This document shows positions 1 to 64,000 of a stretch of DNA of 64,000 bases, one piece after another. Numbering within the stretch: the first letter of the stretch is position 1; every line of letters starts with the position of its first letter. Source of the DNA: Ustilago trichophora (taxonomy: Eukaryota > Basidiomycota > Ustilaginomycetes > Ustilaginales > Ustilaginaceae); assembly GCA_900323505.1 (NCBI GenBank), contig OOIN01000001.1, forward strand, positions 1,488,001 to 1,552,000, in the 5' to 3' direction. A model generated the notes under the pieces. It did not search any database, was not told where the DNA came from, and saw nothing but the letters and a program-made list of their open reading frames with translations. The position numbers and the translations under genes were made by a program.

Positions 1-1871
1 CTCTCAGCTGCAAACAGCAACGATCGCTCAATCAGCCATCTGCAGGACTTTGACATGCGGACAGCTCAGGCTTCGTTGCCATGCAAGAGTCTCACCTCCC
101 TGAGCATCTCTGACCTGGTCAGGTCTATCATATTCAGCTCCGAACGGATGCTGATGACGGCGAGGCAAGTCTGAAAGCATCAAAGGACAAGCTGTCAGAT
201 ATGCTCAGCTGCTTTATTGGACCCGCTGCCGAACCCACCTTGAGCAGCTTGTCCCACGTCTTTGCAGAGCCAACTCCCCTGTTAAGAGCATAGCACAGGG
301 AGGGAAGCCCGCCAAGTTCTGCAAGCTTTGAACGGATTTGAATCACCTCTGAGGCTGACTCCTGCCGCACAAGTAGCTCAACGGCTTCGTGCCGTCGTTC
401 GATCTCCCCTCGCTTTGCCAGCGGCATCATGATCCATCGTCTCAGCATTGGTTGAGAGACTGGGGCGATTCAAGTCCGATGAGAATTTACAAGCTGGTCA
501 GCGCTCGAATCGAAGAGGTTCTGACGGATAGCCGTCTCACATTTGGAACAGGTTAGGCTCAACATGGCTGCAGGTAAGTAAGTAATGGAGCAGGCAATGT
601 AAGCAAAGGAACGAAGGAATCTGTCAGCCCCAGATCTCCACAAAGCAGCGGCTCCTGCAGAATACGTTATGTTGAAAGCGCCATCCGATAAAATACCCAG
701 AATGGAGAATCCTTCTCGACCCGCTTTGGCGTGCACGAATCCGTGGACATCACTGGAGCAGATGCTGAGGCTTTTTAGCGTATTTTCGTCAAGGTAGAGG
801 TAGTCGTCCAGGCACAGTGACACGAGAGTCAAGCTTCGACCAATATCTCTCCTGCTGCGCAGGCTTGATAGGAGAGGCGCCGCTGCCGCGACCTGTCATT
901 GTGGGTACGCAAGAAGAGAGCCCATTTTGAGGCCATGAGGTGAGGATTCAAATCTTATTCTGTCTGGCTTTTGACGTCTCGTCAGGGAAGACGACAACTT
1001 ACCGAAAGGCTGCATTTGGATGTGGCTACCCTTGCGTCAAGAAGCACGAGGCGTGTCATGGACCCTTCCTCGGAAGGACCGCACTCAAAAGTGCCGCGGA
1101 AAGCTGCAGATGCGCTACCGAAGGTGGTTGCCTCTTCTATGCTTGACAGGCCGAGTGCCGTCTGAAAGTCTCTGGCGGGGCGTAGCTCGAGCGTACCACT
1201 GCGTTGTTCAGCTGTCCAAGTTCGGTCAAGGGTGTTGCCGGTTAGCGACTTAGCGACGTACAGGAGCCCGTATCCAACTTGGCTGACAAATATTCCCCAA
1301 TGACGGGGTTCTTGGAGCCAAGTGCTGGCGAGCTACTGACCAAATTTCTGTAGCATGACAAGGATCGATTCAGGGCATCTGGCAGAGACGACTATGACAT
1401 CTGGGTGGAACTGCGAAAGTACTGCGTGTTTTGGCAAAAGATGATCAGCTGTCAAGTGAGCATTCGCGACGAAATGGGGATGCTGGGATAGCCCTGCAGG
1501 CCGTGCTTACAGCTCTCGACAAAGCCGTACGAAGCATGACCAAAGGCCGCAATAGTGCTGGTGGCTGCGGCAGATCCATCATCATCGTCATGTTGATCTG
1601 AAGCGTTGCCGGTGGTTCGGGCCGAGGCGAGCTGACCATTATCGTGGACGGCAAAGTCCCCAGGAAGGTCTTCGCATAGGAGCAGCTGATGTTCTTCCTC
1701 CACATAGACAGCACATCCGAATCGGCCATGCAGAGCTTCGATCGCTAAAGCCGAGATGGGAACTGCTGATTGGTCAATCGAAGCGCGGTTGTCGCCATCA
1801 GCTGGTAGCGAAGCAGCTGGCGTCCTTCCGCTTGCAGAGCCGAGCGCAAGAGATGGAGTTGTGGCGCTCAT
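1..1871 (-). CDS. MSH5: MSH5-like meiotic MutS homologue, 5' part, intron-rich, runs off the window
   Basis: MSH5 pairs with MSH4 in a clamp that stabilises meiotic recombination intermediates. No single long frame exists; I spliced it by eye. Proposed exons on the minus strand are 1511-1871 (ATG at 1871), 1341-1448, 1003-1211, about 665-892, about 270-486, about 150-200, then a last piece reaching position 1. The first three junctions keep frame exactly (donors GTAAGC, GTCAGT, GTAAGT; acceptors ending ACAG; a CTAAC branch site in intron 2). Family-like segments appear in the right order: GRFGCAVYVEEE near the N terminus, HPDVIVVSAR, ELRPARDFQTALGL, SLRSRRDIG, LDENTLKSL followed by REGFSILGILSD, then MLRRWIMMPL and LGGLPSLCYALNRG, the MutS core region. 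The ATPase domain lies outside the window. Exon 4/5 and later borders are uncertain because I could not find a fully satisfying donor. An in-frame TAG near 1350 falls inside intron 2. Confidence 0.72.
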
Positions 1872-4809
1872 GCTCAATCGACAACGTCAGCCTAGCGTGG
1901 TTCATGCATGTGCTCCAATTGACTGGGTGTGGACTTGTTTAAATGCTTGTCGCTTTCCTACTGCCGCAGTACGAAGGGCTGAGTTCGTCGCAACATCCAA
2001 TGCGGACGTGAAAGGCGACTCGAAGATGCAGGCACTCATTCTGCGATGCGATCTCTGTCGCCGTTGCAAGTCGGACGATGCAGGAGTCACTGAACGATAG
2101 GTGCAGCAAAGTGGCGGTTGGGAGCGATCTCGAAGCGTCCAAAGCGTGGGAAGCTTTTGTCGGAACGACACCGAGCTTCGCCGGATTTACCGATGCGGGA
2201 GGATGGTATGGCGGAAAACACAGACTGCATCCTTTCGGCAGACCCGTTTCCCGTATTTGGCAGCTGTGCAGGGTGAAGATCAATCAAAGCCACAGCAACG
2301 CTACAACTACAATACGCCCAACGCCCCTGGAAAACCTGTACATAGCCAGAAAACGCAGCCCGTTCTCGCGTAGAGCAGGTCGATTGCGCAGTGCTAAGAA
2401 AGGCGTGGGAAATCGACAGGCGATTGGAAAGCCAAACTTCAGACGATGTCCGTTCTCTTATCGTGGACGAAAAGTCGATGATAGTGCGGCACATGGTAAG
2501 GAGGAGCTGGCCTCCTGATTCAAGCTCCTGCAGGCCAGAGACAGATGGTCCATAGCGTGGGACCAAGATACAAGAGCATATGCGAAACGTCGAAACAGGA
2601 AAATAGAGTTTACCAGAGGAGTGGATGCAAGTCGAGGACCCAATCTGCGAGGGCAGGCGCGAGCCAAGACCTGAGAGAGGTGTCATGTGCTTGTGCCTGA
2701 ATTTGATGCAAGAACAAGCCGTTGAACCAAGAATCGGCTCTGGTATCTACAGAGATGAAAGCTGGAGCCGCACCTGTTTCGCCGAGGTGATGAAAGGGCG
2801 ACATCCACGAAGCGTCTTTGAAATTCAGCAAGCATTGGTGCAGGCGGAAAGGGGTCGCAGGTGTGGCAGGCTTCGCGACAAAAGGTTGCAGCGCTCTTGG
2901 CCGAAGCAGGCAGCGGAATGAGGGCTCCGACCATATGGTAAGTCACTGCTGTCCATCCACCTTTACTGCTACACTGGAGGCAACTGCAACACCAAAGACT
3001 TGGACTTGACTCAGAAGCCGCTGCGACTGATCGACAAAAGCCTGGCTTGCTTCACCATACACCTCGCTCCCTTTCAAGAGCGTTTGGAAGCTGCTGAATG
3101 TCAGAAACGAAGACCCGACCCAATGTGCCAAGATGCAGATACCGGCCTGCCAAGATCGAGAGGAGCAGCAGCTAGGTTCCGCGCTTCCTTATTCCTGTTC
3201 CGCACTGTCCTCCGACATTCTGGATAGTCACACCAGCCTATGCACAGACCCGGGACCCGCCTTGACGCTACCATCGCTCACACCGACTCCAACAGTACTA
3301 GCACACTCTGGCATGTTGAATAGCATGACATTGACTGCGCCGTGATGAGATCAAGAGCAAATGAGATGACCGTTTCATTTACCTGCATCCGGCCGCCACA
3401 CAGCTGGCGCGTCAATACCCAATTTCAAAAAGCGATGGTTCGTGCTGCAATACCATGTCCCGGTTGATGCTGAAAGCTGATGGAACGACCCAGTTTGAGT
3501 ATCAAGGCATCGGTTGGCGGTGTGTCGCCCTTGTTTGTGTTGCATGAGCCACAGCTCAAGCTATCATGCGATCCTTTGCCGTCAAAACTAAACTCGATTC
3601 GGGCTGCAGAAAAGGGCGTCTGCCGAGCAGTTCGACATGGTTTGCAAGCTGAGTCCTACCTTCCAACGAATGCAATGCTTTGGCTTCGCAGGTGGCTCGA
3701 CTGCCAAGGTGCACAGAACCTTCCACAAGTTACTTGGGAGGCTAATCGCTGGAGTGGCAACGCCTCTCTTTTTTTGACCGCGTTCCGAGGATTCGGGGCA
3801 GCAGATCCACACTCTCTCTGAAAGCTTCCAAACCGTTGGACTTCTCATTTGTTCTTGATTTTATACAGTATTTTTGTTTTAATTTTATTTCTCTCTCTCT
3901 CTCTCGTTCTCTCGCTTGGCAATCTACCGGCTCTAGCGCCGTTCCGGTGCAATTGTATGAAGCGGCACGTTAGCTCTTGTGAGCTCTTGTGGTCGGGCTG
4001 CTTCCGGCCATGGCTTGAAGAATACGCAGGCAGACACGACTAATTCTCTGCTTGTCTTGAGCTGCCCTGCGCTGCACTGTACCCTTCGCTTGAGAGCGCT
4101 CTCTCTTCGCTCTCTGTCTCCTCTCCTCTTTGAAAGCTTTCGTGCGCGCTTCTGCTTGGCAGCATCCATCCCGATGTACCGCTGCACCTTGTACCGCCGC
4201 CGATCTGCGGTTTATTCTTTATAGCTGAAGCACAAAAAGGGAGCCGCTTCATCGTCCTGATGAGCCTGCTGTTCGTTTGTCGACTGCTTCCACCAGATTT
4301 CCTGTCCTCTGCACACTACATCCAACGTCTACCGTCCTCGAACCTTCCAACAGTTACATGAGCACGAGTCCCATTTGCTGCATCGAGTTTTGCGCGTCAC
4401 CGTCACATCTCATCCCTGCTCAGTCAGACCACTGCAACGCCCGCAACTTCGACCGCAATCTTGGTTCTCTAGGTAAGCACAAACGATCTTCGTACGCCAC
4501 CGTAGTCAACTCCGTTTCGCAATCATCACTCCCGGAAGGCCCTTCCGATTGATTTGAACTGAGCCTGGACTGCGATCCTTCCACGCTAGACGCAGACACT
4601 GAAGCTCAATCGACTCAGCGTTCCCACGTACGCCATCCTCCACCAATTCAACTCAGCAAGCGCTCCTCATCAACGCTCGGATCATCCGATGGACAAAACT
4701 ATCGGCTGAAAACAGCTACGTGATGGAATCCAACCGCCTGTAGAAAAAAGCCAAAGGAATCCAATAAGTCCGAGCGGCACGGGTCCAACCGAATTGCAAC
4801 CACTCAGCG
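1872..4809. other. Unresolved 2.9 kb; possible intron-rich gene at about 2080-3350, then leader of the Zn2Cys6 gene
   Basis: No recognisable protein. Both strands carry short open segments of 60-200 codons with plausible splice sites. On the minus strand the frame 2087-2686 is open, and neighbouring segments at 2610-2946 and 2943-3131 look protein-like (for example VYGEASQAFVDQSQRLLSQV). On the plus strand a chain from ATG 2078 via a GTGAAG donor at about 2276 to an acceptor before 2349 keeps frame, and a GTAAGT donor lies at 2939. I cannot decide the strand or name a product. Positions 3500-4809 look like a promoter and leader, with a CT-dinucleotide run at about 3890-3905. Confidence 0.3.
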
Positions 4810-7578
4810 ATGGCGAGGAGGTCTTCGAACGAGCGCATACCACCTCGTCATCCCGACGAGGCCATCCTTCCATCTCGATGGAATGCACCTACCTCACCAA
4901 CCTATCCTCCACCACTAAACCACGCTGGCCCTTCACGTCAGCCGTTCGATCCTCGGGATGGGCCCGACTATGGATGGAGTGCACGTCCTCCTCGATCGCC
5001 AGACATGGCCGTTCCGTCGGATGCCTGGCTTGCAAATGGTCGGGGCCTCCCGAGACCAATGGAAGGCTTTGCGCGTACACGTCCCATCGGAACCATGCCG
5101 ATCCCAGCAGCACCGTACAATGTCGGACCAACCTATGCAACACCATTGGCGGTAGCTCCCTTGACATCCTCAACTTCGACTCTTGCACACGCTCGACGGA
5201 CCTCGGCCGAAGAATGGCAAAGATACGAGAATGAAGCCACCATTCCACGACATGCACCCCTTGCTCACGTCGTTTCCACCTCTCTTCACGTTGGGGCGGG
5301 GCATGAAGCGTTGCCTCTTCGTGATGCGCCACTCGTCACTTCACCTGTCTCGTCACGTCCACCCGCCATCGCCGCTCCGACAGGAGATCCTGACCCGCCG
5401 CGCGCAAGAGTCGCCTGCACCTTTTGTCGAGTGCGTAAGCTACGATGCGATGGAGCAACACCATGTCGACACTGTGAGAGACGCAGCATTGAATGCATCT
5501 ATGCCCCCAACAAGAGCAAAGCAAAGCCGTCTGGGCGTAGCCCTTCCAGCCCTAGTAAAGGACGTCATGCTTCAGCTTCCATGGGAGCCGAGGAGACGAA
5601 GCAGCAGGAAGCACCTCGTCCAAGCAGCGGTGGACGCGAGCGGGGAACCAAGCGCACAACATCTCCAAACATATCAGACGCCAACGACGAAAATCTTAGT
5701 GGTAGCGATCAAAGCCAGAGTGATCCTTCTAAGCGCTTCAAGAAGTATCGTGATCTAACACAGCAATCCCTTTCAGATCGCAGTTCGGAGCCCAGCCGCG
5801 CATCCAACTCGCCTACGTCGTCATCCCCAAGCAGCAGCAAGCCCGGCTCCGATCTCGCCATGATCCAGAACAATGACACATCATTACCCATGGAACCTAC
5901 CTTCGGCGGTCACGACGACTGGTGGAATCACTTGCTTGGCATCTTTGGCAAATCGAGAGCCAACTCTACGCGCATCGTTCAGCATCTCTTGACACGATTC
6001 GTTCAGTCCAACGCCGTCTTTTTTGGTCTGCTACATGCGCCGACTCTGCTTGGTGTCGTGTCTGGTAATCAAGGTCATGTTCGTGCGGATCCAGCTCTCT
6101 ACCTCGCGGTTCTCGCCGTGTCTGCATGCGACATGCACCAGACCCGGATCTTGGATGAACGCACCTCGGACATGCGCTCTGCCAATGAGGCGTCACGCCG
6201 CCTTGCGATGCGCCTGTCGGAAATGGCCGCCAACTACCTGCAAACTTCGACCTCCAATGGATCTGCCTTGACTCCTTCGATGGGTCAAGCTGCCAGCATC
6301 CTTGCTCTCACCCAACCAGATGGCAGCACCGAGCAAGCAAGCCTCATCAGGCTTGCCGAGAACGTCGTCCGCACTCTCAAACTGCACCAGACTGTCTCGT
6401 CACGAGAACCCCTTTTGCAAGATAGCGAGCCTGACTCGCCTCTCTACTGGTCAAGGCCCCTCACTTCCGACTCTCCCGAGTCCGAAGTCAAGTACGAATC
6501 CGTCGTCAGGCTCTGCTGGACGGGTCTCAGCCATCGCTTCCGCAACTACATTGCTAAGCCTGACGAAGACTTTGGCGATGTCGACCTGCCCGAGTACATC
6601 CAAGAGATCCGACCGATGGCCTTCTGGCAGCCGAGTCTGCTACCGGGAGAACTGCCACCACCCTTTTTCCACTCTCAAGATCTCATGCGGCGCTCTGCCC
6701 ACCTCTCGCGCCTGACGGTCTCGCTGTCCAAGCTCGAGAAGGTCAAGGAGATCGAAGAGCGTAACACACCGACTGCTGAAGTTCTCGAAGAGGTCAGAGG
6801 TCTCTTGCGATCCCTCGATGGCCTGGAAAGGACGTTCGTGCGCCATCGCCCGCGCTCCGAAGCCGAGAGACACAATGTGCTTGGAAGGACGTTGCAAATG
6901 TTTTGTCGAATGCATGTCTGGGTTCGACTGACCATTTGGCGCAAGTACAAGCTCTGGAGTTCTCCCAAGGACGTCTCGTCCAGTGACACCTCACCGGAGT
7001 CATCCTCGAGCGGAACGAGTGACGCATCTCCACAAGAGCAGCAGCAGCAGCAATCGCTCTTCCAGCAGCATCACCCGACCATCGACTTTTGGCTCACCAT
7101 TGTGCAGGAAATGATTGTGACCATGCAGCAAGACTTTGATGCGCACGTGGTCGACCAAACTGCCTTGCACACAAACGTTTCTGACGTTGACGCACTCGCC
7201 CGACACGTCATTTGTGCATGCGACCTCATTGAGGGCTCAGGCCAGACACAACCGATCTTGACACAGGTAGATGCAGCGCTCAACATCCTGAAGCGCGTTC
7301 TTGCCTATGCAGCGCTCAACGATGGCGCCGATGGCTTGCATGTCGGAGAGGACGTGGTGGAAAAGGTCAAGGTAGCCGAGGCTCGACGGGCCGGGTTGAC
7401 GACGGCAGACGAGGTTAATGTCGAGGCAGATGCGAATCCAGTCGAGATCGATGTGGCTATGAAGGGCCGTTCATCAGCAGCCGGCATACCTTCGAAGCAT
7501 CCAGCATCAGAAAAGGTTGCCGGCACCAGTCCAAAAGACTCAGCGAGCAGCAACGAGCGCATGTCTCCAACATCCTGA
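4810..7578 (+). CDS. Zn2Cys6 fungal-type transcription factor
   Basis: A 922-residue single-exon gene starting at a true ATG. Residues about 203-230 form a complete Zn(II)2Cys6 binuclear cluster (CTFCRVRKLRCDG, then CRHCERRSIECIY) preceded by a proline-rich N terminus of about 200 residues. A basic serine-rich linker follows at 230-350. The middle part (about 360-800) resembles the fungal-specific transcription-factor (middle homology) domain, including an acidic and helical stretch and a short polyglutamine run near 740. The C terminus is low complexity. Nuclear DNA-binding regulator by family; the target genes are not deducible. It is convergent with the chitin synthase, 337 bp away. Confidence 0.88.
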   Translation: MARRSSNERIPPRHPDEAILPSRWNAPTSPTYPPPLNHAGPSRQPFDPRDGPDYGWSARPPRSPDMAVPSDAWLANGRGLPRPMEGFARTRPIGTMPIPAAPYNVGPTYATPLAVAPLTSSTSTLAHARRTSAEEWQRYENEATIPRHAPLAHVVSTSLHVGAGHEALPLRDAPLVTSPVSSRPPAIAAPTGDPDPPRARVACTFCRVRKLRCDGATPCRHCERRSIECIYAPNKSKAKPSGRSPSSPSKGRHASASMGAEETKQQEAPRPSSGGRERGTKRTTSPNISDANDENLSGSDQSQSDPSKRFKKYRDLTQQSLSDRSSEPSRASNSPTSSSPSSSKPGSDLAMIQNNDTSLPMEPTFGGHDDWWNHLLGIFGKSRANSTRIVQHLLTRFVQSNAVFFGLLHAPTLLGVVSGNQGHVRADPALYLAVLAVSACDMHQTRILDERTSDMRSANEASRRLAMRLSEMAANYLQTSTSNGSALTPSMGQAASILALTQPDGSTEQASLIRLAENVVRTLKLHQTVSSREPLLQDSEPDSPLYWSRPLTSDSPESEVKYESVVRLCWTGLSHRFRNYIAKPDEDFGDVDLPEYIQEIRPMAFWQPSLLPGELPPPFFHSQDLMRRSAHLSRLTVSLSKLEKVKEIEERNTPTAEVLEEVRGLLRSLDGLERTFVRHRPRSEAERHNVLGRTLQMFCRMHVWVRLTIWRKYKLWSSPKDVSSSDTSPESSSSGTSDASPQEQQQQQSLFQQHHPTIDFWLTIVQEMIVTMQQDFDAHVVDQTALHTNVSDVDALARHVICACDLIEGSGQTQPILTQVDAALNILKRVLAYAALNDGADGLHVGEDVVEKVKVAEARRAGLTTADEVNVEADANPVEIDVAMKGRSSAAGIPSKHPASEKVAGTSPKDSASSNERMSPTS

Positions 7579-7915
7579 GAGGATCGATCCGTCGATGCCT
7601 CCCATCGTAGGCTTTTGTACTTTTACAGTTCTTTTCAGCACACTCGCAGATCCGCACACAATCCAGGGGAATCACATCAGGAGAAGGAGCGAGTGTGAGT
7701 CGTATCAATATTGACTGCCCAGCAGTTGTCGTCCGGGTGCATGAGGAGATTCGTATCTTATGGTACAATTAAGAGTCATATGGATCCAGAGCGGGAGAAA
7801 GAAAAGTCCGTTTGAGAGAAAGTGTACACGGCAGAGAGAGAAACAGGTCCAAGTATCGGAAAAAAGGGGGTTGTTGAGAAAGAAGAGCGAAGAGTGAGAG
7901 CTGGAGCGGGGGTGA
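7579..7915. other. Convergent intergenic region between Zn2Cys6 gene and chitin synthase
   Basis: 337 bp containing the 3' ends of both flanking genes. It is AG-rich near the chitin synthase stop (7790-7900). I see no gene or repeat of note. Confidence 0.6.
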
Positions 7916-10900
7916 TCAACCGTTGATGAGGCGAATGGTGAGGTAGAGTGTAGAGCCGATGAAGCGGATACATGCCATACCGGCTACAAAGACGAGTACG
8001 AGGACCATGTATACTTTGGTTCTTGTGACGCCTGATCCCGAGTCGAAGGTGGATTGGGCGTCACCGTTGAGGATAAAGGCGGCGACGACGCCGTTGCTGA
8101 GTGCCCAGGCGAGGACGACATTGGTGCGAATGTTTTTATAGTAGTCCATCTGGCGGGCTGCTTTTTCTTCGTTGCTAGCGTCACCTCGGATGATCATGGG
8201 GCGAGTGCGGAGGTTGTTGAGGGCGTCATCGTAGGCTGTGTCGATGTCGGCTTGGGCGGTGGGCAAAGTGATTTCTACAGTTCCTTTCCCAGTGGAAACA
8301 ACTGCGCCAAGGTCCTTCGAGACGGTGGTGTCGCCCTTGGTTCCCCAAGAGAAGTCGTGGAGATTGCAGAAGGCGTAGATGTTGAGAATGTTGATATACG
8401 TAGGAGCCAGCAGGAGGTACTGGACGAAACTCGTCACCAGATGCAATGGGTCGCAAGCCAACAGAGAACTGATGAGGTAGACACCGTACGTCGCCAGCAA
8501 CGAAACCACCATCTGGGCGTAAATCGCATCGTGTTCCACCCTTCCAATCACCTTGCTGATGCACAAGATGGCAGCAATCATCATGTACACTGTCAAAAGT
8601 GCAAAAATGATCACAGCAGCCCAGTACTTCCACTTGCTTCCCTGGGGTCTGTTTCCCATGGCAAAGATGAAAGATGCCACCACGGTACCCAGGTAGATGT
8701 ACTGGGCAAAGACGTTGAACACGCCAATGCCTCGAAGCTTGAAAGAAGGGTCCTCGAGGGAAGTCGTAAGGATGCGGAAAAAGATGTAGTAGTTGGCAAG
8801 GCCAAACCAGGCAAAGCACATGTTGATGAACGAGTAGAACGATTCAAAGACCAGGAGGGCTTTTCGCCAGACGTTGTGACCGGATCGGACGAATTGGGCC
8901 GTGTGGTACAGCGCGTAGACGGCGGCGAAGAAGGAACCGTTCAACCAACGACGACGTTGAGAGATGAATTCGGGCAGGCCTTCGGGGACGTCGGTTACAC
9001 CTCGAGCGGATTTGACGTATTTGAGGACCCAGCCGTGGCCACGTTTGGCAGCAAGCTCGAAACAGAGGATACGGTCTTCGGCGAGATACATGTTCGATGT
9101 GAAGACGTCTGCGTCTGCTCCGAGAAGGTTCTCGCCCTTGAAGTAGGAAGCAAGGGGTCCGTGGCCGAATTCGTCGTTCTGCAGCGCAATGTAGCGGTAC
9201 GCCGAGAAGGCACCTGGAAGGACCGAGATGTAGCCCATGACGGACTCGGTAGTCTTATCGAGAATGTTGCTGATCTTGTACTCGAAGTTCTGAGCCGCCA
9301 CCAAGGGGTTGAGGAGCAACGGTCCAACACCCCATTTACCTTTTGTCTCTGCGCAAATCTCTCCACAAGCGCCAGCAACGTTACTGTTGAGATCAAAGCT
9401 CTTCCAGAGGTAGTAGATCGACTTGTTCTCTGGCCTCGTACCCACATCCAGCAAGATGGTGACATTCGGCTGCAAGATAGGGCAAAAGGCGTTGAAGAAC
9501 CACCGATGCGAGTTGATCTTCTTGGCGTTCTTCTCCTTGAGGCAAAAGATGATCTGCATGGGTACCAATCCTCGTTCCGCGCCCTTGAACTGGAGGTTGG
9601 AGTCGATCGAAAGCTGAGTTGTGTACTCGTAGAGATGCGCTTGAACCTCCTTGCCGTCGACCATGTTTTTCGCCACTCCATCCTGATACACACCCAAGGC
9701 TGCCAAGCAGTCCAGGACTCGGGGGTGAATCTTCTTACGACCGTCGGAGATGATCGCAACGACCACCTTTTTCCAACCCTCTTTACCCCAAGTCCTCGAT
9801 TTGTTGCGCGAGCACAGGTGAGCGATGTTCTTCATGACGCCGTGGAAGGTTCGGCAGAACAGGACTTCGTCCTCGTTGTACATGGTAATTGCGATGAAGA
9901 GCTCGGTGTGGCGGCCATAGATAGCAGGACGAAGGGTGAAGCTCTCCGCTGCGAAATCGTCGGGGTCGCAAGTGACAGCGGAATAGCGCATGGTGGTGAA
10001 TTCGTCCTCTGCGCGTCGGGTGAGGAAGGTTTGCAGTTTGGTGGGTACGGGACAGTCGAGGATGAGATTACCCTTGGTGAGGCGAACGTTTTTCTTAGTC
10101 TTGTGACGACGGAGCTGGGCACCACGTGCGGGAGCAGGTCCAAAGTGCTGCGTGTCGAATTGATTGACAAATCCAGAGCCATTCTCGTAGAGAGGAGTGC
10201 CCTCGCTAGGGTGTTGTGCACCTTCGTGGCCGCCGAAAGCCGTCTCCCGTGTCAAGACACCGTAAGGGTCTTCAGCCTCGTCGTCATCGTTGCCTGCAAC
10301 AGCTGCATAGGGGGATTGCAAGTACGCAGCACCGCCAGCACGACCGAATGGAGATGCAGCAGCAGCAGAAGCAGGTCGACCATACTCGTGCTTCTCGTCA
10401 TACGCCGAGTTGGGCGAGTACTTTGTGGCTGCATCATCGTCGTCTTCCTCGTCGTCTTCCCCGTGTCCACCCAGCGAAGAGTAGTGTCCCGCCGCACTTT
10501 GGTTGTAGTACGTGTATCCGCCATCGACGCTTGCCGGTGCTTGAGAGTACTCTGGCAAAGGTGCGAGGTGGCTTACAGGTGAAGCGGCCGGTGGGGGGCT
10601 CGCGAGCGCGTATGCTGCTTGGGAGTAAAAGCTTTCGCTGAGCTGTGGCATGTGAGGTTGTGGACGCGTTGGGTCAATGTGTACGCTCATGTGCTGTTGC
10701 GGTGGCTGTTGCTGGTGTGCCAGAGGAAGAGCAGCAGCAGAGTCGGAGAACGGCGAGACGTGCGAAGCGTGCGAGACCGCGGAAGGGGCTTCGTATGGGT
10801 TGGTGAACGAGGTGTTGGCCCCGCTGCCGACGATGAGATCTGGGTCAGGGTAGTATGGATATTGGTCTTCCTCTTGATGGTGACCGGCGGCCGAAGCCGG

Positions 10901-10918
10901 TCTGTTGTAGTAGGCCAT
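7916..10918 (-). CDS. Chitin synthase (GT2, class I-III type)
   Basis: A single-exon 1000-residue polytopic membrane enzyme that extends beta-1,4-N-acetylglucosamine chains from UDP-GlcNAc across the plasma membrane for cell-wall and septum building. A tyrosine-, proline- and acidic-rich N-terminal extension (about 1-270) precedes the conserved N-terminal and catalytic domains (about 280-680). The donor-binding and catalytic signatures are visible: AEDRILCFE near residues 613-621 and the processivity motif QRRRW near 653-657. At least six hydrophobic segments follow to the C terminus ([47 protein letters not shown] and others). There is no N-terminal myosin head, so it is not class V or VII. 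I cannot assign a numbered paralogue. The start ATG at 10918 begins [10 protein letters not shown]. Confidence 0.93.
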
Positions 10919-11906
10919 GTTTGCCAGTTTTACTCCTCTGAGCGCCTGAAGCTATTCGATGATATGCGGGGACGTAAGATAGTACACTCTTTGATGGTCG
11001 TAAGAAGTTTCGTAAGGGAGAGACAAGAAGTGATGATTAGGATGATGAAGGAGAGGATGGAAGAAGGAACGACAGCTCAGAATGATGGTGACCACAAGAG
11101 AGACAGAAGTGCAATACAGAAGCGGGACTCTAATGCACGCACAGTCCTGCGGGCTGCTTCACTTGCCATCTGTAGTGTAGCGGGGAAGCGAACCGGACGC
11201 AAGCAAGGAGCATGTAGAAACTCAGCCAAGATCAAGCTTCCCTTTCCTGAGCTTGACTAAAACGCCGACCCGAGATGAATTTAGGAGGCTCTCTGACAGG
11301 GGTTGTGCGAGTGTTGGTCTCGACGCTCCGTCTATCTGTGTGCATATCCAGCGGAGAAATTCCAACAGCTGCACGCCTGCCCAACACGGCGAGAAGGGCA
11401 TAATTTTATCCCAACCTGCGTGTTGAGTGACTTTTCTACACCTCTCTTGTCCAACGTCACATTGCGCACTCACCGCTCCCACTCTTAGCAAGACCATACC
11501 GAGCCCCTTCATACTGTAAACTTTTGCAGACGGAGGTGGCAATGATGATTCTGGGACGGCTTAGAGTGGCATCGCATTGCATTGCAGAGCATCATCCTTT
11601 TTCGTCTGGATATTGGTTCAAAGAGGTGGACCAAGGAGTCAGGGGTCACTCGCAGGTCAAGGGTCCAAGCCCCTGTTTCGAAAGTGACGGCTTCGCGCTT
11701 CCGTGTTGGCTCTGTGGCTCTCACGTGCGGCCTGCTTTTCTTTCAACTTCTAAAAATATCGATGCCCAAAACCAGGCTCGATCTAACAAAAGTAAATTCT
11801 GCGCCTCCTCAACACTAGCTGGCATCGTCGACGGTCATCCAAACGTACCCCGCAACAGACATGATATGTGCATTGAGCCTATGATAATGGAAAGGCATTG
11901 AGAAAG
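10919..11906. promoter_or_regulatory. Chitin synthase upstream region
   Basis: About 990 bp between the start of the chitin synthase and the stop of the WD40 gene, both on the minus strand. It must hold the chitin synthase promoter and the WD40 gene 3' end. The part at 10960-11110 is purine-rich on the plus strand, so pyrimidine-rich in the transcript leader. No gene recognised. Confidence 0.5.
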
Positions 11907-14900
11907 CTAATCGACACTGATGTTGAGCTGCGCTTCCCCAATCTGCACCCTAACACTGCGCTCCGAGTTCCACTGGAAGCCGATCCTGTCAAAGCCCACA
12001 AAGTCTTCCTCTTGCGCATCTCCGCCATACACGCCTTCCTGCATCTGCATCCTCGTAGCATCGACCATCGATCCAGGCCTCGACATACCCCGCTGCTGAT
12101 CCCCAACATTGAACAAGAACGCCTTGTATGCTCCATCCGTCAGCTTCACATCCGCCGCCCCCTGTCTAGGCATCTGTCCGGGCGAGAAAAAGCTACTGAA
12201 ACCGGATGAGGTCTTCCACACTAACACTCTGCCTTCTTCCAAGCTCATCGTTACCAGCCTTCTCCCGTCGGGACTGAAGCTCACTGCGTCTGCCCTCCGA
12301 CGGTGTCCCTCGAGAACGTACAGCCGAGTTGCGGTTTTCAGGTCGTACATGATCACCGCTCCTTCGTGCGTTCCGACGGCTAGCCGTTGTCCACCGCCAA
12401 AGAAGTTTACGCTAGGATAGGTAGAGACGAGCTCGGAAATCATCACAGTCGCTGCGTTGACTACGGCTTCGCGCATGGTCGTGTGCGTCGGGTCGAGAGA
12501 CTTCACCACCGCTTCTGCTAAGCGGGGTAGGTTGGCCACGAGGACGGAGGGTCGCCTGCGCACCATAAACGCAACCAATCGCATCGTTGCTGCACAGTGG
12601 GCTGCCGAGCGTGCGTGCAGAATGTCGAGTGAGAGAGTCGTCATGAACAGAGGAGTGTTCTCCGCCGCAATTTGCAGTGTTGCTGATCTCGCCAACGAAC
12701 GCAGATCTCCATCCGACGTGTTGCCCCCAGACGTAGACGTACTGAGCGCAAACAGCGATCGCACCACTTCAGTCGCATCAAAGTAGTGTTGCCACATTGA
12801 AAATCCACCTCGACACAGCTCGATGGCCACCGCTAGCATCTGCGATTCTTGCGCGGAGCGCATCTCGCTACCCCTGTCCGAAACGATGGCTCCGTGAATC
12901 GTGCTAGCGATGTCCTTGAGCACTTTGGGCGATACACTGGTGTATCGCTCTACCGCGATGCTGCCCAAGAGTGCCAGCGCGCGAGCTCGCAGTTCAGCTT
13001 CTCCAATACCGCTTGATGCTGCCGCGACTGCAGCTTTGCTATCTGCTCCAGGCTTCGATGCTTGCGTAGCTGTCTTTGCTGACGAAAGCAGCCCTTGCCA
13101 CTGACTGCACACTTCGTCCAGCTGCGCTTGGTCAAGGCGAGTCAATGCAGCCTGGAAGATGGTTCGGCTAGCGTTTTGCAGCTCCAGGTTGGAATCGAGC
13201 CAGTACGGCACGAGCTCGTTGAGAGTGACACCTCGGAAACCGACTCCAGCGAGTAATGCCAAGTGCGCTTCATCCTCTACGAAGCATTGCAACTCCTCAG
13301 TGAGGCCCTTAAGCTCGCTCACGTTGCTGAGCACTCGCAGCAGTGCAGATGCGACCAGCAGGCGCATGGTTGTCAGCCTCGAGCTCAGCTTCCATGTCCT
13401 CTTTGCATCCGAATCAGTGGCATCCTTGACATCCGATCCGCCCACCATCAGTGCTTCGGGTGCGGAGTGCAGGCCGACAACAAATGCACTGTGGCGTTGG
13501 GTTCCATCCTGGAGTTTTGATATTGGCTCGTCTAGATCAAGCAACGCTGCGAGCTTGGCATCCATGTTCGCATCCAAACCGACGGGAAATACAGTTGGCA
13601 ACAACGGGCGAACGATGTTGACTGCCTTGCGTGCAGCTAGTGACCCAAGGCTGACGGGAGCAGGGCCGCCGCTTCGATCAGCATCTTGCTCCGACCGCAA
13701 GGTTGCCGGTGGCTGTAGGGATGCGGCCGTTGCACTTCGCGACAGGGTCGCGTCGTTCGCTGCAGGCTGGCTAGAGCCGCGGACGGAGCGTGAGGCAGCT
13801 TCAATGGCGCGACGGAAGTCAACCAGCAACGCTGCGGCTGCATCCTCACGCGCTGCAGCGAGCTGCGACAGCACGCCAGTGGTGCCCGAGTGCAGCGGGC
13901 TGTACGGCTCAATGCTTTTGACCGTCCACCAACCTTTTCCGTCCTCCACGAGGGCTTGGGCTTGATCAGTTGCAATACTGCGACGCAGTTCTTGTGATCG
14001 TAAATCCCAAACGCGCGCTTTGTTGTCGTCGTAGGTCAGAAGCAGTTCATCAGCTCGTACGGCCAGCGACGTAAGACGCGCTCCTCTACCTGGGACCGTG
14101 TAGAGCTGACGAAAACCTTCGAGGAGCACTACAGTGACGGAACTGTCGGCGCAGATGCAAGCGACACATCCATGAAGGCGGATGGTATTGTCGTCATCGC
14201 CAAAGACGACCAGGGCTTCGACTGGTGTGGTTGAGACAGGGAGAGCAGCTTCGAGTTGAGGTGCGGAAATCGATGTACTGTTCTGTCCTGTGCCTGTGGA
14301 AGCTGTCCAGAATCCAACCTCGCCTTGTGACGTTCCACCAATGATAAGACGATGTCCCGATCGAGGTGCTACGGCTGAACGAAGAAGGCAGATCTCGTGG
14401 TCTGCGCCCAGACTGTTGCCACTTGATGCGATCGAGTCTGTAGGCATGTTTTTTGGTCTCACAGGGTCCATAGCAGCGCCGGCTGCTATTGATGAGAGGG
14501 AAAGGATCTCAAGACCACCTGAACTTGCAACTGCGATGCGTTCGAGACTGAGCGGCAGAAGGGCTGTGATGTGGTCTTTTGTAGGACTTTCTTGGCTAGT
14601 TTTGGGTGCCTGAGCACCTCCTTTTGCTGACGTGTCCACGGTAGATTCGGGTCTTGGAACACCGATCAGGTCCTCAGTTTGTGAGGTCTTCAAGTCGAGA
14701 AGCGCAAGCTCGCTTTCCATCACCGCGGCCGCTGATGTTGATCCTGCGCCGAAGCATGCAGAGGACAAGGGCTGAAGAAGGAAGAGCTTGTCGAGAACAG
14801 CACCAGTGGCCGGCAAGTTCCAACCGAGTCGCAGGCGTGTCGGAGAAACAGCGGCGACAGAAGTGAAGCTGGCCTTGCTCGAGGTTTGCTCAACTCCGTG

Positions 14901-17348
14901 CTGCTCGACACGGATCAATCGCTGCGTTGTCAGGTCAAGCTTGCCCAGCCCAGCGACGGTCTGTACGAGGAAATGCTGCGAGTCACGACTAGATCCACAA
15001 AGCCTCTTGAAATGATCTGTGGTGGCTTCGTGCACGAAGGCGACCTCTCCGTTCGTGGCGTTCAACACCGAAAGCTGATCGGGGGATAGGACCACGACTC
15101 GATCTCCCGAAAAATGGATCTTTGCTGCTCGAACGTTGTCGCTGGCCAGATTCCAAGACCCGCTGATTGCGCTGTCTCCGTCGGCTATCGCATCTAGCAC
15201 GATGCCATGAATCTTTTCGATCGAATGCAAACCATCACTTGCGGCCTGGCTGTCTTTCAAGCCAGATGTCACGACGCGTAGAGGATGCCGCTGCAGCTTG
15301 CTCTCCGATTCGTTGAACCAGGCCAACTCGAGACGATGTTGAGACCCGGCCACACAACGAATCGTGGGAGCGTTCGCAGAATGTACGTCATCGATGGGTT
15401 CATGGAGCAGGACTCGCCCATCACCTTGATCAAGCATGAACACGGAAGACGAATGGGAGTCCCATATCAGCGCAACAAGATTACCGTGAGTCTGCAGAGT
15501 TTGGACAGAGCCGTCGAGTTTGACACCGTGTGCTTCGCGCAACCTGGAATTGGTGTTGGCATCTGGTGCGCTAAGGGCGGCGCGAAGCATGGATCGTCTC
15601 ATGCTGGCATCGCCACCTGCTAGAGTGGGTCGAGGTGACGCTCGAGCAGAGCCAGCCGGGCTGCGTGAGAGAGGGGTGCCGATAGCTGCGGGAAGCTGTC
15701 TGCTCAGAGAATGCATCACTCCGAGTGACGCCGACGATTCCTTGGGATTGAGCTCGTTGGACTCTGCGCTAACGGGAGTCACTTGGGCAGTTGTGACATC
15801 GGTCTGCCAGAGCATGGTTCCTTCCAAGATAGACCACAGGGAGACATTGCCTGCCTCCTGAACCACCAAGAGAGCCGCTTTGTTGAGCCTGTGTTGCGCA
15901 GATTGTGTTGTTACATCTTCGATGTCGTCGTTCCTCGAAGGCAATGGAACGAGTCGAAGCGCCACCACCGGTGATCGATCACGAGTATAGACCGTCATGA
16001 CCTGGCTGAAGCTGCCTCGACTTGGATCGTGGAGCCAAGCGTCTGAGGTCGATTCGGGAATTGTTACTTGGGGTGGTATCGTTGTTGGCGAAGCATTGAC
16101 CTCGGCAGAAGGCATCATGTGAGGAGGAGAGACAGGCGAGTGACGCGACTCGCTCGATCGTGCCCGGTGGTAAGACTGGCGAGGGTGATGATGCGACGAA
16201 GACTGGTGATGGGGTGAAGGCGACGAGTGGGAAGAAAAGCCCAGACGTTCAATGACGCCGCCGACTACGCCGTGCTGGTGATCGTTTCGTTCGGCCGCCG
16301 CCATCTGTAGCTCCAAGCGGTTCTCTGCCTGCTCTGCAAAGGTGCGCCCGGCCGTGTGACCTGTCGCCGTAACATTGGATTGGAGACTGCTGGCTGGAAG
16401 TCCCTCATCGAGCTGGACATTCGCGGCTACAGTCGAGCTGACCGAGGCTGCCGAGATGGTGGAACGTGCTGTAATGGATGAGCGGTCGACTTGTGAAAAC
16501 GTTGAAAGGAGCGGGCTTGGTTCGCGCCCCGACGACGAGGTCGATTTGGACATGGCCGAACAAGGGAGTCTGATGGAGGGTGTCTCGAGGTCAGGACTGC
16601 GAAGGCGAGACGGATTCGAGATTACCGAGGAGCGACGAGAGGCAGGTACGCTGACTTGTGAGAGGTTGGCAGAGGCAGAGGCGGATGCTGGAAGCGAGTC
16701 ATCAGCTTCGACCGCCTGCTGATCTGTACCTGAGAGCGATTCGTAGTCTTCAACGCGGCCGTACGCGCGGTAGACGGAAACCGTACCATCATCCCTGCCG
16801 ACGACGATCACCCTACCGAGACCAGGGTCGTACTTGAAAGGCTGTCGGCCTATTCCTTGGTCTCCGCCGTCTTCCGAGTGAAGCGCAATTGGCTGGAGGC
16901 CGCTTGAAGCAAATGGGGCAAAAGAGATAGAAGGGTCCCACTGATCCAGCGACGCGGCAATGCCCGAGCTTGCCGAGCGCTGGCCTTGAAGGTACGAGCA
17001 GCTGGATTGAGCCGAATTCTCATCCCAAGAGATGGCCGAGGTAGGAGCGGCTAGTCGAGAGCCAGCAGAGGATGATGCGGAAGCGTCAGCTGAAGGGAGG
17101 CCCCACTCCTGAAGATCGGCTTCGAGTTGGTCTGAATCGATCTGAGCAGTCGATGTTTTAGCTGCATTCTGAACGCGTGATACTGAGGCCGATGGAACAT
17201 CAGAGGCGTCACTGTGATGCGTTGCGGCCAAGAGCGCTCGATAGTTGGGTCGGTCTGGCTTCCACCGTCTACGATGTGGTTGTGATGAAGAAGCGTGCTC
17301 ATTCTGTTGGAGTACGAACGGGAGCGACAAGGGCGTAGCGGTCGTCAT
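11907..17348 (-). CDS. Large WD40 protein, WDR7 / Rabconnectin-3 beta-like
   Basis: A single-exon 1813-residue protein with ATG at 17348. The N-terminal third has WD-type blades (for example GRVIVVGRDDGTVSVYRAYG at about residues 175-195) interrupted by long serine-rich inserts, including a histidine-rich stretch. The middle is helical (about 1200-1600, HEAT/armadillo-like in appearance). The C terminus returns to WD repeats at about 1647-1730 (RLAVGTHEGAVIMYDLKT, then a histidine-arginine-rich turn and VSFSPDGRRLVTMSLEEG, ending VLVWKTSSGFSSFF). This propeller, helical, propeller order and the C-terminal SSGFSSFF-type motif match the WDR7/Rabconnectin-3-beta family, which works with DMXL/Rav1 proteins in V-ATPase assembly. 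The family call is from motif memory, not a search. It is divergent from the alpha/beta hydrolase gene. Confidence 0.68.
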   Translation of the reverse strand: MTTATPLSLPFVLQQNEHASSSQPHRRRWKPDRPNYRALLAATHHSDASDVPSASVSRVQNAAKTSTAQIDSDQLEADLQEWGLPSADASASSSAGSRLAAPTSAISWDENSAQSSCSYLQGQRSASSGIAASLDQWDPSISFAPFASSGLQPIALHSEDGGDQGIGRQPFKYDPGLGRVIVVGRDDGTVSVYRAYGRVEDYESLSGTDQQAVEADDSLPASASASANLSQVSVPASRRSSVISNPSRLRSPDLETPSIRLPCSAMSKSTSSSGREPSPLLSTFSQVDRSSITARSTISAASVSSTVAANVQLDEGLPASSLQSNVTATGHTAGRTFAEQAENRLELQMAAAERNDHQHGVVGGVIERLGFSSHSSPSPHHQSSSHHHPRQSYHRARSSESRHSPVSPPHMMPSAEVNASPTTIPPQVTIPESTSDAWLHDPSRGSFSQVMTVYTRDRSPVVALRLVPLPSRNDDIEDVTTQSAQHRLNKAALLVVQEAGNVSLWSILEGTMLWQTDVTTAQVTPVSAESNELNPKESSASLGVMHSLSRQLPAAIGTPLSRSPAGSARASPRPTLAGGDASMRRSMLRAALSAPDANTNSRLREAHGVKLDGSVQTLQTHGNLVALIWDSHSSSVFMLDQGDGRVLLHEPIDDVHSANAPTIRCVAGSQHRLELAWFNESESKLQRHPLRVVTSGLKDSQAASDGLHSIEKIHGIVLDAIADGDSAISGSWNLASDNVRAAKIHFSGDRVVVLSPDQLSVLNATNGEVAFVHEATTDHFKRLCGSSRDSQHFLVQTVAGLGKLDLTTQRLIRVEQHGVEQTSSKASFTSVAAVSPTRLRLGWNLPATGAVLDKLFLLQPLSSACFGAGSTSAAAVMESELALLDLKTSQTEDLIGVPRPESTVDTSAKGGAQAPKTSQESPTKDHITALLPLSLERIAVASSGGLEILSLSSIAAGAAMDPVRPKNMPTDSIASSGNSLGADHEICLLRSAVAPRSGHRLIIGGTSQGEVGFWTASTGTGQNSTSISAPQLEAALPVSTTPVEALVVFGDDDNTIRLHGCVACICADSSVTVVLLEGFRQLYTVPGRGARLTSLAVRADELLLTYDDNKARVWDLRSQELRRSIATDQAQALVEDGKGWWTVKSIEPYSPLHSGTTGVLSQLAAAREDAAAALLVDFRRAIEAASRSVRGSSQPAANDATLSRSATAASLQPPATLRSEQDADRSGGPAPVSLGSLAARKAVNIVRPLLPTVFPVGLDANMDAKLAALLDLDEPISKLQDGTQRHSAFVVGLHSAPEALMVGGSDVKDATDSDAKRTWKLSSRLTTMRLLVASALLRVLSNVSELKGLTEELQCFVEDEAHLALLAGVGFRGVTLNELVPYWLDSNLELQNASRTIFQAALTRLDQAQLDEVCSQWQGLLSSAKTATQASKPGADSKAAVAAASSGIGEAELRARALALLGSIAVERYTSVSPKVLKDIASTIHGAIVSDRGSEMRSAQESQMLAVAIELCRGGFSMWQHYFDATEVVRSLFALSTSTSGGNTSDGDLRSLARSATLQIAAENTPLFMTTLSLDILHARSAAHCAATMRLVAFMVRRRPSVLVANLPRLAEAVVKSLDPTHTTMREAVVNAATVMISELVSTYPSVNFFGGGQRLAVGTHEGAVIMYDLKTATRLYVLEGHRRRADAVSFSPDGRRLVTMSLEEGRVLVWKTSSGFSSFFSPGQMPRQGAADVKLTDGAYKAFLFNVGDQQRGMSRPGSMVDATRMQMQEGVYGGDAQEEDFVGFDRIGFQWNSERSVRVQIGEAQLNISVD

Positions 17349-17746
17349 TTTGCCGCCTTACTTTCTCGCTACCGTCTAGATGCTGGTGGTGACGTTGAGC
17401 GTTGTACTGTCTATTCTGCACCTGTCAAAAGTGATACAGGAGGAGCACGCGCACAGTCCTCCACGCTGACGATATCCCGACATCCGAAATCTCAAATCGG
17501 CAATGTTAGATGTCACCACCGCCCTCTCTCTCTACTTCTCTGATTTTGCGGGGTTAGCTATGCGTCCACTGTTACCACCGCATCTCTCAGCTTGGGCGGA
17601 ATTCTGACGGCATGCTACCCCGCTTCAGAACCCTTGACTTACTCCGCCTTGTCGTTTGCCGAGAGACTTAAGCTCGCATCTTTCTAACGGACCCTCTTCA
17701 ATTCTTGCCTTCTACCACCATCATCACTCCCTCAACGCGGAACGCC
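17349..17746. promoter_or_regulatory. Divergent promoter, WD40 gene and alpha/beta hydrolase
   Basis: About 400 bp shared between two divergently transcribed genes. It contains a CT-rich stretch (17520-17545) and no coding sequence that I can support. Confidence 0.55.
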
Positions 17747-18724
17747 ATGTCATTGCTCTCAAACTACACGAACAAGTTGCAAGATGGCAGGGTAGCCCTC
17801 GCTGCCGCCGCCGGTACTGCCTCGCTGCTCTACCTCTTGTCCAACGCACGTCTGCGAACCAATTACCCAAAAGTTCTCAAAGCGCCCGCCAAGATCCACG
17901 ACCAGCCCTATCCCGCCGACATTTTTCCCAATGGAAACGATCTCAAGACACCCTACGGTACGATCCGCTACTACGAGTTTGGCCCAGAGGACGGAAAGAA
18001 GCTCCTCTTCGTGCACGGCATCTCCACTCCTTCCCCCGCATGGAGCTTGATCGCTCCGCACCTGATCAAGGCCGGCTACCGCATTCTTTGCTTTGACCTG
18101 TTTGGTCGAGGATACTCTGACTCGCCCCAAGTCACCCACGACGCAGCCCTCTTCGTCTCGCAGATCACCCTCCTCCTCGCCCACCTTCCACACTGGGACA
18201 AGTTCGATCTCTGCGGAATGTCTCTCGGCGGCCCCATCGCCTCCCACTTTGCCCACTACTACCCGCAACGAGTAGATCGCCTCATCCTTCTCTGCCCAGC
18301 TGGCGGCACTCCCAATGCCGACCTTCGCCCAGCTGTCAAATTCATCCGCTCCCATCTGCTCCCCAACTGGCTCCTCCAACGCCTTCTCCGCTTCGTGCCC
18401 CTGCTCCCCACCCCTCCTAAAGGCTCCTTGGCATGGTGGCAGGCGAAATACCACCCCGGCTACAAATTCAGCTTCTCCTCCAGTCTACAGGATGGACCCA
18501 TTTTCAACAGCCAAGAGGTGCACAGGGCCGTGGTGAGGGACTTCGGATCCAGGCTGCGTGTCATCTGGGGTGACAAGGACGACGTCGTGCCCATGAACAC
18601 GGCCAAGTACTTTGGACAGATCGACCTTGCCGTCATCCCAGGAGCAGGGCACTTTATCGTCCTCACACATCCGGAGGCGACTGCTCAGCACATGCTTGAT
18701 TTCCTTGGTTCTGGCAAACGCTAG
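17747..18724 (+). CDS. Alpha/beta hydrolase with N-terminal membrane anchor
   Basis: A 325-residue protein. The frame is open upstream to 17705, but only from a TTG; the first ATG is 17747 (MSLLSNYTNKLQDG), which I take as the start. Residues about 13-34 are hydrophobic (ALAAAAGTASLLYLLSN), probably a signal anchor. The fold signatures are complete: oxyanion region LLFVHGIS, nucleophile elbow GMSLGG with Ser159, acid Asp276 in WGDKDDVVP and His302 in GAGHF. Substrate unknown; relatives include lipases, esterases and epoxide-hydrolase-like enzymes. It is convergent with the transporter gene. Confidence 0.88.
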   Translation: MSLLSNYTNKLQDGRVALAAAAGTASLLYLLSNARLRTNYPKVLKAPAKIHDQPYPADIFPNGNDLKTPYGTIRYYEFGPEDGKKLLFVHGISTPSPAWSLIAPHLIKAGYRILCFDLFGRGYSDSPQVTHDAALFVSQITLLLAHLPHWDKFDLCGMSLGGPIASHFAHYYPQRVDRLILLCPAGGTPNADLRPAVKFIRSHLLPNWLLQRLLRFVPLLPTPPKGSLAWWQAKYHPGYKFSFSSSLQDGPIFNSQEVHRAVVRDFGSRLRVIWGDKDDVVPMNTAKYFGQIDLAVIPGAGHFIVLTHPEATAQHMLDFLGSGKR

Positions 18725-18888
18725 TTGACCCATACTTCAGAATATAGAACTAGCAGCGAGATGCGATCTATTTTTGCGATGTAGTATACAGATGATGATG
18801 CGAAGCTATGTTGTACAAGAAAAATGCATAGTGAAGAATGAAGAGATGCTATCTATTGATGAAAAAAAAAAGATGAATGATGGGCGCT

Positions 18889-20568
18889 CTACACCTTGGC
18901 GATCCACTTTCCGTTGGAAAGATTGAAACGAACCTTGGTGATGATGATGGAGCCGATGAGGGTGGTGCCCGCCGCCCACATGGCGAGTGCGGTGTATTTG
19001 CCATCCATCTTGCTGACCAGCGCAGTGGAGATGACAGGTCCTACCAGTGTACCAGGAGCAGCAAGTGTCCACATCAATCCGAGCTTGGCTCCTGCATTCT
19101 TCTTCGAGATCTGCGCCACACAGGAAGCGACCGTTGCGATGCTGCCTCCCGAGGCAACGCCGTACGTGACGCTGAGCGTGATCACTCCGGCCTGAGTCAA
19201 CGTGAGTCCAGGAATCGGCCAGAACAGCACCAGACTGAGGAAGCTAGCGAAGCCAAAGCAGCACAGCACGTTGAATCGGCCGTACCTATCCGCAAGGGGG
19301 CCCGATACGAGTCGTCCGACCATGCTGGCAGCGTTCATGATGGCAACCATATGCGTCGCCATCGAAGGGGTGAAGGCGACCTTCTTGGCGTACGAAGCGA
19401 TGGTAAAGAAGGGTACGAAAAAATTGATAAAGAGGATTGCTGTGCCGATGACAAAGGTGGTGTATGTGTTGAGGTCCTCGGTGAGAAGTGTGAATGCTTG
19501 GGACCAGGGTTGACGCATTGCTTTAGGAGTAGGTGCCAGACGAGGCTTCATGAGAGCATTGCTGATGGTGAGGAGGATGGCGAGGAGGAGAGCTGCGATT
19601 CGGACACCCCAAGAAAAGCCGATTTTGGGATGGTCGAAGAGCGCCTGGAGGATGAGGGGCCAGATGATGCCTCCGAAGCTCGCCGCGCCGATAATGACAG
19701 ACATGGCTGTGCCCTTGCGCTTGTCAAAGTACTGGTTGACAAGCGCACAGCCGGGGAGGAAAAGCATGCTTCCGCCGAGTCCGAATGCTACACCCTGCAC
19801 CAAGATCAGCTGGATCAAAGTCGAGCAGAACGATACACCCAGCATCGAGAAGAACGTGATGACGCTGCCGCAGACGAGCACCCATCGACAGCCGTGATCA
19901 TCAGAAATCTTGCCAAACACGAACGACCCGCCGAGGATCATGAACGTCTGCAGACTTCCAATCCAGCTCACTGTGGAAGCTGGTAGGTGTGCCAGCTGAT
20001 GAGAGACATAGTAGCTCTGAAACACACCATAGGATGTAAGCAGGCCAAAGTTGGTCATGATCAGCAAGAAGGTGGCGGCGACCACAAGCCAGGCTTGCAA
20101 GCCACCATCAGGCGCCGGTCCCACATCAGCAGACGAAGCAGTGGGGGGAAGGGCTTTCTCAAGATCCTCGTCGAGGAGCTCCTTCTTGGTGGGTCGATCA
20201 AGCTTGTCAAACGACGCGCGGGGAGTGTTGGCAACGAGGGTGTTGGGGCAGGTGTCGATTTCCTTTTCAGCGCTAGAAGAAAATTCATGAGGGTACTGCT
20301 GTTGGAGGAGTCGCTGAGCGAGACATTTGGGAGAGATACCGCCAGTGGATTTGGCCTCAGATTGGTGCTTGAGAGCGGTGCTAGGGGAGGTAGGTGAAGA
20401 AAAGGCGGTATTGAGAGAGAGACTGTTGCGTCGAGTGGGCGCGGCCGTATTGACTGCTGTCGCGTCGGCGGATGAAAAGCTAGATTGCAATGGGGATGGT
20501 GTAGCTGTTGTTGTTGTTGAGCATGACGAGCAGGTATCGTCTGCTGATGTGCGTGTTGTTGGCTCCAT
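18889..20568 (-). CDS. MFS transporter, monocarboxylate-porter type
   Basis: A 559-residue single-exon membrane protein. The first roughly 150 residues are polar, serine/threonine-rich and predicted cytoplasmic. The transporter core starts at DGGLQAWLVVAATFLLI, the typical opening of fungal SLC16-like (monocarboxylate porter) proteins, followed by TSYGVFQSYY. About twelve hydrophobic segments follow, with the MFS loop signatures FGKISDDHGCRWVL between helices 2 and 3 and GPLADRYGRFNVL in the second half. Such proteins move monocarboxylates, riboflavin or related small acids; the substrate here is not predictable. ATG at 20568. It is divergent from the F-box-like gene with 1.1 kb between. Confidence 0.88.
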   Translation of the reverse strand: MEPTTRTSADDTCSSCSTTTTATPSPLQSSFSSADATAVNTAAPTRRNSLSLNTAFSSPTSPSTALKHQSEAKSTGGISPKCLAQRLLQQQYPHEFSSSAEKEIDTCPNTLVANTPRASFDKLDRPTKKELLDEDLEKALPPTASSADVGPAPDGGLQAWLVVAATFLLIMTNFGLLTSYGVFQSYYVSHQLAHLPASTVSWIGSLQTFMILGGSFVFGKISDDHGCRWVLVCGSVITFFSMLGVSFCSTLIQLILVQGVAFGLGGSMLFLPGCALVNQYFDKRKGTAMSVIIGAASFGGIIWPLILQALFDHPKIGFSWGVRIAALLLAILLTISNALMKPRLAPTPKAMRQPWSQAFTLLTEDLNTYTTFVIGTAILFINFFVPFFTIASYAKKVAFTPSMATHMVAIMNAASMVGRLVSGPLADRYGRFNVLCCFGFASFLSLVLFWPIPGLTLTQAGVITLSVTYGVASGGSIATVASCVAQISKKNAGAKLGLMWTLAAPGTLVGPVISTALVSKMDGKYTALAMWAAGTTLIGSIIITKVRFNLSNGKWIAKV

Positions 20569-21665
20569 TGTATTGACGAAAGCTTTGAGCCTATGATGTG
20601 GTCGTTCAACGATGGTGTTCCTGTGAAGGTGATAATATCAACTGACGATGCTGAGAAGGTGTTGAGGTACGTCGAGACTTCGAGGAGTAGAGAAGGAACA
20701 CAGATACGTCAACGACGAAGGCAATCAAGACCATGCACCATCATCACCTCAAGTAGACATCGGACACAGCAAGCCATCCGACACGACCGAAAAGTCGGAT
20801 GCTGTACAACACACTCTTGGACCCAATGGCCATCGTACAGAGCTGCCATAGCGAAAGAAAACGTCGGCGAAAGGATCGGTGAAGAGCAGAAACCGTCATA
20901 CCCGAAGCTACAACCGTTGCGCTATCAGAAGGATACTGTAGGCTCGGAGAAAAAAACAAAAGGAAAAAGAAATCTCGCCTGAAATTGACCGACCGTACCG
21001 CAACACACCGCACGCGGGCGGGAGATCTTCACTACCATCACCAACCGAGGAAGAGGAATAAGCGGGACAAGGGTGCGTCCGTCACAACCGAGTCCAGCGG
21101 GCAGGATCGGAAAGGGAAGAGGCTTGCTAGGCTTGCTTGATACGGTACAGTGCAGAACATAGGAAATCTTTGGAAAGGTGGAAACGAGAAAAGCGGTCGG
21201 AAGATTTTCACACCTGTCGAAGAAGGGAAAGACGCATGAAACTGCGAATCTTGATGTGCTTCCATCGATACACAAGACGTCGGATTGGGCAGCCACGCGA
21301 CGGTTCGCCGCCGTCAAAACCGATATATCCAATTTTGCAGCGAAGGGCCCAAATCCGAGTTCAGATAGAAAGGATCTAACAAAGTAGAAGGCGCGGCACG
21401 CTGGCTCGGGTCTCGGTGACTTTTCCGGCTGTCATGCCTCCACCAAGAGGAGAGGAGAGCGTTGGTGCGCACGGTCAGGGTTCAGCAGAGTTGACATCGT
21501 GTCACCTTTGTTGGTACAGTACTGTACAGTACAATCTTGACCTGAACCTCACTCTACTGGCGCTCTGGAAGACGTGCAAGCCAAAGCACCATGTGACACA
21601 GTCGATTGTCGAAAGAGAGCCTTCAGAGTGCGTCCATTTCTTCGGAACAGAGCAGGACAATCGCG
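20569..21665. promoter_or_regulatory. Divergent promoter region, MFS transporter and F-box-like gene
   Basis: About 1.1 kb without a supportable gene. It contains a perfect 14-bp palindrome GTACAGTACTGTAC at 21514-21527 followed by another half (CAGTAC), about 150 bp before the F-box-like gene start. Confidence 0.5.
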
Positions 21666-23354
21666 ATGACAAGTCCACCAGCCCAACCGACCATCGCCGA
21701 TGCGGTCCGTCTGATGGACTCGCTCGATATCCTAGCCGGGCCCAGCAAGGCCTTATCAGTTGGGCCTGCAGCGCAATTAAGCCTTCCACCGGCAACATGC
21801 ACACCTGTTGATGCTGTCCGACCACCACATCGCCACTCAACACTAGACAGCCATGCCGAGCACCCTTATCCACAGCCGCGCCGATCCATCAATTCCACCG
21901 GACCTCCATCTTCAGAGCATGCGAGTAACTCCACACGCATCCCACCACTGCCAGCCGAAATCATCTACCAAATAGGCACACACCTTGTTCATCCGACCGG
22001 CGCTACCAACTCACACCAACTCGGCACCTGCTTTCCATGCGCCCACGCCAACGCCTCGTACACGCCCCTCTGCACGCTAACCACCCCGCTCCCCTCCACC
22101 CTGGTGGCGCTCTCCTCTGCCTCCGTGGCATTTCGCAACACCCTTGCACCCTTGATATGGCACACTGTAGTCATCAAGACCCCGCAACACTTGCCTCGGC
22201 TGGCCGCGCTATTGAGCAACTACGATACGCTTTCCACCCGCTCCTCTTCTCCCTCTGCCACTCGCCGGAATTCATCCCCCACCTCCCCGTCTTCAACAAC
22301 ATCTGAACTCGAACCCACATCGAGAAGCAGTGATGTCGGACTCCGTCACCCACTTCCGAATCTGAAAAGTATCGTGGTCTCGATACCAGACAAGTACCCG
22401 GACCTAGATCAATCCTTCCTCATCAGTCTGCTTCGCTCCATGTCCCTTGCTCAGACGCACCAGCTGCAGCATCTCTATTGGAGTGCCGAGGCAGCGCCCC
22501 ATCCAGCGATCTGGACGCTGGTCGGGCCCAGTCTCAGGAGTCTAGAGGTGGACGGGAGGACGTTTTATCACGGTCACAAGGGTTGGGCTGGATTGGAAAG
22601 GCTGGAGAGTTTGAGGCTGGTCGGGTACGAAAGTACGTTGTTGCCAGGAGGCGTCGTTGCTTTACTGCAGGGTCAGCGTGGGGTGAATGGTGGTGATAAA
22701 GGCAAAATGCTGGTCAGGGAGGTGCCGGAAGGGATGATGGAGAATGAGGCGATGGCAAGGGGAAGAAGGCTGTCGCCAGTGATGCAACTTCAGCACTCCG
22801 CAACTGTTTCACCTCGAAGAGTAGCTCAGCATCTGTATCTGGACCACCCTCTCGCTCTCTCGCCCACCTCCCCGCCGACGCTTCCATCTTTCGCGTCACC
22901 TCACACCTCCAACACTTCCCAACGTCGAAGCCAACTCCGCCACCTCTCCCTATCCTCAAGCAAAACTTCAATCCTCCACCAACCCGCCCTCATAACCTCT
23001 TCTTCCTTTTCCACTTTAACATGTCTCGACATATATGCCGTCACCCCCGAACCTCCTCTATCACATGCCCTCATCTCCGCCTCATCCACCCTCACCCACC
23101 TCCGCCTAGTCTTGGACATTTCTGGTGCATTTGCAAACTTCAACGCCCTCTGGTCCGATCTCACCGGCAAATTACCTCACCTTACTTGGTTAGAAGTTGA
23201 CCCGATGCCTCAACAGAATACGGCGCCTAGCTTTTGGGATTTTGTAGAACGGTGCGAAAGGTTGGAATGGATCAATGGGAGGAGGGTGGATACTTTTCCC
23301 CCTTGCTTTGGCGGCTTCGATCCAGCACATCCTTCAGGTGCGTTGCCGTTCTGA
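21666..23354 (+). CDS. F-box-like protein with leucine-rich C-terminal part
   Basis: A 562-residue protein. The frame extends 20 codons upstream, but only from a TTG; the first ATG is 21666 (MTSPPAQPTIAD). Residues about 95-185 resemble a degenerate F-box: PPLPAEIIYQIGTHLV, then LVALSSASVAFRNTLAPLIWHTVVI. The remainder has irregular leucine-rich segments (LKSIVVSIPDKYP, LYWSAEAAP, LRSLEVDG, LTCLDIYAV, LTHLRLVLDISG, LTHLTWLEVDP style), fitting a substrate-recognition horseshoe. By family it would recruit substrates to an SCF ubiquitin ligase. Serine- and proline-rich inserts interrupt the repeats. Single exon, convergent with MED16 (87 bp gap). Confidence 0.65.
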   Translation: MTSPPAQPTIADAVRLMDSLDILAGPSKALSVGPAAQLSLPPATCTPVDAVRPPHRHSTLDSHAEHPYPQPRRSINSTGPPSSEHASNSTRIPPLPAEIIYQIGTHLVHPTGATNSHQLGTCFPCAHANASYTPLCTLTTPLPSTLVALSSASVAFRNTLAPLIWHTVVIKTPQHLPRLAALLSNYDTLSTRSSSPSATRRNSSPTSPSSTTSELEPTSRSSDVGLRHPLPNLKSIVVSIPDKYPDLDQSFLISLLRSMSLAQTHQLQHLYWSAEAAPHPAIWTLVGPSLRSLEVDGRTFYHGHKGWAGLERLESLRLVGYESTLLPGGVVALLQGQRGVNGGDKGKMLVREVPEGMMENEAMARGRRLSPVMQLQHSATVSPRRVAQHLYLDHPLALSPTSPPTLPSFASPHTSNTSQRRSQLRHLSLSSSKTSILHQPALITSSSFSTLTCLDIYAVTPEPPLSHALISASSTLTHLRLVLDISGAFANFNALWSDLTGKLPHLTWLEVDPMPQQNTAPSFWDFVERCERLEWINGRRVDTFPPCFGGFDPAHPSGALPF

Positions 23355-23441
23355 GCTGATCTTGGTTATCAGAAATAGATTGCTTTGTATGCGAATATGA
23401 AGTGTATTTTTAGACAGGTCTGTGTGCGTCAGCATGTGCGG

Positions 23442-26400
23442 CTAGAGAACCCACCAGCTCCCTCCGCACAAACAAGTGAACCTGAAGGCAGCACCAGCAC
23501 CCGCTTGCACTGCAGTCACCTCAATATTGACCAACTTGGGCTGGGGCGGTTGGATCATCGGCATTGGCATGAATGGCATTCCCCCCGGTGGCATGTTTCC
23601 ATTCTGTTGTTGTTGTTGCTGCTGCTGTACCTGCTGCTGCTGCTGCTGCATCTGGTACTGCATCTGCATCATCTGCATCTGCATCTGCATTTGCATTTGC
23701 ATCTGGACTTGCGGTGGCAGACTGGGATCTATCACCATCCCGTTACCCGGCATCACAGGTGAAGGTTGACTGATGGAATAGGTTGCGGTAACGGCGTCCT
23801 GCGATAAGGCAGAGCAGCGGACGCATCGTTTGGCTCGCATGAGGGGTAGCTTGACCACGTTGGCTTCCAAGTCAGTTTCGTTGTTAGGCACCGCTCCGGG
23901 AACGTTGGGCTGGAAGCCAGCTTGCCATCGATGAAGAAGAGATGCAGTAGCTGGGTTGTTTCGCAGGAGTGTAGCTGCGTCATTGAGAATAGCAGACTGG
24001 GTGACAGCACTGCGCAGCGAGACTTTGCGGATCACGTCGCGGCGCATATCGTCACCGCTTCGCTTGGCCGACATGGCAGAGAGCGCCTTCACCAGAGATG
24101 ACACCTCTCCTGTCGAGTCTGCCGCAAGATCATCTTCCACTGCACTCTTTTCATATAGCACGTTGCGCTCATCCGAAATGTCAGAGGGCGAGACAAATAG
24201 CGTCAGCACGTCCACCAATGCTCCCGTGTTGGGATCGACGATGGAGCTCAACAGCTTTGCCTGCATCCCTGCAGCGTCTTGGTCGAGCTTGACATTGTTT
24301 TCAGCACCCGTGGCTGCATCTAGCTTGCCGCCGAGTGTCGCCCACCAGAATCTGTCTGCCTCGCGAGACTGACTGGGCCCAGATCCGGCGCTCGCACCTG
24401 TAGTAGCCGAGTCTGCTTCGATCTTGGCCAGCAGCTGTGCAAAGTCTGCGAGATCGATCGAAGCATCCCCAGCCACGGTACGTAAAGCATCACGAGCCAG
24501 CGACATTTGCTCGCTGACAGCTAGCACCCTTCCATCCGCACCAGCATCGCCAGGACCGTTGCTCGAAGAGAAGAATGCCATCGCCTCGTCGCCGACGTTT
24601 GTACCCGTCGCAGGCGGAAGATTCTCCTTCTTCGTCGTGCTGAGCATCCATTCTTGAAAATCGCAAAAGTGTGCCACTATCTGCAGCACAAGTCGACGCG
24701 GCGTGGGTTTGTTGAGCATGCGCACAAAGTCCTGTTCAAATGTGTTGTTGTTGCCTGCCATGGTGATTGCTGGTGCTGCACTGACATCGGTTCCAGCCTT
24801 ATCAACATCGCCAAAGGCCGAGGTGGCCAGTGCCAGCTTGCTGATACCATCCAAGAGAGTCAGGAACCACTGCAGTTGAGCGAGAAGGGGCCAAACGCTC
24901 TCAAGCCGGTAGTAGACTCGAACGCGGGTCTCGCCAGCATTTGCGTTGAGATTCGATGCAGCAGCAGCATTCTTGGCGGCAGCGCCGGTCTTCTTTCTGC
25001 CTTCCGCCGCTGGCGGTGATGGAGTGATTGTGACTTCTGTCTTGACGCGAGCTAAACGCAAGACTTGATAGCAGAGACCGAGCTCGAGAATGAGTCTTTC
25101 CAAACGCACAGCAGGCTTCCTTTCAACAGCATTTGAGGCTTGATTGTTCCCGATCGCCATGCGGATCTTGAGTAGGCGAAGTGCATGGTGGAAGGAGATC
25201 GAATTGGAGTCATGGCTCGGTCCCTTCTGCGTTGCGCCCTCAATTTTGACGAGGACATCCTGCCTCTTGGAGTCGGTGATCTTAAGCAGATCCCCGATGT
25301 CGATCAGAAGCTTTCCTCCTGCCTCTTCCGTCGCAGAGGAGCCAAATGCCCGGCTAATGTCGCTAGCATCCGACTTTCGTAAGCAGGACAAGGCGAGTAA
25401 TTGCGACATCCTCAGGCGAACCCCATCTGCGCTGTTCGCAGCTGGATTCGCCGCATCGCTGGACTGCTTGGGACGCGGAGTGTGTATATACCAAGGCAGC
25501 TTCCACATAACAATGCCCTTAGGTGAAGCTCCATCTTGGAGACTCGAGAAGGTGGCTACAAGCGCGCCGTTGCTCGAGACTACAGGGCTCGAAGAGCGGG
25601 AAAGCGCTCGCGCAGGCATCGCTGATGGTTCGCCATCCGTCAAATCTACGCGCTTGAGGTCAAAGTATGACAGCTGCTCGGACAAGAGCCCGGCCTTTCC
25701 AGATGCTGGGACCAAAGAGGTGAGGATTGCAAGATCGGCGACCGCCAGACCACTGGCGTTGGTGACGAGAGAAGTGACAAGTGTACCTGCCAGTGTCTTG
25801 GTCTGGGCAAATCGAAGCTGCCGGTCGAGCCATTTTGGCGAATGGCCGGTCTTTCTGCATTCGAGTGAGACAAATGCGTCGCTTAATTCGTTCTCCGCCT
25901 TGCACAGATCCCAGACTGCGATGTTGCTGCGCACGAGGAATGGCGTATTGCTCTGATCCACGGATTCTGGCGTGCCGTTGGAAGCTTCGAGACGCGATGT
26001 GCACGCAATGAGCCGCAGTGAGACTGAGTTTCCCGCATTATCGGCTTCGTCAGCTTCTACGACGTCCACTTCCGCCCAAGTGAGGATCGAGAGATTGCAA
26101 AGTCCATCAGTTCCTGCTTGCGTCTCAACACTTGCGGTTCCATTTTCCTGTGACTCGCTCGAGTGGGAAAAGTCGACGGGTGAGAGCGACGCAGGTTGCA
26201 ATGGTCGTGTGATCATGGTGACCGTTTCTCCACGCAAGTCTACGGTGATCTCGGTGAGGTCGATGAGCGATGAAGTGCTCGAAGGACGTCTGGACGCGAC
26301 CAGAAGAACTGGGTCGTTGGCTGGCATGCCAACAGCGAGATGTGTAAGCGCAGCCTCCCTGTCGCCGTCGTGATCGTCCCTGCTCGCAGAGAAGGGTGAG

Positions 26401-27764
26401 GCGTATGTTGTATCAGTTGCAGGCTGGCGTTCGCCGAGGTTGGGAGCCGAGTCAAGCGTGACTGGCGAGGGCTGCAACTTGGGTGCATAGAGCGAAGACT
26501 GAAGAATGCTGCTGAAGAAGGGATTGGCACCGGGATCTGCTGTTGAGCTGGGAATCACAGATGCCGAGTCTCTGTCAATCTTGCGGGAGGACAGTAGCGT
26601 AACCTGGCCATGGCAACCAAACACCATGAGCGCAACGTCGTGGTCGGGTCCAGAATCATCTGCAGATGCGGATGCGCTGGGGAGGAAGCTCGGTCCCCGT
26701 GATGCTAGTCGACTAAAGGGACTCGATCCATAGTGATTGGACGCAGAGCTTGGGGCTTGCAGTACGATACCACGTCGACGGTTGAGCCAGACGGCTTGCT
26801 TGACTCCACCGCGCAGGCAACCAACGTCTTTGGCGGGATCCTTCTCCGTGGGAGATGATCGACTGCCTTCCCGGACGATCTGTTGGCCTTTCTCGTTCAC
26901 TTTGAGTACATTATCTGGTTTTGCAGCGGCAGCAGCAGCTCTGCTTCTGTTGGAGTCGAGCTTGACTGGAATCGCCTGCACCAGCTTCCAGTCGTTGAGT
27001 GCGCCTGTCTCAGCTCGTGACCAGACGCAAAATTTTGCGACGGGCGGGTCCAGTGGCCGATCTGATGGACCTACAGCAGAGCCATTTTGTGGTAAAGGCA
27101 GAGTTGAATCGGTGGCTTGTGTGTTGACGCTGAGCTGGGGGAGCATTTCAGCAGTGGAAGCCTGTGCCGAGAGAGCTGTGGGTGCGAGTCCATTCGATGG
27201 AGGCAAGGCTGTCGCTTCGGTGGATGCTGCTGTGGAACTTTGCTTTGTAGCCGTCGTGCGTTCCGGTGCAGGGAAGTATGCACAAAGGTAGTAGCCGCAC
27301 GGACTGAAGGAGATGTGTCTAGGGTCGTCATAGCGGGTTGTTTGGGCCTGGTTGGAGGGAGGTCGTCCCTGGCGCGGTTGGGACGGTCCGGCTGCGGGTG
27401 CTGCGGCAAAACTCGGTTGCTCCGGATAGAGGTAGCTGGGTCTGAAGGAGCGATTTGGGGATGTTGGAGAGACGGGATATTGCACGATCACATGGCCACT
27501 AGCTGCTGAGGTGGAAGCGGCTCCTTTTGAATTGGAGGCAGTCGCGAGGACATTCTGAGACGACCAGGCGATCTGGCCGAGATCGCTTGTACCGGCGCTC
27601 AAGCTTCTGAGTTGTTCAGAGACATTGATTCCATTTTGGATGCACTGAGCATGGCGCAGCGAGCGTTGCTGATCAGCAGATAGCGCTTTGCGGGGGCTCT
27701 TCTTGGGCGAATTGACGGATGCGCCGTTGATGCGCTGACGCTTTACCGGCGTCTCTATCGACAT
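23442..27764 (-). CDS. MED16: Mediator complex subunit 16 (Med16/Sin4-like)
   Basis: A 1440-residue single-exon protein. The upstream codon at 27773 is a TTG, so I use ATG at 27764 (MSIETPVKRQRING). The N-terminal half is WD-like: DLGQIAWSSQNVLATASN, HISFSPCGYYLCAYFPAP, FCVWSRAETGALNDWKLV, AVWLNRRRGIVLQAP. This matches the Med16 N-terminal propeller. The C terminus carries paired zinc-binding-type cysteines, KRCVRCS near residue 1312 and the last residues FTCLCGGSWWVL, as in Med16 of other eukaryotes. Between them lie a methionine-glutamine tandem and a polyglutamine run. By family it is a tail-module Mediator subunit linking activators to RNA polymerase II. The assignment rests on both terminal signatures. 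Confidence 0.75.
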   Translation of the reverse strand: MSIETPVKRQRINGASVNSPKKSPRKALSADQQRSLRHAQCIQNGINVSEQLRSLSAGTSDLGQIAWSSQNVLATASNSKGAASTSAASGHVIVQYPVSPTSPNRSFRPSYLYPEQPSFAAAPAAGPSQPRQGRPPSNQAQTTRYDDPRHISFSPCGYYLCAYFPAPERTTATKQSSTAASTEATALPPSNGLAPTALSAQASTAEMLPQLSVNTQATDSTLPLPQNGSAVGPSDRPLDPPVAKFCVWSRAETGALNDWKLVQAIPVKLDSNRSRAAAAAAKPDNVLKVNEKGQQIVREGSRSSPTEKDPAKDVGCLRGGVKQAVWLNRRRGIVLQAPSSASNHYGSSPFSRLASRGPSFLPSASASADDSGPDHDVALMVFGCHGQVTLLSSRKIDRDSASVIPSSTADPGANPFFSSILQSSLYAPKLQPSPVTLDSAPNLGERQPATDTTYASPFSASRDDHDGDREAALTHLAVGMPANDPVLLVASRRPSSTSSLIDLTEITVDLRGETVTMITRPLQPASLSPVDFSHSSESQENGTASVETQAGTDGLCNLSILTWAEVDVVEADEADNAGNSVSLRLIACTSRLEASNGTPESVDQSNTPFLVRSNIAVWDLCKAENELSDAFVSLECRKTGHSPKWLDRQLRFAQTKTLAGTLVTSLVTNASGLAVADLAILTSLVPASGKAGLLSEQLSYFDLKRVDLTDGEPSAMPARALSRSSSPVVSSNGALVATFSSLQDGASPKGIVMWKLPWYIHTPRPKQSSDAANPAANSADGVRLRMSQLLALSCLRKSDASDISRAFGSSATEEAGGKLLIDIGDLLKITDSKRQDVLVKIEGATQKGPSHDSNSISFHHALRLLKIRMAIGNNQASNAVERKPAVRLERLILELGLCYQVLRLARVKTEVTITPSPPAAEGRKKTGAAAKNAAAASNLNANAGETRVRVYYRLESVWPLLAQLQWFLTLLDGISKLALATSAFGDVDKAGTDVSAAPAITMAGNNNTFEQDFVRMLNKPTPRRLVLQIVAHFCDFQEWMLSTTKKENLPPATGTNVGDEAMAFFSSSNGPGDAGADGRVLAVSEQMSLARDALRTVAGDASIDLADFAQLLAKIEADSATTGASAGSGPSQSREADRFWWATLGGKLDAATGAENNVKLDQDAAGMQAKLLSSIVDPNTGALVDVLTLFVSPSDISDERNVLYEKSAVEDDLAADSTGEVSSLVKALSAMSAKRSGDDMRRDVIRKVSLRSAVTQSAILNDAATLLRNNPATASLLHRWQAGFQPNVPGAVPNNETDLEANVVKLPLMRAKRCVRCSALSQDAVTATYSISQPSPVMPGNGMVIDPSLPPQVQMQMQMQMQMQMMQMQYQMQQQQQQVQQQQQQQQNGNMPPGGMPFMPMPMIQPPQPKLVNIEVTAVQAGAGAAFRFTCLCGGSWWVL
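23647..23706 (-). repeat. Hexanucleotide repeat coding for Met-Gln tandem in MED16
   Basis: A CATCTG/CATTTG hexamer run on the plus strand encodes a repeated Gln-Met tract in the MED16 C-terminal region. It is bordered at 23603-23650 by a TGTTGT/TGCTGC run encoding polyglutamine. Such tracts vary in length between strains. Confidence 0.85.
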
Positions 27765-30700
27765 GGCGGCCAAGCGGAGTCGAGCTAGTCGTAGCTATGA
27801 GTTGGACCAGCTGTTTGATGTTGCCCTGCTGTCTTTGTCTAAAACATGAGTTGTCGAAATGTGCAGAGGACACCTTTGGTAGACTGTCTTGCGAGAAAGC
27901 GGTTCGATGCTTGTCTGCGGATGAGAGTGCTGTGCGTTTCGACTTGTTCTAGAACGTTGGGAGCAGAGCAATTCTCACTCTGGAACACGGTCTGCGGGGA
28001 GGTTTGGACGGCAACTGTGATGGTCGGGTTTGGTGCAGAGGATGCTGTGGAGCCGAGTAGCCAGGTGGGCCAGAATCGTGACTTCTCGGTGTTGCTTTGG
28101 ATGTCTGTGCAATTATCCGAATTCCGGGTCTGCTCAAAATTATCTAAGGCAAATCGGTGATTTCAAGTCAACGATCGGGTCCGATTACGACATCTTCATA
28201 CATGTCACTCCCAGACGATGTGCGATGCGCTGAAGCACCAAGACTTGCCCAGATCCATCGGGGCGACTGTATGAAAGATAACATGTCAGATTCGGATGAC
28301 AAATTGCCATGACCTGAAAAGCTTTGGTCAGCATGAAAGAAGCCTATTTAGATTCAGAGAAAAGCCTTCGAGAGGTATCACAGATATCACAGATTAGTAG
28401 CAAAGTCGATGAGATAGGGTGGCGTCACCTAAGTAAAGCATGATCGATAGCTTCTGTCTTGATTGCCGTAGTCGTATTGGAGAGGCCGAAAGCGTTAGAG
28501 GAAGAGAACGAAGAACGCCCATGATCTCGCTTGGGAATGAGTTTTGAACCTCTCTTGTTCGCCGCGATCCAAGGCTATGGATCATGCTCATGATAAAGCT
28601 TACTACGATCTCATGAATGTGCTCTCTTAATGCGACCTCGCGGCAACAGCCTATGTTTGTACCCATAGACTCGAAGAGAGACACGCTTGCTCATCCCCCC
28701 CAAAGATAGGGAACGGTGATCAAGGTGAGACACTTTTGTCTATTTCGGACAAGAGTGGGCGCTAAGCGCAAAAGGACCCTGGATTTTAGCTCGCTTGGCG
28801 GGATGGCGTTGTGGATTCTCCCACGTCTACAGTAAAGAGCTTTGCGAGATGGCCATGAAGATGCGTAGCTCGCCATGGTCTCACATCGATCGACGGCGCA
28901 TTTCCGCAAGACATGCCCGTGTCTCTGAAGCTCGAGCCATTCCGGACCGTTCCTCTCAGGGAAGCATGTACTGTAAGTAGCTTTCAGAGGGCTCACTGTT
29001 GCAAAATCGTATTTCGAATCAAACAAAGCCGACAAGTGAGACTGATGATCTCGTCAGGGCTGCCTGAGTGGCATGAAAGTCGCTTTGAACAGCCTGGCTG
29101 TGCCTACAAGGCAGCTTTGCGAGGTTGCTCTCGGCTGAGCAGGCAACATCATGTTGTTGAACGGATGCTCCGAGCCCTTTGTTCTCGAGAGAGGGTGAAA
29201 GCCGCTGAAACCGCACGACAACGTGGCTGATTTCCGCATGCACATAGTTCCTGAAGCTTTCATCATTGCAAACTTGCATGCTGTCTGCATGCTGTCCTGA
29301 TCGAAACTGTGTCGACACTATCAAGCGAATACAGTAGGCTCAAAACACGAAACTCAAACCTTGTCGGCGGATGTTCCTATCCTTGAAATTCAGGCTAAAA
29401 ACCTTATCCAACGCCTATGAAAAGCAGGACGCCGATCAGTTCACGAAGAGGCCCAAATACCCGATATAGTCGCGCGTAGTGTGTCGTGCTGGATGAAGAT
29501 GCTGTATCATGGAACTCGGAAGAGTGCAAGCAGCTGACGGAGCGGAGTGCGAGATGGGAGGCGTAAGGATATGTCTTTAAACTTCGAGCTGTCAGTGCGG
29601 CTAGCTGACTGGAGTTTTTGAGCGCCCACAAGGCCGAGCGAAGAATGTTCCATTTCAGCCCAGCTCAGCGTGGCGGATAGAGCAGGCAATAGTTACAGGC
29701 AGGGATTCCGGCCCTCGTTTCTCTGGAGAGGCTAGTCTTACAGAGGTGAACGCACGCCCTTGGCTGACAGCTTCCTCGGGCTTGCGTAGGGTTCACCGAG
29801 AGGGTGCTGGTGTTGGAGGCAACCATATGCACAAAAGCATGCAGGTCGATCCTATTGGTGGCGACGATCAAACAAAAAGCATGGCAAGGTATAAAGAAGA
29901 AGCAAGCAAGCCAATTTGCTCCGCTGGCATCTGGTGTGTGAAAAAAAAAATAAAAAATACAGAAAGTCGAGGTTCTCCTCAGTGTCCCCCAAATTTTTGT
30001 ATTATTGCAACTTGATGGCCGAAAAGGTACAACTTTTTTTGAAAGTACGAATTCAAAAAGCACGCGTTGCGGCGCGCAGTGTTTTTGTGTCAGTGTTGTT
30101 CTCGCTTGTCACCGGTGTGTGTGTGTGTGTGCTGATCAGGCACAAAACGCAGTACTGTATAGTAGTGCTGTCTCACGCTCTGCCTCTGCCTCTGCCTCTG
30201 CCTCCTTTTCTCTTGCTTTGCACTTCCGAGGCATTCTTCAGCATCGTCATCCACATTTCCGCCCTCGCCTGTGCCTTTTTTTTGTTCGTATGCTTCTCCA
30301 TAAGCTAGGTTGCAGCCCAGTCGGTCTCCACTATGTACTGTACGCAAGGTAGTCAAGCATTCGAGGGTGTTGCAAGGTAGCGAGCAACAAGAGTTACAGT
30401 CCAAACGCAAATCAATTCCTCTCTCTCCCTCTCTCGACATAAACTAAACTTACAGCTTGTCAAGTCAGGTGCTTCTTCGTACCGGATTGTATGTTGAGAC
30501 TAGATCGATGAGGCTGGTCGGGACAATGTGTTCCTTTGAGAGAGATGTGGTAGAAGCTTGGCACAACTTGCGCAACGGCATCGATGACAAGCGGAGCTGC
30601 GATGTGTCTACGCCGACGTGGGATCTCCTGCCGACTGCCAACACTGCCAACTGCATCGCGTTTCTGGTTGCTTGATTTGAGGCCGACATGCTTTTCTCTG

Positions 30701-31265
30701 GGTGTGGCAATTTCCTTCTTTTGTTCTTGAAAACTCAGACTAAATCTGCAGCAACTCTGCGCTGAACTGCAATATTTTCTATTTTTTTTTTTTTAATTTT
30801 ATTTTTTTTATTTTTTTCAGAGGCTCGGAGTTGCTGCGTTTCTGCTGCAGAGAAGAGAGAGGTGCGAGTAGTGTGTGTCCCCTTTCTGTTGTGCTGTTCC
30901 ACTGTCACAGCTCGGCCACACGTGTGTGTATTCTGTGTTCTGTCAACGAGCGTCGCCTTGGGCGGACAAGCATCGATTGTCCTCCTCCTCTTCATACTCT
31001 CTCAGTACACATACTCTCTCTCAAACCTCGCCATGGTTTGGCTTTGACTCGCAATCGTTTCGTCGCTATCGTTTGTCGTCTCTGCCTTCCTTCCTCACCT
31101 CCTCTGTTCTAGGCTCCCGCCCCCCACACACATACACCCACACACCGCCGGTCTCTACTTTTCACCCACTACTCTGATCATCGCTCGTCGCTGGTTCGTC
31201 GTTCTCTTTGATCTCTCTTTTCTTTTCTCCTCCCAGCCTCTCCATCTAGACCTTCATTTACCGGC
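27765..31265. promoter_or_regulatory. Long intergenic region between MED16 and the Msb2-like gene
   Basis: About 3.5 kb with only short scattered frames on both strands and no protein I recognise. It holds simple repeats: GT dinucleotides at about 30115-30131, a TCTGCC hexamer run at about 30177-30206, and an almost pure T tract at about 30780-30818. The proximal part becomes increasingly CT-rich towards the mucin gene. It is divergent: the left edge serves MED16 and most of the rest is presumably the upstream region of the mucin gene. Confidence 0.45.
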
Positions 31266-32342
31266 TTGACCATCTTGCTCCTTTCATCCCGAAGCTACGC
31301 GAAACACGACGCTCCGACGTGCTTCCCTTCTTCCAACACCACCACCCCTCCTCATCACCACCTTCCCTCTCCACCCAACAACTCCCACCTCGGTCTGCAT
31401 CATCACTACCACCTTCTACAGCATCTTACTCCGACCTTGATAACTGCGCTTCTTGACGCCACATTCGTTTCAATCACCGCACACTCCCAACACCTCTGAC
31501 ATTCTCGATCAACCTCTCACTGACACAGACCGGTTCTGTGGCTTGCATGCTTCCTTTAACCATCCCGACCACGTCCTCCTGTCTCCACCGACGGTTGTCA
31601 AGCACGTATTCCTAGATTGCTCTAGCTTTCATTTGTCCCAACCGCCCACATTCTTGGCTCCAGCATCCACGCCCATCACGCTTTTCGACAGCCGCTTGGA
31701 TCGCTGCCGCCTTTTCTCCCCTTTTTGCATTCAGCTGCAGCTTGTCCACCTTCTCGATTCGTGCTCAGACCGCCTCGCATCGCCAGCTCACGTCTTGCTC
31801 CTTCTACTCCTCCGACCTCACATCTCCCCCTTCCCGACTCGGTCCCACTTCATTTGCGCTCCAGGCGGGCTTATCCCCTTTACCCGACACACTGCATAGG
31901 TGAGTATCGCTCTCGACTCGCTTGCCTCTTTGCACGTTCCCCCCCTTCTCCTGTCCTTTTCCATCCCCCCATCTCCCTCATCTGTCAATCTCAAACTTCG
32001 AGATCATGCTCAGTGCCTGCTAGGTCACCAATGTTTGGCGATCGAACTTTGCCTCTTTCACCATCATCTCGATCTAAACACATGGTCTTTCCATATCTTC
32101 CTTGCCTTCTTCCACCTTCCTCTCCTCCTCATCGCCGCCTTTCTTATCCAGCCTAGCCGCCTGCTGCTCTGGCGTGCTTAGTGCTCACCTCGTGCTCTTC
32201 TTGTTTCGTCCCGTTCAACTCACACTCTTTTGCTTCTGTCTTATGCCCTCTTCCAACGTCTCGCCCGCCTCTTTGCATCACCTCTTCTCATCCCGACCCA
32301 TCCTCCTGACCAATCTTACCATCTGGTCATCATCGCAGCATC
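31266..32342 (+). promoter_or_regulatory. Pyrimidine-rich 5' leader of the Msb2-like gene with probable leader intron
   Basis: About 1.1 kb strongly enriched in C and T on the sense strand. It contains several short upstream frames (for example those opening at 31453 and 32102). A GTGAGT donor at 31900 and an acceptor ending GCAG at 32338 define a likely 439-bp leader intron that ends four bases before the start codon and would remove some of the upstream ATGs. The intron is inferred from the sequence only. Confidence 0.4.
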
Positions 32343-35300
32343 ATGGTTTCGTTTCAGCCCACATTCAAGCTGATGCTCGTCAGTTTGAACTTGATTTTGT
32401 TCCTCGGCCTTCCGTCCACATCTGCCCACGCCAACGGATTGCATTCCAACAACATTGTCGCCTCTCACGCCGACAACGTCATTCGACGACATGCAGCTCG
32501 AGCAGGTCGCCTCTCCAAGCGGTTCCCGCCTGTACAGAGCTCAAACAGCAACACGCCTCCCATCGACAGGCGTCAGAGACATCGAAGCGACTACAGCGGC
32601 TATGGCCTGACGCCAGCAGAGATCGAGCAGCTCATTGAGGAAGAGGAGGCTCAGGACGACGGTTTCTATGTTCCGCCCTCCAATGCCACCAACACAACCA
32701 ACACTACCACGACGCGCGCACACACACGCACGCACACCCGCTCTCGCACGCGCACCAGCTCGGACTCGGATGAGCCCACTGGCACTTCAACACACCGCTT
32801 TGCACTACCCACCAGCAACTCGTCCTCGGCTTCCAACACCACATCCTCCCCCTCGCCCTCCGCCACGCACAAGTCCAGCGAGCAGCCGTATACTCCTCTG
32901 TACAACTCTACATCGTCGTCGAATTCGTCAGATGTTGACACTACTCCCTCGCGCAACGTTTCCTCTACCTCTTCTGCCAATCCCTCTCACAAAACCACCT
33001 CCACCAGCCTTCCTTCTACGTCTACATCCGACGACGAGGACAGCACGCCGTCGGCTTCGCAAACGTCGTCTTCGATCCCTAAAAGCTCTGAGTCCGGAAA
33101 CTCGACTACGACCGCCACGGAAAGCAACAACAATGACAGTGACAGCAACGAAAACAGTGTCGTTGGCGGCCTGCTCGGCGGTCTGTTGGGCTCAACCTCT
33201 TCATCGACTACACCAACGTCGCATCAGACGACCGACTCTTCATCTTCTCCGACCGCAGCATCGAGTCCCACGCACTCGTCTTCGTCGTCCAGCAACGAGG
33301 GCAGCGACAACGGTTCCTCGCCGTCGTCCAACAACGTGGGCAGTGACAATGGGTCCTCGTCGTCCTCCAGCAAACAAGGACACACCACTCAGCCCGACTT
33401 TGACAGCTTCACACCCCAGGCGACGCGCTCCTCGACCTCCGCTGCGCCGACGCCTACAGACAACGATCTCTTGCCTGGTCTGCTTCCCGTGCTCAGTCCC
33501 TCGTCGACCTCCTCGCATGCCTCCCCCACTGGGAATGCTTCGCCTACTGCGGCCCCATCGGGCTCACAGTCTGGATCGGGCTCGCACTCGGGGTCCAACA
33601 CATCCTCATCCAAGGGCTCGTCCGACGCTTCCAACTCGATCGACGACCCCGTGGATACCAACACCCACCAAAGCGCTTCTCCGACGCCCACTTCGAGCGG
33701 CAAAGGACCATCGCCTACCAGTCACAGCGACGACGGCAGTAACAACGGTTCGTCCATCTCTGCCACCACTCACACTGGCACTGCCACAAGCACCGATGAT
33801 GGCAATGCCTCTCTGACCTCCGGATCCATTACGGTAACAGTGGGGCCCACCTCAACGTCGCATGTTCCTGGTCCAGCTCCCACTGGCTCGACGACTGACG
33901 GTAAATCAGACTCTGGTTCCAGCAGTGGTCAGCAGCCGTCAGCGTCCACAAGTGGTGACACCCCGGCGCCGACTTCATCTCACTCTGACCACTCGGACTC
34001 GGGCTCGTCGACATCCTCGTCTGACTCGTCAGCATCTTCCTCCTCGACGGCCACCACCAACCCATACTGGTATGCCAACACACAGTCCTTGAACCTTGCG
34101 CCCAGCAGCACTTCATCCGCTGCCCACCCTGCTGAGACTGGATCACAGAGTGCTAGCAACGGCAACGCCGACTCGGACACTACCTCAACTTCGACGATCT
34201 CCGGCAGCGCTCCAGCTGCGCAGGACCTGCCTACCACCATTGTTCCCTCGGCAGACTCGTACAACCAGCCGCCCAACACGACCTCGATCGGTCTCTTGTT
34301 CAAGCAGGACATGAGGTGGTCGTGGGTCATTTCGCAGGCCGATTTGACAGCACAGATCTTTGCCTTCATGCCAGATCTCGTTGGTCAGTCGGCCGGTCTC
34401 GAGTCGTCCAAGGTTTCCACTGTCAAGTTGGCTAGCTATTCGCCAGAGACTGCAACCACCGCAAGCCCGAGCACGCTTTCGACGGCCAGGACGCTGTACA
34501 TGGCCTTCGTGCCCACGTCGAGCGTCGAGGACATCCAAGCCATGATCTCCAACACTTCCTCGCCCTTCTACGTTTCGGCTGCTCCAGGAGCGCCACAGCA
34601 GCTTGCCAGCCAAGTCGACCCCACCTTCAACATTCTCAGTGTTGCTGGACAGGTTGCCGCTGGAGCCAAGCAAAAATCGACCTCTGGCAGCGGAGGATCC
34701 AAAGACGATTCGACGCTGCGTAACAGTCTGATCGGCGTTGGATGCGGCTTGGCTGGTGCCTTTGCCCTTGTCGTCGGTGGTTTGCTCTGGCGAAAGAACC
34801 GCAAGGACAAGAAGGAGTCGACTGCTGGTGGTGCCAATGGCGCGCTCTCGCGTGCCCACACCATCCGCTCCTTCAGCGGTGGATTGCGCGAGACATGGGC
34901 ACCGGATGCGCTGGATCAGCACCGAGCACTCGACACTGCCGGTCAGATGCAGCAAGTTTGGTCACCGCACGATGGTATGATGGCTGTGGGACACCCTGCA
35001 CAGCCCATGCACTCGCAGTCGGACGGATTCGGCGGCTACGTTGCTGACCCCTTCCAAGAAGCTGCGATGGGCGGCGCTGGCAATTACGTCAACATGAACC
35101 GATCAAGCCGCATGACGGAGCGATCCAACTACTCGGACCTGAGCCAGATGACTGAGGCCCAGCGCATCCAGTACGATTATGAGTCTTCTCGTCGATCGTT
35201 CCACTCTACGTCGGACCACTCTAGCTCGCACGGTTCTCACAGCGGCCAGAGCAACGAGTCAGCCGGTATGCTCTCCACCTACCAGGAGGACTACCGTGTC

Positions 35301-35420
35301 CCCCGCCAGCATACTAGCAAGCACGCCTTTGGTACGCGCTCCAGCAGCCGTCGCCGTGGCAGTGTAGCTAGCTCCACCATTGGTCGCCCAGAGATGATGA
35401 GCAACTCGGTTCTCCTTTGA
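32343..35420 (+). CDS. MSB2: Msb2-like signalling mucin, single-pass membrane protein
   Basis: A 1025-residue protein with ATG at 32343. Residues 1-29 form a signal peptide (hydrophobic core LMLVSLNLILFLGL, cleavage after SAHA likely). Residues about 30-625 are an extreme serine/threonine-rich mucin region with many Asn-X-Ser/Thr sites. A conserved globular membrane-proximal domain spans about 629-770 (IVPSADSYNQPPNTTSIGLL, QADLTAQIFAFMPDLVG, TLYMAFVPTSSVEDI), matching the Hkr1/Msb2 homology region. One transmembrane helix lies at about 796-816, followed by a basic stop-transfer and a roughly 200-residue cytoplasmic tail rich in serine. In fungi this family senses surface cues upstream of Cdc42 and MAPK cascades, and in smuts it takes part in plant-surface recognition. 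The orthology call is from architecture and the homology domain. Confidence 0.8.
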   Translation: MVSFQPTFKLMLVSLNLILFLGLPSTSAHANGLHSNNIVASHADNVIRRHAARAGRLSKRFPPVQSSNSNTPPIDRRQRHRSDYSGYGLTPAEIEQLIEEEEAQDDGFYVPPSNATNTTNTTTTRAHTRTHTRSRTRTSSDSDEPTGTSTHRFALPTSNSSSASNTTSSPSPSATHKSSEQPYTPLYNSTSSSNSSDVDTTPSRNVSSTSSANPSHKTTSTSLPSTSTSDDEDSTPSASQTSSSIPKSSESGNSTTTATESNNNDSDSNENSVVGGLLGGLLGSTSSSTTPTSHQTTDSSSSPTAASSPTHSSSSSSNEGSDNGSSPSSNNVGSDNGSSSSSSKQGHTTQPDFDSFTPQATRSSTSAAPTPTDNDLLPGLLPVLSPSSTSSHASPTGNASPTAAPSGSQSGSGSHSGSNTSSSKGSSDASNSIDDPVDTNTHQSASPTPTSSGKGPSPTSHSDDGSNNGSSISATTHTGTATSTDDGNASLTSGSITVTVGPTSTSHVPGPAPTGSTTDGKSDSGSSSGQQPSASTSGDTPAPTSSHSDHSDSGSSTSSSDSSASSSSTATTNPYWYANTQSLNLAPSSTSSAAHPAETGSQSASNGNADSDTTSTSTISGSAPAAQDLPTTIVPSADSYNQPPNTTSIGLLFKQDMRWSWVISQADLTAQIFAFMPDLVGQSAGLESSKVSTVKLASYSPETATTASPSTLSTARTLYMAFVPTSSVEDIQAMISNTSSPFYVSAAPGAPQQLASQVDPTFNILSVAGQVAAGAKQKSTSGSGGSKDDSTLRNSLIGVGCGLAGAFALVVGGLLWRKNRKDKKESTAGGANGALSRAHTIRSFSGGLRETWAPDALDQHRALDTAGQMQQVWSPHDGMMAVGHPAQPMHSQSDGFGGYVADPFQEAAMGGAGNYVNMNRSSRMTERSNYSDLSQMTEAQRIQYDYESSRRSFHSTSDHSSSHGSHSGQSNESAGMLSTYQEDYRVPRQHTSKHAFGTRSSSRRRGSVASSTIGRPEMMSNSVLL

Positions 35421-36010
35421 AAATTCACCCCCCACACACACTTCGCTTTCTCCCGGTTAAACTTACTTCTTTCCTTCGTCCTTTTTTATCGTAACGGAAT
35501 TTTTTATCCCACATCACCAACCTTACTCGAAGTCGTCCTCGTCGATATCGGACGTCGGTCTGGACACCGACCTGCACAGACGTACACATACACATACACA
35601 CTCTCTATCTCTCGTTCTTTTCATCTTTGTTTTCAGTTGTTCCAAATCATACTTTCTTTTGCTGCTTACTTCCAATGTTGCACCTGTGCGTCTGGCCTTT
35701 GCGATTGTTGGCTGGTTGAGTGATGTTTGGCGAGCTATAGAGTCTTGTGCCGTCTGATGGAATTCGAGGCCTGCTTTGTTCGCACTGTTGCATCTCGCAG
35801 GGGGTCCAAGCTCTACAATCTAGGCCGGAGTACAGATCCGTGCCATTTATTTTCATCCGGTGCTCACACACATCCCTGCTGTTTGGCCTTCTTCATCACA
35901 ATATGTTCGCACACAGCAGATTGAGCAGGGTTCAGGGTAAGAAGAAAAGCAATGTATGATCAAGGAGCTCTTGTGTACGTGTTGCATAACTAATGTGTGG
36001 AACGGCGTCT
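35421..36010. other. Convergent intergenic region between the mucin gene and SEC11
   Basis: About 590 bp containing the mucin gene 3' UTR (pyrimidine- and T-rich, 35440-35660) and the SEC11 3' end. No gene recognised. Confidence 0.55.
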
Positions 36011-36639
36011 CTATTCTTTCTGGAAGAGCAGCGAAAGGCCCATGATACCCAACAGCAGATATTTGAGTTTGGGGTAGTCGTTGAGTGCGATTGTCACGTA
36101 GCCTACATAGGGCATGTACCTGTCAATCCAACAAACAGCATAAACACGTTGGGGGTCAGTGAACGCCTTCTCTATCACGAGGCTTTGGGGGAAAGGAGAT
36201 GAGTGGAAGCGACTTACCCTCTAACTTTGCCGACCATATTACTCCTCCTCATCCACCTTGCTCCGTTGTAGAGAGCAATGTCGTCGCTCTCATTGTTATC
36301 TCCTTTGGTCAAGATGAGTTGTTCTCCATTGGCGGCATCGTGAGTCTCGATGATTCGGTGTACGATTGGGATTTCTGCTCCGGGAACTTTGTATACGGAG
36401 ATATCGCCTACTTTGAGCGGACCCGATGGCATGCTGAGGAAGAGTAGATCGCCTCGGTAGAATGCGGGCTCCATGGATCCAGAGAGGACTACGACGACGG
36501 GAGACTCGGTGTCGGTCAACACGGAGAGACCTTTCCACATTGCCAATGCGGTAGAGACCACAGAAATAAAGTTGAGGATCTGAAAGAGGATCGATCGGAC
36601 GCCTTGGCGGCGAAGAGAGGCTATCTCCTCGGCAAACAT
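36011..36639 (-). CDS. SEC11: Signal peptidase complex catalytic subunit Sec11, two exons
   Basis: Exons 36218-36639 and 36011-36119 with a 98-bp phase-2 intron (donor GTAAGT at 36217, acceptor ending ACAG at 36120) encode 176 residues. The join restores the typical C terminus [19 protein letters not shown], with a final hydrophobic segment [12 protein letters not shown]. An N-terminal membrane segment at about 18-36 anchors the protein. The Ser-His-Asp catalytic set is visible: Ser55 in LSGSMEPAF, His94 in PIVHRI and an aspartate in [10 protein letters not shown] (114 or 119-120). The length fits the family. It cleaves signal peptides in the ER lumen. ATG at 36639. Confidence 0.95.
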
Positions 36640-37338
36640 GATGTATACGCCAAAAGCGGCTGTGGAACGGGCGTAGTATGTGACTTGATCGAGGATGAAG
36701 ATTGGCCGTGGGTTGGCGTAGGCGTAGTGCGTAAAAGCAAGCTGTCACGAGGTCTAGGTGGCGAGTGAAATGACTGGTGGTTGTGAGTGAATGGGTCAAG
36801 TTCCAAAGATGACCTATATCCAGTGTCGTAGTGCTGGAGGAGAGCGGTAGGGAAGATGGTGATGAAAAGGTGGGCGAGAAGGGTGTTGGAGTTGCAAGTG
36901 TGTGACTTTTGGACAACGTGTCACTTTGTGACAGCCAAAGCGGCAAGCGAGAAAGAAGCGCAATATCGCCCGATTCTGTTGCTTAGGGCGTGGCAGATTG
37001 AATGCGGGATCGGGTCACAAAAGCCTTGTCAAGCCACGGAGAAAGAAAGACGTCGGAAAGCGGATGCTGCACCCTGAATTCGACGCGCAGCAGCTCCACA
37101 CTCTCTTTGTTTTAACCTTGTCTGGTTCTGTCCTTCTTCTTCCTGTTTCACAACCTTGTCCTCTACCACCAATAGCTTATATATACCCCCACGCCCTATC
37201 AAAAGCGAAAAGACCATTCAGACCACCTTCGAAAACCCCTTTGCTGCATTTTCAAGGCTCTTCCTACGGTCTCAGAGGTATTCGGCTCGCCCTAACTCAC
37301 TCCCACATCGATCTGCATTGCCGATCTGCATTGACGCT
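36640..37338. promoter_or_regulatory. Divergent promoter, SEC11 and Rad60/Esc2-like gene
   Basis: About 700 bp between two divergent starts. A TATATATA box at 37178-37185, preceded by CCAAT at 37169-37173, lies about 155 bp upstream of the Rad60/Esc2-like ATG. The frame of that gene is open further upstream, but only from a TTG. Confidence 0.55.
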
Positions 37339-38871
37339 ATGGACGACGATGTTGACTTCTTCACCCGCAAACCACCGCCCGGAAGGTCCAAGGGCAAGCC
37401 AAAAGCTCTAGCAAAGGCAGTGAATGGCGCTGCCCATAATGCAGGCGAACGCTCGAACCGAATGACACAACCTCCATCGTCTGCATCTGCTACATCGGCA
37501 TCGACATCGACATCGACATCAGCAGCGGCACAGCTGGTTACCTCGGACGACGGAGGCGATGAAGTGGACATGCTGGAAGATGATCTCGATGATGAGGACG
37601 AGGAAGATGATGCTTTGCTGCTCAGCAGTGATGCCGAAGTTGCGAGTGATGACAGCGATGCCTCGGCCAAACGCCGTGCCAAGCGCCGCAAGAAGAGACA
37701 CGCCAGGACGTTGCCAGCGTGGGCTTCGCAAGGTGTATACCGTCGCCCTTCCCAAGAACCATCGTCCTCAGCCACAGCTGTCTTCAGTGATGCCGTTTCC
37801 AGCTCGAGTCGCAGTAATGGCCCAACAACATCCGCCTCCCAGAAAGCAAAAGCGACCGATAGCTCCGGTGACAAGTCCAACGCCAACGGAAGAACAAGAG
37901 GTGTGAGTCTTACACCACCGCCTCCACCTTCACCAGAAAAGCTTTTCATGGCTCGCGAGCTAGTCAATAGAACGATCGCTAGCAAGTTTGGCTCCTCAGC
38001 CACATCCAACGTAGCATCCTCCTCCGTCGCTCCCTCCTCTTCCAGCACCGATTCAACTTCCCTTCGAGTTACACGCAGCACACGCAACTCGGCCACCCCT
38101 GCGTCCGGGCAAGATGTTGGGCCATCCGCATCCTCTGCACTATCACCTAGCGCGCGACGTCATAATGATGACGAAGACCTAATCAGCCAGATTCACTGGG
38201 ATCCAGACCTAGCCCGCCTCATACGTGGTGAGAATGCCAAACACATCCGTGAGCAAGCCAAACGCGAGCAACAGGAACGAGACGAGCGACGCAAGCAGCG
38301 AGAACTCGAACGCATTCGCCAACAGCCATCTTCCTTGCCCGGCTCTGCCCAGCGCCAAGGCCAATTCACAAGAACACAGTCTGCACCACAAACCCGGTCT
38401 ACAACCATTCGCGTCGCTGACGACGGAGACAGTGACGACAGTGTAGAGTTTGTCCCTCGCCTACCAAAATCTAGCACCTCACCGCGCCGCACACGATCTA
38501 CCACCGCAGGCCAGACCATGAAAGAATCTGTAATCGTAATTGACGATTCCGACGACGACGGCAACGCAGCCAAGCGCAGCCTCGCAAATGGTACCGGACG
38601 ATCCCCATCCCCACCACCAGCATCAGCAGAGCCAGAGGGCGAAACACTCTCCCTCACGCTCCAGTCGAAACTCGGAAGCCTCACCGTCACCGTCACCCCA
38701 ACCACAAAGCTGTTGACGATCATCAACCACTTCCACAAGCAAAAGCTCGGCGATGATGTTACAGCAGAAAGCATCAGGGTGACGTTTGACGGCTTTGGCT
38801 ACAAACCGGAACAAATGGTAGGCGATATGGATGTTGAGGATGGCGATCAGGTCGAATTGTCATGGGCTTGA
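37339..38871 (+). CDS. Rad60/Esc2/NIP45-like protein with SUMO-like C-terminal domain
   Basis: A 510-residue single-exon protein with ATG at 37339 (MDDDVDFFTRKPPPGRSKG). The N-terminal half is highly charged and serine-rich with long acidic blocks (DMLEDDLDDEDEEDD) and a basic block KRRAKRRKKRH that could serve for nuclear import. A helical arginine/glutamate-rich stretch (about 295-330) follows, then acidic SUMO-interacting-type sequence VIVIDDSDDDG. The last about 75 residues form a ubiquitin-like fold: LSLTLQSKLGSLTVTVTPTT and ending DMDVEDGDQVELSWA, as in the SLD2 domain of the RENi family. These proteins support SUMO-dependent genome stability and silencing. A first SUMO-like domain is not clear. 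Confidence 0.72.
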   Translation: MDDDVDFFTRKPPPGRSKGKPKALAKAVNGAAHNAGERSNRMTQPPSSASATSASTSTSTSAAAQLVTSDDGGDEVDMLEDDLDDEDEEDDALLLSSDAEVASDDSDASAKRRAKRRKKRHARTLPAWASQGVYRRPSQEPSSSATAVFSDAVSSSSRSNGPTTSASQKAKATDSSGDKSNANGRTRGVSLTPPPPPSPEKLFMARELVNRTIASKFGSSATSNVASSSVAPSSSSTDSTSLRVTRSTRNSATPASGQDVGPSASSALSPSARRHNDDEDLISQIHWDPDLARLIRGENAKHIREQAKREQQERDERRKQRELERIRQQPSSLPGSAQRQGQFTRTQSAPQTRSTTIRVADDGDSDDSVEFVPRLPKSSTSPRRTRSTTAGQTMKESVIVIDDSDDDGNAAKRSLANGTGRSPSPPPASAEPEGETLSLTLQSKLGSLTVTVTPTTKLLTIINHFHKQKLGDDVTAESIRVTFDGFGYKPEQMVGDMDVEDGDQVELSWA

Positions 38872-39001
38872 CGTGCAGCATGTTGTTCAGTTGTTGGAGA
38901 AAGATGTGCAAAATGACATTGATATGGGTTGTACTTTTTTTTCCCGGATTAAGTGTCTACATTTGTGCATATGATGGTATACAATGAGCAAGCTACAGAG
39001 T
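38872..39001. other. Short convergent gap between Rad60/Esc2-like and bZIP genes
   Basis: 130 bp with a T-rich tract (38934-38943). It must hold both polyadenylation regions. Confidence 0.5.
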
Positions 39002-40825
39002 TCAAATGATGATTCTGCCCTCGAAATCACAATTTACCAGACCTAAACAACACTCCTCAGGGTCTTGATCCTCTTTGGCCACTTGCGTTGAGTTACTCTT
39101 GCCCGTTGTTCGCATATCGAAGCTGACACCCAATGTAGCTGGACCGTCCCATTTCTCTTCGTGCTTAGCCGCATCTCTGCTGCACTTGCTCACCTCATCG
39201 TTGCCACAGTTGTTGAGCTTCGTCTCGGATGGGGGACAACAACCAGCGGCTTGAGTACTGCTATCCTTTTTTCCTTGGCCACAACCGCCGCTGCCGCTGC
39301 CGCTGCCGCCGTCGCTGTCTGCCGTCGGTCCGCACTTGCTTCTTTCCATGTTTTCCACTTCCCTTGTACCGCCGGAAGCAGAGATGGAAGTGGTTCTCGT
39401 TCGATGGTGGGGAGCATAGCTCGAAGCCACGGGTCTAGCAGGATATGCTTCGATGTCGAGGTCTCTGGGTGACTGGCCTGTGCGGGTTCGTGGGGAGTGG
39501 AGCGGCCCTGCGGTTGCGCCAACGCTAGAATGATGATCCGTCATCATCATCAAAGGCGAAGCAGCATAGCTCGGAGAAGCAGCTGAAGCAGCCGCAAAAT
39601 AGGATCGATGAGGATAGTCATGTGATGGCGGTTGGCTGTAGCGATGTTCTCCTCCTACTCCTCCTTGATATCCTGATGTGTTGTATGGAGAAGACCGAGC
39701 ATAAGTTCCTGAATGAGCTGCGTCCCTGGCATCTGTCCCTGGGTGATAGGCGTGGGGTCGACTGGTGTGCGTCGTAGGCGAGTGAACAGCGGCATTCGAG
39801 CTGCTCGTGGTGGACCACGGTGGAAGGTGGTTACTCTGCCTAGCAGGCGAATTCGGAATCGGCAACTGCGGCGGTGCTCTACTGCTGCTACCTGAATTTT
39901 GTCTCGTTGGAAACTTCCTATAACCACCTTCTTCATTGCCGCCGGCGATATTGGTCGAAGTAGAGGCGGAAGAAGCATGCGCATAGTTGCCACTAGCCGA
40001 ATATGAATGTCTGGGACTAAAAGTTGCCGAAGGTGGCGTGGGAGCAGAAAGAATATTCGACGGGCTTGGAGTATGCCATGCACCGATACCGGCTGAAGAA
40101 GTTGATGGATGTGGTGGACGGCGATACTGCATTTCCAAAGTTGATGGGGAGGGAGCTGAAGATATCGCGCTGCTACTGCTGTTGTTGTGGCTATAGTAGT
40201 GGGAGGTCATATGGATGCCACTGGGTGGTTCAGCTTCACCGATGAGTGGCGGAAGTAGTTGTGCCTCGGCAGTCATTCGCAGTCGTTTGTTTTGGCGTGG
40301 TTCTTCCGAGCCAACGAGATCCGACGAAGGCGTAGAAGCCAGTGGAGAAGGAATCGGAATCCCATGATGCACAAGAACACTACGTAGAGCTTTTACGCTC
40401 TGCTGTAAGGCTCTCATCTGTGCCTCTACTTGGGCTGCTGCTATGGCTAGTTGTCTATTGGTCTCCGCTATAGGTGCACAGTGTTCGCACCCTACCGCTG
40501 GATCGCCACTGGAGCCTGGGGTATCGACGTCCTTCGCCCGGGGCCGGGGAGCAATAGCAGCAGATCCACTATGCGACGTCGACGTGGAGGGGGAGGCACT
40601 TGCGCTAGCGGCCGCAGCCGGTGGAGAAGAAGCCTTTGTATTTGTGGTCGGCGGATTGGGATCGAGATGCAACATGCGCCTCAACTTTGCATTTTCTTCA
40701 CCGAGCAAACGAACCGATTCTTCCAACTGAGCCAGATGTTCGGCTTTCCGCTGACGAAATGCACGTTGGGTCTGAAGGGCCCGTGTAGGCTCGAGGGCCA
40801 GATTTGGTCTACGGCCGCGACCCAT
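39002..40825 (-). CDS. bZIP transcription factor with cysteine-rich C terminus
   Basis: 607 residues from ATG 40825 (MGRGRRPNLALEPTRAL). The basic region and zipper come at once: RALQTQRAFRQRKAEHLAQL followed by heptad leucines and RRMLHL (about 15-60). A second helix with heptads lies near 115-150 (ETNRQLAIAAAQVEAQMRAL), next to a CEHC pair. The remainder is serine/proline/histidine-rich. The last 120 residues hold clustered cysteines (GGCGQG, GCCPPSE, NNCGN, KCSRD, EECCLGLVNC), a layout that could sense redox state or metals as in Yap/HapX-type factors; that is inference. The frame is open 225 codons further upstream to an ATG at 41500, but that part runs through a GA microsatellite and looks like leader. 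Confidence 0.82.
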   Translation of the reverse strand: MGRGRRPNLALEPTRALQTQRAFRQRKAEHLAQLEESVRLLGEENAKLRRMLHLDPNPPTTNTKASSPPAAAASASASPSTSTSHSGSAAIAPRPRAKDVDTPGSSGDPAVGCEHCAPIAETNRQLAIAAAQVEAQMRALQQSVKALRSVLVHHGIPIPSPLASTPSSDLVGSEEPRQNKRLRMTAEAQLLPPLIGEAEPPSGIHMTSHYYSHNNSSSSAISSAPSPSTLEMQYRRPPHPSTSSAGIGAWHTPSPSNILSAPTPPSATFSPRHSYSASGNYAHASSASTSTNIAGGNEEGGYRKFPTRQNSGSSSRAPPQLPIPNSPARQSNHLPPWSTTSSSNAAVHSPTTHTSRPHAYHPGTDARDAAHSGTYARSSPYNTSGYQGGVGGEHRYSQPPSHDYPHRSYFAAASAASPSYAASPLMMMTDHHSSVGATAGPLHSPRTRTGQSPRDLDIEAYPARPVASSYAPHHRTRTTSISASGGTREVENMERSKCGPTADSDGGSGSGSGGCGQGKKDSSTQAAGCCPPSETKLNNCGNDEVSKCSRDAAKHEEKWDGPATLGVSFDMRTTGKSNSTQVAKEDQDPEECCLGLVNCDFEGRIII

Positions 40826-41128
40826 GATGCCCGAGACACTGTCTGATTTATAAAAGTGTTGGTGTAAGGGTGAAGAAGTGTTGCTCACAGTGCGGAACTC
40901 GGTGGCGGCGGCGGTGGTGGTAGTGGTGGTGGTGGTGAGCGCTGCTGCATCGGAAAGCGCAGACCGTCGATGGAAAGCAAGGTAAAGAAGATTGAACACG
41001 GGATGATGGCAGGAAGGAAGAGCAAAGCAGCGGAAAGTGTCACTGAAGGGTTCGGTCACTTCGGCAAGCAAAGGAAACCACAATCCAATATCAGATTTCC
41101 AACCCGACACTCTTCTACCGTCTAGAAC

Positions 41129-41172
<44 letters not shown>

Positions 41173-43322
41173 TCGATTCACGATTCACGGTTGATCCGCG
41201 GCGCAAAAGCATTCTTGATAACCAACACTCAGCAGCACGCAGCGGGCGGCGGCAAGTCTGACGGAAAGCGGCAGGAGAAACGTGGTATGTTGCACATTTA
41301 GCCGGACCAAAAACCAAAAAATGACTCCAAAATTCACAAATTTCCACTTTGACTACTTCTTGCTTCCGACGTGACGTGGGGGATACCGAGTCATGCAACC
41401 ACGAACAATGGCGTATAACTCCATCCGATCCTGACATACATCTTTCACTCTTTCTCTCTCTCTCTCCCTCCCTCTTCTTGAGTGATTTGAGATGCATCAT
41501 GCTCCATTATGGGACTGCATCTAAAGCAAGATCCGATACTTTGAAGCAAGAACGGAGCAGTCGTCGGCCAGTCGGGAAGATCCTAAATCATAACCGGTCT
41601 CTCTCGTCTGGTAAAGTTTGAAATGGAGCGGAAAATCAATAAATAAAGAATGCAAGATGGTGCAGAGCGCGGGCTTCATCACGGCCAATTTCGTCGATTC
41701 GTTGTTCCTGGAAAAAGAAAAAGAAAATGGCTCCCCACGCTCATGTGCTCACTCAATGACTTTGGCTCAAAGCCGGATCTACCGACCTTCCCCGTTTCCA
41801 ATCGGACCAATTCACATCATTCGAATGTGTTTGCGGATCGGATGCTTCCGAAACAGTACACACACAGTACGCGCATATAGTGCTTGGGTAGCTGTAGGTG
41901 CGTGGGGTGAATGTCGGACGACAGCTGCTTGGCCATGCCCGAGTCATGCTGTGGGTCTCTCTTGGCTCACGTGGGGGCTTGGCATGGGGTGAAGGCACTC
42001 TTTCGAAAACACAGGAAAACAAGTGTTGTGAAAAGTCAGAGTGGAAGCACGTATTCACAAGTGTATAGGCTGCTTTCTTGGAACAACATTGCGCCAAAAC
42101 GCTTGCCGTGTCTCGTACCACAAGAGCAGCGTGACGTGTGCGTGTGTCGATCTTCTTGGCGTACGTTCTTGTCAAAGTGTAAAGCTTCTATATGCCAAAA
42201 GACAAAAGAGTGTGGCTTTACTGTAACAACCGAAGTGTATGTTGACAGGGGTTTTGCGGTGTGACAAGCCCTCTCGAAGCCACCAACGCCGGTGTGCCGT
42301 GTCAACGGGTGCCGCTGTAGGCGCGCGATGTCAAAATCGCACCTTCTTCTGCAGCAAACTTCCAAGTATCGTGGAGAAGGTGTCGAGCTGAGAGTCAACT
42401 GTAACTTGGTGTGAGCCATATCCATTCAGTATATGCTTGAGCGCGGGAAAGAAGGCACAAGCGGCGGTTAAGTAGAGAGAGAGAGAGGTCGGCAGGCCTC
42501 CGATAACTACTCGAATCTGGAAAAATCGGAGCAGCCAATATCGCAGACGCATCGGGAAACAGATTTTGTTTTTCGGTTGTCAAGGCGAGAAAAAGCTTTA
42601 AAAAAATCGGCCAAACCCAAATTCAAAAAATGGGCGCTTGGCAATCACAGAGAGAGAGTAACAGCAAAGTTGGCTGGCACGGTCCAGGCTCAGCTCAGTC
42701 GCCGAGTGCGTGTGTGTGCGTGTGCGCGTGTGTGTTGCGTCCGAATCGAGAGAAAGAACGAGTCGTGGTCCATGCGAAACGTGAAATGTCACAACTCTTT
42801 TTCCCCACCTGACCCAACTGCCTCGCTTAGTACCACCTTTGGCTCGTCGTTACGTCTCTTCCCTTCCACACATCCACTCTGTTCGTTTTCTCTACTCTAC
42901 ATCCTAGTTCGGACGAACAAATATTGTACTACACTCGACGAAAGTATTGCGGATCGCCGCTTACAACAACAAGAACAGCAAGTCGTCTTCGTGCGTTTGG
43001 ACCGCCACTTTCTTACGACAACTCAGATTTGCTCGATACAAAGCAGATAGCGCTTGGACCGCTCGACGACGTGCTTCCACTGCTATACAAAAGTGCCACA
43101 CGCGTGCTCTCTGCCTACCACTTGATTGTCACTCAATTCTTCAGCTGACAGTTGAAATCAGGGCCCAGTATACATATAAAAAAAAACCGACCTCTTTCAG
43201 CCCCTTGCTCGCATCACCACTTCCAGCCACCCTTCTCCAGTGCTCTTCGCTAGCATCGTCTAACCCGGCAAGCTCGTTCATCCATCATCCGAGACTCGCA
43301 CCACCAGCTTTGAGAAGCAATC
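40826..43322. promoter_or_regulatory. 2.5 kb divergent region between bZIP and AGC kinase genes
   Basis: It contains the leaders and promoters of two divergent genes, with (GA)n at 41131-41169, CT-rich sequence at 41450-41480, a GA run at 42473-42489 and TG-rich sequence at 42706-42735. No supportable gene. The kinase-proximal part (42580-43320) is CT-rich and probably leader. Confidence 0.5.
41131..41169. repeat. (GA)n microsatellite
   Basis: About 19 uninterrupted GA units. Read on the minus strand it codes for an alternating Leu-Ser tract in the open frame upstream of the bZIP gene. Confidence 0.95.
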
Positions 43323-45138
43323 ATGTCTTGGAAGCTCGGAAAAAGTGAGTATCGCCATACACACCAATCGCTCCAGCTGTGAAGCGTCTTGCTGATCATC
43401 TTGACTTCACTTCCTCCTCTCTGCAGAATTCAAGGACGGCGCCAATCTTGGCGCACGCACGCCACTCGACCGATCCGCAACACCCACCCCTGGCAACCCT
43501 GGCACCGATGGCAGCGCTGCATCCTCCTCCTCCTCCAATCTTCTCGCCTCGTCCGATGGCGCACCTATCCCTCGCTCCGGTCTACTGACCATCCGTGTCA
43601 TTGACGCTCGCGGTCTCACCTTGCCACCCGGTATGCAGACACCACCTGCAGTCGCACGAGCCCTCGCCCAACACAACCCCAACGCTTCTTCCCTCGCGCA
43701 GTCCTTTGGAGGCGGACACCGCGAAAATAGGCAGAGCATGCAGCGCAAACAGTGCTGGTGGCTCCCTTACCTCGTACTCGAATTCGACAAGAACGAGATC
43801 CTTATCGATGCCATCGGTGGTGATGTTCAGGGCCCCACTTGGATGTTCCGCGCACACTTTGACGTATCCCGTATCTCCGAGATCAGTCTGCAGACTTACT
43901 TGAGGTCGGGTGATGGCCACAGCACCCATCAGCCCGAGGCGAGAGATGGTCAGGGCGACGATGTTATGGGCGTCAGCGATATCTATCTGGGTGGTGTCAA
44001 GTTTGTTCCTGATTTCGAGAACCAGAGAACCTCGGATGCCTGGTATCCGCTCGCTGGTGGCAATGGTCAGATCCACGTCCAAGTTTCGTACAGGAGCGAC
44101 TCGCGCAGCTCGCTCAACATGGACGCTTTCGAGCTTCTCAAGGTCATCGGTAAGGGAAGCTTCGGTAAAGTTATGCAGGTGCGAAAGCGCGACACTTCGC
44201 GAATCTATGCACTCAAGACCATCCGTAAAGCGCACATTGTCTCACGGTCCGAGGTGACGCACACCTTGGCAGAGCGAACCGTCCTCGCCCAGGTCAACAA
44301 CCCCTTCATCGTCCCGCTCAAATTCTCCTTCCAGAGTCCTGATAAGCTCTACCTCGTCCTTGCCTTCATCAACGGCGGTGAGCTCTTCCATCACCTTCAA
44401 CGCGAAGGCCGATTCAACGAGGAACGATCTCGATTCTACGCCGCTGAGCTACTGTGCGCTCTCGAGCACTTGCACGGATTCAACGTCGTCTATCGTGATC
44501 TCAAACCCGAAAACATCTTGCTCGACTACACGGGCCACATCGCACTCTGCGATTTTGGCCTATGCAAGCTCAACATGGGCGACCAGGAGACCACAAACAC
44601 CTTCTGCGGTACACCCGAGTATCTCTCGCCCGAGTTGTTGCTCGGACAAGGCTATACCAAAGCAGTCGATTGGTGGACTCTTGGCGTCTTGCTCTACGAA
44701 ATGCTCACCGGTCTCCCACCATTCTACTCGGAAGATGTCAACGAGATGTACCGCAAAATCTTGCAAGATCCCTTGCGATTTGGCGACGAAGTCTCTCCCG
44801 ACGCCCGTCACCTTCTCACCCTTTTACTCAACCGAGACCCAGCCCAGCGACTCGGAAGTGGCTCTCACGGAGCCGCAGACATCAAAGCGCATCCCTTCTT
44901 CGCCAAGCACATCGACTGGAAGTTGCTACTGGCTAAAAAGATTCCGCCGCCCTTCAAGCCCAGTGTCGCCAGCGCCATCGATACGAGCAACTTTGATCCC
45001 GAATTCACCAACGAACCTCCCATGGATAGTGTCGTGGATGACAGTCATATGCTCAGTGCAACGGTGCAGGAGCAATTTGTTGGGTTCAGTTACAATGCTC
45101 CCAATGCGCTGGGTGCCGGGGAAAGCTTGAGGGACTAA
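43323..45138 (+). CDS. YPK1: AGC-family Ser/Thr kinase, Ypk1/SGK type, two exons
   Basis: Exons 43323-43344 and 43427-45138 (82-bp phase-1 intron, donor GTGAGT, acceptor CTGCAG) encode 577 residues beginning MSWKLGKKFKDGANLG. Residues about 55-235 form a C2-like domain (GLLTIRVIDARGLTLPPG, WWLPYLVLEFDKNEI, DIYLGGVKFVPDFEN). The kinase domain runs from about 240 (DAFELLKVIGKGSFGKV) with Lys at about 270 (YALKTIRK), YRDLKPENILLD near 363, DFGLCKLNM near 383 and the PDK1-type loop TNTFCGTPEYLSPE. A C-terminal AGC tail ends with hydrophobic motif FVGFSYN. By family it acts downstream of TORC2 and sphingolipid signals on membrane stress and actin. The smut kinase Aga1 is a Ypk homologue; identity is plausible but unproven here. 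Confidence 0.92.
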
Positions 45139-45490
45139 GAAGCTGTTGCTTCCGGGGCTTCGTTTGTTTGGGTTTTTAGATCTGTGGTCGTAGTTGTGTC
45201 ATCTTATATGTTTCTTCATAGATACGGTTTGTGTGTGTGTGTGTAAAGGGTGGGCACTGTGAGATACTGACGTGATTCGATGGTACGGTCTGTATGTTGT
45301 TGGCGTTGCGGTGTGTGGGGAGGATGGTAGGGTCGGAAATCGGAAAAAAAACGAATCGTCAAGCTCCACTTTTTGAACTTTTTTGACAGAACCCTTTCTT
45401 GTTCCCTCACCTCCTTTACTTGTCCCCACACCCTCACCACTTTTGTCGCGCACCTTCAGCTGCTCCTCAAGCCCATCCATTAGGGCCAAG
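45139..45490. other. Intergenic region between YPK1-like and SEN34 genes
   Basis: About 350 bp on the plus strand with a TG run at 45230-45245 and a T-rich tract before 45390. It holds the kinase 3' end and the SEN34 promoter. Confidence 0.5.
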
Positions 45491-46699
45491 ATGGCATCAT
45501 CATCAGCCCCGCCTTCGGGGATGCTGGCGACGAGTGCGGCCGAACACACCATAGCCGACCTGACAAGTCGCTTCCCAGGCCGCGTACAGATCCATCTTCA
45601 TCCGAGCTCCAGTCTTCCCTCGGTCATCACCTCTTCCATCTCTTCATCTGACGATGCTCTCTCTTTCGACAGCCCGAGATCGAGCTCTGATTCGGCCAGA
45701 GACCTTCCCGTGGCGCTAGTATGGACCGTAGACTCTCTCAAGTTGCTTCGCAGCTATGGTTTGACAGGATCTTTCACGGGAACGTTGGCTCAATTTCCGC
45801 AGCAGAATATCTTCTTGGGATTGCCGATACAGCTGCTCCCCGAAGAAGTTGTATACCTGTTGCGCAGGGATAAGGCGGTAGTGGTGGATGAGGGGTCGAG
45901 TTATAGAAAGGCGAGTAAGGCCGAGGTGGAAGGTGTCAATGCTCGAACCGAGGCCGATAGGGAAGGTCAACAACTCGCCGCTTGGCATGAGAGAGAGTTG
46001 CTCCGTGCAAAACATGCCAAATCCACCCCAATCGACGATTCTCCCACACCATCAAAGAAGGATCTCGAAAACCTTCCTTGGCACTATACCATCCCCACAA
46101 CCTCCTCCACCCCGCACCCCGCCCTTCCATGGTATACACCCATCACCTATACCTCGTTGTCTTCGATCCAGTCGAAGTTTCCCTTCCCCGCCACCGAAGC
46201 AGAGATCGCAAGCGTGGGACTGTTTGAGCATTTTCTCGACCGCTCCATGTGGTGTATGAACGGGCTCCGATTCGGAGGAGCTTTCGCCGTGTATCCTGGT
46301 GACCCACTTAGATACCATAGTCACTATACAGCCCAATTGGTGCTCAAGGGGGAAAATGTGGCTCTGACGAGCTTGGTGGCTAATGGGAGATTGGGTACGG
46401 CTGTGAAAAAGACTCATTTGATCTGTCATGTGAGCGAGGTTGACGCCGAGATGGCGAGGGAGTTGGATGGGTTAAAGGGGGTACAGAAGGAAAGGTTGAG
46501 GAGGGGTTTGGATTGTATCGCGAAGGGATCTTTTGATGTTGCACCACCACCTCCTTCAAAGGATAGGGAAGGAGAGGGGAGGAGAGGGTTCAGCACGGAG
46601 AAGGATGATGATGCGAAGGGGGAGGAGGCGAGGGAGAGTGGGAGAAGCTTTGCCCGGTTCGATGTGTTCAGTCTGGCTTGGGCCGGATTCGGTACCTAA
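45491..46699 (+). CDS. SEN34: tRNA-splicing endonuclease catalytic subunit Sen34
   Basis: 402 residues from ATG 45491 (MASSSAPPSGMLA); an upstream open stretch to 45383 has no ATG. The N-terminal domain contains SLKLLRSYGLTGSFTGTLAQ and LGLPIQLLPEEVVYLLRR, typical of Sen34. The C-terminal nuclease domain is well conserved: GLRFGGAFAVYPGDPLRYHS, then VKKTHLICHV. The catalytic triad is Tyr268, His276 and Lys307; the spacing of 8 and 39 residues equals that in the human subunit as I remember it. It cuts the 3' splice site of pre-tRNAs in the Sen2/34/15/54 complex. An acidic glycine-rich tail follows. It is convergent with PGM. Confidence 0.9.
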   Translation: MASSSAPPSGMLATSAAEHTIADLTSRFPGRVQIHLHPSSSLPSVITSSISSSDDALSFDSPRSSSDSARDLPVALVWTVDSLKLLRSYGLTGSFTGTLAQFPQQNIFLGLPIQLLPEEVVYLLRRDKAVVVDEGSSYRKASKAEVEGVNARTEADREGQQLAAWHERELLRAKHAKSTPIDDSPTPSKKDLENLPWHYTIPTTSSTPHPALPWYTPITYTSLSSIQSKFPFPATEAEIASVGLFEHFLDRSMWCMNGLRFGGAFAVYPGDPLRYHSHYTAQLVLKGENVALTSLVANGRLGTAVKKTHLICHVSEVDAEMARELDGLKGVQKERLRRGLDCIAKGSFDVAPPPPSKDREGEGRRGFSTEKDDDAKGEEARESGRSFARFDVFSLAWAGFGT

Positions 46700-46911
46700 C
46701 CGCACTTTTCTCCATGCCAATCCAATCTCGACACCTGCAGCCAACCACACAGCTTCTACTCGGACTGTGCGATTCATTTCCAACACAGACAAACCGAGGC
46801 TGGATGAAGAATCGTGACGAGAACATGTGTATTGCATCCTAGAAATTGAAAATCTGTTGACGAAACATTGCTTGCTGTGAAAAAAAAGAGTGCAGCTACG
46901 ACATCCGGTTT

Positions 46912-48689
46912 TTAGGTGATGACAGTAGGCTCGTCCCTACCGGTGAACTCCTTCAACTTGGACACGAGCAGTGCCTGCTCGATCAAAGGCTTGAGCCCAA
47001 CCTGAGCATCAGCGCCAAATTCCTTTTCATCGTTCGAGTACTTTTCGACGTACAACCTGATTGTTGCACCTGCGGAACCGGTACCACTGAGACGGAAAAT
47101 GATCCTAGATCCATCGACAAACTTGATGTAAAGACCCTGATTCTTGCTCACGCTTCCATCGATAGGATCAGTGTAGCTGAAATCTCCGGATTCTGCCACC
47201 TGGAAATCTCCCAACTTGGTACCCTTGAAATCGGCGCTCTCAAACTGGGATCGGAGGTGGGCCATGAGCTTGTTGGCACCGTCGGAATCGACTTCTTCGT
47301 AGTCGTAACGCGAGAAAAAGTTTCGTCCGTACTGTTGGTAGAACGCCATCAGGACGTCCTGAACGCTCGTTCCGGGCTTCTCCTTGTTGGCAGCAGCGAG
47401 GATGGAGAGCCAGGCGACGACGGCCCACAGACCGTCCTTTTCGCGAATGTGATCGGATCCAGTTCCAAACGACTCTTCTCCGCAGATCGAGAGACGCCCT
47501 GCATCCATCAAGTTGCCAAAGAACTTCCAACCTGTGGGGACTTCGAAGCATTCGTATCCGTTCTTGGCAGCAACGCGATCGATGGCTCCCGAGGTAGGCA
47601 TGGATCGAGCGAGACCCTTGATACCCGAGGAAAAGTAAGGGATGGCCTTCTGTGCCCAATCGGCAATGATGGCGACCGAGTCGGAAGGGTTGACAAAGGC
47701 ACCTTTGCCGATGATCATGTTTCGGTCTCCGTCACCGTCGGAAGCGGCGCCGAACGAGATGTTTTCGGATTCGACGGCGTCGACGAGCGATTTGGCGTAG
47801 GTGAGGTTGGGATCGGGATGTCCGCCTCCAAAGTCTTCGCTTGGGATGCAGTTCTGAATCGAAGATTCGGGCAGACCAAACTGCTCGACAAACAGCGCAC
47901 GTCCATAGGGACCCGTGACGCCGTGGAGAGCGTCGAATCGAACCGTGAATCCAGAAGTCTGAAGGAAGTTTTTGATCAAATCAAAGTCAAAGATCTTTCC
48001 AAGATACTCGACGTAGTCCTTGACATTGTCGATGATTTGGATCTTCAAGTCGCCAAAAGTGGTGGTGCCAATCTTGGAGAGATCCACTTGGGGGCCTTGG
48101 ACGATCTTGTACTCGGAGATGGTCTTGGTGATGTCAAAGATCTTGTTGGTGACGGATTCGGGAGCGGGACCGCCGTTGTCCATGTTGTACTTGATGCCGA
48201 AATCGTTTTCGGGTCCACCGGGGTTGTGCGAGGCGGTGAGGAGGATTCCACCGGTAGCGTTGTAGGAGCGGATGACGTGGGATGCAGCAGGGGTGGAGAG
48301 AATGCCATCTTGACCAATGATGAGCTTGGATACTCGGTTACCGGCGGCAAGGCGGATGATGGCCTGGATGGCGGGCTTGGAGAAGTAGCGGCCATCACCA
48401 CCGACGACAAGGGTCGAGTTGGCGGCACCAGTGGGAATGGCAGAGAGAATGGCCTGGACAAAGTTCTCCGTGTAGTGCTGCTGCGAGAAGACCTTGACCC
48501 TGCGAAATCACACCAAAAAAAAAAAAAAAAAAAAAAACAACAACAAGAAAAGAGCCAACGTGTGAGTATAAATGTGATGGAGCAGCATGTGTAGGGGTGA
48601 TGATGATGGTAGACTTACCTCTTGCGCAAACCGGAAGTACCGGGTTTCTGACCCTCGAAGGGCTTAGTCTGAACAGTGACGACCGACAT
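46912..48689 (-). CDS. PGM: Phosphoglucomutase, two exons
   Basis: Exons 48619-48689 and 46912-48499 with a 119-bp phase-2 intron give 552 residues starting [20 protein letters not shown]. The enzyme interconverts glucose-1-phosphate and glucose-6-phosphate. All four active-site loops are present: phosphoserine loop TASHNPGG with Ser114, metal loop DGDGDR, sugar loop GEESFG and phosphate loop RLSGTGS near the C terminus. The length fits eukaryotic alpha-PGM. The intron contains an uninterrupted run of more than 20 A residues on the plus strand, read as a polypyrimidine tract in the transcript. The start codon is only 192 bp from the end of the transposon at 48881, so most of the upstream region is transposon DNA. 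Confidence 0.96.
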
Positions 48690-48880
48690 TATGATATGGC
48701 GAGGCGAGGGGGGAGGAAATGGAAAGGGATGATGGTAGAGAAGTAACAAGAACGACAAAACAAGTTGAGACGTTGATGCTTTTGGTACGGCGTTCTACCC
48801 AATTCGGGATGATTGGATGGTTCAAGCTCCCCGTGCGCCATGCAAAAACGAAACTCCTGCGTCTGTGCGCACACACAATA
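48690..48880 (-). promoter_or_regulatory. Residual PGM upstream region left of the transposon
   Basis: 191 bp of host sequence between the PGM start and the transposon left end. No clear TATA box seen. Any upstream activating element further out has been displaced by 5.7 kb. Confidence 0.55.
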
Positions 48881-48914
48881 GGGGGTTTCAAATTTTTCGA
48901 GTTTTTGAAAACTC
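48881..48914 (+). repeat. Left terminal inverted repeat
   Basis: It begins GGGGGTTTCAAATTTTTCGA and matches the reverse complement of the right end, with a single missing T. It overlaps a hairpin whose arms lie at 48898-48915 and 48925-48942. Confidence 0.9.
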
Positions 48915-48942
48915 GGGTTTTTTTCGAGTTTTCAAAAACTCG
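48898..48942. repeat. Terminal hairpin at the left end
   Basis: Two exact 18-nt reverse-complement arms, CGAGTTTTTGAAAACTCG at 48898-48915 and its complement at 48925-48942, separated by nine bases. Confidence 0.92.
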
Positions 48943-49181
48943 AGTCTGCAATTGCTTATGTAAGCTCAGCCAAACTCGAAAAAAATCGGGTTTTCAAACA
49001 TTCGCCTATTTCGAGTGTGGTGCGACCATCGAGTCTGGGTCTGGGTTGGGTCTACAAAGCCACGTGACGTATCCCGACTTCCGCGCCTTCTAACTGCGCA
49101 CTCCGCAAAGACCTGCTCAACTTGTACCTTTTCGCTCTCTTCTGTCAACCATCGTCTCCAACATTTCCGCGCCTTGTCGGA

Positions 49182-50852
49182 ATGGAGAACTATCTTCATT
49201 CCCACGATGGCGAGAGCCAGAGCTTATCTCTTGGCTGCGAAAACACTTCTTTGACAACAATCTCTGCCAGCAAAAACATGGACAATTCAGCGCTTCCTGC
49301 GCTCAGGCTTCCTCTGCCCAGCGCGGGAGGCGAGTCCACAGGCTCCTCATCCGATGTTTCTCGCCAGCCATCATCTTCTCATCCTACAACCGCCGCTTCC
49401 AATTCTCGCACGCAGCAACAAGCATCTTCGTATCGCCGTACACTTCCTGCCCGCGCTACTCGCTCAGTCTCATCGGTCCCAAGCGCCTCATCGTCCCGGT
49501 TTACCAGAGGTGGAACGTACTTCAACTGGACGGACGAGGAAACCGAGCGTCTCGTGGACGTTATATACAACTCACCAAGATTCCAGATCGCTTTACTACG
49601 AGGTCGAGTCAGCAACGCCCAAGAAAAGGGACATAAAACGAACAAAGTTGTCACTTGTCGAGAAGTATTCAAGCTGGTGTTCCCCAACGAAGACGTCGCA
49701 AACTGTGGCGATTGTATTAAAGCCAAGCTTCGCGGGTTAGAAGAAAAGTACAAGAAGATCAGAGCTTCGTTGTCGCAAACAGGATCTGGTCTTCTTTTTC
49801 GCAACATGCAATCCAACCACTCGGTGAGTACGCCGACACTTTGTCTTGGTATGGTATGATTACATTGGGTTACATGGAACTGACGAACTACCTTTCCTTC
49901 CTTGACCTCTCTGCTTTAGGACTTTACCAACCGTGCCGCAATCACTAAGACCTACCCTTGGTTTGAGCGGTGGCACGAGATGGCAATCAATCGCCCCGAG
50001 ACCGGTCCTGTGGTCTTGCTCACCAGCACGCCTTACGACTCTACGCCTGCCCCCGCCACTACGCCTGCCCCCGCCACTACGCCTGCCCCCGCCACTACGC
50101 CTGCCCCCGCCACTACGCCTGCCCCCAGCACTTCTGAATCCAATGTACATGACATGGACGAGGACGATGACGACATCTTTCCTGGAGACCGTCGCATTCC
50201 TTCATTGGATGCAATTGCCGAATCTTCTTCCGAGGACCCATTCTCAGGTCGGGTCCTTGCTTCCTCTTTGTCGCACCCGAACACGCATGCATCACCTCTT
50301 CGCAACAATGCCTTGTCCAGCCACGCTTCTACCACCTCCATCAGCACCCCTTTACCCGTCAACGACACCGTCCGCCGTAATGCCAGCTCTGCATTTGGTG
50401 CTGACGGTGAAGAAGATCTCAACAACAGATCGGCTCGTGACTCGGTAACCTCGGATGCGATTCCCAGGTTTCGATCGACTTCTCAAGCAAGGGGGGGGAA
50501 GCGCGACGATATCTCTGACCTCATGCGCATCTTCATCGAAGGCCAATCAGAGACACGAGTCAAGGTGGAGGAAGAGCGCACAAAGCGCGAGGAAGAGCTC
50601 ACAAAGCGAGAGGAACAGCTCACAAAGCGAGAGGAAATGCGACTCAAGTACCAGGAAAAGGAGCATGAAAGGATGGAGCGGATGAGAGTTAGGGATCATC
50701 ACTTCATGCTCAGTGTCCTTGGATACGCTCGTCCTTCTGCAGCCACCGATCACAACAACATGAACAACATGTGCCTCAACAGCATGATTGGTGGCTTGGA
50801 TGAATCACTCCATGAACAGGGCGCCGAGACCTTCAACAAGCGCGTTCCTTAG
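49182..50852 (+). CDS. Transposon Myb/SANT-like DNA-binding protein, two exons
   Basis: Exons 49182-49823 and 49920-50852 (96-bp phase-0 intron, donor GTGAGT, acceptor TTTAG) encode 524 residues. ATG 49278 is an alternative start. Residues about 113-235 form the Myb/SANT-like domain found beside fungal transposases: FNWTDEETERLVDVI, REVFKLVFPN, CIKAKLRGLEEKYKKI, and across the splice junction to TKTYPWFERWHEM, which supports the intron. A proline-rich hexapeptide tandem follows, then an acidic serine-rich stretch. The C-terminal helix has KREEELTKREEQLTKREE, probably coiled coil. In PIF/Harbinger elements this partner binds the transposon ends and helps bring the transposase into the nucleus; that role is inferred here. 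Confidence 0.82.
50043..50132 (+). repeat. 18-bp minisatellite encoding TPAPAT repeats
   Basis: Four exact copies of ACGCCTGCCCCCGCCACT plus one degenerate copy, in frame within the Myb-like gene. The copy number is likely to differ between transposon copies. Confidence 0.93.
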
Positions 50853-51195
50853 TCTTGTGGCTTGGCCCAGCCACTCACAAACGAGCGACGTCTCTTCAAT
50901 CGGTGTGGCTCGGTACTTCCTTCCTCGCTCTCCTGTACCATTGTAACTTGTAGTGATCGTCGCATCATCATTCAATTCAACCGTCTGTCATCGTCTGTAC
51001 ATGATTGCGATCAACCTTGTCTCCAAATGGTTGGGTGTGTGCGCATATCCGAATTCCGAGAACGCGTGAGCTGCGCACTTTTGGTCTTTACTGCGCAGTT
51101 TTTGACTTGCTTTCTCACAACTCTTTCCTCCTTCCTTCCGTCAAACACCAACACCAACACCAACACCACCACCTTCGACGACATCACATACAGCC
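50853..51195 (+). promoter_or_regulatory. Spacer before the transposase gene
   Basis: 343 bp within the element. It contains ATCCGAATTCCGA at 51047-51059, which recurs inverted at 54439-54451 near the right end, and a CAACACCAACACC tandem just before the transposase ATG. Confidence 0.5.
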
Positions 51196-52743
51196 ATGGT
51201 TCGGGTCTCCTCCAAGCAGGAACTCCTCAATCAACTACAAACAGCGATTCAGCATTCGATCCTTTTCGAAACCTTGTTGAATTCAGAATTGGCTATAGAC
51301 AACAACTGCAGTGACAGCTACGACGACGACTACGAGTATGCTTTCGCACGTGCACTTGCCGTTATGTACTTAGCTGTCTTAAGCGACCGATACTCTGTGG
51401 AACGTCACCTCTTGTCTCGCCGCAAGGACACTATTCTGGATCGACTTGACCACTACTCCGAATACAACCATAAGCTCTACCGCGGCCTAGTTCGCATGAC
51501 ACCGCAGGCATTCGAGGACCTCACACTACGACTCAGCTCAACGGATGTCTTCAAGAACACCAGGAATTACAGGAGGGTTCAAATGCAGATTGCGGTCGGG
51601 TTGTACTGCCTAGGTCGATCGGGAAATGGCGGAGGCGTTCGTGATGCTGCCTTTGCTTGCGGGTGCTCATGGGGTTCCGTCCATCTTTGGACTGAGAAGA
51701 CAATCAAGGCACTTTACGAGATCAACACCGAGGTAGTCACCTTTGCTACCGAAGATGAACGCGCCAAGGCCTCCGCCTGGGTTAAGGAAAAATCTGGCGT
51801 GGAAGAATGGGGTCGCGGATGGCTTGTTGCAGACGGCACACACATCAACCTCGCGTGGAAACCTGCAATGAATGCTCGAGAGCACTACTCGTACAAAGGT
51901 GACTACACTTTCAACGTTGCTCTTGTCTTTCTTCCTCATTCTCTTCGCATTGTGGAGTCAGTCGTTGGCCATCCTGGTTCTTCTCATGACTCGCGTGTCT
52001 GGGCGTCTGGCCAGGGCATCGTAGCCAAACCTCGTCTGCATCTGGACGAAGGCGAGTTTGTCTGGGTGGATTCCGGATTCGGGTACTCAAGCTATTCTGT
52101 CAGTCCATATGGAAATACTTTCGCTAACCAGAGCCGCGACATCAGGTTCTTCAACTTCAGCATGTCTCGCATCCGCGTTCGAGCAGAGCATGGAATCGCC
52201 TACCTCAAGAATCGCTTTCAGTGCCTAATGGGTTATCAAGGAAACCTATATCGAGAGGAGGACCACCAAAAGGCGGCGTACGCCATTCAAGCATGCATCA
52301 TTGCCCACACATTCGCCAGCCGTTACGACAGACCCGACGATGTAGCCGAATATCTGTTGGAAACGTATTCCCCTGAAGTTGTCCAAGATGTCACAGCCGA
52401 ACTCAGCTCTTACCAGCAAGCTACGGAAGGTGCAAGGGTACACCGTCGAGAGAACCAAGTTCGTTATGAACAGGAACTGGCACGTGCGACGGAAGGCATG
52501 TCTCAACGGCAGCTTGCCACCTTTAGGGCTGATGCCGCTCACGCTCTTCGAGAGGAAATGGTTACCGCTTTGTTCACATCTTATTCTCGCCAATTCGAAG
52601 ATACAACCGCGGCCTCTAGGCGAAGAGGCAGGACAGAGGCTGGACTTGAATCGGAACAGGGACGTGTCGCTCGACGCAACGAGGCACGAAGAGCTCAAAG
52701 GTCACAGCAGGCTCAACAGTCACAGTCTCAGGACGCGCAATAG
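51196..52743 (+). CDS. DDE transposase, PIF/Harbinger type (DDE superfamily endonuclease)
   Basis: 515 residues, ATG 51196 in good context, stop TAG at 52741. The N-terminal part (about 1-150) is helical and contains a helix-turn-helix-like stretch (MQIAVGLYCLGRSGNGGGVR, then VHLWTEKTIKALYE). The nuclease core shows the Harbinger pattern: GWLVADGTHINLAW with Asp213, a YSYKGDYTFNVALVFLP strand pair, VVGHPGSSHDSRVW, WVDSGFGYSSY with Asp292, and RVRAEHGIAYLKNRFQCL with Glu331. All three acidic catalytic residues are therefore present. The C-terminal about 150 residues are charged and glutamine-rich. It would cut and join element ends in the nucleus together with the Myb-like partner. Confidence 0.92.
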   Translation: MVRVSSKQELLNQLQTAIQHSILFETLLNSELAIDNNCSDSYDDDYEYAFARALAVMYLAVLSDRYSVERHLLSRRKDTILDRLDHYSEYNHKLYRGLVRMTPQAFEDLTLRLSSTDVFKNTRNYRRVQMQIAVGLYCLGRSGNGGGVRDAAFACGCSWGSVHLWTEKTIKALYEINTEVVTFATEDERAKASAWVKEKSGVEEWGRGWLVADGTHINLAWKPAMNAREHYSYKGDYTFNVALVFLPHSLRIVESVVGHPGSSHDSRVWASGQGIVAKPRLHLDEGEFVWVDSGFGYSSYSVSPYGNTFANQSRDIRFFNFSMSRIRVRAEHGIAYLKNRFQCLMGYQGNLYREEDHQKAAYAIQACIIAHTFASRYDRPDDVAEYLLETYSPEVVQDVTAELSSYQQATEGARVHRRENQVRYEQELARATEGMSQRQLATFRADAAHALREEMVTALFTSYSRQFEDTTAASRRRGRTEAGLESEQGRVARRNEARRAQRSQQAQQSQSQDAQ

Positions 52744-53076
52744 GATGCAGTGGCGACGAGAAGCGCCTTGCCCAACAGCGCACTCCTCTCGCCCCAGCAT
52801 CCCTTTCGAATCGAAACGCAGCAGGAGCCTCGTCGCCACTCGCCTAACCCTCAAGCAGTCCCCTCAAGAGCCAGGCCTCTAGCTCGAGGGAACCACACAG
52901 TTCACTTAAAGGTAAGTTTTATTCCGGCTCAAGAATGTTTTGCTACCTTCGAAGTTTCTGACAATTTCTATCTTTCATCCATCTCGCAGCTTCATCACCA
53001 CTTCACTTTCCTACATCGTCACCGTCGGCACTCCTCGGTTGCCCTCTCCTCGCCATCATTGCTGAGGAGGACTCCC
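52744..53076 (+). other. Spacer between transposase and MCM4-derived frame, with probable intron
   Basis: The frame is open through this spacer but without a convincing start. A consensus donor GTAAGT at about 52912 and an acceptor CGCAG at about 52989 suggest a 78-bp intron. The piece before the donor reads NHTVHL, which could be the remnant of the MCM4 zinc-finger segment; this is weak. Confidence 0.4.
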
Positions 53077-54288
53077 ATGTCGCTCATCCACAACCGATGC
53101 GAGTTCTCGGATTGCCAGGTCGTTTGCATTCAGGAGACTCCCAACGTCGTTCCTGATGGTCAGACCCCTCACACCGTAAGCATGTGCGCCTACGACGAAT
53201 TGGTCGACGTCAGCAAGCCTGGTGACCGCGTCGAGATCACCGGTATCTTCCGAAGCACACCTGTCCGCGTCAACCCTCGACAGCGTAGTCTCAAGAGTCT
53301 CTACAAGACATTCGTTGACATCCTTCACATCAAGCGCACCAACGCCAAGAGGCTCGGCGTTGATCTCTCTACTCGAGACGCTTCCGAGCAAGCTGCCGGC
53401 CCTGGCGCGCAAGCTGTCGGTGTCGGCGGTGAGGAGGACGACGAGGATGTCGATGTGCAGAGCGGCTTTGGTGGAGATGCAACTCACAGTGTCTTGCACG
53501 AAGTGAAGGAGCAGCAGACGCTCAGCATCGCCAAGGCCGGTATCATTACCACCCTCAATGCACGTGCCTCGATCCTCACGGCTGCCAACCCAACAGGCTC
53601 GCGCTACAACGTCAACCTGCCCATCACCAAGAACATCGATCTTCCTCCTACCCTCATCAGTCGATTTGATCTGGTCTACCTGGTGCTCGACAAGATCGAC
53701 GAGGCCAACGATCGCCGTCTGGCTTGCCACCTGGTCAGCCTCTACTTGGAAGACAAGCCCGACACTAGTGGCAAAGACATTCTGCCCATCGAGACACTCA
53801 CCGCCTATATCTCTTACGCACGCAACCGCATCTCGCCGGTCCTCACCAAGGAAGCCGGTGACGCTCTCGCTGCTCGCTACATCGAGCTGCGTAAAGTCGG
53901 TGAGGACCCACGCAGCGCCGAGGGCCGAATCACTGCTACAACAAGACAGCTCGAATCGATGATCCGTCTGTCCGAGGCACACGCTCGCATGCGTTTCGCC
54001 GACGAGGTTGTAGTGGACGATGTTGAGGAGGCAGCCCGTCTGATCCGCAAAGCAGCCAAGTCTTCAGCTACCGACCCGCGCACTGGCCTTGTTGACCTGG
54101 ACCTCATCAACACAGGCCAATTGTACCACCAGCGCAAACTTGCTGGCGATCTGCGACACGAGCTCCTCCAACTGCTCGACGAGATGGGCAGCGGCTTTGG
54201 CAGGGCTACCTCTCCTTCGGGCCCTTCGTCGACTGCCCCGACCAAAGCTGTTCGATACGTCGATTTCGCCAAAACGCTCAATGACTAG
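53077..54288 (+). CDS. MCM4: Captured MCM4 replicative-helicase sequence lacking Walker A and B
   Basis: A 403-codon open frame starting MSLIHNRCEF. Residues 1-105 match the MCM4 N-terminal OB-fold region (ETPNVVPDGQTPHTVSMCAY, GDRVEITGIFRSTPVRVNPR, KRLGVDLSTRDAS). Near residue 130 (about 53465) the text jumps to the part just after Walker B: THSVLHEVKEQQT, AGIITTLNARASILTAANP, LPPTLISRFDLVYLVLDKID (arginine-finger SRF at 195-197), ILPIETLTAYISYARNRISP and RQLESMIRLSEAHARMRF. The roughly 200 or more residues holding Walker A (GDPG-SKSQ type) and Walker B (DEFDK type) are absent, as are the zinc-finger cysteines and the N-terminal A domain. The C-terminal winged-helix is cut at FAKTLND. It cannot hydrolyse ATP by itself. 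The frame stays open despite the deletion. Confidence 0.85.
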   Translation: MSLIHNRCEFSDCQVVCIQETPNVVPDGQTPHTVSMCAYDELVDVSKPGDRVEITGIFRSTPVRVNPRQRSLKSLYKTFVDILHIKRTNAKRLGVDLSTRDASEQAAGPGAQAVGVGGEEDDEDVDVQSGFGGDATHSVLHEVKEQQTLSIAKAGIITTLNARASILTAANPTGSRYNVNLPITKNIDLPPTLISRFDLVYLVLDKIDEANDRRLACHLVSLYLEDKPDTSGKDILPIETLTAYISYARNRISPVLTKEAGDALAARYIELRKVGEDPRSAEGRITATTRQLESMIRLSEAHARMRFADEVVVDDVEEAARLIRKAAKSSATDPRTGLVDLDLINTGQLYHQRKLAGDLRHELLQLLDEMGSGFGRATSPSGPSSTAPTKAVRYVDFAKTLND

Positions 54289-54559
54289 TCGACGGTGACG
54301 GTTTCTGTGTCATTGTTCCTGATAACTCAAGCTACCTCAGCGTTGCCATCTTTGTATATACAGATGTTTGTGTTGTGGCCACCACCGTCTTCAATTGAGT
54401 CTTTGTGACATGCTTTCACGTCTGATATGTGCGGGATTTCGGAATTCGGATCACGACTAGTCGGCCGTGTGAAGCCCAGACTCGAGTCTCCTAGACCCAA
54501 ACTTGTTGCACAAAAATGGGGGCGTCAAAAGTTGAGTAAACGCGAGTTTTTGAAAACTT
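54289..54559. other. Non-coding right end of the transposon
   Basis: It contains the inverted copy of the CCGAATTCCG motif at 54439-54451 and CCCAGACTCGAGTC at 54475-54488. The latter is the inverted counterpart of CGAGTCTGGG seen near the left end at 49029-49038. Confidence 0.6.
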
Positions 54560-54594
54560 GAGTTTTCAAAAACTCGAAAAAATTTGAAACCCCC
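54560..54594 (-). repeat. Right terminal inverted repeat
   Basis: The reverse complement starts GGGGGTTTCAAATTTTTTCG and matches the left end for 34 of 35 positions. It overlaps a hairpin with 16-nt arms at 54543-54558 and 54561-54576 separated by TG. Confidence 0.9.
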
Positions 54595-54596
54595 TA

Positions 54597-56302
54597 ATTA
54601 CTCGCTTGGGCGTCTAGAATTTCGAATTTATTCAGACACAAAAGGGTGTTGTTGGGATCGTAACGCCACCCCGTGCTCTGTGCGCTGTGCTGCGAGGATT
54701 TGCGCTGCAGTTTGTCAGTTTGCGCCAAGTGCCCCAATCGATCTTGTCTGGACCCTAGCAGAGTGTTCGAATTTCCAGATTCACCGGTCCGCTCTTCCCT
54801 CAAATATTTTTACATTTCATTTGTTAGCAACGCATCTTAACATTCTGAAACACAAAATCGACGACACGTGATGCTGTCGCGAGTATCTTTTTCGCAAACT
54901 GCGCAGGCTGCAAAGGCGTGCGTGCATGTTTGTCAATCAACACATGGAAATTCAAAGAAAGGAGCTGCGCTGCGCTGCACGTCGCCAATCCTTCTTCTGC
55001 CAACTCTTAGAGCCGGCAAATCGAACCGGTCAAGCTTGTGCGACACAAAGCTTTGATGATGATACCAGTCGCTCGCTTCGCTATGTCGTTGGGTTGGCGA
55101 TCCTAGTTAACCGTGGGTGTGTATGTCGTGCAAGCCATTGTGTGCGCGCCTTTTCTTGCTGTTCCTCTCGCTATACCTTCTCTGGCTGGGAGTGTAGAAG
55201 CAAAGCATTTTCGACACTTGTTTTCGAGGACCACTTTTTTGGCATACGATTTTTTGTTTTGATTTCCGAAATGAAATTTGGAGGTGCGCTCGAGAGAAAG
55301 AAAGGTGAAACAGACATCGGAACCTTGCCAAAAGAGCCTCTGTCCAAGTGCGCCTGCCTACCTTGGATTCAGCATCTGCTGCAGCATGCATCAAGTGTTT
55401 TTTCTCGCTTGGCCCTCCACTCGATAACGCTGTTCGTACAATCTTGGATGGCTCAGCTGATCACATCAACCTCACCATCAAGGTTGGAGAATGCCAAGGA
55501 TGTGGCAAGGACACTCACTCCAATGGAAGAGATGCCAGGAAGCACCTCCCAACCCCGATTATGTCGGTGCTTTGAATATACGATCCCGCCCTTGACAACG
55601 TCGTCGCAGTTCTACTCGGCCTCCGCAACATTTGATTCTGAATACAACAATCATCGTGTGTCAGTGTGAGCAGTGAGTGGAATCGTCACAGGACAAGACC
55701 GAACAATCCAGGTCTACTGTACTATGCTGAGCGCAAAAATAGCCAACATGCATCCTAATGCAAGCCTCGCCCTCCCCACACATTCACATTTTGACACTTT
55801 TCTCTTGCTTCACGAGCCATATCGACTTTTTCCTCTTTCCTCTCAACCTCACTCCGATCTCCTTTCACCTTTCCATCTTTCCCATCCGCCAACACCGTCA
55901 TTGCTTTCCACCCAACAGTCCACCTCAATCATGTCATCTGCAATGCTGCTTCCGCCCATCTAGATTCCTCAGCCACAACTGTCATCCAAAATACCCCTGC
56001 TCACAGCCGCTTTTTTCCATACAATCCGCCTGGCCATCTCGATACCCTTCGCTCACTCCTGTCCTAAGCAAACACCAACCCCTAACACTGGAGCCTTTGC
56101 AACACTTGACAGCTGCTCCGTGCATCAACCCCTCCGTCAAGCTTCTCTGACACCACCATCCTTCCTCAAGATCAACACTTTGCCCCTCCGGAAGTCATCA
56201 ACACCAGGCAGCCGAAAACCAACGTAGCTACCTAACGATTGCATTCAGTAGCGTTATCAACAATCTTGCCAGCCTGCTCGCTTCCGTCCCATTTCACCAA
56301 CA
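54597..56302. promoter_or_regulatory. Upstream region of the PH-domain gene, right flank of the transposon
   Basis: About 1.7 kb without a recognised gene. An open frame of 247 codons from ATG 54926 to 55669 has no similarity I know and cysteine-rich, atypical composition; I do not call it a gene. From about 55780 the plus strand becomes strongly CT-rich, as do the leaders of other genes in the window. Confidence 0.5.
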
Positions 56303-59300
56303 ATGAAGCGCTGGAAACAGGTCAAGGAGCAGCTCGATGCAAAGCGTAATGCTTCCTCCAACAACAACGACCCCTCGCAGCCTGCGCCGCCATACATGGG
56401 CGGTGGCATCTCGTCGGCCTCCTTCTCCGATCTTCGCGAGCTTCGATCTGGCGCCCCTTTTGATCGTTCAGAACCATCCAGCTCCAGTCTCATGCCTCCC
56501 ATGACCAAGAGCGCAAGTCGTACCTCCCTCGACATCCCAGGCCGCCTCAGCAACTTGATCAACAAGTCCACTTCCAGTTTGGAGCTCAGTGCTGCCGCTG
56601 GTTACAACAAATCTGTAGGCAACGCTCTTCGCAAGTTCCCCCGGCCACGAGTCCGAAGCAACTCCAACAACTTTGGTGCAAGCGATGCAACATCCACCTC
56701 ATCGCCTTCCAAGATCAACAGCCCTCGCAAGTGGGTCAATAGTCTTCTTCACCAGGCTGGGCCTAGCACCCAGCAACTAGAGACGGCAGCACAAGCACGT
56801 TCTCGTGCAGAGTCGGATGCGTCCAGACCTTCACCCGCTCCAGTCAGCAGTCTTGTGCTTTCAAGCAGTGATACACCGTCCACGTCTCGTCAGGTCTACA
56901 CAATCGACTCGGGACTGCAACGCAACACCTCTGCCGGTGGCCGTTCCCCAAGTATCTACTCGTCCCATCTCAGCTCTGCTTCTCGGTCGACTCCAGATCT
57001 ACACACCAACTCGGTTACAAGGCATCGCGACAATGGTGCTTTGCTTATGGACCTCACCGGTCCTCTGCCATCCATCGCGCACCGACCTTCTCTTGCAAAC
57101 CACAACGATACCCACTCCACCCTAGTCGTTCGCAACCTTGACGAAGCTCCTAGAGGTACCTATACCCCCGCCATCCCAGCCGCTTCCGCCTCGGCTCAGT
57201 TGAGGTCCGTATCCAGGCTTCGCAATCCATGGTCAGCCGACTCACCTCAACTTCGAAGCGAGGAGGACGACGACATTGATGCTTCCATCGCACGCGATCG
57301 ATCCAACAATCAACTGGCCCCTGGCGAACAGGCTGTTCTCGACATGCTTGACTCAGCTTCGGGTGTCGGCAGTGCTGTCTCTGCGCCTGTACCGCCGACA
57401 CCGTACCAGACTGCCACTCCGGGTACTTTGGCGAGATCTCGCTCTTTTGCGAACACGACAAAGTTCCACAGCCCAGCATCCGAGTATAGCCAAGACTTTC
57501 GTTCGCCATTCCTTGCTGGGACATCCTCTCCCTCGGCCGGTGTCAGAGAGGCCATTCGTCAGCGCGAGCTTCTCGACTCTGCTGCCACTAGATCTCAGAT
57601 CTCGGTCAGTCGATCCACATTGTCACCAAAGACCTCCGGATTTCTCGACGTTGTTGCTTCTGACGATGCGGAACCTCTGCGCACGACTCAAACTTCTTCA
57701 GCGACCTTCTACCAGCGCAACGCGCAGACTTCGAGCAGCCATGAAAAGGCACCATCCGATGGAGCCAAGCGCATCTCACGCGTGCCGGTACCATCCACCG
57801 AGGTCCAACTTGCATCTCCTCCGTTGACAGCAGCTTCCAACGTCTTCCTACGACGTGGCACGGCCGCATCCACCACTTCGCACCTGCCCATCTCTCCCAT
57901 CGACAGCAGCTTGCTAGGCTCTTCTGCACACGCCACCAGTCTGTGGAGCCGTCCAGGAAACACGCCCGACACTCCTTCGACCACTCAGGATTCTACCTCG
58001 CCCATGCCTTGGTCGGCTTCCTCGCTAGCACCTCCCAAGTGGCCATCGACCAGCCAGACCGCCCAGCTCAGCCGCGGCGACAACAGCAAATCAATCTACA
58101 CCCTCGAGCCTGTCGTCACACCCAGCGAAGTCGAAGAGGATGAACCAAACTCGGATCTACAGCGTCCATCCAGCATCATGCCCAATCTCCGCCGCCACCG
58201 CACCGACTTTACCGAGGCAACCAGCATCTTTTCCGGTGCCGAAGCCTTCCGCACTTCGCAGAACAGTCTGCAGAAGGAAGCGATCGCCGAGACGGAGGCG
58301 GCACAAAGCACCGAGACGACGACATCACCGGCTGAAGCGTCAACTTCGGTCTACAACACTGCTACGAGCCGTCCCCTTTCCCACGTCGGGTCTGTCAGTA
58401 GTTCCCTAGCCGCCATTCGAGGCATGTTCAGCAAAGCTGCATCATCTGTCGTTCCATCAACCGAGTCCGCCACTGTCCCAGCCTCCGGCTCACCAACACG
58501 GTCCCTCGCTGCAGCAGCTTCAGCTCCATCCACGTCCGTCGCTGCTACCGCCAAGGAGCTGGAGCAGCGCTCAACGCCTTCGAGACCGTCCAGTCCAGAA
58601 AAGCTGTCGATTCCTGCCTCACCCACTAAGGCCAAGGACCTCATCGCCATGTTCGAAAGCAACTCTGCCACTGCATCTCCTGCGGATCATTCGCACTCTG
58701 CCTCACGCAATGCTACACCGAGAAGCAAGATCTCACCGACCAAGTGTGGTACATCTGCAGTCAATAGTCTCACCACCACGCCAAAACGACAAACGCCTCT
58801 CACCATCTCGGTGTCCAAGTCTAATCTTGGCCTTGCAGCATCAAACACCATCGTCGACGTGGCAGCGGAAGAGCACTCGCCTATCAACGCCAAGCTTCAA
58901 GCTCGACGATTCGAGGCGGGCAGGTTTAGATCCAGGCGAGCTGGTCTTATTGGTGTTGGCGGTGAGGGCAACGACACGAGCTTTGGCGGGCCGGATGACG
59001 ACGAGGATGACGGTGCTGACGAGAATGCGGAGCCAGGCAGTGTGCTCGGTGACGCACGCAGTGTTCACAGCCGGTTTCGATCGCTTGGTGCTGCTTCGCA
59101 GCACACTAGGTCCCAGTCGACTCCGAACGATGTTGGTGGTAACGTGCTCGGCAGCGGCAGCGTCGTCTCTCCGGGCGCGAGATTGAGTCCTACCGGCGGC
59201 CGTCGTGGCTCATCTTCTCACGAGAGGGGCAGTGGCTCGACTGGAACGAATCCAGGTAGTCTAGGAAGGAAAGGTGCGTTCCGAAACAGTGTCATCGGCT

Positions 59301-62300
59301 TCATGGGTGTCCTTTCTGGGAAGCCAACCTCCTCTGGAGGAGATTCTGGTCGTAGTGGTGCAACCTTAGCTCCTGGCTTGCTCTCAGATCGACGTCACAG
59401 TACAAAGTCGGACCAGGATGACAATGTCAGCACGGCCAGCGCAGCCACTCAAGGAACAACCGCCTCGTATCGCCGCAAGAAGGAAGAGGGAAACTTGCCA
59501 CTCACCAGCGTCACTGCCATCCAGATGTCAGGAGAGCAGCCAGGCACTAAACCCATCCGAGCCGGTGTGCTCTACTACTTCAACGTGCACGATCCCAACC
59601 CTCGATGGCTCCGCGTCAAAGCAGTTTTGCTGCCATCTGCGATCGCCATGAGCTGGATCCCGACAGGAGGTGGTCGAGAGAACGTGGTCTTGGACCTTCG
59701 AGCCTGCAGAGAGGTGCACTCGGTGCCAAGTCCCGATCATCCCAGCAGCGTCTCTGATGTTGGTGCTGCTTGCGCCCGTAGACAGGGTCTCGACCAGATC
59801 AGCCCCTTCCAGCTTATCTTTGACGATGGTGTGGAGAGGCTGGCTGCTGATACCGCCAAGGAGAGGGTGCAGTGGGTCACGTCGGTTTGGGATGTCACAG
59901 GGACAGGAAGCCCGCGTCCTGATAGCACGCACGAATCTGCCATCGCCAACTCTGGACACGATGCTCTTACAAAGGCAACCCGCCCCGGCGGTCTCCAGGC
60001 GTCGCCAGCAAGTCGAGCAAGAGGCCTTGCCGATTCGAGCCCGACGCGCCCTCTCATCTCATCCCTTGGTCCTGGCGTCCTCGGTTCGCCCAAGAGGCCT
60101 GCATCAATGCGCCCCGAATCCTCGAGCAACGAGGAGGCGATTGACCGAATCGGGTCTATCTGGAAGAGCGAGCTGTCGTCGGAGCTGACCAACAAGGACA
60201 TGCATCCCAGCTTTGGCGAAGCGATGGCATCTGCGGGAAATGTGCCGCCTCCACTGCCGCCAAAGGAGCCACAACCAGCGCCGGCGCTCAACTTGGCCCT
60301 TCCAGCATCGAAGAGCGTAAAGTTAGCTTCAAATGCAAACGTCACAGCGACGCCTACACCAGCTTCTGCTGCCGTGTCGGCACCGTTGCCGAGCACATCG
60401 GCGTCAAACAGTCCTGTTCGATCCAAAGTGCGTAGCTGGCAGCGCCAGCCACTCGACTTGAGCACCGGCTTCGTGCACGACCTCACTCCCAAGACACCTA
60501 CCCTGGTTCAGCCTCCTACAGAAACGATCCGTTCAACACCTGCTTCGTATGCCGATGACAAGAGTACCAGTGTTTCCGCTCACGAAGAATCCGCCCGACA
60601 GGCATCGCCTAAGGAGAATCTTGCCGCTGCGCCAGCCATCTCTGGTCTTCCTGGAGCAACGGCGGATGGAGGTGACCTATCACCGGTGGCATCTTCTCCC
60701 GACATGGACGGGTACGAGTCTGCGCGTTCTCAGGGCAGCCTGGTCGACGAGTTTGGACCTCGAACCCCCGTCAGTGAGGCTGTCTTCAACTGGTTGAGGC
60801 TGGACAAGGAGTCGGATCTGAACCCGAGCGATTCAGCATCTCAAAGACCGGCGAGGAGCGAATTTGGAACCATCAAGAGCAACGTGTCTGGTGCCGAGCG
60901 CAACAGGAGCACACGTAGAAAGGGCGACGATGACAACGCCGCTCGCGAGGCTTCTTCACGCCCTGATCTGGAGACGACGCCAAGGGCCACTGCTGAGCGC
61001 ACGCCAGCTCAGATGCTACGAGACAGTGTGCTAGGAACTTCAGCGGACAGTCCCAGCGCTTCGGATGCACTTTTCAACGCGTCGCCGGCCGGTCGCAGCA
61101 ATCGACTTGGCACGGTGATTGAGGAGACGCAGTCGCAGGCACAGAGCACGAGGCTGAACGCATCCGTACGCAGTAGTCCTCGAAGCAAGCTCGACGAAAT
61201 GGTCGCCAGGGCCATTGGCAACGGATCCGTCAAGTCTCCAGCGGCAAAGAGTGCACTCTCGCTCGTATCCAGCGGCAGCATCAGCTCTCAGGATGTCGGA
61301 AAGCTCCTCGAGTTCCTCGAAGAACAGCAGAAAGACCGTCTCAACAAAGAGAAGGAGCTCGAAGATCAGATCCGCAGCTTCCAGCAAGTGGTCTCTGATT
61401 TGCAAAAAAAGAACTCGACGAGCAGCTCGCACCGATCTACGCACAGAAGAAGCTCGACTACATCTCTGGGTGGAGAGAGCAAGGCTTCGGCGAAATCGTC
61501 GCGCGACTCGGAGCTAGCGGCGATGCAAGAGAAGCTCGACAAGGTGCTCGATCTTGTAACCAACGTGGTAGCGGCTCCTGCCGTCCACAAGAGGGCCAAG
61601 AGCGAGTCTGCCTTCAGCACGCCACGCATAGGAGAGGACGCAGAGAGCGCAGAGATGGCCAGGATCGAAGGTGTTCTCGCGAAGCTTTTGCGCAAGATGC
61701 ATGTGTCAGAGGACGCGGCCATGACGCCGAGGTCCAAGGAAATGGTGCGTGCCGCCATTTCGTATCGCGATCCGGAAATGATCGATGAATGGGACCGAAT
61801 GCCTGTCGAACTCAGAGGCAACGAGCTCATCAAATCGATGGAGGATCGTGCCAAGTATGGCAAAGACGGCCGACATGAAGCGATTCAGGCTGACTATGGG
61901 ACGCGGAACGTATCTTCCGATATGGTACGGGGCTCGAGTGCGCCATCTGGCGCTGCAGACTTTCCAGGAACCCCGATCGACGCCGACATCGACCCGCGGA
62001 GGCGTTTTTCAGCTTCATTGCCACGAAGAGCCTCGGGAGCGAGCATTCCTGCCAGTGTGTCCGCGACGGACATCGATGGCGCATCAGTGATGAGCCGCAT
62101 CCCTCCTCGCAGCTGGAGCTCGGAGCGCGGCATCCCATCTCCTCCACCCAACTCGGAGTGGGACGCCAAGTCGATCATCAGCCGTCCGGCATCGCGAGCA
62201 ACGACTCACATGGGCATCCCTGGTCGTGCTCCTGCCCAGAATTTCCGAATGCTGGGCGATCCAGGCTCGACTCAGGCTACACCACGCCCTGTGATGGTCA

Positions 62301-64000
62301 AGAACGAGCCCAGCTATGGTTCGCTCGACATGGAAGCTGAGATCCGCAGGAGACGAGCACAGCAGCGAGTAGCCAGCGGTGCATCGGTCCCCGCTGCTCA
62401 GGCTGGAGGATGGTACACACCCAAGGTGGCGCAGGTCTCGGAAGGAGGCACTCAAGTGTCGTCGTCCTCTGTTACAGCCGAGGGGCCCAACGTCGACAAG
62501 CCGGTTCCACCGACGCCCAGTGTTCGATGGGCAGTTGGTGATATTGTGCAGGAACCCAAGGCTGGTGATGCTGCGACTGCGGAAAAGACGCCCGATGGTC
62601 TTGGTCTGTCGATGTCGGCAGCTGCAATGGGCGAGGCCAAGTTTGCTGGGCCGCCACCGACGCCCGGCGTGGGTTACGTTTCGTCTGCTGCGAGCGCCTC
62701 AGGTGGATCTGCTCTCGGTACGCCCAATGGCGAGCTGGCAACGATCTTGCAAGCCCTCAAACAAAGTGAACTGGCACGTCAGACGCAGCTGCAACAGCAG
62801 ACCGAGATTTCGAGGTATCTCAACGAGCTCAACGCCTGGCTCGAGAGGGATGTCGTCGATCGTTCGAAAGAATGGCGCACTCTCGCCAGCGGTGTCACGC
62901 AACTGCACGACGAGCTCAAGGCGCTGAAGGAGGGTCGGGTGCCTATCGCTGGATCGACAGTGTCTGCTGTGTCCAATGATGCGACTAAGCCAGTTGCTCC
63001 TGTGGTGAGTGTTTCGGATGCATCGGAACCAGTCGTTCCCAACCCACACGCTGGACAGGTGCAGCCGCCATCGCTGCTTCGACCAGGCACTACTGGTGCC
63101 GTACCCGCTGTCACTGAGAGAGGCCATCTCGCTCCCATCCCGTACGGTGGCGCTAAGGTTACCACCATGGGTGATCCCACCAATGCACCTGCCTCCCCAA
63201 CCGCTGCCGGTAGACGCAAACCAGCAGGCACACGCAAGTGGAACGAGCGACGAAGCGAGTCGCCTTCGGCCAACAATGGCGACAACTCGTGGTACAAGCC
63301 CGATGACACGGAAGGGGGAGTCAAGAGCAGCTTCAAGTCGAAAGCGGCCAAGGCGGCTGCTGCGGCGAGTGGAGCTCTATTGATCCGCCAGGCTTTGCGA
63401 GAGTGGGAGCGATTCAAGGTGATGCAACGCGCCGCTGGAAAGCCGGAGGATCCTCTGCCTGCTGAAGCGACGGGCAATCCTGCGATCGACAGCCAGTTGC
63501 CGCTCCCTGCTCCCATGCTGCAGCAGCTCAAGGACGCTGCCGATGCCGAGGATAACTTGCGCATCGCTGATCTCATCCGACAGAGCGCCGAAGCAGGATA
63601 TGGCACACAGGCGATCATCGAGCTCACCAAGTACGTCGAGAGCAAAGCACCCGAGCCGGAAAGTGACGATGAAGACGATTCACCACTAGATGGCGATACG
63701 CTCATGCCTACGCCTTCGCCGCATCGAACACGATTCGCGCTGGAGGACGAACCGGAGGAGCCCAAGTCTGACGATGATGGTGTTATCAAGATGGCTACGC
63801 CTGTTCCTGCGCGTGTGGCTGCCAAGGAGAAGGCCAAGGAGGTGGTGGTGAGGGATGCCGAGGAGGAAGTGGAGTCTGGCAGCGGCCCTACTACGGCTGC
63901 TCTTGCTCTTGCTGTTGAAGAAATTCTGAAGCATCTCTTGTCGACCAAGGAGGAAGCGAAGAAGAAGCAGACCGAGGCGGAACTTCGTGAAGCTGAACGC
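56303..64000 (+). CDS. Giant PH-domain and coiled-coil protein, 3' end beyond the window
   Basis: The frame from ATG 56303 (MKRWKQVKEQLDAKRN) stays open to the window edge: 2566 codons, no stop, no intron needed. It is mostly serine/proline/alanine-rich low complexity with many SP/TP sites. A PH-like fold lies at about residues 1062-1200 (LTSVTAIQMSGEQ, RAGVLYYFNVHDPNPRWLRV, SPFQLIFDDG, ending RVQWVTSVWDV). Coiled-coil segments lie at about 1667-1702 (LLEFLEEQQKDRLNKEKELE), 1735-1758 and 2143-2211 (QQQTEISRYLNELNAWLERD). A helical alanine-rich part and an acidic stretch come near the edge. It looks like a cortical or membrane-associated scaffold; I do not recognise a named orthologue. Function is inference. 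Confidence 0.85.
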   Translation, partial: MKRWKQVKEQLDAKRNASSNNNDPSQPAPPYMGGGISSASFSDLRELRSGAPFDRSEPSSSSLMPPMTKSASRTSLDIPGRLSNLINKSTSSLELSAAAGYNKSVGNALRKFPRPRVRSNSNNFGASDATSTSSPSKINSPRKWVNSLLHQAGPSTQQLETAAQARSRAESDASRPSPAPVSSLVLSSSDTPSTSRQVYTIDSGLQRNTSAGGRSPSIYSSHLSSASRSTPDLHTNSVTRHRDNGALLMDLTGPLPSIAHRPSLANHNDTHSTLVVRNLDEAPRGTYTPAIPAASASAQLRSVSRLRNPWSADSPQLRSEEDDDIDASIARDRSNNQLAPGEQAVLDMLDSASGVGSAVSAPVPPTPYQTATPGTLARSRSFANTTKFHSPASEYSQDFRSPFLAGTSSPSAGVREAIRQRELLDSAATRSQISVSRSTLSPKTSGFLDVVASDDAEPLRTTQTSSATFYQRNAQTSSSHEKAPSDGAKRISRVPVPSTEVQLASPPLTAASNVFLRRGTAASTTSHLPISPIDSSLLGSSAHATSLWSRPGNTPDTPSTTQDSTSPMPWSASSLAPPKWPSTSQTAQLSRGDNSKSIYTLEPVVTPSEVEEDEPNSDLQRPSSIMPNLRRHRTDFTEATSIFSGAEAFRTSQNSLQKEAIAETEAAQSTETTTSPAEASTSVYNTATSRPLSHVGSVSSSLAAIRGMFSKAASSVVPSTESATVPASGSPTRSLAAAASAPSTSVAATAKELEQRSTPSRPSSPEKLSIPASPTKAKDLIAMFESNSATASPADHSHSASRNATPRSKISPTKCGTSAVNSLTTTPKRQTPLTISVSKSNLGLAASNTIVDVAAEEHSPINAKLQARRFEAGRFRSRRAGLIGVGGEGNDTSFGGPDDDEDDGADENAEPGSVLGDARSVHSRFRSLGAASQHTRSQSTPNDVGGNVLGSGSVVSPGARLSPTGGRRGSSSHERGSGSTGTNPGSLGRKGAFRNSVIGFMGVLSGKPTSSGGDSGRSGATLAPGLLSDRRHSTKSDQDDNVSTASAATQGTTASYRRKKEEGNLPLTSVTAIQMSGEQPGTKPIRAGVLYYFNVHDPNPRWLRVKAVLLPSAIAMSWIPTGGGRENVVLDLRACREVHSVPSPDHPSSVSDVGAACARRQGLDQISPFQLIFDDGVERLAADTAKERVQWVTSVWDVTGTGSPRPDSTHESAIANSGHDALTKATRPGGLQASPASRARGLADSSPTRPLISSLGPGVLGSPKRPASMRPESSSNEEAIDRIGSIWKSELSSELTNKDMHPSFGEAMASAGNVPPPLPPKEPQPAPALNLALPASKSVKLASNANVTATPTPASAAVSAPLPSTSASNSPVRSKVRSWQRQPLDLSTGFVHDLTPKTPTLVQPPTETIRSTPASYADDKSTSVSAHEESARQASPKENLAAAPAISGLPGATADGGDLSPVASSPDMDGYESARSQGSLVDEFGPRTPVSEAVFNWLRLDKESDLNPSDSASQRPARSEFGTIKSNVSGAERNRSTRRKGDDDNAAREASSRPDLETTPRATAERTPAQMLRDSVLGTSADSPSASDALFNASPAGRSNRLGTVIEETQSQAQSTRLNASVRSSPRSKLDEMVARAIGNGSVKSPAAKSALSLVSSGSISSQDVGKLLEFLEEQQKDRLNKEKELEDQIRSFQQVVSDLQKKNSTSSSHRSTHRRSSTTSLGGESKASAKSSRDSELAAMQEKLDKVLDLVTNVVAAPAVHKRAKSESAFSTPRIGEDAESAEMARIEGVLAKLLRKMHVSEDAAMTPRSKEMVRAAISYRDPEMIDEWDRMPVELRGNELIKSMEDRAKYGKDGRHEAIQADYGTRNVSSDMVRGSSAPSGAADFPGTPIDADIDPRRRFSASLPRRASGASIPASVSATDIDGASVMSRIPPRSWSSERGIPSPPPNSEWDAKSIISRPASRATTHMGIPGRAPAQNFRMLGDPGSTQATPRPVMVKNEPSYGSLDMEAEIRRRRAQQRVASGASVPAAQAGGWYTPKVAQVSEGGTQVSSSSVTAEGPNVDKPVPPTPSVRWAVGDIVQEPKAGDAATAEKTPDGLGLSMSAAAMGEAKFAGPPPTPGVGYVSSAASASGGSALGTPNGELATILQALKQSELARQTQLQQQTEISRYLNELNAWLERDVVDRSKEWRTLASGVTQLHDELKALKEGRVPIAGSTVSAVSNDATKPVAPVVSVSDASEPVVPNPHAGQVQPPSLLRPGTTGAVPAVTERGHLAPIPYGGAKVTTMGDPTNAPASPTAAGRRKPAGTRKWNERRSESPSANNGDNSWYKPDDTEGGVKSSFKSKAAKAAAAASGALLIRQALREWERFKVMQRAAGKPEDPLPAEATGNPAIDSQLPLPAPMLQQLKDAADAEDNLRIADLIRQSAEAGYGTQAIIELTKYVESKAPEPESDDEDDSPLDGDTLMPTPSPHRTRFALEDEPEEPKSDDDGVIKMATPVPARVAAKEKAKEVVVRDAEEEVESGSGPTTAALALAVEEILKHLLSTKEEAKKKQTEAELREAER

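Follow-up and report, generated by a model that had tools for sequence, protein, structure and literature searches.

A fragment of the host gene MCM4 is carried inside a Harbinger-like DNA transposon of Ustilago trichophora, and this fragment is probably a passively captured remnant that was partly overwritten from the host gene before the element spread, most simply by gap repair. The element lies in the window, by which is meant the whole stretch of 64,000 nucleotides that was analysed (contig C1, 1488001-1552000), taken from an assembly of 38.8 Mb in 45 contigs. Intact MCM4 is present on two contigs of this assembly, C5 and C8, each gene having two exons and 1018 codons, and between them exon 2 has a dS of 0.31 with a dN/dS of 0.033. 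Other conserved genes also occur in diverged pairs (C1/C2 and C40/C41), and the two published U. trichophora assemblies are given as 20.7 Mb each (PMC4966473; PMC8951962). Judging by the diverged gene pairs, the divergence of the C5 and C8 MCM4 genes and the size of the published assemblies, the assembly seems to hold two diverged genomes.

The transposon is a complete PHIS (Harbinger-like) element of 5716 bp on the forward strand (48880..54595; ends AGGGGG...CCCCCT), its borders being given by alignment with seven other copies and by target-site duplications (TSDs). The terminal inverted repeats (TIRs) are approximately 43 bp long and lie at 48880..48921 on the left and, on the reverse strand, at 54553..54595 on the right; the first 18 bp are perfect, followed by one indel relative to the right end. 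The two TSD copies read AAT (3 bp; 48877..48879 and 54596..54598). The first gene (49122..50852, forward strand) probably has two exons, corresponding to the frames 49122-49859 and 49980-50852 with a splice placed by eye, and shows a weak Myb/SANT-like similarity (Pfam Myb_DNA-bind_4, E 0.023, weaker than the cut-off). The second gene (51196..52743, forward strand) encodes a DDE transposase of 515 amino acids (Pfam DDE_Tnp_4, E 6e-19), whose frame is open in all eight complete copies of the family and which has a dN/dS of 0.146 between the window family and its sister element on contig C16. The MCM4 cargo sits between the transposase gene and the right end. Within the first gene, an 18-bp tandem array at 50041-50126 comprises 4.8 units in the window copy, and the array stretch ranges from 79 to 205 bp across the seven of eight element copies measured.

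In end-to-end alignment, identity to the window copy is 97.5-99.5% in the other seven copies. The 3-bp TSD is identical on both sides in all eight copies and extends to 4 bp in none; the sequences are AAT three times, ACT twice, and AGT, ACA and TGT once each, so that six of the eight are ANT, while the two non-ANT sites, ACA and TGT, each have a dinucleotide repeat beside them. For the target site, the form N|TA...TA|N was considered and dropped in favour of the 3-bp duplication. The proposal that the MCM4 segment is carried by a Harbinger-like DNA transposon is thus borne out by the TSDs and by the DDE_Tnp_4 match. Copies lacking the segment had been named in the original prediction as a sign of one-off passive capture; it is present in each of the eight complete copies that were found, and in one of them (C37:401900-407000) the cargo is interrupted by an insert of 7.4 kb, with 4 bp overlapping at the insert edges. 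A ninth left end with a partial transposase was found near the terminus of contig C17, where the copy is cut by the contig end, and searches of the genome with the left and right ends gave no further complete family member, the counts being lower bounds. Contig C2 holds a homeologous site that matches the flanks of the window copy and is without the element.

Among known groups, the element most resembles the Pangu group of PHIS, for which ANT TSDs, AG/GG termini and TIRs of 11-40 bp are described in the available part of the source (PMC4482050); Harbinger2 of Repbase is named in the same context (PMC12730594). The likeness consists of the DDE_Tnp_4 transposase, a possible Myb/SANT-like second gene, termini of the AG type and a 3-bp TSD that is mostly ANT. 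The TIR of about 43 bp with one indel, starting AGGGGG, is slightly over the published range, and, unlike Pangu, the element has a third unit, which is a piece of a host gene. The window element is apparently an autonomous Harbinger-like (PHIS, probably Pangu-type) transposon of U. trichophora, and its open frames, TSDs and similar copies suggest that it would be moved by its own transposase.

An open frame of 403 codons (53077..54288, forward strand) was originally recognised as MCM4 without Walker A and Walker B, and Pfam profiles, a PDB match and a 453-bp gap relative to the host gene all agree with this. The best PDB sequence match is a yeast MCM4 chain (E 5e-134). In Pfam terms, the frame covers positions 66-125 of 126 of the MCM_OB profile, 136-224 of 224 of the MCM P-loop domain and 1-86 of 87 of the MCM lid, i.e., the second halves only of the first two and nearly the whole of the third; what the frame lacks is the whole region up to the middle of the OB domain, as well as the first half of the AAA core. 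The described inventory of OB fold, arginine finger, sensor-2 and lid consequently holds insofar as MCM4 parts are present, with the OB fold reduced to its second half. The missing 453 bp (151 codons) contain GDPGIAKSQ and CCIDEFDKM, which we take to be Walker A and Walker B; both are found in the host MCM4 frames and neither in the window frame, while the arginine-finger and sensor-2 regions sit in what is left. The frame is open in 7/7 uninterrupted copies. It ends at 54286 with a TAG derived from a host CAG (C>T), which leaves the 40 last host residues outside the frame, the stop thus not being that of MCM4 itself. Walker A and Walker B being missing and strong purifying selection not being seen, the cargo would not appear to be a working replicative helicase subunit. 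In protein searches, no near-identical protein to the cargo was found among the best 120 of 2260 matches in a database clustered at 90%, a level at which an annotated copy of the cargo could go unseen, and the top-scoring match is 63% identical, the highest identity among those listed being 73%; among the best 120 of 1575 matches to host MCM4, no U. trichophora protein was named.

Comparison with the host genes extends the MCM4 sequence upstream of what had been noticed, to 52757-53076, where exon 1, intron 1 and the start of exon 2 are found. The cargo is collinear with host MCM4 in four blocks: host c8 289-565 corresponds to 52757-53031, 730-779 to 53029-53078, 1607-2012 to 53075-53480, and 2461-3288 to 53476-54303, the host coordinates being those of the oriented host stretch used in the alignment. 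The captured exon 1 (52757..52911, forward strand) is without the native ATG, which is absent from the whole cargo, and its native frame is stopped by a TAA in 8/8 copies; intron 1 (52912..52990, forward strand) retains its GT and AG ends; and the 3' part (53482..54303, forward strand) comprises the sensor, arginine finger and lid. The C8 allele is the nearest host sequence, with 98.8% and 95.5% identity in the two main blocks. A captured and trimmed host gene fragment, one of the two possibilities raised originally, is accordingly what is found, with intact MCM4 on C5 and C8 and a collinear cargo; the suggested search for the full host gene also allowed the deletion borders and the bases shared at the joins to be read.

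The cargo was first described as the product of one in-frame excision near 53465. A single clean excision is ruled out by three internal joins, which delete 167, 831 and 453 bp and of which the first is not a multiple of three. Join D1 (53029-53031) accounts for the 167 bp and is out of frame, D2 (53074/53075) for the 831 bp, and D3 for the 453-bp ATPase-core block from Walker A to Walker B; the frame is indeed open across D3, which lies at 53479..53481. By script count, D1 has three exactly shared bases and D2 and D3 have none, while for D3 the count would be 2-3 bp (GC or GCT) on the assumption of a later T>A change at 53481, which is the reading given by the polarised comparison. Elsewhere, one base is shared at a join in the cargo of the sister elements on C16 and C44, and three at a join in the SAR1-like cargo of two other relatives. 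The five distinct joins measured in these cargoes have lengths of 167, 831, 453, 765 (C16/C44) and 968 bp (SAR1-like); that three of the five are multiples of three is within chance (binomial 0.21, by hand), and the same applies to the two of three window-cargo joins that keep the frame. The right side of D2 (53074-53076) agrees to within 4 bp in the window and C16/C44 cargo lineages, lying just before ATGTCGCT, and the left sides differ by approximately 60 bp.

The cargo is a mosaic of ages, as was seen when the state found in most of the eight copies was compared with both host alleles. Exon 1 (52757..52911) has 15 changes in 155 sites, of which five fall in the leftmost 20 bp, a stretch of doubtful homology, and intron 1 (52912..52990) has eight in 79; the start of exon 2 has none in 38 sites, the block after it one in 42 and the OB block none in 402, followed by a 3' part with eight changes in 425 and then 16 in 382 sites (24/807 to 54288). 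The exon 2 pieces at 52991..53480 (forward strand), which include D1 and D2 and end at D3, thus form a fresh tract near-identical to the C8 allele, with one change in 482 sites (52991-53478) against 47 in 1041 in the surroundings (p 3e-7, to be read with the borders of the tract having been picked after the data were seen). A change-free run as long as that observed (439 sites) occurred in none of 20,000 permutations. The right border of the tract is join D3, the place that had been described as the in-frame excision. Protein constraint was rejected as the reason for the identity of the OB block, the ancestral cargo being also without synonymous changes there, and polymorphism of the source allele was rejected as the origin of the older flanks, in which nonsynonymous changes predominate or a stop has arisen. 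On the line leading to the window copy, the OB block later gained three changes, all of them nonsynonymous CpG transitions and one of them common to one other copy. Taken together, the pattern suggests that the cargo was partly re-copied from host MCM4 before the eight-copy family spread.

Changes in the cargo accumulate at the rate expected without selection. When the two host alleles are used for polarisation, 21 nonsynonymous and nine synonymous changes fall on the branch of the window cargo, whereas two and 65 fall on the host C5 branch (Fisher, p 3e-12). With CpG transitions, other transitions and transversions taken in the proportions observed, 20.3 nonsynonymous changes of 30 are expected in the absence of selection (p 0.85), and when four ambiguous synonymous sites are added to the cargo, 22.9 of 34 are expected against the 21 observed (p 0.47). 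The pairwise dN/dS between the cargo and host C8 is 0.445, which leaves room for weak constraint; by block, the value is 0.40 for the 3' block and 1.22 for the OB part, the latter on five changes. Within the family of eight copies, the nonsynonymous/synonymous ratio is 0.54 for the transposase and 0.49 for the cargo, and these nearly equal values mean that young polymorphism does not discriminate between the two. Neutral decay, the other sign of passive capture named at the outset, is what the data show within their power. The cargo appears to decay without detectable selection as a passive load from which no maintained MCM4 protein would be made, and the 403-codon frame is probably open largely because the tract 52991-53478 is young.

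Relatives of the element place these events in order. In a decayed copy on contig C38, MCM4 spans host c8 1414-3287, includes the ATPase core and ends at the same right border as in the window family; genome searches yielded neither a transposase match nor a left end for this copy. An uncut core together with the same right border indicates that loss of the core followed capture. The C38 copy and the window family have nine derived changes in common in 758 sites of the 3' block, eight of them at 54049-54265, and none in 402 sites of the OB block. The changes of its own that C38 has gained in these two blocks are CpG transitions in 64 of 79 cases, and those of C16 and C44 are mostly CpG transitions as well, a bias in decayed copies that is as expected if repeats are CpG-methylated.

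A second cargo lineage is formed by the sister elements on C16 and C44, whose transposases are 86-87% identical to that of the window element and in which MCM4 occupies the same slot in the same orientation. Their cargo is 96.5-96.7% identical to the C5 allele and 83-85% to the C8 allele, and it includes the native start and intron, giving a 214-codon N-terminal frame in both after inferred splicing. The outer left borders differ, that of the window family being at host c8 ~283-289 and that of C16/C44 at host c5 106. The C16 and C44 cargoes have eight changes in common in 708 sites, as against 88 on the C8 side, and so few common changes imply that capture in this lineage was later than the split of the host alleles.

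The same slot also accepts a second gene. In two relatives (C2:2345594 and C28:569633), the transposase is directly followed by a 349-bp fragment of a GTPase gene (Pfam Arf), which we take to be SAR1, together with a 50-bp upstream piece. The fragment is 98% identical to a gene on C41 and 94% to one on C40, matches the Arf profile from position 58 onwards, so that the P-loop part is missing, and has an internal join of its own (968 bp). In total, 21 transposase matches were found, and the downstream side was inspected in 20: 12 have recognisable host-gene cargo (the eight family copies and two sisters with MCM4, and two with the SAR1-like fragment), five have an end-like motif nearby without recognised cargo, two have a frame of another kind, and one is ambiguous. 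The two relatives with this frame (C1:2542453 and C20:710300) have approximately 100 codons open after the transposase, for which neither another match in the genome nor a Pfam match was found.

These observations would fit a history in which a stretch of host MCM4 was captured between the transposase gene and the right end of the element, and in which a later excision break was followed by DNA synthesis templated on host MCM4 that overwrote part of the older cargo. Slippage or template switching during this synthesis may have left D1 and D2, end joining of the newly copied stretch to the older cargo may have left D3 and removed the ATPase core, and the overwritten copy would then have been amplified into the eight-copy family. 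We infer that gap repair was the route and that one repair event could account for all three joins; if the template was chosen by homology to cargo already inside the element, this would explain why the same gene recurs in two element lineages. The coincidence of the right border of D2 across those lineages counts against this account, which leaves it unexplained, and so do the small number of bases exactly shared at the joins and the doubtful homology around five of the exon 1 changes. It is possible, but rather unlikely, that MCM4 was instead captured twice or more by chance or at a hot spot, without homology-guided renewal, and that the mosaic reflects pieces acquired at separate times. The different outer left borders and source alleles of the window family and C16/C44, and the late capture in the latter, speak for this reading; however, the same gene in the same orientation and slot is improbable twice at random, independent capture of the same sequence is expected to be rare according to the available part of a survey of plant Pack-TYPE elements (PMC8903248), and the fresh tract is nested, in collinear order, in older MCM4 sequence. 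The gap-repair reading could be taken further, to a host-templated renewal of cargo in which break repair, once a piece of MCM4 has entered, returns to the host gene as its template, the MCM4 of each sister element comes from the host lineage in which that element resides, and the renewed identity, not a protein, may shield the elements from silencing; we regard this extension as unlikely.

Selection for such identity would amount to camouflage, in that small RNAs or methylation directed at the sequence of an essential gene would hurt the host gene, silencing would be hampered, and renewed MCM4 or SAR1 identity would be favoured irrespective of coding. MCM4 and SAR1 are both essential in yeasts, identity was renewed before amplification, and the genome has two Piwi and six DNA methylase matches alongside decayed copies that mutate mainly at CpG; the idea has also been published for plants (PMC13317346). 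Yet there are eight copies only, these gain CpG mutations and hence are not evidently spared, and the flanking cargo has been left to decay, which makes camouflage very unlikely here. More improbable still is a helicase-dead MCM4 kept by the element to join or poison MCM2-7 or to tether it to replication, as the original prediction entertained. The open frame in the uninterrupted copies and the arginine-finger and sensor-2 regions would suit that proposal, but it is left unsupported by the no-selection rate of nonsynonymous change and by a native frame that is dead, with its start gone and its exon 1 stopped in every copy; the first halves of the OB domain and AAA core lie outside the frame, and the C16/C44 sisters retained a quite different, N-terminal part of the gene.

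Several known systems resemble parts of this one. In Pyrenophora tritici-repentis, hAT elements carry a histone H3-like gene and represent fungal transduplication (PMC3538342); in both cases, copies of a cellular gene are spread by a fungal DNA transposon that is likely autonomous, with about ten near-identical copies in that fungus, but the H3-like gene is reported in the available part of the source to be expressed and mostly full length, whereas the MCM4 cargo is fragmentary, in decay and renewed in part from the host. Transduplication in this sense applies to the window family, in which host-gene sequence lies between the TIRs in eight copies and host MCM4 is still present. Plant Pack-TYPE elements, with Harbinger-PIF among those surveyed, likewise contain host-gene fragments between TIRs that are spread by transposition; however, they are non-autonomous by definition, and the window element has an intact 515-aa transposase frame (PMC8903248). 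PHIS transposons with an extra captured gene are also described from Basidiomycota in the TET/JBP elements of rust fungi, where the TET/JBP gene is common to many related families according to the available text, unlike the MCM4 cargo, which bears no sign of selection and is of fresh host origin (PMC12730594). With regard to mechanism, foreign filler DNA at transposon excision sites is attributed to ectopic SDSA, and the copying of foreign segments into breaks with short-homology joins is similar, although here the filler is internal to the element and takes the place of older cargo that came from the same gene of the host (PMC4423477). Gene capture has been ascribed to repair errors, its route being described in the part of the source available as still unsettled (PMC3260210). 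To repair-based capture of this kind, the present case adds a template that seems to be chosen by homology to resident cargo. A published transposon with MCM cargo was not found in the literature searched, at the level of titles and the beginnings of abstracts.

Gene capture by cut-and-paste transposons is usually taken as a finished event. One genome here offers a series, composed of the uncut C38 copy, an amplified mosaic copy, a cargo lineage from the other allele and, in the same slot, a second gene; whether transposon cargo is renewed on a host template thereby becomes directly testable in a culturable fungus, which also puts on offer a natural test of whether essential-gene cargo protects a transposon. 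Elsewhere in the window, a frame of 1025 codons (32343-35420) is serine/threonine-rich, with a signal and a membrane segment recognised by eye, and the GC skew just before and within it reaches -0.50 at 31001-32000 and -0.37 at 32001-33000.
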